Shown here: piece by piece, positions 1-37,049 of the stretch
Layout: each line of letters begins with the position of its first letter
Numbering within the stretch: position 1 is the stretch's first letter
Origin: a virus
Strand: one strand, 5' to 3'
DNA: 37,049 nucleotides
IMG/VR virus record: IMGVR_UViG_3300020428_000036
Coordinates: 1 to 37,049 of that record
The notes under the pieces: generated by a model
Databases searched by the model: none
Told to the model about the DNA's origin: nothing
Seen by the model: the letters and a program-made list of their open reading frames with translations, nothing else
Translations under genes and position numbers: made by a program

Positions 1-28
1 CCGCTTGTTGGCTGGTGTAGTGAGTATT

Positions 29-193
29 TCATTTAAGAACCCTCAATTTATAATTAATTTCCTTTAAAAAAGATAATGTAATTTCTTCATCCGTCGCGTT
101 TATTTCTTCGCGCATTGCTTCAATAAATTCATCTATCGGCTCGCAAATTATTTCGCATTCCAGCTCACAAATTTTGTCTTCTCTATTGCTCAT
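29..193 (-). CDS. Small acidic hypothetical protein (54 aa)
   Basis: I do not recognise a family. The product is short and strongly acidic (many Glu/Asp, a CELECE-type start) with a basic C-terminus. The reading frame runs further upstream to 250, but the ATG at 193 was chosen because an AGGAG ribosome-binding sequence lies about 8 nt before it, while the extension would only overlap the zinc-motif gene in another frame. It overlaps that upstream gene (183-377) by 11 nt, so the two are probably translated from one minus-strand message. Similar tiny acidic proteins are common in the early regions of T7-like phages, where some inhibit host enzymes; that role here is only a possibility. Confidence 0.55.
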   Translation of the reverse strand: MSNREDKICELECEIICEPIDEFIEAMREEINATDEEITLSFLKEINYKLRVLK

Positions 194-377
194 CGTTTTC
201 GCTCCTATCGAATAGCGCTTTAACGGTGATTTCCTCGCCCGTCTCCGCATTGGTTAGCGTCTCGGTTTCGCCGCATGGCTCACAAAACTCAAGCCAGAAA
301 TTACCGCTATTGAGAATAAGAATATTAGTCCCGCTCTTTGGTCGCCTTGTATCGCAAATACTACAATGATCAGCCAT
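183..377 (-). CDS. Small protein with two CxxC motifs (zinc-ribbon-like, 64 aa)
   Basis: The protein begins MADHCSIC and has a second pair, CEPC, about 25 residues later, the layout of a small treble-clef or zinc-ribbon metal site (C5, C8, then C32 and C35). The remainder is short and acidic. The start is supported by an AGGAG sequence 8-9 nt upstream. It is the first gene of a two-gene minus-strand unit with 29-193. Small zinc-ribbon proteins in phages often bind nucleic acid or host RNA polymerase, but nothing here shows the partner. Metal binding is a reasonable inference; function is unknown. Confidence 0.6.
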   Translation of the reverse strand: MADHCSICDTRRPKSGTNILILNSGNFWLEFCEPCGETETLTNAETGEEITVKALFDRSENDEQ

Positions 378-442
378 TTTGATTTTCTCCTATAATGGAT
401 TAATTGAAGCTCTTAAAATACAGCATCCGCCATAAATTACCA

Positions 443-460
443 TTACAAAAAGTTAACGTA
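443..460 (+). repeat. 18-bp repeat, copy A
   Basis: The sequence TTACAAAAAGTTAACGTA matches copy B (minus strand, 794-811) at 16 of 18 positions. It sits in the gap between the minus-strand gene 564-773 and the gene pair at 29-377, just before a terminator stem. It is probably a protein-binding site; see copies B, C and D. Confidence 0.55.
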
Positions 461-486
461 AAAAAAAGCCGTCGGGGGGGACGGCT
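460..486 (-). terminator. Rho-independent terminator of the 564-773 gene
   Basis: A perfect 7-bp stem (AGCCGTC at 467-473 with GACGGCT at 480-486) encloses a six-G loop. Read on the minus strand, the stem is followed by a run of eight T, the usual intrinsic terminator form. It lies 78 nt beyond the stop codon of the 564-773 gene and separates it from the two minus-strand genes further left. Confidence 0.8.
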
Positions 487-563
487 AAAAGGGAGTGCCT
501 ATAGGTAGGCAAAGGATAGAAGGGAGATACTATAGCAGGTTCACGCACGATGCAAGCATTAAT

Positions 564-773
564 TCACGCTCTCACGCGGGTTATTTCTTTGAGGTCACGC
601 AGGACATCGTCGGGGGTAATTGTTCGGTCACGCATGGCATTTTCGCCATGAGTAAGGACGTAACAGAATTTCACGAGCGCCGTTAATTCACCCGTATTCA
701 TGTTCAGCATTCTGTTTATATCCTGAACAGACTCACGCTTGCTCATTAATTCATCAAAATCATTGATTACCAT
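564..773 (-). CDS. Small hypothetical protein (69 aa), possible early regulator
   Basis: No family recognised. The 69-residue product is predicted mostly helical with mixed charge and has no membrane segment or metal motif. The start has an AAGGCGG ribosome-binding sequence upstream. The gene is a single-gene unit: a promoter-like pair lies at 805-832, the 18-bp repeat family sits in and around that promoter, and an intrinsic terminator lies downstream at 460-486. A monocistronic gene with its own promoter, operator-like dyad and terminator, divergent from the early + strand genes, is the usual arrangement of a small phage regulator, but no clear helix-turn-helix is visible, so this is inference. 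Confidence 0.6.
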   Translation of the reverse strand: MVINDFDELMSKRESVQDINRMLNMNTGELTALVKFCYVLTHGENAMRDRTITPDDVLRDLKEITRVRA

Positions 774-793
774 AAAAACCGCCTTAATTGTTG

Positions 794-811
794 TACGTTA
801 ACTCATTGTAA
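794..811 (-). repeat. 18-bp repeat, copy B
   Basis: Read on the minus strand this is TTACAATGAGTTAACGTA, 16/18 identical to copy A. Its TACAAT forms the -10 of the leftward promoter-like pair. It is back to back with copy D (2 nt apart), giving a large imperfect palindrome centred at about 812-813. Confidence 0.6.
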
Positions 812-832
812 CATTACGATATTGTAATGCAA
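805..832 (-). promoter_or_regulatory. Sigma70-like promoter for the 564-773 gene with internal dyad
   Basis: On the minus strand TTGCAT (832-827) and TACAAT (810-805, 5 of 6 to consensus) are 16 bp apart and point at the gene starting at 773. The spacer and part of both boxes are occupied by the inverted repeat CATTAC-6-GTAATG (812-829), the classical position for a repressor site. The -35 matches consensus at only three positions, so activity is predicted and not certain. Confidence 0.45.
814..831 (+). repeat. 18-bp repeat, copy D (degenerate)
   Basis: TTACGATATTGTAATGCA shares 14/18 positions with copy C and points away from copy B, from which it is separated by two bases. Together B and D make a two-fold symmetric site. 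Confidence 0.4.
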
Positions 833-965
833 TGCCCCTTGCAATTACTGTATCGCGATCTAAGCGACGATAAAAAAAGGAATAGTAACGTACAGGGGGG
901 GGTCTCTAAAAGCCCGTCACGAGCGTTACAGAGCGTTTTAGATTCTGTCAATACTCTAAACTTAC

Positions 966-987
966 CGTTTCATTACCATTTCATTAC
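966..987 (+). repeat. 11-bp tandem direct repeat in early control region
   Basis: Two consecutive 11-bp units read CGTTTCATTAC and CATTTCATTAC (10/11 identical), followed by a degenerate third unit CATTTGTTCATTA that runs into 18-bp repeat copy C. The recurring CATTAC word also appears at 441-446 and, inverted, at 824-829. Short iterated words like this can be binding sites for a regulator or a replication initiator. Confidence 0.5.
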
Positions 988-993
988 CATTTG

Positions 994-1011
994 TTCATTA
1001 ACTTATCGTAA
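994..1011 (-). repeat. 18-bp repeat, copy C
   Basis: On the minus strand TTACGATAAGTTAATGAA matches copy B at 14 of 18 positions. It lies about 110 nt before the first rightward early gene and just upstream of a TATAAA sequence. Confidence 0.5.
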
Positions 1012-1118
1012 CTAGACATATAAAGGGGTTGTGCGAAAATGTGTATATGGCGGGAGTCTAGCACTTCGCCAGCTCTATAACAACCAAAACTTTATTCACC
1101 TACAAGGGAGATATACCT

Positions 1119-1406
1119 ATGTCTAAGAAAAAATTCTCAGGCCCAACGACTTACTATTGCATCATTCGTGTAGAGCAGGACCAAGAGCCTATCGGCTGGC
1201 TGAATAACTCAGGGGCCGCTTATGAATACCACCTCTCAGAGGATAAGCAGGAAGTGTTAGATCGACAGGCATTTAGTCGTGCTATTCCGGTCTCTAGCGA
1301 GTTTGCGGCAGAATCAGTGGCCGAATGGCAAGCTGAAATGGATTTCTACAGCCGCTTCAGAAACATTGAGCGAGTCGATTTAGACGGCTACAGTAGCGTC
1401 AGTTAG
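1119..1406 (+). CDS. Hypothetical early protein (95 aa)
   Basis: First gene of the rightward early region. The product is a soluble, slightly acidic 95-residue protein starting MSKKKFSG, with many aromatic residues and no motif I recognise. The start is well supported by AAGGGAGATATACCT directly upstream, a strong ribosome-binding leader. It is followed almost at once by an intrinsic terminator (1417-1442), so it may be expressed highly and largely alone, with only read-through reaching the genes beyond. A strong leader, a nearby control region and its own terminator fit an abundantly made early protein. Function unknown. Confidence 0.65.
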   Translation: MSKKKFSGPTTYYCIIRVEQDQEPIGWLNNSGAAYEYHLSEDKQEVLDRQAFSRAIPVSSEFAAESVAEWQAEMDFYSRFRNIERVDLDGYSSVS

Positions 1407-1416
1407 CACACAAAAG

Positions 1417-1442
1417 CCCCTCTGTTAACGCAGGGGGGTTTT
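1417..1442 (+). terminator. Intrinsic terminator after the 1119-1406 gene
   Basis: CCCCTCTG (1417-1424) pairs with CAGGGGGG (1431-1438) through eight pairs including one G-T, around a TTAACG loop, and is followed by TTTT. The stop codon of the upstream gene is only about 10 nt away. Confidence 0.8.
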
Positions 1443-1468
1443 CGCGTATTAATTAAGGGAGATACAAA

Positions 1469-1621
1469 ATGAGTAACGAAAAAGATACAAAATATAATGT
1501 CTATAAAAATTACGAGCTTATTGCCACCATGACCCAAAAGGAATTTTCTAAATTATTAAGAGACAATGGTGATTTAAAATTTTCTAAAAGCAAAGAATCT
1601 AAAAAAATATTTTTATATTAA
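1469..1621 (+). CDS. Small basic hypothetical protein (50 aa)
   Basis: A 50-codon frame begins ATG at 1469 after AAGGGAGATACAAA and ends TAA at 1621. The product starts MSNEKDTKYN, is Lys-rich with a high Asn/Lys/Phe content, and its DNA is visibly more AT-rich than the genes around it. It lies between a terminator and a small hairpin, so it may form its own short unit. The good ribosome-binding sequence and neat fit between flanking genes argue that it is real; no function can be given. Confidence 0.5.
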   Translation: MSNEKDTKYNVYKNYELIATMTQKEFSKLLRDNGDLKFSKSKESKKIFLY

Positions 1622-1628
1622 TTAAACA

Positions 1629-1644
1629 GGGGCGAAAGCCCCTT
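1629..1644 (+). terminator. Short GNRA hairpin, possible weak terminator
   Basis: GGGGC (1629-1633), a GAAA tetraloop and GCCCC (1638-1642) form a compact stable hairpin just after the 50-aa gene. Only two T follow, so termination would be weak; it could instead protect or process the mRNA. Confidence 0.4.
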
Positions 1645-1662
1645 AACCAACGGAGATAAATC

Positions 1663-1992
1663 ATGATAACTGAAGAACAGCACTACCAGCTCGAAGAAGT
1701 TACTGTATTCGTGAACGACGGCACATGGGAGCTAATAGCTTCACCTGTACCCGACCCCGACGACCACCAATACGGTGCGTACACTGTATGGGTTAATTAC
1801 TGCGAAGAAAATTATCGCGGTGAAATGCAATCTCTCGGAAGCGCGTCATTGTCTTGCTTAGAATGGCAGGGCGTTATTGAATTGCGTCACGAATCTGAGG
1901 ACGGCGAATACGAAGTGAAAGTCCCCAGCTACGTTATGAGAGCCGCGCAAAGGTTAGAGGATAAAGTTCACGAAGAACCGGAGGCGGCCTAA
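1663..1992 (+). CDS. Hypothetical acidic protein (109 aa)
   Basis: A soluble acidic protein with about four tryptophans and a predicted beta-rich first half and helical C-terminus. No domain recognised. The start follows ACGGAGATAAATC, a good ribosome-binding sequence. The stop is one base before the ATG of the next gene (1994), so the two are probably co-translated. It heads a chain of coupled small genes running to 2856, typical of early phage regions whose products act on the host. Confidence 0.6.
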   Translation: MITEEQHYQLEEVTVFVNDGTWELIASPVPDPDDHQYGAYTVWVNYCEENYRGEMQSLGSASLSCLEWQGVIELRHESEDGEYEVKVPSYVMRAAQRLEDKVHEEPEAA

Positions 1993-1993
1993 G

Positions 1994-2194
1994 ATGGCCG
2001 CTCTTCTCACCCAGCATATTACCATAGACGACCAGCCAATCACGTTCACTGATTCAAAACAAGATTACTGGTCTGTAAAGGTAAAGCCGGCTGATATCCG
2101 TATACTATCCGGTGTTAAAAACAGTCACGCGAACAAGAAATTGATCGCAGACGACATAAATTTTTACTTAAAAGCAAGAAAGGAGACCAAATGA
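1994..2194 (+). CDS. Small hypothetical protein (66 aa)
   Basis: A basic 66-residue protein with a beta-like first half and Lys-rich helical C-terminus. It follows the previous gene with a 1-nt gap and overlaps the next by 4 nt (ATGA), with its GGAGG ribosome-binding sequence inside the upstream gene. The context is the early small-gene operon. No family recognised. Confidence 0.55.
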   Translation: MAALLTQHITIDDQPITFTDSKQDYWSVKVKPADIRILSGVKNSHANKKLIADDINFYLKARKETK

Positions 2195-2463
2195 AGATTG
2201 AAATTAATTTAACCGAAAGGTTCAGCGCACGTCTTCTCAATATAATCTGTATTGACGAATGGCTACCCTTTGAAGTTAACGGCAAGGAGTTTAAAGGGCG
2301 ACTGCACAACGACGGCTACGGGGCGATCCAGCTCGACATTTTTGAGGTAACGTGGGACGACGACATCAGCGATAAGTGCCTGTTGTCGCTAGGTTCTAAG
2401 GAAATGCCTTGGGAATTGCTAGGTATGCTTCTTGATCACGCGGGAGAGCAGAAAGATGGATAA
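2191..2463 (+). CDS. Small hypothetical protein (90 aa)
   Basis: The protein begins MKIEINLTERF and is mixed alpha/beta and acidic. An AAGGAGACCAA leader precedes the ATG, and the 4-nt ATGA overlap with the previous gene suggests translational coupling. Its last codons overlap the start of the 2456-2707 gene. No motif recognised. Confidence 0.55.
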   Translation: MKIEINLTERFSARLLNIICIDEWLPFEVNGKEFKGRLHNDGYGAIQLDIFEVTWDDDISDKCLLSLGSKEMPWELLGMLLDHAGEQKDG

Positions 2464-2707
2464 GCTTGAAGAGCAGGAGTTTGACGAGTGGACCAGCATA
2501 CTGTTGGGCGGTACTTCATACGACTTGAACGTATGGCCGGACGAGCATGGCAACTTACGGGTTGCTATCTATCCTCTCGAAAAAGTAAGAGCGGGTAAAC
2601 ATAGGCTACCTAGCAACGATACGCACTGGCAAACCAACACGCTTCGCCCTGTCGCAACTGGTAAGCTGGATATTTTAGATCTTAAACGCATTAAGGAGGG
2701 ACTATGA
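2456..2707 (+). CDS. Small hypothetical protein (83 aa)
   Basis: The frame is open from 2432, but the ATG at 2456 (product starting MDKLEEQEFD) is preferred because GGGAG lies about 9 nt before it and the earlier start would lie deeper in the preceding gene. The product is soluble and mixed alpha/beta, ending in a basic helix. It overlaps the genes on both sides by 4-8 nt and belongs to the same coupled early operon. No family recognised. Confidence 0.55.
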   Translation: MDKLEEQEFDEWTSILLGGTSYDLNVWPDEHGNLRVAIYPLEKVRAGKHRLPSNDTHWQTNTLRPVATGKLDILDLKRIKEGL

Positions 2708-2856
2708 GTAAAGACGAGTTTATTTCAGAAGTCTTTGAGATAGCTTGCGGCGACAACGCAACTAACAGAGACTTCACATATAGGGAGGTGCTGGTAACGC
2801 TACGCGAGTTTAGCGACGACGCTCTCCGCTACCATCATCCGCAGGAATTTGACTAA
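2704..2856 (+). CDS. Small acidic protein (50 aa)
   Basis: A 50-codon frame starts at the ATG at 2704, overlapping the previous stop by 4 nt, with AAGGAGGGACT immediately upstream, one of the best ribosome-binding sequences in the region. The product begins MSKDEFISEV and is acidic and helical with a His-rich end (YHHPQEFD). Coupling and the strong leader make it credible despite its size. Function unknown. Confidence 0.6.
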   Translation: MSKDEFISEVFEIACGDNATNRDFTYREVLVTLREFSDDALRYHHPQEFD

Positions 2857-2880
2857 ACCTAATATCCATGATATAAATAA

Positions 2881-2897
2881 GCCCCCCTTGCGGGGGC
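2881..2897 (+). other. GC-rich hairpin between early genes
   Basis: GCCCCC (2881-2886) and GGGGGC (2892-2897) form a perfect 6-bp stem around a 5-nt loop in the 76-nt gap between two genes. No T-run follows on the + strand, so it is a weak terminator at best, or an RNA processing/stability element. A TTATTTATAT sequence follows it on the minus strand. Confidence 0.45.
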
Positions 2898-2932
2898 GAT
2901 ACCCTACCTACTACCTATTGGAGGCTACAACC

Positions 2933-3262
2933 ATGTTACAAGTAATAACCTATATAGACGAGAGTGACTGTGTCACTAAGCGCGAGAAGCAATTGTATGA
3001 AATCGCATTGGACAACGAACAGCTAAGCGAATGCTATCGTAGAGAGCGCAACAAGAGTCAAGAGGAACTTGTTTCTCTGGATTCTGCTCTAAGCACTTGT
3101 AAGAAGCATATTTTCAGGCTCTGTTCGATTTTAAATGAGTTTGAGGATTTATGTGATTGTATTGAGGACGAGGATTACCGCTACTTTAAGGATATCAGCA
3201 AAGACTATCTTGATACCGATCCAAATACATTGATGGCCAATGGCGACCAAATTTGGCCGTAA
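2933..3262 (+). CDS. Coiled-coil hypothetical protein (109 aa)
   Basis: The ATG at 2933 was chosen over an in-frame ATG at 2849 because TTGGAGG lies just before it and because the extension would translate the GC-rich hairpin. Residues about 15-75 have a heptad-like pattern of Leu and charged residues with four Cys in the second half, followed by an acidic tail. It precedes the primase by 23 nt and could be an accessory replication or early protein. No family recognised. Confidence 0.55.
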   Translation: MLQVITYIDESDCVTKREKQLYEIALDNEQLSECYRRERNKSQEELVSLDSALSTCKKHIFRLCSILNEFEDLCDCIEDEDYRYFKDISKDYLDTDPNTLMANGDQIWP

Positions 3263-3285
3263 TTATATAGAGATTCAAATATCAA

Positions 3286-4056
3286 ATGAACCAGCTTCAA
3301 TTCATTCAGGGTCTGTCGGTATCCCCCGATGAGACCCTTAAACTTAATTGCCCCTTTTGCGGCGGACGGTCTAAGCTGTACGTCACACGCAGGGACGGTA
3401 AAATCCTCTGGAATTGCTTCAAAGCCACCTGCACCGCTAAAGGCGCTGTTCGGACGGATCGAACCAGTGTAGAGCTGACTAACGCCATACACAATAAACC
3501 AGCCAAGGTAATGTGTAAGAGTGGTATCCCTAACACACTGGTACGGGTGGACTCACGCCCAACGCTGGTTAACTGGTTAGAAGTGTCACACTGCTGGGAT
3601 GCGTATGAGAGAGGCCGCGTAGATATTCAATACTCCCCTGCTGAAGATAGGATTCTGTTCGGCATGAATGACGGGAATGGCTATATAGGCCGCTCAATCA
3701 CCCGAAAGTTACCCAAATGGCGCACCTACGGCGACACTACCGGCTGTTTCGTAGTCCCTACTGACGGAACTCACGCGCACACTGCCGTCTTGGTCGAAGA
3801 TGCCCCCTCAGCTTGTGCGGTTAGCCATAGGTTCACTGGTGTAGCCCTACTCGGCACTAACCTCGACCGTACACAAAAGAATCAGGTAAGAAAGTATAAA
3901 AATATTATCGTAGCCTTAGACAAGGATGCCAGCAAGAAGGGCTTACGACTCTCCCGCCAGCTAGAGGGCTACAGCAATGTCCGTACCAAGTTTCTGGACG
4001 GCCTAGACCTGAAGCACCTTAGCCCAGAGGAGATAGATACCATTTTACTTGACTAA
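3286..4056 (+). CDS. DNA primase with zinc finger and TOPRIM domain
   Basis: A 256-residue primase that would lay RNA primers for lagging-strand synthesis at the phage fork. An N-terminal zinc-binding module has C22, C25, C44 and C49. The C-terminal half has the TOPRIM signature: VLVEDAPSA with E171, then a hydrophobic strand ending ALDKDA with D212 and D214 as metal ligands. In T7 the equivalent zinc and TOPRIM domains are fused to the helicase as gp4; here they are a separate gene 51 nt before the helicase. The middle part includes a GRSITRKLPKW-type segment typical of phage primases. The leader before the ATG is weak (no clear AGGAGG), so low translation is possible. Family assignment is firm; exact priming site unknown. 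Confidence 0.85.
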   Translation: MNQLQFIQGLSVSPDETLKLNCPFCGGRSKLYVTRRDGKILWNCFKATCTAKGAVRTDRTSVELTNAIHNKPAKVMCKSGIPNTLVRVDSRPTLVNWLEVSHCWDAYERGRVDIQYSPAEDRILFGMNDGNGYIGRSITRKLPKWRTYGDTTGCFVVPTDGTHAHTAVLVEDAPSACAVSHRFTGVALLGTNLDRTQKNQVRKYKNIIVALDKDASKKGLRLSRQLEGYSNVRTKFLDGLDLKHLSPEEIDTILLD

Positions 4057-4107
4057 CGCCCAACCCTGACCTAAAATCCAAACCCCAACTAACAAGAGGA
4101 CGCAGAA

Positions 4108-5355
4108 ATGTCTCTCAGTATATTTAAGAACTTACTGTCGAACGATTTTTATAGCAACAACGAACCACGATTAGCCCCTCACCTGTGGGAAGGCGACTTA
4201 AACGACCTTTTCACCCTCATTAGCAAAGCTCACGCAAACTACGAGCAAGACCTGACTGAAGAAGCCCTTGTGCATCTCTACAAGGAAGCTCACCCAGTAG
4301 CCACTAAAGCCGAGATAGACATGGTAACTAGCCTGATTGAGGATATTGCTCAGTCGGATGCTCTGTCACCGGAGATTGCCTCGGATGTGCTGGCAGGCCT
4401 GTGGAAACGAGAGGCTGGCCGTAAGATAGCCAACCTTGGGCTGGAGATTAGCGAGGGCAACTACGAGGGATTCACGCGCCTGAATGGCTATCTGGACAAG
4501 CTAGAGGACGGCTTCACGCCAGACGAAGTAGCGCCCCCAGAGGAGTTTGACCTAGAAGAGCTGATTAAGAACGAATCAGACGAAGGCAGGTGGCAGTTTA
4601 ACTTAGCCACGTTAAGCCGCAAGGTCTACGGTATCGGTCCTACTGAGTTTGCCGTTGTGCTGGCTACCCCAGAGACGGGAAAGTCTGCCTTTTGCATATC
4701 CTTGGCAGCCGGACCTGACGGTTTTGCAGCGCAGGGAGCTAAATGCCTGTACGTTTGTAACGAGGAGGCTCACACTAAGCACCAGAAGCGAGCTGTAACC
4801 GCGTACACAGGCTTCACGCAGGCTGAGATGGAAAAGGATGCTAAGAATCTAAAGGCCGCCGTAGATTTATACAAAGCCCACAATATGTATGAGAAGCTAG
4901 ACTTCAGGTCTGCTACTGGGTGGTCTTTGGCGGACTTAGAGGCGCACATAAAGACGCTGAAGCCTGACATTGTATTCATTGACCAAGCCGACAAGGTAGC
5001 TGTGTCGGGTGCGTTTGAGGCCAACCACCATAAACTGCGGGAGTTATACCTACAGCTACGGGAGATAGCCAAACGCCACGAATGTGCCATCATAGGCGTA
5101 TCTCAGGCTAACGCTAACGCGGCTGGTAGAACTAGAGTCACGCCCTTTGACGCTGAAGGAAGCAAGATAGGCAAGTTTGCTGAGGCAGACCTAGTGTTTG
5201 GCATAGGTAAGTATGACGACGACACTACTGGGGACGAGGGGGACGACGAAGACAATCGCTCACGTTTCATTACCATTGGCAAGAACAAGCTCAATGGCTA
5301 CCACGGCACTATAACGTGCCAGATCGACCCGTACAGGTCTAGGTACACTGAATGA
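4108..5355 (+). CDS. Replicative DNA helicase, DnaB/gp4 RecA-fold
   Basis: A 415-residue ring helicase that would unwind the fork 5'-3'. The C-terminal RecA-like domain has Walker A ATPETGKS (A186-S193, Ala in place of the first Gly), an NEEAHTKHQKR segment matching the DnaB H1a motif (catalytic Glu near 219-220), Walker B IVFID with D292, and the H3 strand GVSQ with the sensor Gln. Near the end, KNKLNG corresponds to the arginine-finger region KNRxG of DnaB, with Lys where Arg is usual. Residues 1-150 are a helical N-terminal region, not a primase. The stop overlaps the next ATG by 4 nt. With the separate primase this is a split version of T7 gp4. Confidence 0.88.
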   Translation: MSLSIFKNLLSNDFYSNNEPRLAPHLWEGDLNDLFTLISKAHANYEQDLTEEALVHLYKEAHPVATKAEIDMVTSLIEDIAQSDALSPEIASDVLAGLWKREAGRKIANLGLEISEGNYEGFTRLNGYLDKLEDGFTPDEVAPPEEFDLEELIKNESDEGRWQFNLATLSRKVYGIGPTEFAVVLATPETGKSAFCISLAAGPDGFAAQGAKCLYVCNEEAHTKHQKRAVTAYTGFTQAEMEKDAKNLKAAVDLYKAHNMYEKLDFRSATGWSLADLEAHIKTLKPDIVFIDQADKVAVSGAFEANHHKLRELYLQLREIAKRHECAIIGVSQANANAAGRTRVTPFDAEGSKIGKFAEADLVFGIGKYDDDTTGDEGDDEDNRSRFITIGKNKLNGYHGTITCQIDPYRSRYTE

Positions 5356-5621
5356 ATGTAGAAATTGACAGGGATATGCTCGACCCAGAGGCCATGATAC
5401 TAACTGGCTTAGACGATTGTGTTATCGGATGTGATCAGAATATGTGGTTGATATACGATTACGGCAAGCTGGTTAAGCATTTCTGTGACAAAGACGGCAT
5501 GACTGAAGAGGAAGCAGTAGACTACGTTGGCTACAACATTGTAGGTCTCTGCCCTAGAAGGTTTGTTATATTTTTTGAAGGAAGTTTTATTGGAGACGAC
5601 GATGAAAACAATAGTGATTGA
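5352..5621 (+). CDS. Conserved small phage protein (89 aa), unknown function
   Basis: An acidic 89-residue protein lying between helicase and polymerase and overlapping both (4 nt and 20 nt). The central segment LIYDYGKLV followed by DGMTEEEAVDY and a YNIVG strand is a pattern I recognise from a widespread small phage protein family of unknown function often encoded near replication genes. The overlap on both sides implies translational coupling with the helicase and polymerase, so a role in the replisome is plausible but unproven. No catalytic motif is visible. Confidence 0.65.
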   Translation: MNVEIDRDMLDPEAMILTGLDDCVIGCDQNMWLIYDYGKLVKHFCDKDGMTEEEAVDYVGYNIVGLCPRRFVIFFEGSFIGDDDENNSD

Positions 5622-7728
5622 TTGCGAAACCACCGTACAGCGCATTAACGGTGTAATAGATAACTCACCTTTCCACCCTAAAAACCGGCTGGTGTCTGCT
5701 CACTGGCACATGATGGAAGGCACTGAGTTTGTGGGACACCCGCAAGAGTCTGTGTTTTATCATAAGGAGCTTATCACCCCCGACTGCCCAGAGAAACTGA
5801 GGGCGGCGCTAAGAGAAGCAGACCTGCTAGTAGCCCACAACGCTAAGTTTGACATCATGGCGTTGCAGGGAAGCGGCTTTGTTATGCCTGAGAAGTGTTA
5901 CTGCACGATGATAGGCGAGTATGTCCTAGACAGAGGCCAGATGATACCGAAGTCATTGTCTAAGACAGCAGAGAGACGCGGAGTATCCCTTAAAAAGTCC
6001 GAGCTGGTGGACAAACAGTTTAAATCAGGCATAGGATTTGAGGAGATGGACTTGGCTACTGTCATTGAGTACGCCGATGCCGACGTTATCTCATGTGCAG
6101 AGATATATGTAGACCAATGCAAGGACTACGATAAGCCTGAGAATGCAGGACTAAAGCCTACCTTAGACTTGATGAATGAGTTTCTACTGTTCTTAGTTGA
6201 GATGGAAGAGAATGGCATTCACATTGATATGGATAAGCTAGAGCAGGTAAAAATAGATTACCTAGCTGAGAAAGAGGAGATAGAAGCTCGGCTGAAGACC
6301 ATAGCGGCCAACGTCATGGGCGACACCCCAGTTAACTTAGCCAGCGGACAAGATATGTCTACGGTTATCTACAGCAGGGACTTCATTAACAAGGGCGAGC
6401 ATAAGCAGATATTTAATCTGGGCTACAATGCCAAAGGTCGCCCCCTGTTTAGACCCAAGATGAACGCTACGGCGTTTGTTAAAGCGGTAAGGCGTACCAC
6501 TAAGGTAGCCAAGAAGACCAGAGCCGAGCATTGCCATACCTGCAAGGGTAAGGGCGAGTACGTTAAGATTAAGAAGGACGGCCAGCCGTACAAGAAGGCC
6601 ACCAAATGCGTCTTGTGCGACGGTAGAGGCTACTTGCTGGTGCAGACTAAGGAAACAGCAGGCTTTGGTATGGTCCCACAAGGCGTTAAAGATACTTGCG
6701 TTAACGGCTTCTCTACCAGTAAGGCTACCATCAAGCGTCTGATAGGCGAAGCTAAGAAGCAAGAGAAAGATGAAGCTGTAGAGTTTCTAGAAGGCTACAT
6801 GAGGCTTAACGCCATCTCTACTTACTTGGATAGCTTCGTCAACGGTATAGAGACATGGACTAGGGACGACGGCCTGCTTCATGCCCAGTTTAACCAGTGC
6901 AGGACTAAGACAGGCAGGCTATCTAGCTCTAACCCTAACTTCCAGAATCAGCCAAAGGGCGGTAAGTTTCCTGTACGAGGCTGTGTTACTTCTCGGTTCG
7001 ACGACGGCATCATTATAGAGGCTGACTTTAGTGGGCTAGAGTTTAGAGTAGCCGGTGATCTTTCTAACGACCCTCAGATAATCACCGACATACTCAACGG
7101 CAAGGACGTACATAAGCAGACGGCCAGCATTATTAACCGTAAGCCAGAGTCTGAGATAACCAAGGACGAACGGCAGGCGGCTAAGGCGTATACCTTTGCT
7201 CCTCTGTATGGTGGCTTAGGTATGGGAGAAGCTCCGCATATCAAGGCGTACTTCGACGCTTACTTCGACATCTACAAAGGGCTGAAGATATGGCACGACG
7301 AGCTGATCACAGGCGTACTGAAGGACACGCTGATTACGATTCCCTCTGGCCGCCAGTTTAGGTTCCCAGACGTTAAGCGCTTCAAGAACGGCAGTGTTAG
7401 TAACGCTACGCAGATCAAGAACTTCCCTGTACAGTCGTTTGCTACCGCAGATATAGTCCCACTGTCTTGCGTTAGAGCGCGTAGAGCCTTTAAGTCAAAG
7501 AAACTGCAGTCTAAGATAGTGCTGTCTGTACACGATTCTATCGTAGTGGACTGCCACCCAGCCGAGAAGGACATCGTCATTGAGGCTCTACACTGGGCTA
7601 TGTACCACGTTGGTGAGGAGCTAATGGAGCGATACAAATACGCCTTCGGCCTACCCCTAGACATTGAAATACAGGGCGGTAAAGATTGGCTGGAGCAAAC
7701 CGAATATAACATTGCACATTTGCAATAG
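5602..7728 (+). CDS. Family A DNA polymerase with DnaJ-like zinc insertion
   Basis: A 708-residue replicative polymerase. The ATG at 5602 is preferred to one at 5563 because TTGGAG precedes it and the protein then starts directly with exonuclease motif I. The 3'-5' exonuclease has D7/E9 (IVIDCET), NAKFD with D84, and Y157-x3-D161. The polymerase domain has motif A EADFSGLEFR (D475), motif B R524-x3-K528-x3-F532-x3-Y536-G, and motif C VHDS (H644-D645). Between them sit two CxxCxGxG zinc motifs (C311/C314 and C336/C339) like those of the DnaJ central domain, the hallmark described for HMO-2011-type marine phages. Phe532 corresponds to E. coli Pol I position 762. The gene overlaps the preceding small gene by 20 nt and carries a promoter in its last codons. 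Confidence 0.95.
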   Translation: MKTIVIDCETTVQRINGVIDNSPFHPKNRLVSAHWHMMEGTEFVGHPQESVFYHKELITPDCPEKLRAALREADLLVAHNAKFDIMALQGSGFVMPEKCYCTMIGEYVLDRGQMIPKSLSKTAERRGVSLKKSELVDKQFKSGIGFEEMDLATVIEYADADVISCAEIYVDQCKDYDKPENAGLKPTLDLMNEFLLFLVEMEENGIHIDMDKLEQVKIDYLAEKEEIEARLKTIAANVMGDTPVNLASGQDMSTVIYSRDFINKGEHKQIFNLGYNAKGRPLFRPKMNATAFVKAVRRTTKVAKKTRAEHCHTCKGKGEYVKIKKDGQPYKKATKCVLCDGRGYLLVQTKETAGFGMVPQGVKDTCVNGFSTSKATIKRLIGEAKKQEKDEAVEFLEGYMRLNAISTYLDSFVNGIETWTRDDGLLHAQFNQCRTKTGRLSSSNPNFQNQPKGGKFPVRGCVTSRFDDGIIIEADFSGLEFRVAGDLSNDPQIITDILNGKDVHKQTASIINRKPESEITKDERQAAKAYTFAPLYGGLGMGEAPHIKAYFDAYFDIYKGLKIWHDELITGVLKDTLITIPSGRQFRFPDVKRFKNGSVSNATQIKNFPVQSFATADIVPLSCVRARRAFKSKKLQSKIVLSVHDSIVVDCHPAEKDIVIEALHWAMYHVGEELMERYKYAFGLPLDIEIQGGKDWLEQTEYNIAHLQ

Positions 7729-7740
7729 TTGTACTATAAT
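7712..7740 (+). promoter_or_regulatory. Sigma70-like promoter in the polymerase 3' end
   Basis: TTGCAC (7712-7717) and a perfect TATAAT (7735-7740) are separated by exactly 17 bp. The pair lies across the polymerase stop codon and ends 28 nt before the ATG of the ssDNA-binding-like gene, which has AAGGAGAC in front of it. This would let the host polymerase make extra transcripts of the downstream genes. Confidence 0.7.
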
Positions 7741-7768
7741 CTAAAAACTTTAAACTAAGGAGACTACT

Positions 7769-8590
7769 ATGTCTGAACTAGCAACCATCAGCGCAGAAGA
7801 AGAGCGCGAATTAGCACGATCCCTTGGCCTTGTCGAAGAGACTACTGAGCGGATTCCCGTACTTAAACTCAACTACTCTGAAGAGGACGACTTTGAGCGC
7901 CCCCTAAAGAAAGGCACGTTTGTACTAATGGGACAGGATGAGGCGGTATACGCTGAATCTGTTAAGTTTAAGCCCATTGCCCAGTACTATCAGTGGCTGG
8001 ACTTTGATATTGAGGAGAGTAAGCTGGTCAATAAGACCCTTATGATTCCTCACTTCGGTAAGGAAGCCCGTGACCAGAAGGGCGGCCTACGTTGTGGCAA
8101 ACCTTCTAGCCGTTATCTAGCGGAGCATCCTGAAGAGAAGCCCCTCTATAAATCTATCACTTGTTTCCGTATGCTGTACGGTATTGCTGAGTACACTGGC
8201 AAGACTGCGGACGGCGAAGAAGTGACTGTAGGTCCTATAGGCTGTGTTATACGCCTCAAGGGCGCTAACTTCATGGGTTTTGGTAAGCAGGTCATTGACA
8301 AGATGCCCCAGAACAAAAACATCTACAACTACGAATGCATTATCACTTCTAATAAAAAGAAGGAAGGCAGTGTCATTTACTTTGTGATGGACTTTGAGAC
8401 TGATTTTATGTCTCCTCTAGGTCTTGATCAAAATACTGTGGATGCCATGAAGGTAGTCATGGAGTACGTTAAGAACGAAAACGATCAGGTTAATCGGTCT
8501 TACGAAGAGGCTATGAGAGAGAAAGCGGCCTCTGACAGTGTTGACGGAGATATAGATAGCGCTTTAGCAGGCGATCTAGTCAATGCCTAA
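7769..8590 (+). CDS. Probable single-stranded DNA-binding protein
   Basis: A 273-residue soluble protein. Its middle (about residues 40-215) is beta-rich with many aromatic and basic residues, as expected of an OB-fold, and its end (DSVDGDIDSA) is acidic, a feature of phage and bacterial SSBs that contact partner proteins. It follows the polymerase, has its own promoter and a strong AAGGAG leader suggesting high expression, and is followed by exonuclease and endonuclease I, the place gp2.5 function is expected in a T7-like module. I cannot identify a diagnostic motif, so an uncharacterised replication protein is the alternative. Confidence 0.5.
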   Translation: MSELATISAEEERELARSLGLVEETTERIPVLKLNYSEEDDFERPLKKGTFVLMGQDEAVYAESVKFKPIAQYYQWLDFDIEESKLVNKTLMIPHFGKEARDQKGGLRCGKPSSRYLAEHPEEKPLYKSITCFRMLYGIAEYTGKTADGEEVTVGPIGCVIRLKGANFMGFGKQVIDKMPQNKNIYNYECIITSNKKKEGSVIYFVMDFETDFMSPLGLDQNTVDAMKVVMEYVKNENDQVNRSYEEAMREKAASDSVDGDIDSALAGDLVNA

Positions 8591-9470
8591 CGCTGAACTC
8601 CTTGAAGCACAGTTGAAGTTATGTCTTGATAGGCTCTCTAACTCAGAGCCTGTTGAGATTGACGACGCTTGGATTGAAGAGTCTGGAGAAATGTTTAAGG
8701 ATTGCCTCCGTAAACAACTCGCCCCCCGCCCCCAAGAAGATTTCCGCATACGAATGTCTAACCTAGGTAAGCCTACCTGCCAACTGCAGAGAGAGAAAGA
8801 AGGCGCACCTAAGTCCCGCAACGAGTACAACTTCATAGTTAAGATGATGCTGGGAGACGCTACTGAGTGCATCATGGAAGTCCTACTTAAAGCGGCTGGC
8901 TTAAATATTACTGGCGGCAAAGAAGACGTAGAGTTAAAGATAAACAATCATATTATTAAAGGACAAGACGACATACATATAGACGGCGCTGTGTTTGATA
9001 CCAAGAGCTGTTCACCGTATGCGTTTAACAACAAGTGGCGAGCTGGCATAGACGGCCTGAAGAAAGACGATCCGTTTGGTTATATGAAGCAGATGGTAGG
9101 CTACTCAGACGCACAGGGTAAGCCTGCAGGTGGCTGGGTGGTAGTTAACAAGTCTACTGGCGAAGTTACCATAGCTGGGGCAGAGTTTAGCGAGACTGAT
9201 CTAGCAAAGCAGCGCCAAGAAATGTGTGACGTTGTGGATCTTATTCACAGCGACAAACCATTTAAAAAATGTTTTAAAGAAGAGATAGAAACCACCAGAG
9301 GCAAGAAGCCAACGGGAAGCAAGAAGGTCCCAATGAACTGTACGTTTTGTTCGTACATGAAAGAGTGTTGGCCTACTGCTCAATTCCTACCCGCAACAAC
9401 CACTAAAGCAAAAAATCCTAAACACTATTGGTATACGGAGTACGGCAACAATGCGACCAGCACCAGCTAA
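8583..9470 (+). CDS. PD-(D/E)XK exonuclease, Cas4/RecB-like with four cysteines
   Basis: A 295-residue nuclease likely to degrade host DNA or process recombination ends, as T7 gp6 does. The catalytic core is GQDDIHIDG with D130 and an FDTKS strand with D139-x-K141, preceded by a GDATE helix. C66 lies before the core and C253, C256 and C262 (CxxC-x5-C) after it; this one-plus-three cysteine layout is that of the iron-sulfur cluster in Cas4 and AddB nucleases. The start overlaps the previous gene by 8 nt and the end overlaps endonuclease I by 20 nt. Nuclease family is confident; the iron-sulfur cluster is inferred from spacing. No cas genes are present, so it is a replication-module nuclease and not a CRISPR component. 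Confidence 0.8.
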   Translation: MPNAELLEAQLKLCLDRLSNSEPVEIDDAWIEESGEMFKDCLRKQLAPRPQEDFRIRMSNLGKPTCQLQREKEGAPKSRNEYNFIVKMMLGDATECIMEVLLKAAGLNITGGKEDVELKINNHIIKGQDDIHIDGAVFDTKSCSPYAFNNKWRAGIDGLKKDDPFGYMKQMVGYSDAQGKPAGGWVVVNKSTGEVTIAGAEFSETDLAKQRQEMCDVVDLIHSDKPFKKCFKEEIETTRGKKPTGSKKVPMNCTFCSYMKECWPTAQFLPATTTKAKNPKHYWYTEYGNNATSTS

Positions 9471-9894
9471 CCGAGCCGCTTTTGTTCGAGGCTTTAGGTC
9501 CGGCCTAGAAGCTAAGATATACGATCAACTTAAAGAGTGTAACTGCGACGCTGAGTACGAGCCGTTTAAGATACCGTATGTCTGGCCTGAACAAAGCAAA
9601 ACTTACACCCCCGACTTTTATCTACCCAACGGCATAGTCATAGAATCCAAAGGCATATTTACTTCAGACGATAGAAAAAAGCATTTACTTATACGAGAAC
9701 AACTGCCAGAACTAGACATACGTTTTGTGTTTCACAGTAAAGGAACCAAGATAAGAAAGGGCAGTAAAACTACAGTATGCGCTTGGTCAGAAAAAAATAA
9801 CTTTATGTACGCTGTAAAACTTGTACCAGAAGAGTGGATAACAGAGCCACAAAATAAAGAATCTATTAGCATTATTGATACATTGAGAGGCTAG
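9451..9894 (+). CDS. Endonuclease I (Holliday-junction resolvase), T7 gp3-like
   Basis: A 147-residue resolvase that cuts branched DNA and helps break down host DNA. It carries the complete T7 endonuclease I active site with matching residue numbers: E20 in RSGLEAKIY, D55 in YTPDFYLPNG, and E65 and K67 in IVIESKG. The surrounding IPYVWPEQSKTYTPDF segment also closely follows T7 gp3. Length is close to the 149 residues of the T7 enzyme. It overlaps the upstream exonuclease by 20 nt and is one base from the next gene, so the three are one translational unit. Confidence 0.93.
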   Translation: MRPAPANRAAFVRGFRSGLEAKIYDQLKECNCDAEYEPFKIPYVWPEQSKTYTPDFYLPNGIVIESKGIFTSDDRKKHLLIREQLPELDIRFVFHSKGTKIRKGSKTTVCAWSEKNNFMYAVKLVPEEWITEPQNKESISIIDTLRG

Positions 9895-9895
9895 T

Positions 9896-10261
9896 ATGGA
9901 AGAAGAGCTTAACTATCACATACCAGAAGACGCTGTAGTTCTTGTTATGACTGCTGACGGCGACGACCTAAACATAAAGATGACTAATAGCCTTTCCGAA
10001 GAAATGGATGAAGACGAGTACAACTGGCTGTTAACCCTACAGCAAGGCATAGCAACCGCCCTGCAAGTTAGTATGCCGCATCTTATGGAGCTAGGCGAGG
10101 CCGCCATCATATCTCACGAAGAGGGCATAGCTGAAGTCTTTATGGAGCTGTTTGATCAGACCCAGAAAGAAAAGAAAAAGAAACCGCCTGCTAAGAAAGG
10201 CACTGTTGTTAACCTGTTTGATAAGAAAGAGGAAGATAAAGATGACGATGACGTGCTCTGA
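9896..10261 (+). CDS. Hypothetical protein with charged C-terminal tail (121 aa)
   Basis: Residues 1-85 form an acidic, probably folded helical domain; residues 88-121 are a disordered tail with a basic Lys stretch followed by an acidic Asp/Glu stretch. No domain is recognised. The gene sits between endonuclease I and the DUF3310 gene, overlapping the latter by 20 nt, and is likely part of the replication operon. Such tails often mediate protein contacts. Confidence 0.6.
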   Translation: MEEELNYHIPEDAVVLVMTADGDDLNIKMTNSLSEEMDEDEYNWLLTLQQGIATALQVSMPHLMELGEAAIISHEEGIAEVFMELFDQTQKEKKKKPPAKKGTVVNLFDKKEEDKDDDDVL

Positions 10262-10577
10262 TGGAAGTGCCAGCATAGACGACGCTACACCACAAGAGTG
10301 GAACGCCGCCTCTAAGGCCATACGCGACGCGGTAGATCACCCACCGCACTACAGCAAGGGTTCTATAGAAACTATAGACTACCTAGTAGACATCCTAGGC
10401 ACAAAAGGCGCGATAGCCTACTGTCACGGCAACGTAATTAAATACACAGGTATGCGCCTGTTTAATAAAGGCAAAACGGTTCAGGATGCTCGTAAAGCAA
10501 TCTGGTACTTAAATAAACTAATAGAACTTACTGAGGACGACAATGAAGCTGCCGCCAACCCAAGGGTTTCCTACTGA
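10242..10577 (+). CDS. DUF3310 protein, T7 gp1.7 nucleotide kinase-like
   Basis: A 112-residue protein. The ATG at 10242 is chosen because AGAGGAAG lies 7-8 nt upstream; the frame is open earlier, but that would be a Lys/Arg-rich shadow of the upstream gene. Residues 30-105 carry the DUF3310 signature: DHPPHY (32-37), IETIDY, a GNVIKY helix and DARKAIWYLNKLIEL. T7 gp1.7 is in this family and is a nucleotide kinase that phosphorylates dGMP and dTMP. It overlaps the ribonucleotide reductase by 35 nt, which fits a role in deoxynucleotide supply. Family membership is firm, activity inferred. Confidence 0.8.
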   Translation: MTMTCSDGSASIDDATPQEWNAASKAIRDAVDHPPHYSKGSIETIDYLVDILGTKGAIAYCHGNVIKYTGMRLFNKGKTVQDARKAIWYLNKLIELTEDDNEAAANPRVSY

Positions 10578-12489
10578 TTACGAAGAGTTTATCTATACTA
10601 GCCGCTACTCTAAATGGCTACAGGATCAACTAAGAAGAGAGAAATGGTCTGAAACAGTGGCCCGCTACTTAGACTTTATGGAGTTTAACTTAGCTAAGGT
10701 AAATGAGTATTGCCTCAAGCCTTCTCTTAAAGAAGAACTGCGCGACGCTATACTTAACTTTGAAGTTATGCCTAGTATGCGAGCGCTAATGACGGCTGGC
10801 CCCGCGTTAGCCCGTGATAATACCGCCGCGTATAACTGTGCGTATCTCCCTATAGACGACCCTAAAGCTTTTGACGAAGCTATGTTCGTATTGCTGTGCG
10901 GTACGGGTGTGGGGTTCTCTGTAGAGCCTCAGTACGTTAATAGGCTACCTGAAGTACCACAGGAGCTGTACCCTTCAGAAACTACCATAGTAGTGCGAGA
11001 TTCTAAAGAAGGCTGGGCTAAGTCGTATCGCCAGCTATTAGCTCTATTGTGGAGTGGTGAGATCCCTAAAGTAGATATTAGCAGGGTAAGACCGGCTGGC
11101 GCTAGGCTAAAGACCTTTGGTGGTCGTGCGTCTGGTCCACAGCCCCTAGTTAATCTCTTTGACTTCACCATAAACATATTTAAGAACGCTGTAGGTACTA
11201 AGCTAACTTGCCTGCAAGCTCACGATATTGTCTGCAAGATAGCCGAGATAGTAGTGGTTGGGGGTGTAAGACGTAGCGCCCTGATCTCACTGTCTGCTCT
11301 TTCAGACGACCAGCTACGCCACGCTAAGAGTGGTACATGGTACGAGCCTGAGCATAATCCACAGAGAGCTTTAGCCAATAACTCGGCTGTGTATAACTCT
11401 AGGCCTGACATGGAAACCTTTATGCGGGAATGGCTGTCTCTTATCGAGTCTAAGAGTGGTGAACGAGGGCTATTCTCTCGTGACGCTGCAAAAAGACAAG
11501 CAGCTAAGAATGGTAGACGAGACGCTACAAAAGAGTTTGGGTGCAATCCTTGTTCAGAAATACTGCTACAGAACTACCAGTTTTGCAATCTTACTGAGTG
11601 CATCATAAGGGAAAAAGACACTGAGGCAGATCTAAAGCGTAAGGTAGAGCTGGCTACTATCTTGGGTACTTTTCAGTCTACCCTGATACATTTCCCGTAT
11701 CTGCGTAAGGTTTGGTTCAATACGACATCCGAGGAGCGCCTCCTAGGGGTCTCTATGACGGGTATTATGGACAATGCCATTACCAACAACTCCAGTAAGG
11801 ATAGCTTAGAGAGCGTCTTAGAGGGCCTCAGAGACCACTCTGTAGCCGTTAACAAGAAGTACGCCAAAGCTATAGGCATACCACAGTCCGTTGCGTGTAC
11901 TACTGTGAAGCCGTCAGGCACTGTTAGCCAGCTTACTGGTACTGCTAGTGGCATACACACCCGCCACAGCCCGTACTACCTGCGTACTGTTAGGGCAGAC
12001 CTTAAAGACCCTCTAACGTCGTTTATGATAGACAAAGGTTTTCCGTCTGAACCTTGTGTAATGAAGCCGGACAGCACTGTAGTGTTTACCTTCCCTCAGA
12101 AAGCACCTAAGAACGCTGTATGCAGGGACGATAGGAACGCCTTAGAGCAACTAGACCTGTGGCTTATCTACCAGAGACACTGGTGTGAGCATAAGCCGTC
12201 CGTCACTATCTCAGTACGAGACGACGAGTGGTTAGACGTAGGTGCTTGGGTTTATCGTAACTTCGACGAAGTGTCGGGTATCTCTTTCTTGCCTCATTCG
12301 GACCATGTGTATCAGCAGGCTCCGTATCAAGAGTGTGACAAGGAGACGTATACCGAGGCGGCGAAGAAGCTACCTAAGAAAATTGATTGGTCTGAGCTGT
12401 CTAACTTTGAAAGCGAAGACAATACCGTTTCATCCCAGACATTAGCGTGTACGGGATCTTCATGCGAACTTGTGGATATATCTGACTAA
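10543..12489 (+). CDS. Adenosylcobalamin-dependent (class II) ribonucleotide reductase
   Basis: A 648-residue monomeric reductase converting ribonucleotides to deoxynucleotides for phage DNA. Active-site residues can be read off: C99 and C348 as the reducing pair, and NPCSE with N335, C337 (thiyl radical) and E339. The 11-residue spacing C337-C348 equals that of the Lactobacillus leichmannii enzyme. The C-terminus has C636-x4-C641, the shuttle cysteines. There is no small radical-generating subunit gene nearby and no glycyl-radical motif, so class II is the best fit. It is somewhat shorter than the about 740 residues of the Lactobacillus enzyme. The start overlaps DUF3310 by 35 nt, with GAGGACGACA upstream. 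Activity would depend on host cobalamin. Confidence 0.88.
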   Translation: MKLPPTQGFPTDYEEFIYTSRYSKWLQDQLRREKWSETVARYLDFMEFNLAKVNEYCLKPSLKEELRDAILNFEVMPSMRALMTAGPALARDNTAAYNCAYLPIDDPKAFDEAMFVLLCGTGVGFSVEPQYVNRLPEVPQELYPSETTIVVRDSKEGWAKSYRQLLALLWSGEIPKVDISRVRPAGARLKTFGGRASGPQPLVNLFDFTINIFKNAVGTKLTCLQAHDIVCKIAEIVVVGGVRRSALISLSALSDDQLRHAKSGTWYEPEHNPQRALANNSAVYNSRPDMETFMREWLSLIESKSGERGLFSRDAAKRQAAKNGRRDATKEFGCNPCSEILLQNYQFCNLTECIIREKDTEADLKRKVELATILGTFQSTLIHFPYLRKVWFNTTSEERLLGVSMTGIMDNAITNNSSKDSLESVLEGLRDHSVAVNKKYAKAIGIPQSVACTTVKPSGTVSQLTGTASGIHTRHSPYYLRTVRADLKDPLTSFMIDKGFPSEPCVMKPDSTVVFTFPQKAPKNAVCRDDRNALEQLDLWLIYQRHWCEHKPSVTISVRDDEWLDVGAWVYRNFDEVSGISFLPHSDHVYQQAPYQECDKETYTEAAKKLPKKIDWSELSNFESEDNTVSSQTLACTGSSCELVDISD

Positions 12490-12707
12490 TGAAAGCCGAG
12501 AGACTGCAGAAAGCATACCAGTGGGGCTATAACTGCTTTGTGAAGGGGCTTATGTCTAGCCCTTTCAAGGCAGACTCTATGACGGATTTAGAATGGCATA
12601 GGGGCTTTAACGCCGCCTACTATCAGAATATTGATTTTATAAAGGGTAACGGTGCAAAGCCTACTGAGTATGAGACTAAGGCTAGACATAAGAGGAAGAA
12701 AAGATGA
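12489..12707 (+). CDS. Small basic protein resembling ribosome modulation factor
   Basis: A 72-residue basic protein starting on the last base of the reductase stop (TAATG). Residues 9-44 fit the spacing of ribosome modulation factor: A9, G13-Y14, G20, S24-P25, W36, G39-F40, A42-Y44, corresponding to the A-RGY-G-G-CP-W-GW-A pattern of Rmf, but with Ser in place of the Cys before Pro. The tail is Lys/Arg-rich. Rmf dimerises and inactivates 70S ribosomes. The resemblance is by eye and short, so it could instead be a general nucleic-acid-binding protein. Confidence 0.5.
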   Translation: MKAERLQKAYQWGYNCFVKGLMSSPFKADSMTDLEWHRGFNAAYYQNIDFIKGNGAKPTEYETKARHKRKKR

Positions 12708-12931
12708 GTAGAGCTAGGCTTGAAGTGTTACGAGGGATGAAGAGGGCTTTGATAGGTGATAAGGCCAAAGTGCAGATAAACGTAGACATTTTCTTAAACG
12801 ACCCTAGGACTTTACCGGAGCATACTAATTACTACGAGGACTTGGACAAGCTAGTTGCTGAGTTGGCAGAAGTAAACGATAAGATAGTAGAAGTAGATAG
12901 GATGCTAGAGGATTGTAAGAATGGAAATTGA
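12704..12931 (+). CDS. Small coiled-coil phage protein (75 aa)
   Basis: A 75-residue helical protein with a middle INVDIFLNDP segment and a C-terminal heptad pattern (LVAELAEVNDKIVEVDRML). This layout, a VNVxxYLNNP-like stretch then EH and a coiled coil, resembles a common small protein family of marine phages whose function is unknown. It overlaps its neighbours by 4 and 11 nt and is translated with them. Confidence 0.6.
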   Translation: MSRARLEVLRGMKRALIGDKAKVQINVDIFLNDPRTLPEHTNYYEDLDKLVAELAEVNDKIVEVDRMLEDCKNGN

Positions 12932-13745
12932 GAAAATAGTAAGGTCGTGTCTGGACTCTACTTATTTAAAGTATAGATATAGCGGCTCTTGTAAATTCAA
13001 AAAAAACTATCTGAACAAAAATAGGTTTGAACTACTCTCTTACACTACACAGCCGGCCCTACTTCAACATAACGTAAACACTTTAATGGCCTCCCTTAAT
13101 GAATATTTTGTTATCCCTTACGAAATACAGAGTGTAATTTTTGAAGATTCACGAGCTAATCGGCCTCCTCCAATAATTGCAGTAGAAGAAAGAAAAAACG
13201 GAACGTCTTTAAAGCTTTACTCTAGCTACACAGAACACGTTATGGAGTTTGTTATGCTTCCCGACGAGCCTATTATACGTCCTATACCCTTGTATACTGG
13301 GTACAAATGGAAAATAGATGCTCCTCATAAATACGAATTAGATACCTACACCGCTCTTCCTGTAAAATCAAGAAAGTCTATATTAGATATAATTAAAGAC
13401 GAGCCTTTTTTTCATAAAGCTCTTGAAGAAGCCTTTAAGCTATCGGAAGGAACAATGCGGGAGTTACTCTTTAGTGAAGTTGCCGGACTAGAAGGAGATA
13501 GAAAATCTCACGATATATCTTTTGTAAATGAAAAGATTCCTATGAAAGAAATGACGGACTGTACTCAATATCTGTGTAATTACTTTGACATAAAAAGGGA
13601 AGACGCTGAAGATATAACTGAACACCTTGACGGACAGTTTTTGACTTTTATACAGGGCGGGATAGATAATAAAGGAGAGGAGTTTTTGAGTTATTACTAT
13701 TGCGAAGAAGACCAGCTTGCGAATAACCTTCAAGAAATATCTTGA
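12921..13745 (+). CDS. AT-rich orphan protein (274 aa)
   Basis: The last rightward gene. No family recognised. The product is soluble, with long stretches rich in Lys, Glu, Tyr and Phe. Sampled 60-bp stretches of this gene have about 32-40% GC, clearly lower than the reductase upstream, and its codon use favours A/T endings, consistent with more recent acquisition. It overlaps the previous gene by 11 nt. Its 3' end overlaps the oppositely directed 13730-13849 gene by 16 nt, with no terminator between. It sits where accessory or host-takeover genes would be expected; no catalytic motif is visible. Confidence 0.6.
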   Translation: MEIEKIVRSCLDSTYLKYRYSGSCKFKKNYLNKNRFELLSYTTQPALLQHNVNTLMASLNEYFVIPYEIQSVIFEDSRANRPPPIIAVEERKNGTSLKLYSSYTEHVMEFVMLPDEPIIRPIPLYTGYKWKIDAPHKYELDTYTALPVKSRKSILDIIKDEPFFHKALEEAFKLSEGTMRELLFSEVAGLEGDRKSHDISFVNEKIPMKEMTDCTQYLCNYFDIKREDAEDITEHLDGQFLTFIQGGIDNKGEEFLSYYYCEEDQLANNLQEIS

Positions 13746-13849
13746 ATGACATAGTACAGCACTGCACAAAAGCAAGAGAATAAGAACCACGCCCCCCAGA
13801 AGTAGCAAAAGGTCTCAAATAGTTGTTTAAGTTTGTCTAGGTGTTTCAT
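13730..13849 (-). CDS. Micro-protein with one membrane segment (39 aa)
   Basis: A 39-residue frame begins ATG at 13849, two bases after the stop of the upstream minus-strand gene (TAACTATG), and ends TGA inside the 3' end of the convergent + strand gene. The product begins MKHLDKLKQLFETF (basic and amphipathic) and continues as one hydrophobic, Cys/Phe/Trp-rich helix (about residues 15-35), a single-pass N-in membrane protein. No strong ribosome-binding sequence precedes it, so it would rely on coupling. It is the last gene of the late transcript. A tail-fibre-linked envelope or lysis accessory role is possible but unproven. Confidence 0.5.
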   Translation of the reverse strand: MKHLDKLKQLFETFCYFWGAWFLFSCFCAVLYYVIQDIS

Positions 13850-13851
13850 AG

Positions 13852-14337
13852 TTATTTATCTAAAACCGCCTTTCTATAATTACACTCTTGACCTGTTACA
13901 TTATACTGCTCAAGTGTTGGTGTCGTTAAAGAGTATCTAGTGTGCATTTCAGCTTGATAATTTTCCATTGGCGAGCCAACTAAACCAGATGAAACTTGCT
14001 CATCTAAATCTTGAGTTCTGAAAAACTCTATAGCCGCTTGTGTGTAAGCATCGCTATAAACGTAAGCCTTGCTACCGTTAGCGTCTTTGCCATATATAGC
14101 AAAATCCCAAGTCAATGTTTTATCTTTTACTCTACCTATAGACATAGCCACTAAATAGCCGTCATCTAAAACAGACATAATGTAATTTGCATTAGCTATA
14201 GACCGCCTAGCAAAGCTGTTATTTGTTGAATCTGTGCTATTAGTAAAAGCCTGTAACATATACGGCTGTGAATCCGCTATTAACCTTGAGATTTCTTCTT
14301 CTGTATTATCTCTATTAAGATGATAAGTGAAAGCCAT
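13852..14337 (-). CDS. Tail-cassette protein, paralogue of the 31426-32040 product
   Basis: A 161-residue protein of unknown function. It resembles the 204-residue product at 31426-32040 in its central block: GSKAYVYSDAYTQAAIEFF here, GSRAWLYADTFWDCLKEF there, each about 110 residues in and after a DDGYLVAMSIGR / YKNDVLCWIGWG strand. Gene order is also the same: fibre, middle gene, then this gene. Its start overlaps the stop of the middle gene by one base (TAATG). The layout vaguely recalls GNAT acyltransferases but no acetyl-CoA loop is clear here. Probably a receptor-module accessory. Confidence 0.55.
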   Translation of the reverse strand: MAFTYHLNRDNTEEEISRLIADSQPYMLQAFTNSTDSTNNSFARRSIANANYIMSVLDDGYLVAMSIGRVKDKTLTWDFAIYGKDANGSKAYVYSDAYTQAAIEFFRTQDLDEQVSSGLVGSPMENYQAEMHTRYSLTTPTLEQYNVTGQECNYRKAVLDK

Positions 14338-14903
14338 TAATAACCCCTTAACTCAACAGTTACTAAATCATTGTCAGCCCAGTTAAGAGAGTCAGTTGAT
14401 GTACTTCTTAACGCATCAAATCCAATATTACTATCTGCGCCACTTACATTTGTTGTCCCCCCGCTTGACCTAGTTACTGGACCATGATTAGAGTCAATAA
14501 TAAAGGCATCGGACTGAACAACATCTATTGCGCTTTGTGTATGATTAATTAGTTTCATTGAATTAAAATAATTTGCTTTAATTTCAGCCTCATTAGTATA
14601 AGCAGTAGCAACATGACCAACAAAAAAGAAGTTAACTTCAAGATTATGAGTTACACCGCTAGGAAAGCCAGCGAGGTAATGGTCAAAAATACGTGAACCA
14701 TTTGTCAAGTATTGCTGAGTAACATTAACTAAAGAGCCGTTAGCTGTTTTAAATGCACTTGATATAGTATCTATATTAGCATCACCCCCATACAAGCTTT
14801 GCAAATCGAATCCCACAAGTTGCGAATACGAAAAAGCAGCGTAGTGACAAGTAAAGCTTACCCTGCTAATTAAGCCTGAATCTGCAACAGCACCAGCACT
14901 CAT
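14337..14903 (-). CDS. Tail-associated hypothetical protein (188 aa)
   Basis: A 188-residue beta-rich, Ser/Thr/Asn-rich protein typical of phage tail or receptor-binding components; it ends VTVELRGY, comparable to YTVELRNR at the end of the corresponding gene in the other cassette (32040-32876). It overlaps the fibre gene upstream by 4 nt (ATGA) and the next gene by one base. The overall similarity to its positional counterpart is weak, so they may have diverged to bind different receptors. Assignment rests on context. Confidence 0.5.
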   Translation of the reverse strand: MSAGAVADSGLISRVSFTCHYAAFSYSQLVGFDLQSLYGGDANIDTISSAFKTANGSLVNVTQQYLTNGSRIFDHYLAGFPSGVTHNLEVNFFFVGHVATAYTNEAEIKANYFNSMKLINHTQSAIDVVQSDAFIIDSNHGPVTRSSGGTTNVSGADSNIGFDALRSTSTDSLNWADNDLVTVELRGY

Positions 14904-15412
14904 ATCACACCAGAACCAAATATAATGATTTCATTGTCAGCAGTAACCGTTAGCTCGGCAACACCGCCCTTAGATAAGGTAATTGTATTAGCCGCACTCG
15001 CAACAGTAGAGCCGTTCAATTGTTTAAATTGACTCGTGCCGCTTGTAACTCTATCAAAGGTTAAAGTGTCTGTTCCTGCATTAACAACAACCCAAGTATT
15101 GCCTAAATTACTTGATGCTGTGACATTAGGAAATTTCAAAGTAACAGCACCGCCAGTATGCACATACTTTTTGCTAATATTAGAAGTCATATCGTCAATG
15201 GCCGCAGAGCCTACTACAGTAGTTGGTGCAACAAATCCGATGTCAGAAGTTAGTGCTACAGTACCCGTAGATGCAGGCAAAGTAAGCGTTATGTTACCAG
15301 ACGCACCTTCCTGTATAGTTGTCTTGTTAGACGACGCATCTTGTAAGATTAGATTGCCGTTAACCGTAAGCTCACTGACAGTAGAGGGGTTGGATATTAA
15401 GTTAAATAGCAT
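14900..15412 (-). CDS. Short tail fibre protein, paralogue of 32873-33748
   Basis: A 170-residue fibre-like protein of Thr/Ser/Asn-rich short beta repeats. The start contains LTVNGNLILQ and ITLTLPASTGTVAL, elements typical of trimeric phage fibres. Its last 60 residues match the end of the longer fibre at 32873-33748: GNTWVVVNAG versus GKTWIINNAS, then SKGGVAELTVTAD versus ASGGVAELICTGAD, and IIFGSGV versus ILYGSGI. It lacks the longer protein's N-terminal attachment region, so it may be a distal fibre tip or a partner of another fibre. It lies 3 nt after the stop of the 1172-residue gene. Confidence 0.6.
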   Translation of the reverse strand: MLFNLISNPSTVSELTVNGNLILQDASSNKTTIQEGASGNITLTLPASTGTVALTSDIGFVAPTTVVGSAAIDDMTSNISKKYVHTGGAVTLKFPNVTASSNLGNTWVVVNAGTDTLTFDRVTSGTSQFKQLNGSTVASAANTITLSKGGVAELTVTADNEIIIFGSGVI

Positions 15413-15415
15413 GGG

Positions 15416-18400
15416 TTATTTTAGTCCTTCTTCTATTTGATTTCTTATAAACGCGTCATTAGTTTGATCGTCTACGTCGGGGCCGGCCTGTAGGTCCTGC
15501 TCTAATTGCTGAGAAAGCGCTAAGTATTCACTAGAAGATAGAGCAGTTTCGTTGTCGCCGAATATATTTGCCCTTGTTGCTCCTGTAGCTATTAAGCCTA
15601 GCATTTCTGGAGAAGTAAGTTCTCTTCTAAATTCTTTGCTCTCTAGCCTTCTCATTACTTGTAAAAATAAATCGGGGTCAGTCATTATTCTTGCTACAGT
15701 TCTTTGTGCCGCTATAGAATCAGAAAAGCGCTTTTGTGCTTGGGTAATTATAGAGCTACCTACACTGCCCGTAACAGCGGCCCTACGGTTTAAGCGCCCT
15801 AAAGCTACGGTAACAAGAGTAGCGAAGTCTCCTAGCTTTTGCATTAGCTCGCCTCTGGTAGTGGCCTCTGCTGTTCTAGACCCTGCCTTAGACTGTGCCG
15901 CCTGTACATTCTGAAGTTGGTCTCGTATAAACTGGCCGTATTGCTGAAGGCCGGTGGCGTACTCTTCGCTGCCCTCAAAGACTATTTTTAATTTGTCGCC
16001 GAGCAACCCGCTTCTATCATCAAAGCCACCCTCTATTTGACTTAGGCTGGCCGTCCTACTTTTAGCCGCTGTAGCGCCCCCTTTAGTAAAGACCTTTTCC
16101 CTAAGCACTGTTAAGTAATAGGACTGTATTCCCTTTACTACTTCAGGATTGTCAGTGGCTCTGGCTTCGTCTAGCAAAGCTTTTAGTTTAGCGGGATCTT
16201 CGTCGTTAAATATCTTTTCAAGTACTTTCCTAGGGCTGGCCTTCTTAGTTACCCCTACACCAGATCTTTGTAAGAAATCTCCTAAAACACTGTCTAAGGC
16301 TTCTTGTTGAGCTGCTCTAGCCGCCTGTTCTGCTTTGCTTGCGGCTACTTGTAATTGTTCTATGTTTAAAGAGTCATCAGTAAGCGCTTTAAGAAAGTCA
16401 TCCATTTCTCTTGCTTTTGCAGGATCTATTGAGTTAAGTACACTTGCGTATTGCCCGACTCTCTCTGCTAAAGATTGCACAGTAGCCTTATCGGGCATAG
16501 ACGTTTTGAGTTGTATTTGTAGTGCTGATATTAAATCTGCGTACACTATGTTGTGTAGCGCACCGGCCCCGTCTCCTTGCTCCTCCAAAAGCTTGGCTAT
16601 TTGCTCAAAGCTAGGGAACCTAAGCGGATCTTGTATGACGTTATTTACTTCCCTCATACTGGCTTCAGTTAATTTCGTAGGGGATTTAACAAGAGTTTCA
16701 GGCTGTACTTCTGGCCTAGCTGCTATGCCAAGCTGCATTTGTCCGCTGTCTTCTGCTATTTCTTCTGGGAACAGATCATCCGCTAAAGATGCCCCTTCTA
16801 CTTCGTCTGCTCCCTGCCTAGTCACTACAGAAGTATTTCTGTACACCTTCCCTAATTCATCGAGAGGGGTGTCTTTCCAAAATCTAACGTAAGTAGTTTT
16901 GTAGTAGTCCATCGCTTCTTTAGCCGACTCTCCGACAAGCTGGCCACTTTCCGCTAGTCTATCCATTTCGTCATCTATGTAGTCCGTAAAGGATCTTAGA
17001 GCCGCAATAGACTCGTTGTCCCCTGCCACTTTCCCCGTAGCTATGTCGTCTGCCATTTGACTTAACTTAGGCCTAATTTCTCTGTAAAAGTAAGATAAAT
17101 CCATGTCTCCTTTTCGGAGGCCTTGACTAGAAAAAAACTCAGCTATCCTTGCGCTCTGCTCTTCCACAGTCTCAATAAATTCGCCTGTCTCGTCGTCAGT
17201 TTTTCTAGCAGTGATTTTCAGTAAGTTTCTTAGTGGGGTACTGGGTAGAGCTGGATTCTTTATTGGGTCTCTTACTATGGCTTTAGCTTCTTCTAGGGCG
17301 GCTAATAGTCTAGCTACGCCGTCTTCGTTGAGCTTTCCTCCCCTTACTTGGTTAAACAGACGATTTTTTTTGTCCGTCATTTTTGCCCAAGTGCTGTATA
17401 GGCTATCCGACACCTCTAAAAAACTTTTGTTTTTTAAGTTTGATAATTCGGTTATTCCTTTTTCTCGTGCTAACACAAGAAGCTCTTGTAGTTTATTTAA
17501 GGGTAAGCCAGAGTCTTCTGTACCCATTAATTGATTTACTATTCTTTCTTCTGCGCTGGCTCTTTGAGCGTTGACGTTGTCTAGCTCGTTTACCTTTGCT
17601 TGAACTGGGGCTGCAGCTCTGTCTGCAAGCTCGTCCGTAGCAACGTCTGTAGTGGTAGGAGGACCGCCGTCTTCCGCCGTCTTAGCTAATCTACTTGCCT
17701 CTGAGCTAATAACTTCTTCAAATCCTGAAACTTCGTCTGCTCTTCTTACCGCCGCTTCTGGTGTTCCGCTGAGACCGTCCATCATGTTTCTAATTTGCTG
17801 TCTTGTAGCAGGGTCTAAGTTAGTGTTTCTTTCTAAAGACTGTAGGACATCTAGGGCTATGTTTATTTCTTTTTGCCCTTCTCCCATAATTATATTTACT
17901 TGTTTAGCGTCCGCAGTATCTAGATAATTTTTTATTTCTTGAAATATTTGATTTGAAGTCTGTACTTTTGCGCTAGGGTCTGTATTTGCCTTAGAAATAA
18001 TTTCTAATACATCAGAAACTACACCTTCTTCGAGAGTTTCTATGCTAGGAGATTTAGTGACTCTTGCTATTAGCCCTGCAAAAAACTGAGGTATACGCAC
18101 TCCTACTTCTAGTACTCCCTGTAACGCGCCACTAAACACGCCCCCATCAAAAACTAGGTTTGCTTTTGTTCTTAAAAGTCTTTCGCTGTCACTTATACCA
18201 TCTTTATTAGCATCAAAGGGGTCAAGCTTAAACGGAATAAGGGAGTCCTCGCCCGTCACTATGCCGGATTCTACCTCTCTACCTAAAGTAGACACGCCGC
18301 CTGTTTCTACTGCCGCTGTTTTAGCCACCCGTCTTACTACAGTATCTCCCAGCTCTTTGACTAGACCGCCCGCAAAAACGCCCCCAGAACCAAACTCAGT

Positions 18401-18934
18401 GCCGCCTATTAATACGGCATCCGTCAGGCTGTCCCCTGCTTTTAATTTGGGTATCTCTTTAGACACATCTTGTATCTTTTTCCCTACGACAGACATAAAG
18501 GGGTCTTCTCCCTCTTTTGTCGGACCTGTATACGCTTGAAAAGCGCCTCCCGCAACGTCTAGCAATGCCCCTATGGTATCTAAAGCATTCGCAGGTACAT
18601 TTCTAAGCAAGGTGTTAGAGACTACACTACTGGCCGACATATCTCCCTGTGCAGGATCTGCGGGCATAGGGACCATATATCTTTGGCCCGTTTCGTCCCT
18701 AAAAGATTTACCACCTAGAAAGTTTTCTTCTACAGCAGCGTCTTTTTCAGGGTCGTAGGACTCATATATTTCTTTTTGTTGATCAAAAGGCAGGTCTTCG
18801 TACATACTTGAAGTAGGTACTTGTAGCTCTTCGCTTTCTAAAATAGCAAGGGCCTCTTCCGCTAAAGCAAGGGATTCGGGGTCGCCTAGATCGTAAAGAG
18901 CTTGTATGTCTTCTATCGTAATTTTATTTTGCAT
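15416..18934 (-). CDS. Large probable internal virion / DNA ejection protein (1172 aa)
   Basis: A 1172-residue protein, largely alpha-helical, with Ala-, Glu- and Arg-rich segments and glycine/alanine-rich amphipathic stretches (about residues 100-190) that could insert in membrane. I see no peptidoglycan hydrolase motif. Size, composition and position beside a second large helical protein match the internal core or ejection proteins of T7-like phages (gp15/gp16 roles). It abuts the 18935-21151 gene directly (stop and start one base apart) and precedes the short fibre gene. Structural role is inferred from context. Confidence 0.55.
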   Translation of the reverse strand: MQNKITIEDIQALYDLGDPESLALAEEALAILESEELQVPTSSMYEDLPFDQQKEIYESYDPEKDAAVEENFLGGKSFRDETGQRYMVPMPADPAQGDMSASSVVSNTLLRNVPANALDTIGALLDVAGGAFQAYTGPTKEGEDPFMSVVGKKIQDVSKEIPKLKAGDSLTDAVLIGGTEFGSGGVFAGGLVKELGDTVVRRVAKTAAVETGGVSTLGREVESGIVTGEDSLIPFKLDPFDANKDGISDSERLLRTKANLVFDGGVFSGALQGVLEVGVRIPQFFAGLIARVTKSPSIETLEEGVVSDVLEIISKANTDPSAKVQTSNQIFQEIKNYLDTADAKQVNIIMGEGQKEINIALDVLQSLERNTNLDPATRQQIRNMMDGLSGTPEAAVRRADEVSGFEEVISSEASRLAKTAEDGGPPTTTDVATDELADRAAAPVQAKVNELDNVNAQRASAEERIVNQLMGTEDSGLPLNKLQELLVLAREKGITELSNLKNKSFLEVSDSLYSTWAKMTDKKNRLFNQVRGGKLNEDGVARLLAALEEAKAIVRDPIKNPALPSTPLRNLLKITARKTDDETGEFIETVEEQSARIAEFFSSQGLRKGDMDLSYFYREIRPKLSQMADDIATGKVAGDNESIAALRSFTDYIDDEMDRLAESGQLVGESAKEAMDYYKTTYVRFWKDTPLDELGKVYRNTSVVTRQGADEVEGASLADDLFPEEIAEDSGQMQLGIAARPEVQPETLVKSPTKLTEASMREVNNVIQDPLRFPSFEQIAKLLEEQGDGAGALHNIVYADLISALQIQLKTSMPDKATVQSLAERVGQYASVLNSIDPAKAREMDDFLKALTDDSLNIEQLQVAASKAEQAARAAQQEALDSVLGDFLQRSGVGVTKKASPRKVLEKIFNDEDPAKLKALLDEARATDNPEVVKGIQSYYLTVLREKVFTKGGATAAKSRTASLSQIEGGFDDRSGLLGDKLKIVFEGSEEYATGLQQYGQFIRDQLQNVQAAQSKAGSRTAEATTRGELMQKLGDFATLVTVALGRLNRRAAVTGSVGSSIITQAQKRFSDSIAAQRTVARIMTDPDLFLQVMRRLESKEFRRELTSPEMLGLIATGATRANIFGDNETALSSSEYLALSQQLEQDLQAGPDVDDQTNDAFIRNQIEEGLK

Positions 18935-21151
18935 TTACTCTGCTTGCACCCCTTTTCGTCTCAGTCGTTCAGCAATACCCGCAGCTACTCTAGCTCTTAG
19001 GGCTTCACCGTCCGCAACTTTTGTTTGATTGCTAAGTAAGTCTTGGGATAGGGTTCTGTAAGGGTCGTTAGGGTCTTGTGATCTAGTCACATAATCTCTA
19101 GCGGCCCCATTGAAATAGTCCATTACATAAGTGTCTCTCATTATAGGCTGGGCATTAATAGTCCTTTGATTAATTCCTCTGCCGTTAAACTCGTTCATGT
19201 AAGTCTCTCTTTCACCTTCAATACTTTGATATAAATTGTCGGTAATGTTCAAAAGCATTGAGTTAAACGCTTCAGGGTCTGACGTACCTGCGATAGAGTC
19301 TAATTGTAGTCTTAAATCCGTATCTGACAGGCCCTTGCCCTCTTGTCCTAGTGCTTGTGCCAATGCGTATGCGGTTTGTATTTTTAAAGAAAGGAACAGG
19401 GCGGATTCTTTACTTAGTTTAGTTAGGTCTGCTGCTCTATCCTCTCCTAGCAAACCACTTAAAATATCCGATTGGTCGTCCGTCATTACTTTAAGCAGTT
19501 TGTTTATGTCACTCTCGCCTTTATTATTGGCGGATAATTCTATGAAAAAGTCCATAGTCTTAGAGGCCATACTTATGTTACGAGCTAACGGTCCCGCAGC
19601 AGTAAGCACATCGGGATTAGACTTCACTAAAGACGACATTTTTGACGCTCTTACAGCGTAGTTAGCAAATCCTGTTAGCTTAGTATTAAAACCCGCGCCA
19701 AAGTCTTTTCTTACTGTTTCCATTCGATCAAGGTCTTTATCTGTGGTCAGATAGTAGCCGCCGCCTTCTATAACTTGATCAATAGGCTTTGCGTTAATCG
19801 TAGTAAGCCCTGTGACAGTGTCTACTTTAGCAATACCCAGAGTGTTGCCTGTTCTTGAGTCTACTGCTAAAAAAGTGTCTTGGTCTGACGCTTTACTTGT
19901 TTTTCTTGCTTGCTCTCTTTTATCTGCGCTCTCTAAATGCTTAATAGTGCTTGTTATATCTGCTTCTAAATTTATCCTTTCTTCTGTTGTTATTTGCCCA
20001 CTTCTAACACTTGCAGGAAGCTGTGCTAACTCTTTTTCGCAACTGTCTATAGTGGTACACGCCGCTAAAATCTTAGTAGCCGGTTTTTCTGAGTGATCTT
20101 GTACAGCTAAATTAAGCGAGTTTTCCCATGCTTGATAGCTTCCTCCGTACTGCTCTATGTTAGGTGTGCCGTTGGGTAGGAAAAACCCTTGGTCTCTTAA
20201 ATGCCTATACTCTGCGTGTTTTCTAACTTCTGCAGGATCTATTGCTCCTAGCTCTAGTTTTTGTTCGTACACGCCCTCACCAGCGGCTAAACTTGTGCTT
20301 AGTATATATTCTTTTTGTTCACTCATGTTCTCTGGAAGCGCCATAGCAAAAGCGTATGCTTGTTCAGGAGTACCTAATTTATCGGCTATAGACTCGAACG
20401 TCCAGCCCCTACCTAAAGGAGTCATGTATCCTGCTACAGGAGACACCCCTTCGGGCAACTCTAGCTCTGCAAATACAGGCATACTCCCTGTTTGCCTATA
20501 CGACATATAGCCGCCCAGTATGTCTTCTCCGCCAGCGGCAATAGTAGCAAGCTCTATAGCTCTTTCGTTAACTCGGCCTTTGACATCGAATATTTTAGCA
20601 AATAAGTTTTTATCTTTGACGGTTTTAGCGTCTTGGGTTTTGCTTTCTTCTTGGGCGTTTGGTCCTACTTCTGAAGTAATCTCCCTAGTGTTAGTAGCAG
20701 TAGTTTCGTTTAATTTAGCTTTAAGGCCTGCAGCTCCTTCTTCACCCCCTAAGAGCGCATCTGTAGTCTGTGTGTCTACGTCCGCCGCAGGTTCCTCTTT
20801 CTTAGGCGCAGGATCAGAAAGCCTGTATTTGCTAATTCCATCGTCTAGTATTTGCTTTCTAACATCTTTAACAGGGTTGTCGCTTCCCTGATTCGCCTCT
20901 AGCATATTGTATACAGCATTTAACGCGGCATTAGATCCGTCACTTAAGTCTAGCTCTTTGACTAACTGTCCTGCAGCTTTAAGCATTTCTTGTCGGCTTT
21001 TAGCTAATTCTTGATAGTCGTCAAAGCCCTTCATCATTAACGTAGCCTGAGACAACGCCTTCTTTTCTCTGTCGCTCTTTAAATCTGCGCCAAACTTGTA
21101 GGCCTCGCTAAAGCCACTCATAAAACTTGTGTACGGATCTGGTGCGGCCAT
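18935..21151 (-). CDS. Probable internal virion protein (738 aa)
   Basis: A 738-residue helical protein starting MAAPDPYTSFMSGFSEAY, with an N-terminal helical, charged section, a disordered acidic Ala/Glu-rich linker around residues 115-170 and a long helical C-terminal part. No enzymatic motif seen. It overlaps the upstream gene by one base and is followed directly by the 1172-residue gene; together they look like an ejection-protein pair. The assignment is by size, composition and position. Confidence 0.5.
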   Translation of the reverse strand: MAAPDPYTSFMSGFSEAYKFGADLKSDREKKALSQATLMMKGFDDYQELAKSRQEMLKAAGQLVKELDLSDGSNAALNAVYNMLEANQGSDNPVKDVRKQILDDGISKYRLSDPAPKKEEPAADVDTQTTDALLGGEEGAAGLKAKLNETTATNTREITSEVGPNAQEESKTQDAKTVKDKNLFAKIFDVKGRVNERAIELATIAAGGEDILGGYMSYRQTGSMPVFAELELPEGVSPVAGYMTPLGRGWTFESIADKLGTPEQAYAFAMALPENMSEQKEYILSTSLAAGEGVYEQKLELGAIDPAEVRKHAEYRHLRDQGFFLPNGTPNIEQYGGSYQAWENSLNLAVQDHSEKPATKILAACTTIDSCEKELAQLPASVRSGQITTEERINLEADITSTIKHLESADKREQARKTSKASDQDTFLAVDSRTGNTLGIAKVDTVTGLTTINAKPIDQVIEGGGYYLTTDKDLDRMETVRKDFGAGFNTKLTGFANYAVRASKMSSLVKSNPDVLTAAGPLARNISMASKTMDFFIELSANNKGESDINKLLKVMTDDQSDILSGLLGEDRAADLTKLSKESALFLSLKIQTAYALAQALGQEGKGLSDTDLRLQLDSIAGTSDPEAFNSMLLNITDNLYQSIEGERETYMNEFNGRGINQRTINAQPIMRDTYVMDYFNGAARDYVTRSQDPNDPYRTLSQDLLSNQTKVADGEALRARVAAGIAERLRRKGVQAE

Positions 21152-21720
21152 TATACTAATTCCTCTTCTTCTGTAGTGTAACCGAGCATCTCTTCTTGCT
21201 CTTCGGCAGGAGCTACTTCGCCTGTGTCTTCTCTCATAGCTTCCATTAAACCTACTCTAACATCCTCGTTAACGTCCTCTACTTCACCTTCATCTTTTAA
21301 AGACGATATACGTTGAGTTTCGTAGTCTTCGTCGGCAGCTTCCACAAGCTCTTTAGGGTAATACTGATACGACTCTTTAATGCCTACGTCGTAATCTATT
21401 TCGTAGCCTTCGGCTAATATAGAGATGTATTTAGTAAGCGGGCCGGCAAGCAATAAGGCAAAGTCCATAGTAAATCTGCCTTCCATCATAGAAGCCATAA
21501 CTAGCGCCTGAGATAACTCAGCAACCGTTATTTCGTTTTCTAGCACGTTAAGCACACCAAACAATTTAGGCTTTTCAGAGATAGCTTCAATAAGAAACTC
21601 CATAGCGTCGTTTAGATTGTCAAAGTCGGGTGGACGATGCCAAGGGTAATTTCTTTCGTCAGAGATTAGATTCTCGCCGGGAATAGGGCCGTTTAAAGCC
21701 GCAAACTTTTTACTCGCCAT
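21151..21720 (-). CDS. Hypothetical virion-region protein (189 aa)
   Basis: A 189-residue acidic, helical protein with a strongly acidic tail (many Glu/Asp from residue 130). The middle has a hydrophobic stretch near residues 80-105 but no convincing membrane segment. It is encoded between the S74-domain protein and the large internal virion proteins, overlapping its upstream neighbour by 11 nt and its downstream one by one base. It could be a small virion or assembly protein. No family recognised. Confidence 0.5.
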   Translation of the reverse strand: MASKKFAALNGPIPGENLISDERNYPWHRPPDFDNLNDAMEFLIEAISEKPKLFGVLNVLENEITVAELSQALVMASMMEGRFTMDFALLLAGPLTKYISILAEGYEIDYDVGIKESYQYYPKELVEAADEDYETQRISSLKDEGEVEDVNEDVRVGLMEAMREDTGEVAPAEEQEEMLGYTTEEEELV

Positions 21721-21946
21721 CTTCTTCTATCTCCTCAACCTTTTCTTTTTTCTTACTAGCACGTTTAGCTTTCTTTTCTTCTTTAACTTTAGCGTCCCGC
21801 TTTTCGCCTAGTATTTCTTGTGCAATGGCATCCAGAGTCTCTACAGTGTAGATAAACGGCTCTTCTGACACTTTGTTTATTTCTTTAACACCCGTACCGT
21901 CTAGGTATCTGGCTATGCTTCTTTTAAATGCTTTGTTTAAATTCAT
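21710..21946 (-). CDS. Small Lys/Glu-rich protein (78 aa)
   Basis: A 78-residue protein with a folded first half (MNLNKAFKRSIARYLDGTG) and a highly charged Lys/Glu tail of about 30 residues that is probably an extended helix or disordered. The start overlaps the stop of the S74-domain gene by 4 nt (ATGA), so translation is coupled. It is likely a minor virion or assembly factor; no family recognised. Confidence 0.5.
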   Translation of the reverse strand: MNLNKAFKRSIARYLDGTGVKEINKVSEEPFIYTVETLDAIAQEILGEKRDAKVKEEKKAKRASKKKEKVEEIEEDGE

Positions 21947-23865
21947 GCGGCTTTAGCCTCCAGTAAAGAATAGTTGACCATTAGATAGCCTAGGTCTCTG
22001 TTAAGGAATACCGCTTCTGGGAATACTTTCTGTACTTCCTGAGCAATAACGCCGCTAGTGTCGTACTGACCTGCGCCCAATTCTAACGCTTCGTCTGTCC
22101 ATTCCCATGTGTAATAGTTGTACCCATGCTCGCTAGTACCTATCTGTTTAATGTTTTTCTTTAGGTTAATGTCACTAATAAAACCAAGTACACCGCCTAC
22201 TATAGAACCTAGCATAGACGATTTACCTGCTGACCTTCTTGCGGCGGCATCTCTTTTAGAAGCAGACTCCCCATACTCTCCAGATATAATCGTTTGAGAT
22301 AAAGAAGACGCTCTGTCTAATTCGTTTTCAGTAGACTTCCACAAGTAATCAAATATCATGTCCGCTTCGTCCCATAGACGATTAAGAGACTCCGCTGAGA
22401 TAGCTAGAGAGTTTTTAATGTCCGTAGATATTGCAGTAAATTCCATTTCTTTGTTGGCTAAAGTAACGTCTTGTCTCCACTTAGCATTGGTTTGGTCTAT
22501 TAATATTTGATTCTTTATACCAAACTGCTCTCTGTCGTTAGATAAGTCTGCGTTAAACTTCTCTACGGCTAACTCTGTGTTAGTTACAAACTCAGCGTGA
22601 GAACTTCTTTGCAGGGCGTTAAACTTCTCGACTTCAACGGCCAAAGCGTCGTACACCTTCATCAGGTCCGCTTCTGTCTGTGCTTGGAATTTACGCTGTA
22701 TGTTTTCTGCGTTAGTAGCGTCAAAAATAGCCTGAGCGCGTTGCTCTGCGTTAATCATCTCCGCTTGCTGTTCGTTGTCTAGATTTTTTAGATCTAACTG
22801 CAAGAAAGACTTTGAGTTTTGTACTAGCGCTTCCTGTCGATTGTCTAGGTTTTCTATTTCTAGCTTGGACAAGATGTTGGCTCGGTTAATAGTAGACTCT
22901 TGCTTATTGTCTATGTTTCTAAGCGTAATAGTCTCGAAAAATTTAGAGTCGCCCTTGGCTATATCTAGAGCAGACTCCATTAGCGCACCTTGCACTGCCG
23001 CCATAGCCGCTGTACCTGTGAGTCCTTTAAAGGACATCATGCGAGTTATCTTTCTGTAGTTAGATGCTGCCCAAGTAGGAATAACAGGATTGCCGTTAGC
23101 GTCGGTAAAGTCTTTAGCAAGGATGTCTAACTGGCCTTTAATCGTGGCCTTAGAGTCTATGTAGTTACCTTCACCTAATTCGTCGGCAAGTAACTTACCA
23201 GACACAGTGCTGGTGTCTATTACGTTGCCTATGTCGTAGCTGACGTAGTCATCCATAGCGTCGCCTAATTCAGTTTCGCCTCGTGCAGTAGCGCCTATGT
23301 CTATCTGTGCCGCTTCGTCTATAACACTCTCGTCACTTAGCTCTCCCTCAGCCGCCGTTGCAAGACCTTCTCCTATGTCATCTTCAGCAGATGCAACGTC
23401 ATACGCACCTTCGTCTCCTGTTCTAGAGTCAGAGGTAATAATAGTCTCTGCTGCTGCGGAAGGCGCTACGTCTATATTGGCTTGAGTAGGGTCTAAGCCG
23501 TAGCGAGGATCGGTAGGATCTAAGAGGCTTTGTTCAGTGTCTAACTGAGTTATAGTAGGCACGTTATCTGCCATAGTCCTGTCGCCTATGATGGCAGACG
23601 GGTCGGTGATAGCCCCTGCACCAAACTCGGATACAGACTGACCGTCTATTGAGGTAGTCGGTCTACTTAGAGCGGGTACATTCCTTAAATTGGGGTCTTC
23701 GTCTTGTTTACCTCCAGAAATTACGTCACCTGTGGCAGAGCCTGTATAGGTTTCTCTTGCGGTAGCGGCAGAAGCCGACCCTCCTCCCGCGTTCTGTTGG
23801 GGCAAGTAATCGTCGTAGCTTGTGGATACGGGGGCGACATTTCTGTCTTCTATTTCATTAGCCAT
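21943..23865 (-). CDS. Coiled-coil virion protein with C-terminal S74 chaperone domain
   Basis: A 640-residue protein. Residues 1-200 are Asp/Ala/Thr-rich and probably flexible; about 310-380 hold three repeats of an NLDNxQE motif in a long coiled coil; the coiled coil continues to about 540. The last 77 residues are a peptidase S74 intramolecular chaperone: SDINLKKNI, then HGYNYYTWEW, GVIAQEVQKVFPEAV and a final VNYSLLEA. S564 and K569 have the spacing of the endosialidase Ser-Lys dyad (Ser911/Lys916), so self-cleavage before S564 is predicted, releasing the chaperone after trimer folding. Such domains are normally on tail spikes or fibres. The gene sits beside the internal virion proteins, which leaves its location in the particle open. 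Confidence 0.75.
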   Translation of the reverse strand: MANEIEDRNVAPVSTSYDDYLPQQNAGGGSASAATARETYTGSATGDVISGGKQDEDPNLRNVPALSRPTTSIDGQSVSEFGAGAITDPSAIIGDRTMADNVPTITQLDTEQSLLDPTDPRYGLDPTQANIDVAPSAAAETIITSDSRTGDEGAYDVASAEDDIGEGLATAAEGELSDESVIDEAAQIDIGATARGETELGDAMDDYVSYDIGNVIDTSTVSGKLLADELGEGNYIDSKATIKGQLDILAKDFTDANGNPVIPTWAASNYRKITRMMSFKGLTGTAAMAAVQGALMESALDIAKGDSKFFETITLRNIDNKQESTINRANILSKLEIENLDNRQEALVQNSKSFLQLDLKNLDNEQQAEMINAEQRAQAIFDATNAENIQRKFQAQTEADLMKVYDALAVEVEKFNALQRSSHAEFVTNTELAVEKFNADLSNDREQFGIKNQILIDQTNAKWRQDVTLANKEMEFTAISTDIKNSLAISAESLNRLWDEADMIFDYLWKSTENELDRASSLSQTIISGEYGESASKRDAAARRSAGKSSMLGSIVGGVLGFISDINLKKNIKQIGTSEHGYNYYTWEWTDEALELGAGQYDTSGVIAQEVQKVFPEAVFLNRDLGYLMVNYSLLEAKAA

Positions 23866-23880
23866 GTTTATTCATTACCT

Positions 23881-24597
23881 TTAATGTATTCCTTCTTTAT
23901 AATCTTTTATTCTAGAGTACGCTACTAAAGCCACACCGCACAGGCCTAGGGCCAGCAGTGCGTAGTTAATCGTACTTGAGTAAGAAATAGCCTCGTTTAA
24001 TCCAGCAGATAGTAGTCCTATTCCTGCTAGGGAAGACCCTATAAGAGTCTTAGATCGCGTTAAAGGCCTCATACTGGCCGTATCAGGGCGTTGGGGCATT
24101 ATAGGGCTACTTTCCCCTAGGTCCACTCCAACGGTCCACAGAGAGCCTTCTGCAGCCCTTCTGCGCGTTAGGCCACTTAAAGTGACCATTTCACCCTCTA
24201 CTTTTGCTCTATTCCATCGCATAATCTCTGCGGGTATGGCGTTGTAGTCGCCTTTATTAAGCTTTGTAAGTAGAGAGGACTTTCTAAATTTTACTACCCC
24301 TACGCTAAACACGAACGACGTTAGCGCGTCAAACTGAGGCTGGGTTAAAGGTACACTTACAGATTGTCTGATGTACGCCCCGATACGCTTCAGGTCTTCT
24401 TTTAAAAAGTCTTCACACTCTTCTTGTGTAGCCGACATACCCGATCTAACGCTTTGTGTGTGTCCGTACCCTATTGTCCATCTTCCAGACAAACAACGAT
24501 AAGATTTATAGTTGCCTTTTGAGTCTGACTTGTGGCATCCTTCAAATCGTTTTATAAGGGTAATTGCCTCTGGTGAAACTGTATTTGGTGTACTCAT
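23881..24597 (-). CDS. GH24 endolysin with C-terminal membrane domain
   Basis: A 238-residue lysozyme-type muramidase. The catalytic Glu is E19 in IKRFEGCH; WTIGYGHT supplies T41; the position normally held by Asp, six residues before that Thr, is C35 (YRCLSGRWT). About seven extra residues lie between E19 and C35 compared with T4 lysozyme. Residues about 60-150 are the helical lobe. From about 184 there are two hydrophobic segments (184-200 and 210-228) ending in a basic KDYKEGIH tail, so the enzyme should be membrane-attached, perhaps with holin-like or pinholin-SAR-like behaviour. AGGAGATAAACT precedes the ATG. It is separated by one large gene from the other endolysin. It could act at lysis or as a virion-associated enzyme during entry. 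Confidence 0.8.
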   Translation of the reverse strand: MSTPNTVSPEAITLIKRFEGCHKSDSKGNYKSYRCLSGRWTIGYGHTQSVRSGMSATQEECEDFLKEDLKRIGAYIRQSVSVPLTQPQFDALTSFVFSVGVVKFRKSSLLTKLNKGDYNAIPAEIMRWNRAKVEGEMVTLSGLTRRRAAEGSLWTVGVDLGESSPIMPQRPDTASMRPLTRSKTLIGSSLAGIGLLSAGLNEAISYSSTINYALLALGLCGVALVAYSRIKDYKEGIH

Positions 24598-24630
24598 AGT
24601 TTATCTCCTAAAATAACTTAGGATACACCT

Positions 24631-27600
24631 TTAACCGAATCCCATCAAGCCTTCTGCCCTAAATCCTTGTAAGAAACGACGGTCTGCCGCAGTTAACTCT
24701 TCAGGCTGGGCTAAAGGATCTGACGGAAATATCTTATCGAGTATTTCTTGTATACTAGCTACAGTATCCGTACCGGCTTCAGACCCGTCGGCGTAGTAGC
24801 GGGTTTCTCTGATAAATTGCCCGCTAGAGTCAATTTCTCGTGTAATTCTGCGACCCATAGTGTCTACGTCTTCTCTTATAAGCCCGCCTAGAGCGTTAAA
24901 GTACGTTTGCTTCTGTTCTATGTCACTGCCTTGTTGAGCCAATTCTATAGCAGCTTGGTTAAGGTTGCCTGTCTCATCTAATACGCTACTTAGGTCAGTG
25001 ACTATAGTGTCTTGTACCGTTCCGTTAGATATGACCGTTTCTGTAAGTTTACCTTCAGCGTCTAACACACGCTCTATTTCGTCGCCGTTAGCAGTAAGGC
25101 CGCTAGAGATGAGTGCGCCGGTAGTGTCAAACGCCGTACCTATCTTACCTTCTACTCTTTCTTTAGCCTCTAAGACTTTTCTTTCTAGGTAGTTAGTGTT
25201 GGTATCAGCGTCTTTAATAAGCTGGCCAGTACCTGCGTCTATGTCCGCACCAAGCGCAAGGGTCTGTCTGTCTATTGCTTGAGCAGTCAGCTTCCCAGTT
25301 TGGCTATCAAGAGACACTACATAATCTCCCAAGTCACCCTGTATTGTTTGGGTCTGACCTGCCAATAAGTTACGCATAACAGCTTCATTAGCGTTAATCT
25401 CGTCGTCAAGAGCGTCTAGCATATCTTCTCTTACGCCTGAGATCTGAGAGTCTCTAGCAGTGTTAGACGCTAAATCTTCTTCGGCTTTAGCTAGTAGCGT
25501 AGTTACGTCGCCCTTAATGTTGTTTATGTTGCCTAAAGAAACTGCTTGTCCCTGTACTGCAGTGCCTACTTGACCTACTTGAGCAGACGTAGCTACACCA
25601 GAAAGATCTACTGCGTCAGTAACGTCTTGTGATGTTAGCAGGGCTAAATTGTCTAAGTCAGTGGCCGTTAGAGCATCTTGTGTAATTCGGCTTATTAAAC
25701 CTTCTCTATCAATGCTGCCCGCTACTTTTTCGTCTACTTTGTCTACAAGACTACTTATTACGCTTGCGTCTAATTCGCCTAGAGTATCTAAGTCACTGTC
25801 TGTTAGAGCATCGCTTTTTATGTTACCTACAACAGTATTAATGTTGCTGACTATAGTAGAAGCGTCTACTGCGCCGGTAACGTCTGAGGCTTCTAGTGTA
25901 CTTAAACCAGAAAGATCTACTGCGTTGGTTATGTCGTCAGAAGTTAACGTACTTAATGCGGTTAGGTCGTCCGCACTTAAAGAGGCCGCTTCTATAGAAG
26001 ACAACAGAGAAGTAGCATCATAGTTTACTGCATTTGCTAGGGCGGTTATTTCAGAGTCGTTTAGTTCGCCAAGAGTAGCAATGTTACCGGCCTTAATGTC
26101 GTCAACAGTAGATTCTATAGTAGTAAGGTCTACTGCTTGATCTATTTTCGTAACTAAAAGCTCGTCGTTTTCGCCTATCTTAGCTTCGTAAGTACCAAAC
26201 TCTGTTTCTATAGTTTGAGGAATCTCTGTGGCAATTAGAGTATCTAACGCAGAGCTGTCGTCTTGTATGGCTTTTAATATTGTGGCTCTATCACCCGCTA
26301 TATTGGTTTCCATTGACGAGTAGTCTTCGGTAAAGGTAGAAGCGGCCGTGCCTATGGTCGTTGTTAGAGCCTTTATTGCAGCAGACTCGTCCATGTTGCT
26401 TACATCTATGTTACCTATAGCGTCGCCTATGTTGCTGAATTTCTCTATCGCTACATTGCCGTTAGCGTCTACGCTAGTCTTTATGTTTCCTGTAGCAGTT
26501 TCTACGTCGCTTAACAAGTTTCCTTGGTCGTCAAATATATCGAATATGTTTTCAAACTCAGGAATTACGTTAGTTTTAATTGCAGCGTCTACGCCTTCAG
26601 TGGCTGTCTTAACTTGAGCTACAGTGTTAGCAAGATTCTGCTGACCTTCTACAGTAGCTAAAGTACCCAAAGTTTCTGCTTGAGTATCTTGCCCTGCTTG
26701 TATATCCCCCAAGTCACCCGCAACTTGGCTTAGAGCAGTAGCAGAAGCGCCGCCTTCTAGGCCAGATATTTGAGATGCTTGATTACCAAAGCCACTAGAA
26801 ACCTGACCGCCTATACCAGAAACCGCTTGCTGGATGCCTGAAGCTTTACTGGCTATCTGTCCTTCTAGAGTACCGCCAGCGCCTACAGCTCCTTCTACTC
26901 TGCCGAGAGCGTCTATAATAGTGCCAGTGTCTGCTCCTAGCTCCGCTAAATCTTGGACTATCTGTAACTGACGCTCATCTAGTACGCCTACAGCAGTCTC
27001 AACGTCGTCTACAGTGGTTTGTACGCCGCCTACTGCAGTGCCTACTGTTTGTATTTCAGTAGTAAGGTCTCCAAATTGACCGGTCAAAGCTCGTTGGACA
27101 TCCTGCTGGTCTAACGTAGATATGCCGCCTATGTCTCCCCTAACGTCACCAATAGCAGTTCCTAAGCCTGCTATGTCGCTAAATAAAGTGTCTTGGCCGT
27201 CGCCACCGTAGCCTAAAGACCCCGTAACGTCGCCAGCAACTTCTCCTATTCTTGCTTCTAAAGAAATGCCTAAATTGCTAATTAAAGAGCTTAGGTCTTT
27301 GCCTTCTGCTGTTTGATAAGAAACCGTGCCGTCTGCGTTTACTATAGGACCAAGCATATCGTCAGTAGATATTCCCAACCCGCTTAGTAAAGATACGGCA
27401 TTAGTTACAGATTGTGCGCTAAGAGTCTCTACCGCACCCGTAATGTCGTTTCGTATCTGTACTTGGCCTTGCACGGTAGCGTCGGCAAGTCTTGGGTCCA
27501 TTCTAACGCCTTGAGAAGTGTCTCCAGCATAAGCGTCTAAAGTAGACTGTTGTTGGTCCGCAGTCCTGTCGTAAAAATCTCCTGTTCCTGCTTCTGGCCT

Positions 27601-28173
27601 AGCTCCGCCCCCAGTGCCAGTATATTCTGCAAGATCCGAAAACAGATCCTCAGTTTCGTCTGGGGAAACCGTTTCTGCGTCGATAAACATTTCTGTGTTT
27701 GCGGCAGAAGTATCTACTATGTTTTGGAATGCGCCTGTTTGTGCGCCAAGCTCGGCAGTTCTATCCCTAGCCTCGGCCTCCGCTTTGATCGCAGACACAA
27801 AGTTTGTATAATCTCTAACCCCTCGTGATGTAGAATTTGTATCCCATCCTGATGAAAGCGGGCCGAAGTCGCTAAAGCGGGACGAGTCTACATATCCAGT
27901 AGAATTAAAAAGATTAGTGTCATACGCAGGTATTTCATAAACAGTACCCGCTGCAGTTGTTCCTTGAGTAGGGCCAAAAGTTATAAACCCTGATTGACTA
28001 GCGTCACTATCATACCTGTTGTCTTTTGGCCGCGCTCCTAGCATGGTCTGACTTAAAGTACCAAGATTGGTTGTGTCTACGCCTAAATTTTGCAGTATAG
28101 CAATATCTTCTGTAGTTAAACTTAAATTTCTCTTATGACTTGAACCTGCTCTTTCGACAACTGACTCTGCCAT
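24631..28173 (-). CDS. Large repetitive cysteine-free protein, probable tail/fibre structural (1180 aa)
   Basis: A 1180-residue protein rich in Ala, Asp, Gly, Thr, Ser and Leu that I read as having no cysteine. The middle is a long series of heptad-like, weakly repeated segments. Around residues 680-860 are degenerate repeats with the pattern LTxxDLxxLxxLxxxDVTxAVDLSGLSTL. The N-terminus (to about 180) looks like a globular attachment region, and the C-terminus ends with a conserved-looking DRRFLQGFRAEGLMGFG motif. The composition suits a long trimeric fibre or tape-measure-like rod; which one is unclear. It lies between two endolysin genes, with AGGAGATAAATAAA before its ATG. Confidence 0.55.
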   Translation of the reverse strand: MAESVVERAGSSHKRNLSLTTEDIAILQNLGVDTTNLGTLSQTMLGARPKDNRYDSDASQSGFITFGPTQGTTAAGTVYEIPAYDTNLFNSTGYVDSSRFSDFGPLSSGWDTNSTSRGVRDYTNFVSAIKAEAEARDRTAELGAQTGAFQNIVDTSAANTEMFIDAETVSPDETEDLFSDLAEYTGTGGGARPEAGTGDFYDRTADQQQSTLDAYAGDTSQGVRMDPRLADATVQGQVQIRNDITGAVETLSAQSVTNAVSLLSGLGISTDDMLGPIVNADGTVSYQTAEGKDLSSLISNLGISLEARIGEVAGDVTGSLGYGGDGQDTLFSDIAGLGTAIGDVRGDIGGISTLDQQDVQRALTGQFGDLTTEIQTVGTAVGGVQTTVDDVETAVGVLDERQLQIVQDLAELGADTGTIIDALGRVEGAVGAGGTLEGQIASKASGIQQAVSGIGGQVSSGFGNQASQISGLEGGASATALSQVAGDLGDIQAGQDTQAETLGTLATVEGQQNLANTVAQVKTATEGVDAAIKTNVIPEFENIFDIFDDQGNLLSDVETATGNIKTSVDANGNVAIEKFSNIGDAIGNIDVSNMDESAAIKALTTTIGTAASTFTEDYSSMETNIAGDRATILKAIQDDSSALDTLIATEIPQTIETEFGTYEAKIGENDELLVTKIDQAVDLTTIESTVDDIKAGNIATLGELNDSEITALANAVNYDATSLLSSIEAASLSADDLTALSTLTSDDITNAVDLSGLSTLEASDVTGAVDASTIVSNINTVVGNIKSDALTDSDLDTLGELDASVISSLVDKVDEKVAGSIDREGLISRITQDALTATDLDNLALLTSQDVTDAVDLSGVATSAQVGQVGTAVQGQAVSLGNINNIKGDVTTLLAKAEEDLASNTARDSQISGVREDMLDALDDEINANEAVMRNLLAGQTQTIQGDLGDYVVSLDSQTGKLTAQAIDRQTLALGADIDAGTGQLIKDADTNTNYLERKVLEAKERVEGKIGTAFDTTGALISSGLTANGDEIERVLDAEGKLTETVISNGTVQDTIVTDLSSVLDETGNLNQAAIELAQQGSDIEQKQTYFNALGGLIREDVDTMGRRITREIDSSGQFIRETRYYADGSEAGTDTVASIQEILDKIFPSDPLAQPEELTAADRRFLQGFRAEGLMGFG

Positions 28174-28174
28174 T

Positions 28175-28588
28175 TTATTTATCTCCTGCTATCATGTTTG
28201 CCACATCAACACTTCTTTGTCCTACCTGACGGGCGTAATTAGAATCTAATAGTTCAGTACCGGCCAGCTCGTATAAACCTTGCTCTAAGTACGAAATAGT
28301 ATTTTTAAATTTACAAAACGTGCTTAACCCCATGTTAAACACTAGATTAACTATTGCTTCTTTTCGTATGTCGGTCAAACCGTCAAACCAAGAGAATGTA
28401 GCTTGGCATTGCGCTACAACATTCTTAATGTCGTTTTCAAGAAGGTACATAGCCTCGTCTTCGCTGATACCAACTTCTTCAATGTTTCTTCCTACACCAA
28501 TAGTAGTTTTGTTGGCGGTACACTTGTAGGGCTTTAGTTCTAGCCCTTCATGCACTACCAGTTGCTTTTTAAGTCTATCGTAATCCAT
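28175..28588 (-). CDS. Endolysin, T4-lysozyme-type GH24
   Basis: A 137-residue muramidase that would cut peptidoglycan at lysis. HEGLELKPYKC gives E14 and C23, followed by TTIGVGRN with T29; spacing E-8-C-5-T equals E11-D20-T26 of T4 lysozyme, but with Cys at the Asp position. A Cys there is found in many phage GH24 enzymes and is known to be tolerated in T4 lysozyme. No signal peptide or membrane segment, so it needs the holin encoded immediately upstream, whose stop it overlaps by one base (TAATG). Confidence 0.85.
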   Translation of the reverse strand: MDYDRLKKQLVVHEGLELKPYKCTANKTTIGVGRNIEEVGISEDEAMYLLENDIKNVVAQCQATFSWFDGLTDIRKEAIVNLVFNMGLSTFCKFKNTISYLEQGLYELAGTELLDSNYARQVGQRSVDVANMIAGDK

Positions 28589-29064
28589 TATTCATCCTTC
28601 CCGTGACTAGCTCCAAAGTAAAACGAGCTTATACCTGAAACAAGTCCTCCGAGATACCCCAAGACAAGAGATACAATAGTATCGCTGTTAGCGTCAGGGG
28701 GCTGAATAGTAACGAGGAATATATAAGCCAAAAAGCCGATAAGGCTAAATAGTCCAAATACTCGTGGTGTCCAATCTCCTTTATGAGCTTTTCTAGCGTC
28801 TTGTACATCAGCAGTCTCCAGAGCAAATATGTCTACGTCCATCTGTTTCATTTGAGCTTCAAAATCTAGCTCTGCTTTTTTTATTTCTGCTAACTGCTCA
28901 GGGGTTGCCTGTTGCATAGCTGTAGAAATAGACTTGGGGTCTGGCTTGCACCCCAGTACCGCAGAAATAGCTTGTGCGGCAGTGCCTCCTAGAGGACCAC
29001 CTAATGCTGTGCCTAGCGTAGGGGCTACTGCCCCAATGACATTTTTCAATGCACTAAAATTCAT
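28588..29064 (-). CDS. Holin, three-TM gene-transfer-agent type
   Basis: A 158-residue membrane protein. Residues 9-38 are a small-residue-rich amphipathic hydrophobic segment; residues 45-95 form a charged helix with Gln/Glu; the DWTPR motif (97-101) precedes two transmembrane segments (102-120 and 128-150). This arrangement fits the 3-TM holin family first described for gene transfer agent release. It would form membrane lesions that let the endolysin reach the wall. It is translationally coupled to that endolysin, forming the core lysis pair. Confidence 0.78.
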   Translation of the reverse strand: MNFSALKNVIGAVAPTLGTALGGPLGGTAAQAISAVLGCKPDPKSISTAMQQATPEQLAEIKKAELDFEAQMKQMDVDIFALETADVQDARKAHKGDWTPRVFGLFSLIGFLAYIFLVTIQPPDANSDTIVSLVLGYLGGLVSGISSFYFGASHGKDE

Positions 29065-29070
29065 AATTAC

Positions 29071-29361
29071 CTACCATTTAGATTTATTTGCCCAAAAAGC
29101 TGCAGACATTTTACCTTTAGCAATGTTCTTGCCGTGCCTAGCCTTAAAGGATTTACGTTTTGCTTTAGTTTTAGCAGACTCACCTTTCTTAGGTTTACCT
29201 GCAGTCTTAGCCCCTTGCTCGCCGTAGCGTATAGTTTTAATTTTGTCGCCGTCTTTGGCAACTACTACGTGACTTTTCTTGGGGTGATTAGGAGTGCGTT
29301 TAGGTTTATTATACCCGCTAACACCGGCTCTTGCTAATCTAGGGTCTTTCTTTTTAGCCAT
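29071..29361 (-). CDS. Conserved very basic small protein (96 aa)
   Basis: A 96-residue Lys-rich protein beginning MAKKKDPRLARAGVSGYNKP and ending with KMSAAFWANKSKW. The text pattern, including HPKKSHVVVAK and IRYGEQGAKTAGKP, is one I associate with a very well-conserved small protein of marine phages with no known function. Its charge suggests nucleic-acid or RNA binding, perhaps in packaged DNA. It lies in the lysis cluster just before the holin, but nothing links it directly to lysis. Confidence 0.65.
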   Translation of the reverse strand: MAKKKDPRLARAGVSGYNKPKRTPNHPKKSHVVVAKDGDKIKTIRYGEQGAKTAGKPKKGESAKTKAKRKSFKARHGKNIAKGKMSAAFWANKSKW

Positions 29362-29365
29362 AATA

Positions 29366-29794
29366 TTAACCTAAAGGGTTGCTGTTACTTTTCAGTAAGT
29401 TTACTCTCGAATCAATACTTTTAATCTCTTCTTGAAGCCTTTTAATCTCGCTTTTAATATTTGATATTCTGCTTTTATTAACGCTAACATCGCTTTGAAT
29501 TTGGCTTGTATCAACATTTTTAATTCCACTAATTTTTGTTTCAACATTTTTAATTTGCTCCTCTATTGTAGCTATTGTTGCAGATAGCCTACCCACATCA
29601 CTATTATTTTGTGTTACTTCTAAAGTAGTAAGGCGTTTCTCCATAGTACGAATCTCCTCAACATTATACAGTTCTGACATAGAACCTTCCAGTTGGGCTA
29701 CTTTTTCTTCCATTGTGGCAAATGTCATGGCGACACCACCTAACGCACCTAAGATACCTATCCAAGTGCTTATTTGTTCTGCGTTTATATTCAT
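29366..29794 (-). CDS. Membrane-anchored coiled-coil protein, candidate inner spanin
   Basis: A 142-residue protein with one N-terminal membrane segment (about 9-28, WIGILGALGGVAMTFATM) followed by a long Glu/Lys/Ile-rich coiled coil (about 30-135). This is the topology of an i-spanin such as lambda Rz: N-in anchor and periplasmic coiled coil. The start overlaps the previous gene by 4 nt (ATGA). Position two genes upstream of the holin-endolysin pair supports a lysis role. I found no obvious small lipoprotein o-spanin, so an alternative is a coiled-coil envelope protein unrelated to spanins. Confidence 0.5.
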   Translation of the reverse strand: MNINAEQISTWIGILGALGGVAMTFATMEEKVAQLEGSMSELYNVEEIRTMEKRLTTLEVTQNNSDVGRLSATIATIEEQIKNVETKISGIKNVDTSQIQSDVSVNKSRISNIKSEIKRLQEEIKSIDSRVNLLKSNSNPLG

Positions 29795-30579
29795 TGTAGT
29801 ATTGTCTCCAAGCCTTGTTCGGGATTGTTAGCGTACATAAAGTACATAGCGCTCTCTACGCCTACGTTGTGTTGATTCCAATCAAGATTAAGCTGTGTGG
29901 GAATTAACTCATCAATAGAAACTGCGGTGTTTGTAAAAAAGTCCATAACTGTGTTGGTGTTCATAAAGGAAGCAGCTATTGTATCTATAACAAAGCTGTC
30001 CTGAGCGTAGCCTTCGATCATGTTCTTTGTTAAGGAAGCCTCTAACATTCCCGAAATACTCGTATTAAATTGCTGGCGACTAGACTCTTTAATAGCCCGT
30101 AAATCATTCTCAGTTGCATATGCCTCTGCATTGATCTTAGTCTGCTGATCACCGTCAACAAGCATCTCAGCTATACTTGTAACTGCTGCTATCTCGCTCG
30201 CCGCTTCGATCAGGTTCTCTTTCTCGTCCTCATAAGTACCCTGCTCTACGTCAATCATATCGTTCAACAGAACGGCTGTGAGAGCCTCTGGAGTGCTGTT
30301 CGCTAAACCGTCAGCATAGGCAGCATTAAAGGTGTCCATTTGTTCTGGTGTTAGCTCGTAGCTAGTCCCATCGTCGTTGTTGTAGATAATAGTGTTACCA
30401 TCTAGCATAGACTGAGTAGTCCATTGGATGTAATCCTGCATATTACTGTTTATCACAGTCGTTATCGTAGACGTGCTTTCGCTTAATGCTGTCATATCGA
30501 AGTCGTTTTCCTGTGCAGTCGTCTTTATCGACAACAGGAGCATCAGGGACAAGATCAGGATGTTTTTTATAATATTCAA
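29791..30579 (-). CDS. Secreted protein (262 aa) with TTG start nested in the upstream gene
   Basis: The frame opens with TTG at 30579 and encodes a textbook signal peptide: NIIKN n-region, LILSLMLLLS core, and TTAQ before END. AGGAG lies about nine nt upstream. The mature part is acidic, Thr/Asn/Gln-rich and helical, with no Cys for lipid attachment. The first 137 nt lie inside the 3' end of the 30443-31042 gene in another frame, an unusually long overlap. It precedes the coiled-coil membrane protein and overlaps it by 4 nt. A periplasmic role in lysis or exclusion is possible; the function is unknown. Confidence 0.6.
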   Translation of the reverse strand: MNIIKNILILSLMLLLSIKTTAQENDFDMTALSESTSTITTVINSNMQDYIQWTTQSMLDGNTIIYNNDDGTSYELTPEQMDTFNAAYADGLANSTPEALTAVLLNDMIDVEQGTYEDEKENLIEAASEIAAVTSIAEMLVDGDQQTKINAEAYATENDLRAIKESSRQQFNTSISGMLEASLTKNMIEGYAQDSFVIDTIAASFMNTNTVMDFFTNTAVSIDELIPTQLNLDWNQHNVGVESAMYFMYANNPEQGLETILQ

Positions 30580-31042
30580 GCGCTTCTTCTCCTATTTTAC
30601 CTTTAATTGGGCAGGGCGTTTGGGCGTTTCTCATAGCCCACCAAACCCGTGCGTCTTGGCATAAAATGCTAGTTGCAGCAACCTTTAGTCCTAAAGAAGA
30701 CAACTGCCTACTGAGCTTTAGCCTTTCGCAATTTACATCTACTTTCATTTTAGATGTGCTAATGCCTATCTGTAGCGTTTGCACACCTGAACCCGATGTA
30801 ACAATACAGGTATCTGCTTGGTACGTTGGGGTAGAGGGTGCTACCGCTGTTGTCACAGGCATACCTTCTTGGTTTACCGTTGTTTCAGTAGTCGTCGTAA
30901 TAGTCTCAGCTTGCTGGTTAGTACCAAAATCTCCTACAGTAGCTTCACTTGCAAGGCTAGAAGAACTTACTAATAATACCAGTAGCAATAATGAGTACAT
31001 ACAGCCCCCAGATAGTATTCTGCTGAAACTTAAATTTGTCAC
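30443..31042 (-). CDS. Secreted Cys-containing periplasmic protein (about 199 aa)
   Basis: The likely start is GTG at 31042 with AGAGG six nt upstream; an alternative ATG lies at 31000. Either yields a signal peptide (MYSLLLLVLLVSSSSLASEA) with cleavage after LAS or SEA. The mature protein has a Thr/Val-rich low-complexity start and then six cysteines, suggesting disulfide bonding in the periplasm, and a Lys/Asp-rich C-terminus. Its front end overlaps the 30957-31136 micro-gene and its back end the 29791-30579 gene, so three genes are stacked in about 0.7 kb. No family recognised. Confidence 0.6.
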   Translation of the reverse strand: MTNLSFSRILSGGCMYSLLLLVLLVSSSSLASEATVGDFGTNQQAETITTTTETTVNQEGMPVTTAVAPSTPTYQADTCIVTSGSGVQTLQIGISTSKMKVDVNCERLKLSRQLSSLGLKVAATSILCQDARVWWAMRNAQTPCPIKGKIGEEALEYYKKHPDLVPDAPVVDKDDCTGKRLRYDSIKRKHVYDNDCDKQ

Positions 31043-31136
31043 TTCCGGCCTCTAACCTACGGTTTATGTTTTCTAAATGTATACTGCATTCAGCTTCGTG
31101 CTTTTCTAGCTTGGCTAGTAAATCTTTGATAGTCAT
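30957..31136 (-). CDS. Small C-terminally anchored membrane protein (59 aa), XhlA-like layout
   Basis: A 59-residue frame starts with ATG at 31136, overlapping the previous stop by one base (TAATG), and stops at 30957 inside the next gene. The product is an N-terminal charged helix (KLEKHEAEC, ENINRRLEAGS) followed by one transmembrane segment, WGLYVLIIATGIISKFF, at the very end. The layout, cytoplasmic coiled helix then C-terminal anchor, is like XhlA and other small phage lysis membrane proteins. Same-frame coding and the coupled start make it credible though it overlaps the next gene by 86 nt. Role in holin control or envelope attachment is inference. Confidence 0.6.
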   Translation of the reverse strand: MTIKDLLAKLEKHEAECSIHLENINRRLEAGSDKFKFQQNTIWGLYVLIIATGIISKFF

Positions 31137-31417
31137 TAAGCAATCCTGTCTTCGTTTAGCAGGAGCTTGGTTGTGCCTCCTATAGCCGCCGTGTGGTCTG
31201 TGGCGCTTCCACTTGCAGCAACAAAAGGAGGTAGCGTAATTATTTTTATTTGGTCCGTAGTAAACGACTCTATTAACGCAAAATTAGTGTTGTCTATACT
31301 ACCGTGTAGATACACATAGTTTGTAGAATTTATTATAGATTGCACACACCCTATACCCATAGTTCTACTAGAAAAAATAGGTTGTATAGATGAGTTTGTC
31401 AGTTCTCTGTACGCCAT
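31136..31417 (-). CDS. Small tail-region hypothetical protein (93 aa)
   Basis: A 93-residue beta-rich protein with the pattern YVYLHGSIDNTNFALIESF, of the type found in small virion or receptor-binding proteins. No membrane segment. Its stop overlaps the start of the 59-residue membrane protein by one base. It lies directly after the longer fibre cassette and may be part of it. No family recognised. Confidence 0.5.
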   Translation of the reverse strand: MAYRELTNSSIQPIFSSRTMGIGCVQSIINSTNYVYLHGSIDNTNFALIESFTTDQIKIITLPPFVAASGSATDHTAAIGGTTKLLLNEDRIA

Positions 31418-31425
31418 TTTGTGTC

Positions 31426-32040
31426 CTATTGTATGTTTAAACTTACTGAAACGTGCCTAAAGGTCTCTTCTTGTCCTAGATAAACCCCCTCTAAAGACAC
31501 TCCAATTATAGACTCTATAGAAGGCTCGACTATGTCTAAGTCTCGCACTACATTGTAATTATTTTTTTCGTACAGCTTCGTTACCGCTGTAGAAGAATAA
31601 AATTGATCTGCACTGGAATCTTTTACGTTGTAAGTAGAAATGTTCCCGTACCTACCGACCCCATTGCTTTCGTGAAACTCTTTTAAGCAGTCCCAAAAAG
31701 TGTCTGCGTAAAGCCAAGCTCGGCTGCCTTCAGCATCTTGCCCTGCTAAAAATCCTATTTGATGAAATGTGTTACTTGGCATCTTGCCGTGCTTACCCAC
31801 AAAACCCCATCCTATCCAACACAATACGTCGTTTTTGTAGTAGCCTATAACAGAAGTAGCCACTCCCGCTATGTGGCTCAAAACTGCGCTTTTAATTGTA
31901 GTATAGAATTCATCAGAGCTTTTTCCGTGACACTCAAACCTACGAGCCGTGCCTTCTCTAGCCTTGGCCTCACTGTGATCAAACAGACGACGCAAGTCTG
32001 AGTCTTGTACTTCAGTTAACAAAGAGCAAACATGACTCAT
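31426..32040 (-). CDS. Tail-cassette protein with GNAT-like features (204 aa)
   Basis: A 204-residue protein; its central strand-helix pair GSRAWLYADTFWDCLKEF matches the 13852-14337 product, and the end of its domain reads LYEKNNYNVVRDL, which resembles the LYEKxGFxxVR closing motif of GNAT acyltransferases. The usual acetyl-CoA binding loop (Q/RxxGxG/A) is not clear, so enzyme activity is uncertain. It overlaps the previous gene by one base (TAATG) and forms the third gene of the long fibre cassette. It could modify fibre or host surface, or be a degenerate fold used structurally. Confidence 0.5.
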   Translation of the reverse strand: MSHVCSLLTEVQDSDLRRLFDHSEAKAREGTARRFECHGKSSDEFYTTIKSAVLSHIAGVATSVIGYYKNDVLCWIGWGFVGKHGKMPSNTFHQIGFLAGQDAEGSRAWLYADTFWDCLKEFHESNGVGRYGNISTYNVKDSSADQFYSSTAVTKLYEKNNYNVVRDLDIVEPSIESIIGVSLEGVYLGQEETFRHVSVSLNIQ

Positions 32041-32876
32041 TATCTGTTCCTCAATTCTACTGTGTAAGTTTGCCCGTCAACAAAAAGAGCACTTCCACCG
32101 TATCCACCAGATAAATCCGGTATAACAAACGTATTCGGGTCGTAAGTAGAGAAACCTAGGTCGGCTATATCTACTTTATCTCCTGTAGTCAAAGAATGAC
32201 CAGAGCTAGTATTTATTGTAACTACATTGGAAGACAAGCTGGCCGAGGATATATCTATTCCGGTTGTAGAACCCCTAACGACACCATCTACATAAACTCT
32301 GCCACTGCTGTTAGTGTACGTTTCACTAGCTCCAGAAGGTACAGCCTTGCCTCTTTTAGTTATAGTAAGAGGAATTGTAAACGTGTCAGAGTCTGTTACA
32401 GTTACCTCGACAGCATGAAAGTCATAGTCTTGTAGTCCGCCGCCAAACCAACCATTATCGAACCAAAAAATCACCCTAGACAGTTCGCCCGTATCAAAAG
32501 AAGAATTGTTTTCTAGGCCTGCCATCATTTCCAATTCTGCAATTTCAACCCCAGATGAATTTTTAATTACCATGTAGTTAAAGGATGCCGTCGGGTCACT
32601 ATACGGTACGCCCGTTGAAGCATTGGGTGGTATATAGGCTGACGCCGCATACGTATGCACAATTCGTAACTGTATAAACCCGCTGGTGTTAGCCGTAAGT
32701 GCTACAAGCCTACCCTGATAGCCAGTATCAATAGTAAGATGCTTGGCGTAGGTAATTCCTGCGTCAGACAGTGCAGTACCGTAGCTATTTTCGTAATACC
32801 CTGTAAAAAAACCACCGCCAGCAGTAAATTTAAAACTGTCTAGAACATTAGCAACAGAAGATATAGCAGTACTCAT
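32040..32876 (-). CDS. Probable tail fibre / receptor-binding accessory (278 aa)
   Basis: A 278-residue beta-rich protein full of Ser, Thr, Asn and Gly. It has aromatic GYYENSYG and FDNGWFGGG segments and a VDGVVRGSTTG motif, all suggesting a receptor-binding or tail-tip protein; the last residues are YTVELRNR. It overlaps the fibre gene by 4 nt (ATGA) and the next gene by one base. The counterpart in the short cassette is 14337-14903, shorter and poorly alignable, consistent with rapid divergence of host-contact parts. Confidence 0.55.
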   Translation of the reverse strand: MSTAISSVANVLDSFKFTAGGGFFTGYYENSYGTALSDAGITYAKHLTIDTGYQGRLVALTANTSGFIQLRIVHTYAASAYIPPNASTGVPYSDPTASFNYMVIKNSSGVEIAELEMMAGLENNSSFDTGELSRVIFWFDNGWFGGGLQDYDFHAVEVTVTDSDTFTIPLTITKRGKAVPSGASETYTNSSGRVYVDGVVRGSTTGIDISSASLSSNVVTINTSSGHSLTTGDKVDIADLGFSTYDPNTFVIPDLSGGYGGSALFVDGQTYTVELRNR

Positions 32877-33748
32877 GCAATACCACTTCCGTATAGGATG
32901 TAGCTATCTGCGCCCGTACATATAAGCTCTGCTACCCCGCCAGAAGCTATAGTTATATCTGTAGTAACCGCCGCCGCGCTTCCTGTAAGTTTGGTTACAG
33001 TCTGTGAGTTGCCGTCTACATCTAAAGTGATAGCAGCGCTGCTGGCATTATTTATAATCCACGTTTTTCCTGCGTCACCTGAAACTGCGTCGGGGAGTAC
33101 ATAAGTAGCCGCAGAGGAGCCGCTTAATACTACTCTTTTGTTAGCGTATCCGGCAAACGTGCTTGCACTTACTGTCCCTGAAGCAGAAGATTGATAGGTG
33201 GGAAAAGAAGTAATCCCTCCAGTACCAGTTATTGCCCCTGTAACGGTGGCCGCATCAGCCGCTAAAGCATCTATATTAGCTGTGCCGTTGATATATAAAT
33301 CTTTAAACTGGTTACTATTAGTCCCTAAGTCAACGGTGTTATCCGCTCCGGGATCTATGGCGTTACCGTCTTTGTTTATGTGGGCTATTTCTTTCCATTC
33401 TGCTGCGTCGTCGCCTACTGCGTAAGCTATGTAACCTCTCTTTGTGCTGGAGTTTCCCCAGAAGCTACCGACAGCATACCCTTCGCCTGTGTCATTAGTA
33501 GCGGCAGGATTAGAGGTAGTTACTTGGTTCTTTCCTGCTACTCCTCCGTGTGCTAGGGGTAAATATCCAGATATAGATGTGGTTAAGACAATCTTAGGGC
33601 CATTACCTGATGTGCTACCATCGTGGTTATGCCCAGAAGAAGCATCAAAAGCACTCTGTACTTGGTTAAATTCATTGTTTAACGGCACTGCAGAAACGGC
33701 TTGTCCGCTTGCAATACTAGATGATGATTGTCTTGTATATCCCGCCAT
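32873..33748 (-). CDS. Tail fibre protein (291 aa)
   Basis: A 291-residue fibre. The N-terminus (YTRQSSSSIASG, then LNNEFNQVQSAFD and GHNHDGSTSGNGP) is the pattern common to phage fibre attachment regions. Residues 85-110 contain the short repeats AVGSFWGNSS, and around 130-160 a VDLGTNSNQFKDLYINGT segment typical of fibre or chaperone-linked stalks. The last 60 residues (GKTWIINNAS, ASGGVAELICTGAD, YILYGSGIA) are shared with the short fibre at 14900-15412. No S74 domain is attached. Role: reversible or specific host attachment. Confidence 0.75.
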   Translation of the reverse strand: MAGYTRQSSSSIASGQAVSAVPLNNEFNQVQSAFDASSGHNHDGSTSGNGPKIVLTTSISGYLPLAHGGVAGKNQVTTSNPAATNDTGEGYAVGSFWGNSSTKRGYIAYAVGDDAAEWKEIAHINKDGNAIDPGADNTVDLGTNSNQFKDLYINGTANIDALAADAATVTGAITGTGGITSFPTYQSSASGTVSASTFAGYANKRVVLSGSSAATYVLPDAVSGDAGKTWIINNASSAAITLDVDGNSQTVTKLTGSAAAVTTDITIASGGVAELICTGADSYILYGSGIA

Positions 33749-33749
33749 A

Positions 33750-35753
33750 CTATTGTTTTCCTGATGTTGTAAATTTAACTATTAAGCCCTGTATAGAAAA
33801 AGGAGCAAACTTGCCGTTGCATATAAACCTGAACTGCACTGAGTTACCAGAACCCGATACGTGGTAAGATAGCACTGGCTTTGTTTGTCCGCCGTATAGA
33901 AAGATAGAACTGTCGTCTACGTCGTCTACAAAAGTAACTCCAGCCCTATCAAATTTAACAATAGCGCCCTCAGTAACTTCGGACATATCCGCTGGCCTAA
34001 ATAAGTCAGGGTCGCCGTAATCAAAGTCAAGGGCTACGCCTAAAGTTAAAGAGCCTTCTGCTCGTATAAAAGCGTCTATCTTGCGTACTGTTTTTCTTAC
34101 TAACGGATCTCCCATGTCCATATATGGGGTCTCATAAATAGCTACAATGTCACTGCCGGCAAAGTCGTGTGTACCGTCAGTGCTGGAAGCAAACTCTTGC
34201 CTGTACACTATGCCGTCGTGGTCGCCGTGAATAACGTATTCGTCACTGCCTAAGTAACCATGTGCAGTACAGTTGGCTCGTATGCCTTGCAGTCTTCCCC
34301 ACTCCCAGCCTATTTGTTTATCCGCAGTACGCAAACCGCCGATAAATCCTTCCGAATCCGCCACAGAAACATCTGTAGGAGTGGCCTTGTTCAAGAAGTA
34401 TCTTACCTGACTCTTAGAAGGCACGACCACAGACACTAATCTGTTTAAGTCATAAGTCTCTCTAAGATGTATAAGGTCACTTTGTATGCTCTTAGATAGT
34501 GACTCTAACTCTAAGTCTCCTATCCTTGAAGTACCCGCAACAGGCCTAAAGCCGTCTTGGGATAAGAATATAAGGTCGCCTCCAAGTTCTACTATGCTGT
34601 CTGGAGCTACACAACCTAAGTTGTTTGTTACGTTTTCTAGTACAAAGTCTGAACCAGACAACGATATTTTTTTAATTGCCTTTGCGCCAAAAATATATAA
34701 GTCATTTCTAAACGGCTTTATGTTAACTACGTCCATCTCTGTAGTTACTACGCCAGCGCCCGTAACAAAACTTTCTACTGTGCCAGAAACGCTGTGAGCT
34801 ACGGAACCCGTAGATTGATTTGTTGTTTGGTCTCCCGCTATAAACAAAGTCTGTTTAAAGTAAGCAGAAGCGACAGGCGCGTTTATTGCGTTAGCGCCAC
34901 CAAAACCATCCTTATCTCCGCTACTAGCCAATGGAGGCTCTGAGCTAGTACCAGCGCCATTTGCCGCTCCTGTACTAACCAATTGCTCAAATGTGTGGCC
35001 GTCTGCGTCACTGTAGTATATTACTGCAGGGTTTATGCCGTCAGTTATACAAACTTTGTTTCCGTCACCGTCGTTAAACTGAGTAATATGCAGATTAGTT
35101 ATGCCTACACCCGTACTAAACTGTAGCCTAGTATTGTCGTTTATAGTCTTAGCGGTGGCTATAACTATGTTTCCGCTATCCGATCTGCCCGTGGACACTG
35201 CTTCAAAAACGTGATTGCCAGAGCTGTCTACTGCACTCATTGTCATCGACGTTGTTATTGTGCTGCTAACCTCGTCTATAGTAACCGTAGTGCTACTAGA
35301 AGGAGATGCATTGTCTACTCTAGCAGTAGGACCGAAGGCCATAACACTAGGGCGATATTTTTTACCATCTTGGGTGTTTACCCTAGCATTGTCCGATATT
35401 AGCACCCAAGAGTCGTTTGCTCGATACTGATAAAAAGAGTAGTACCCCGAACTGGCTACTTGTCTAGCTGCAATTATGCTTGTTCCTTGGCTATACTGAT
35501 TAACGTACACAAAAACGCCAAGGACGGGGCCGGTTCCGGGAAGCGTAGAGTTTTGAGTAGCGGTGTTACTGTTCCCTGCACCGTTAGAAAGGGCGTACCC
35601 TTCTATTCTACGATAGCCACCAAACTCGCCTACTTCAAAATTAACTAACCTAGAAGCAGTGCCTTCTTTGCCGTCCGATAGCGCTAGATGATTCTCAGAG
35701 TTATCTAGACCACCTTCGCATATAATAGTCTGTTGTTGAGTTTGCTCTGGCAC
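33750..35753 (-). CDS. Tail hub / DNA stabilisation protein, P22 gp10-like (667 aa)
   Basis: A 667-residue beta-rich protein starting with GTG at 35753, a few bases after the stop of the adaptor gene. Its N-terminus, GLDNSENHLALSDGKEGTASRLVNFE then GGYRRIEGYAL (shown here in outline), has the pattern of P22 gp10-type packaged-DNA stabilisation proteins and similar tail hub components (G-LN-LA-x-A-LVNFE-GGYRRI-GY). The rest is consistent with a beta-propeller-like body, with repeated ADG/GTxV segments and few cysteines. Position after the adaptor and before the fibre also fits a tail hub. Confidence in family moderate; structural role good. Confidence 0.6.
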   Translation of the reverse strand: MPEQTQQQTIICEGGLDNSENHLALSDGKEGTASRLVNFEVGEFGGYRRIEGYALSNGAGNSNTATQNSTLPGTGPVLGVFVYVNQYSQGTSIIAARQVASSGYYSFYQYRANDSWVLISDNARVNTQDGKKYRPSVMAFGPTARVDNASPSSSTTVTIDEVSSTITTSMTMSAVDSSGNHVFEAVSTGRSDSGNIVIATAKTINDNTRLQFSTGVGITNLHITQFNDGDGNKVCITDGINPAVIYYSDADGHTFEQLVSTGAANGAGTSSEPPLASSGDKDGFGGANAINAPVASAYFKQTLFIAGDQTTNQSTGSVAHSVSGTVESFVTGAGVVTTEMDVVNIKPFRNDLYIFGAKAIKKISLSGSDFVLENVTNNLGCVAPDSIVELGGDLIFLSQDGFRPVAGTSRIGDLELESLSKSIQSDLIHLRETYDLNRLVSVVVPSKSQVRYFLNKATPTDVSVADSEGFIGGLRTADKQIGWEWGRLQGIRANCTAHGYLGSDEYVIHGDHDGIVYRQEFASSTDGTHDFAGSDIVAIYETPYMDMGDPLVRKTVRKIDAFIRAEGSLTLGVALDFDYGDPDLFRPADMSEVTEGAIVKFDRAGVTFVDDVDDSSIFLYGGQTKPVLSYHVSGSGNSVQFRFICNGKFAPFSIQGLIVKFTTSGKQ

Positions 35754-35757
35754 TATT

Positions 35758-36510
35758 CTAGAACCTGTCTGCTACTTGAACACCTATCTTGCCGCCGCCG
35801 AATTGTACGCGACGGTCAGTAACTCTCTCGTATGTATTAACTAACTGACTTTGCATTTCTTTTATGCCTTGCTGAAAATTCATTAACGCTAATTGGGCAG
35901 CGTCCATGTTTTCTTTAAATACAAACATAAAATGCACAGCACCGTCTATTATAACGTGTGCAAAATGATCTGGTATTCGGGTGGTAGAAGTAGCATTCTG
36001 TAACCTGTCTGGGATTCTGTAGTAATTATACTTTAAGCTGTACGCTTTATCGGGTGTAGGAGTAACACCAAAGTATAAATCTTGAGCGTCGGAACTCCCT
36101 ACTCCATGTGCCATAAAGACAAAATCAGGTATTCCTCTACCAGTTGACGCTGAATTATCGTCTGTATCTCTGTATAAATTATAGTACTCGTCTCTTTCTA
36201 TTTTTCTTAGCGTCTTAAAATTAGCGCCAAGCGTGTCGTCTTTTTGTATCTGAAAAGAATTAAAATCTGCAGTTTTAAAATTGACAGGAAAAACATAATT
36301 TTCTGTCCCTGCTACAAGCGTTGCTGTAACTGAAGCGGCGTTATACGGCCACTCATACTCTGCAGAATTTATTTTGTCAATAGAATGTTGCACAGAATCT
36401 TTAACTGCTGCGTGTAGTCCTGTAGCGGAGTCAAAATCAGAAGAAGAAAACTCTACTTCGTTTATGCGCCGCAGTACATTATTGCAAAGATCTAAATACG
36501 TTAAAGCCAT
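35758..36510 (-). CDS. Head-tail adaptor / tail tube A-like protein (250 aa)
   Basis: A 250-residue helical protein starting MALTYLDLCNNVLRRINE, with segments VKDSVQHSIDKINSAEYEWPYN and TPTPDKAYSLKYNYYRIP that I associate with the tail tubular A / P22 gp4-type adaptors of podoviruses, which join portal and tail. Length 250 is in the usual range (about 165-200 in T7 and P22, longer in marine phages). It precedes the gp10-like gene and follows a virion gene after a terminator-like hairpin. No single motif is diagnostic, so this is a context-supported call. Confidence 0.6.
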   Translation of the reverse strand: MALTYLDLCNNVLRRINEVEFSSSDFDSATGLHAAVKDSVQHSIDKINSAEYEWPYNAASVTATLVAGTENYVFPVNFKTADFNSFQIQKDDTLGANFKTLRKIERDEYYNLYRDTDDNSASTGRGIPDFVFMAHGVGSSDAQDLYFGVTPTPDKAYSLKYNYYRIPDRLQNATSTTRIPDHFAHVIIDGAVHFMFVFKENMDAAQLALMNFQQGIKEMQSQLVNTYERVTDRRVQFGGGKIGVQVADRF

Positions 36511-36538
36511 AATAACACTCTATAAAAATTAGAAGAAA

Positions 36539-36560
36539 GTGGGCCAGCGAACCAGCCCAC
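36539..36560 (-). terminator. Hairpin terminator between virion genes
   Basis: On the minus strand GTGGGC and GCCCAC (36555-36560 and 36539-36544) pair around a TTCG-containing loop and are followed by TTTCTTCTAATTTTT. It lies between the virion gene at 36579 and the adaptor gene. This is a common place for partial termination after a highly expressed capsid-type gene. Confidence 0.65.
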
Positions 36561-36578
36561 GATCTAAGTCACACCAAG

Positions 36579-37049
36579 TTACGAGCCGATAGCTGCGACT
36601 CCGGGCGCTAATTTAGCGTCAACTGGAATACATACTACGAAAATTCGTACTACGCCAGTTGAAACTGTAGTGCCAGAAACAGCCTGAAGCTCTAAGTCAA
36701 CAGTATCTGCCGCCGCTGTAACGTAAACACCAGAAGCGCCTGCAGTGCCAGTACTAAAGTACGAGCCTGCTGCAGCGTCTTCAAAGTCTACTACATTACA
36801 GAAAGAGGTAACGATACCGCCAGTTCCGGTTACACCTAAGTTAAAGGTAGTACCGTCGGCAGAAGAATCACAAGCAGTGATAACTTCAATGCCGCCCGCT
36901 AAAATCATAGTATTAGCAGGAACGTCGATTGACTGTATGATGTCATTCGCCGCTAACGCACTGGTTTTAGCAGTGGTTGCAGCAGCGAAATCAACAAGGG
37001 CTTCGAGAACGAATACACCTTGTCCAGTTTGCACAGGATGAGTACCTGC
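36579..37049 (-). CDS. Virion protein, partial at the right edge (Ala/Thr-rich)
   Basis: The frame is open to the window edge, so the N-terminus is missing; a GTG at 37034 is a possible but unneeded start because the codons before it (AGTHP) are also in frame. At least 156 residues, rich in Ala, Thr, Val and Gly, beta-type, with the segments LAANDIIQSIDVPANTMI and AADTVDLELQAVSGTT, look like a small capsid-decoration or head-fibre protein. A terminator-like hairpin follows its stop, as is usual after a highly expressed virion gene. Specific identity unknown. Confidence 0.6.
   Translation of the reverse strand, partial: AGTHPVQTGQGVFVLEALVDFAAATTAKTSALAANDIIQSIDVPANTMILAGGIEVITACDSSADGTTFNLGVTGTGGIVTSFCNVVDFEDAAAGSYFSTGTAGASGVYVTAAADTVDLELQAVSGTTVSTGVVRIFVVCIPVDAKLAPGVAAIGS

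Follow-up and report, generated by a model that had tools for sequence, protein, structure and literature searches.

Gene context of the early control region

The DNA analyzed here (the "window") is the entire IMG/VR record IMGVR_UViG_3300020428_000036 of 37,049 bp. Because the isolates of the HMO-2011-type group have genomes of 52–55 kb, the record is probably a fragment. The polymerase shares 50–54% identity with its counterparts in the Roseobacter phages CRP-3, CRP-235, CRP-212, and CRP-738 and 38% with that of HMO-2011 (query coverages of 98–99%), and the primase-helicase-polymerase order is the same as in CRP-3. By its predicted polymerase and gene order, the phage can be classified as HMO-2011-type.

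The genes run leftward from position 773 and rightward from position 1119, and the primase, helicase, and polymerase genes start at 3286, 4108, and about 5600, respectively. The early gene at 1469–1621 (50 aa) has a weak match to phrog_803, a host nuclease inhibitor (E 0.018). A first-pass annotation had described a family of four 18-bp repeats around a small gene at 564–773, i.e. A (443–460, plus strand), B (794–811, minus strand), D (814–831, plus strand), and C (994–1011, minus strand). The positions and strands of the four 18-mers were found exactly as described, and all four indeed lie outside genes, in the intergenic segments 378–563 and 774–1118 that flank this gene. The other features of the region are the following:

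467–486, minus strand: intrinsic terminator of gene 564–773, with a T-tract that extends up to site A
564–773, minus strand: small early gene (69 aa), with D and B upstream and A downstream; a homologue with 49% identity is present in L003/L004
805–832, minus strand: candidate leftward promoter before gene 564–773 (TTGCAT 832–827, 16 bp, TACAAT 810–805, extended −10; score 9.5)
969–990, plus strand: tandem repeat adjoining C, two perfect copies of the 11-bp sequence TTCATTACCAT, each with a CATTAC half-site

Four sites with one dyad-symmetric pattern

The identities reported for the repeats were reproduced, i.e. 16/18 for A and B and 14/18 each for B and C and for C and D. The identity between A and C is also 14/18, and D has 11/18 with A as well as with B. 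When the intergenic DNA (531 bp) was subjected to 10,000 dinucleotide shuffles, 63 of them contained a pair with at least 16/18 identities, and 4 reached the star score of 30 for A, B, and C together. In most of the intergenic shuffles the best pair had 13 or 14 identities of 18, so that the 14/18 of D, which is about what chance yields, gives D no support in the original frame. Star scores of at least 30 were present in 43 of 2,761 sliding 741-bp windows of related phage DNA, control region among them, and judged by these scores the A-B-C family is uncommon, not extraordinary. Of the proposed four-member family, A, B, and C could thus be upheld in the original frame and D could not; D is a strong and palindromic member once the frame is moved by 2 bp.

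This shift unites all four sites as a dyad-symmetric 18-bp pattern, CRTTAM-N6-KTAAYG, in which the two half-sites are versions of CRTTAM that are inverted relative to each other. In the new frame, the sites are:

Site A, operator-like: 441–458, plus strand, CATTACAAAAAGTTAACG, CATTAC-N6-TTAACG; exact match to the pattern, both half-sites fit CRTTAM; ranks first when held out
Site B, operator-like: 796–813, minus strand, TGTTACAATGAGTTAACG, TGTTAC-N6-TTAACG; one mismatch; ranks first when held out
Site D, operator-like: 812–829, no strand, CATTACGATATTGTAATG, CATTAC-N6-GTAATG; exact match; ranks first when held out; abuts B
Site C, operator-like: 996–1013, minus strand, AGTTACGATAAGTTAATG, AGTTAC-N6-TTAATG; one mismatch; ranks first when held out; upstream of the rightward early genes

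The self-complementarity is 16/18 for D and only 8/18 for A, B, and C, and therefore the symmetry of the latter three rests on the half-sites. The centers of B and D are 16 bp apart, and those of B and C 200 bp.

With up to one mismatch, the pattern has four matches in the 37 kb window, which are exclusively A–D. All of them fall within the 531 bp of intergenic DNA, i.e. 1.4% of the window, and no match at this level lies in coding DNA, where matches as frequent as in the control region would have spoken against the family proposed by the first-pass annotation. Shuffles of the whole window contained a mean of 1.3 matches, and 7 of 100 reached four, a count that is blind to where the matches lie. 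As the four sites themselves were the source of the pattern, tests with held-out sites are important. When a symmetric matrix was built from the other three sites, A, B, C, and D each ranked first in the window, and all four did so at one dyad axis only and at none of the other tested axes. When D was held out, none of 1,500 shuffles with 13 dyad axes reached its margin over the remaining window. A–D are a symmetric, non-random family of sites that is restricted to early intergenic DNA.

An unbiased count of 6-mers, which is independent of the frame, revealed five copies of CATTAC in the control region versus an expected 0.2, with 13 copies elsewhere; two of the five are those of the tandem repeat at 969–990. 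CATTAC is the most enriched 6-mer of the control region apart from the poly-C word, CCCCCC/GGGGGG, which holds the highest enrichment. Runs of seven (474–480) and eight (895–902) G residues are present in the control region, the first of them inside the terminator at 467–486.

Predicted promoters and possible functions of the sites

Promoter candidates were scored with a generic sigma-70 matrix and are predictions only. The candidate at 832–805 on the minus strand has the top score within 378–1118, while 24 candidates with scores of at least 9 exist across the whole window. D lies mostly between the hexamers of this candidate, and B covers its −10. A weaker candidate on the minus strand, 462–434, precedes gene 183–377 and holds A mostly in its spacer. 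C abuts a weak plus-strand candidate at 1013–1040 and overlaps another at 998–1024. Predicted promoters, all of modest score, are thus found across D/B and A and next to C. The asymmetric motif in A, B, and C is oriented without regard to the direction of the genes that these sites precede, which fits operators better than promoters.

We consider it fairly likely that A–D are copies of one 18-bp dyad operator for a dimeric regulator of early transcription. The dyad symmetry, the confinement to the early control region, and the overlap with candidate promoters argue for the original suggestion that the repeats are sites of an early regulator. A dimeric DNA-binding protein would occupy A–D and thereby control early transcription, presumably by repression rather than activation. 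D and B would act on the putative leftward promoter of gene 564–773, A on the next putative leftward promoter, that of gene 183–377, and C together with the neighboring CATTAC half-sites on a putative rightward promoter that serves the early genes and the replication genes. The predicted operators offer a concrete bait to find the regulator.

The first-pass annotation had also named the product of gene 564–773 as a possible binder, and this idea received no support. The 69-aa protein has no family match and no PDB match, its structural model is of low confidence (pLDDT 63), and it is net acidic (charge of about −2 by our own count); it was rejected as a candidate. Homologues were found only in L003/L004 among the viral contigs, and none among phages or genome contigs. 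No helix-turn-helix family was recognized among the early genes scanned, and no cognate helix-turn-helix repressor gene was found beside the sites; the record being a fragment, such a gene may lie in the missing part. Because the genome is incomplete, the regulator may be encoded elsewhere or by the host; the candidates are the missing part of the genome, one of the early genes without an assigned function, and the host.

The control of replication instead of transcription would be another possible role, likewise suggested by the first-pass annotation. A replication initiator would then bind A–D and the CATTAC tandem repeat, and replication would originate in the strand-switch region. Several sites and the 11-bp tandem repeats beside C lie in AT-rich DNA at a divergent gene boundary, with the primase, helicase, and polymerase genes downstream, as could be expected of an origin. 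A, however, is 350 bp off, next to a terminator and a promoter candidate, no gene for an initiator was recognized, and the replication genes found are of the primase/DnaB/PolA type, so that we regard this role as unlikely. The skew change at the strand switch is no independent evidence for an origin, because it follows gene direction. Binding of A–D by a regulator of the presumed alphaproteobacterial host, which the phage exploits or must evade, seems similarly improbable. Symmetric sites of ~18 bp are common for host regulators, and no phage regulator was recognized in the 37 kb; however, no match to a known host motif was found among those considered, as neither CtrA (TTAA-N7-TTAA) nor LexA (GTTC-N7-GTTC) fits A–D.

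It is very unlikely that A, B, and C represent the core sequences of similar promoters with a common origin, in which TTAACT is the −35, and that D is a chance palindrome. When reversed, A points at gene 183–377 and C at gene 1119–1406, and at B and C there are plus-strand candidates that contain TTAACT; yet B would then point away from the gene that it precedes, a common −10 was not seen downstream, and a symmetric matrix derived from only A, B, and C still fits D. The least credible explanation is chance similarity in AT-rich spacer DNA. It could appeal to the equal star scores in the windows of related phages and to the lack of conservation described below, but it is at odds with the shuffle tests, the window-wide ranks of the held-out sites, and the restriction to the control region.

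Related phages and comparable elements

In phage lambda, the OR/OL operators of cI and Cro form a cluster at divergent early promoters. The present sites resemble this arrangement in that several imperfect dyad sites of 17–18 bp, some of them adjacent, lie over candidate divergent early promoters, and in that related dyad sites occur in early intergenic DNA but nowhere else in the 37 kb. In contrast to lambda, no cI- or Cro-like gene was recognized, the sites are spread over 570 bp, and the present phage is not known to be temperate. As no cognate repressor was found, we do not claim membership in the lambda-like operator clusters. The kind of element is ordinary, i.e. a phage switch, and its sequence is its own; we know of no operator with a similar sequence. 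A literature search that combined HMO-2011, promoter, and early genes yielded no open paper.

The sites had been expected to recur in related phages, and this was not borne out. The only relative with a homologous region (L003/L004) lacks the sites, and thus conservation is not shown. L003 contains the homologous small gene and the terminator, but its control region has neither a match to CRTTAM-N6-KTAAYG nor a family of 18-mers above chance. Comparison of 774–1118 with L003 gave no significant alignment, and only the terminator stretch aligns with its counterpart (an alignment as good was obtained in 0.4% of shuffles). This leaves two possibilities, turnover of the operator along with the regulator or sites that are specific to the present phage. 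A search for closer relatives that contain the control region yielded none, and the contigs with close polymerase relatives, L001, L002, L005, and L100, end short of it. The control region of L003 (5014–5317) contains four copies of the word GTAGTT/AACTAC versus 0.39 expected, an excess that is not significant when corrected for the number of words.

Other HMO-2011-type loci contain a different element, TTGACGYSNNAGT, with the consensus TTGACG(Y)(S)NNAGT, which occurs in pairs around a small first gene. It was found in L006, L020, L023, L034, L038, L044, L046, L049, L054, L056, L058, L063, L068, L069, L071, L075, L080, L081, L085, L086, L087, L088, L091, L092, L096, and L120. In the HMO-2011-type loci, all 43 copies of TTGACG-N4-AGT are on the plus (early) strand, and the minus strand has none. 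Two copies of TTGACGYSNNAGT that are 216–300 bp apart bracket the first gene in ten loci (L049, L058, L068, L069, L080, L086, L088, L091, L092, and L120). The second copy is located at the end of the first gene, in several cases directly before an intrinsic terminator. The bracketed genes encode proteins of 57–70 aa that, by eye, are related to gp01 of CRP-3, and those tested had no PHROG match.

A–D share with the TTGACGYSNNAGT pairs that copies flank a small early gene at the same place of the early region, one in front and one beside the terminator. In contrast to A–D, TTGACGYSNNAGT has another sequence, is always on the early strand, and is mostly non-palindromic; it is absent from the window and from L003. 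Judged by analogy alone, it may be a habit of the HMO-2011-type group to flank the first gene with duplicated control sites. A tentative and rather doubtful extension would be that each lineage has its own duplicated early element, TTGACGYSNNAGT in CRP-3-like phages and CRTTAM-N6-KTAAYG in the present one. If true, this would point to a rapidly evolving early switch in a major group of marine phages and to a regulator from an unrecognized family.

Across ~1 Mb of retrieved DNA, the window and L099 were the only sequences with clusters of the pattern, and none were found in other HMO-2011-type loci. Fourteen stretches of viral contigs have one exact A/B-type site each; these were taken as coincidences, because an open frame of at least 61 codons runs over every site and no further copies are clustered with it. 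L099 is an unrelated viral contig from a different phage, itself retrieved with a pattern built from B and D; as one match in the collection it is near chance (about 0.3 by our own estimate). Its positions 301–334 form a tandem double site with the B-D pattern and the same 16-bp spacing, which lies between two genes with products that look helix-turn-helix-like by eye.
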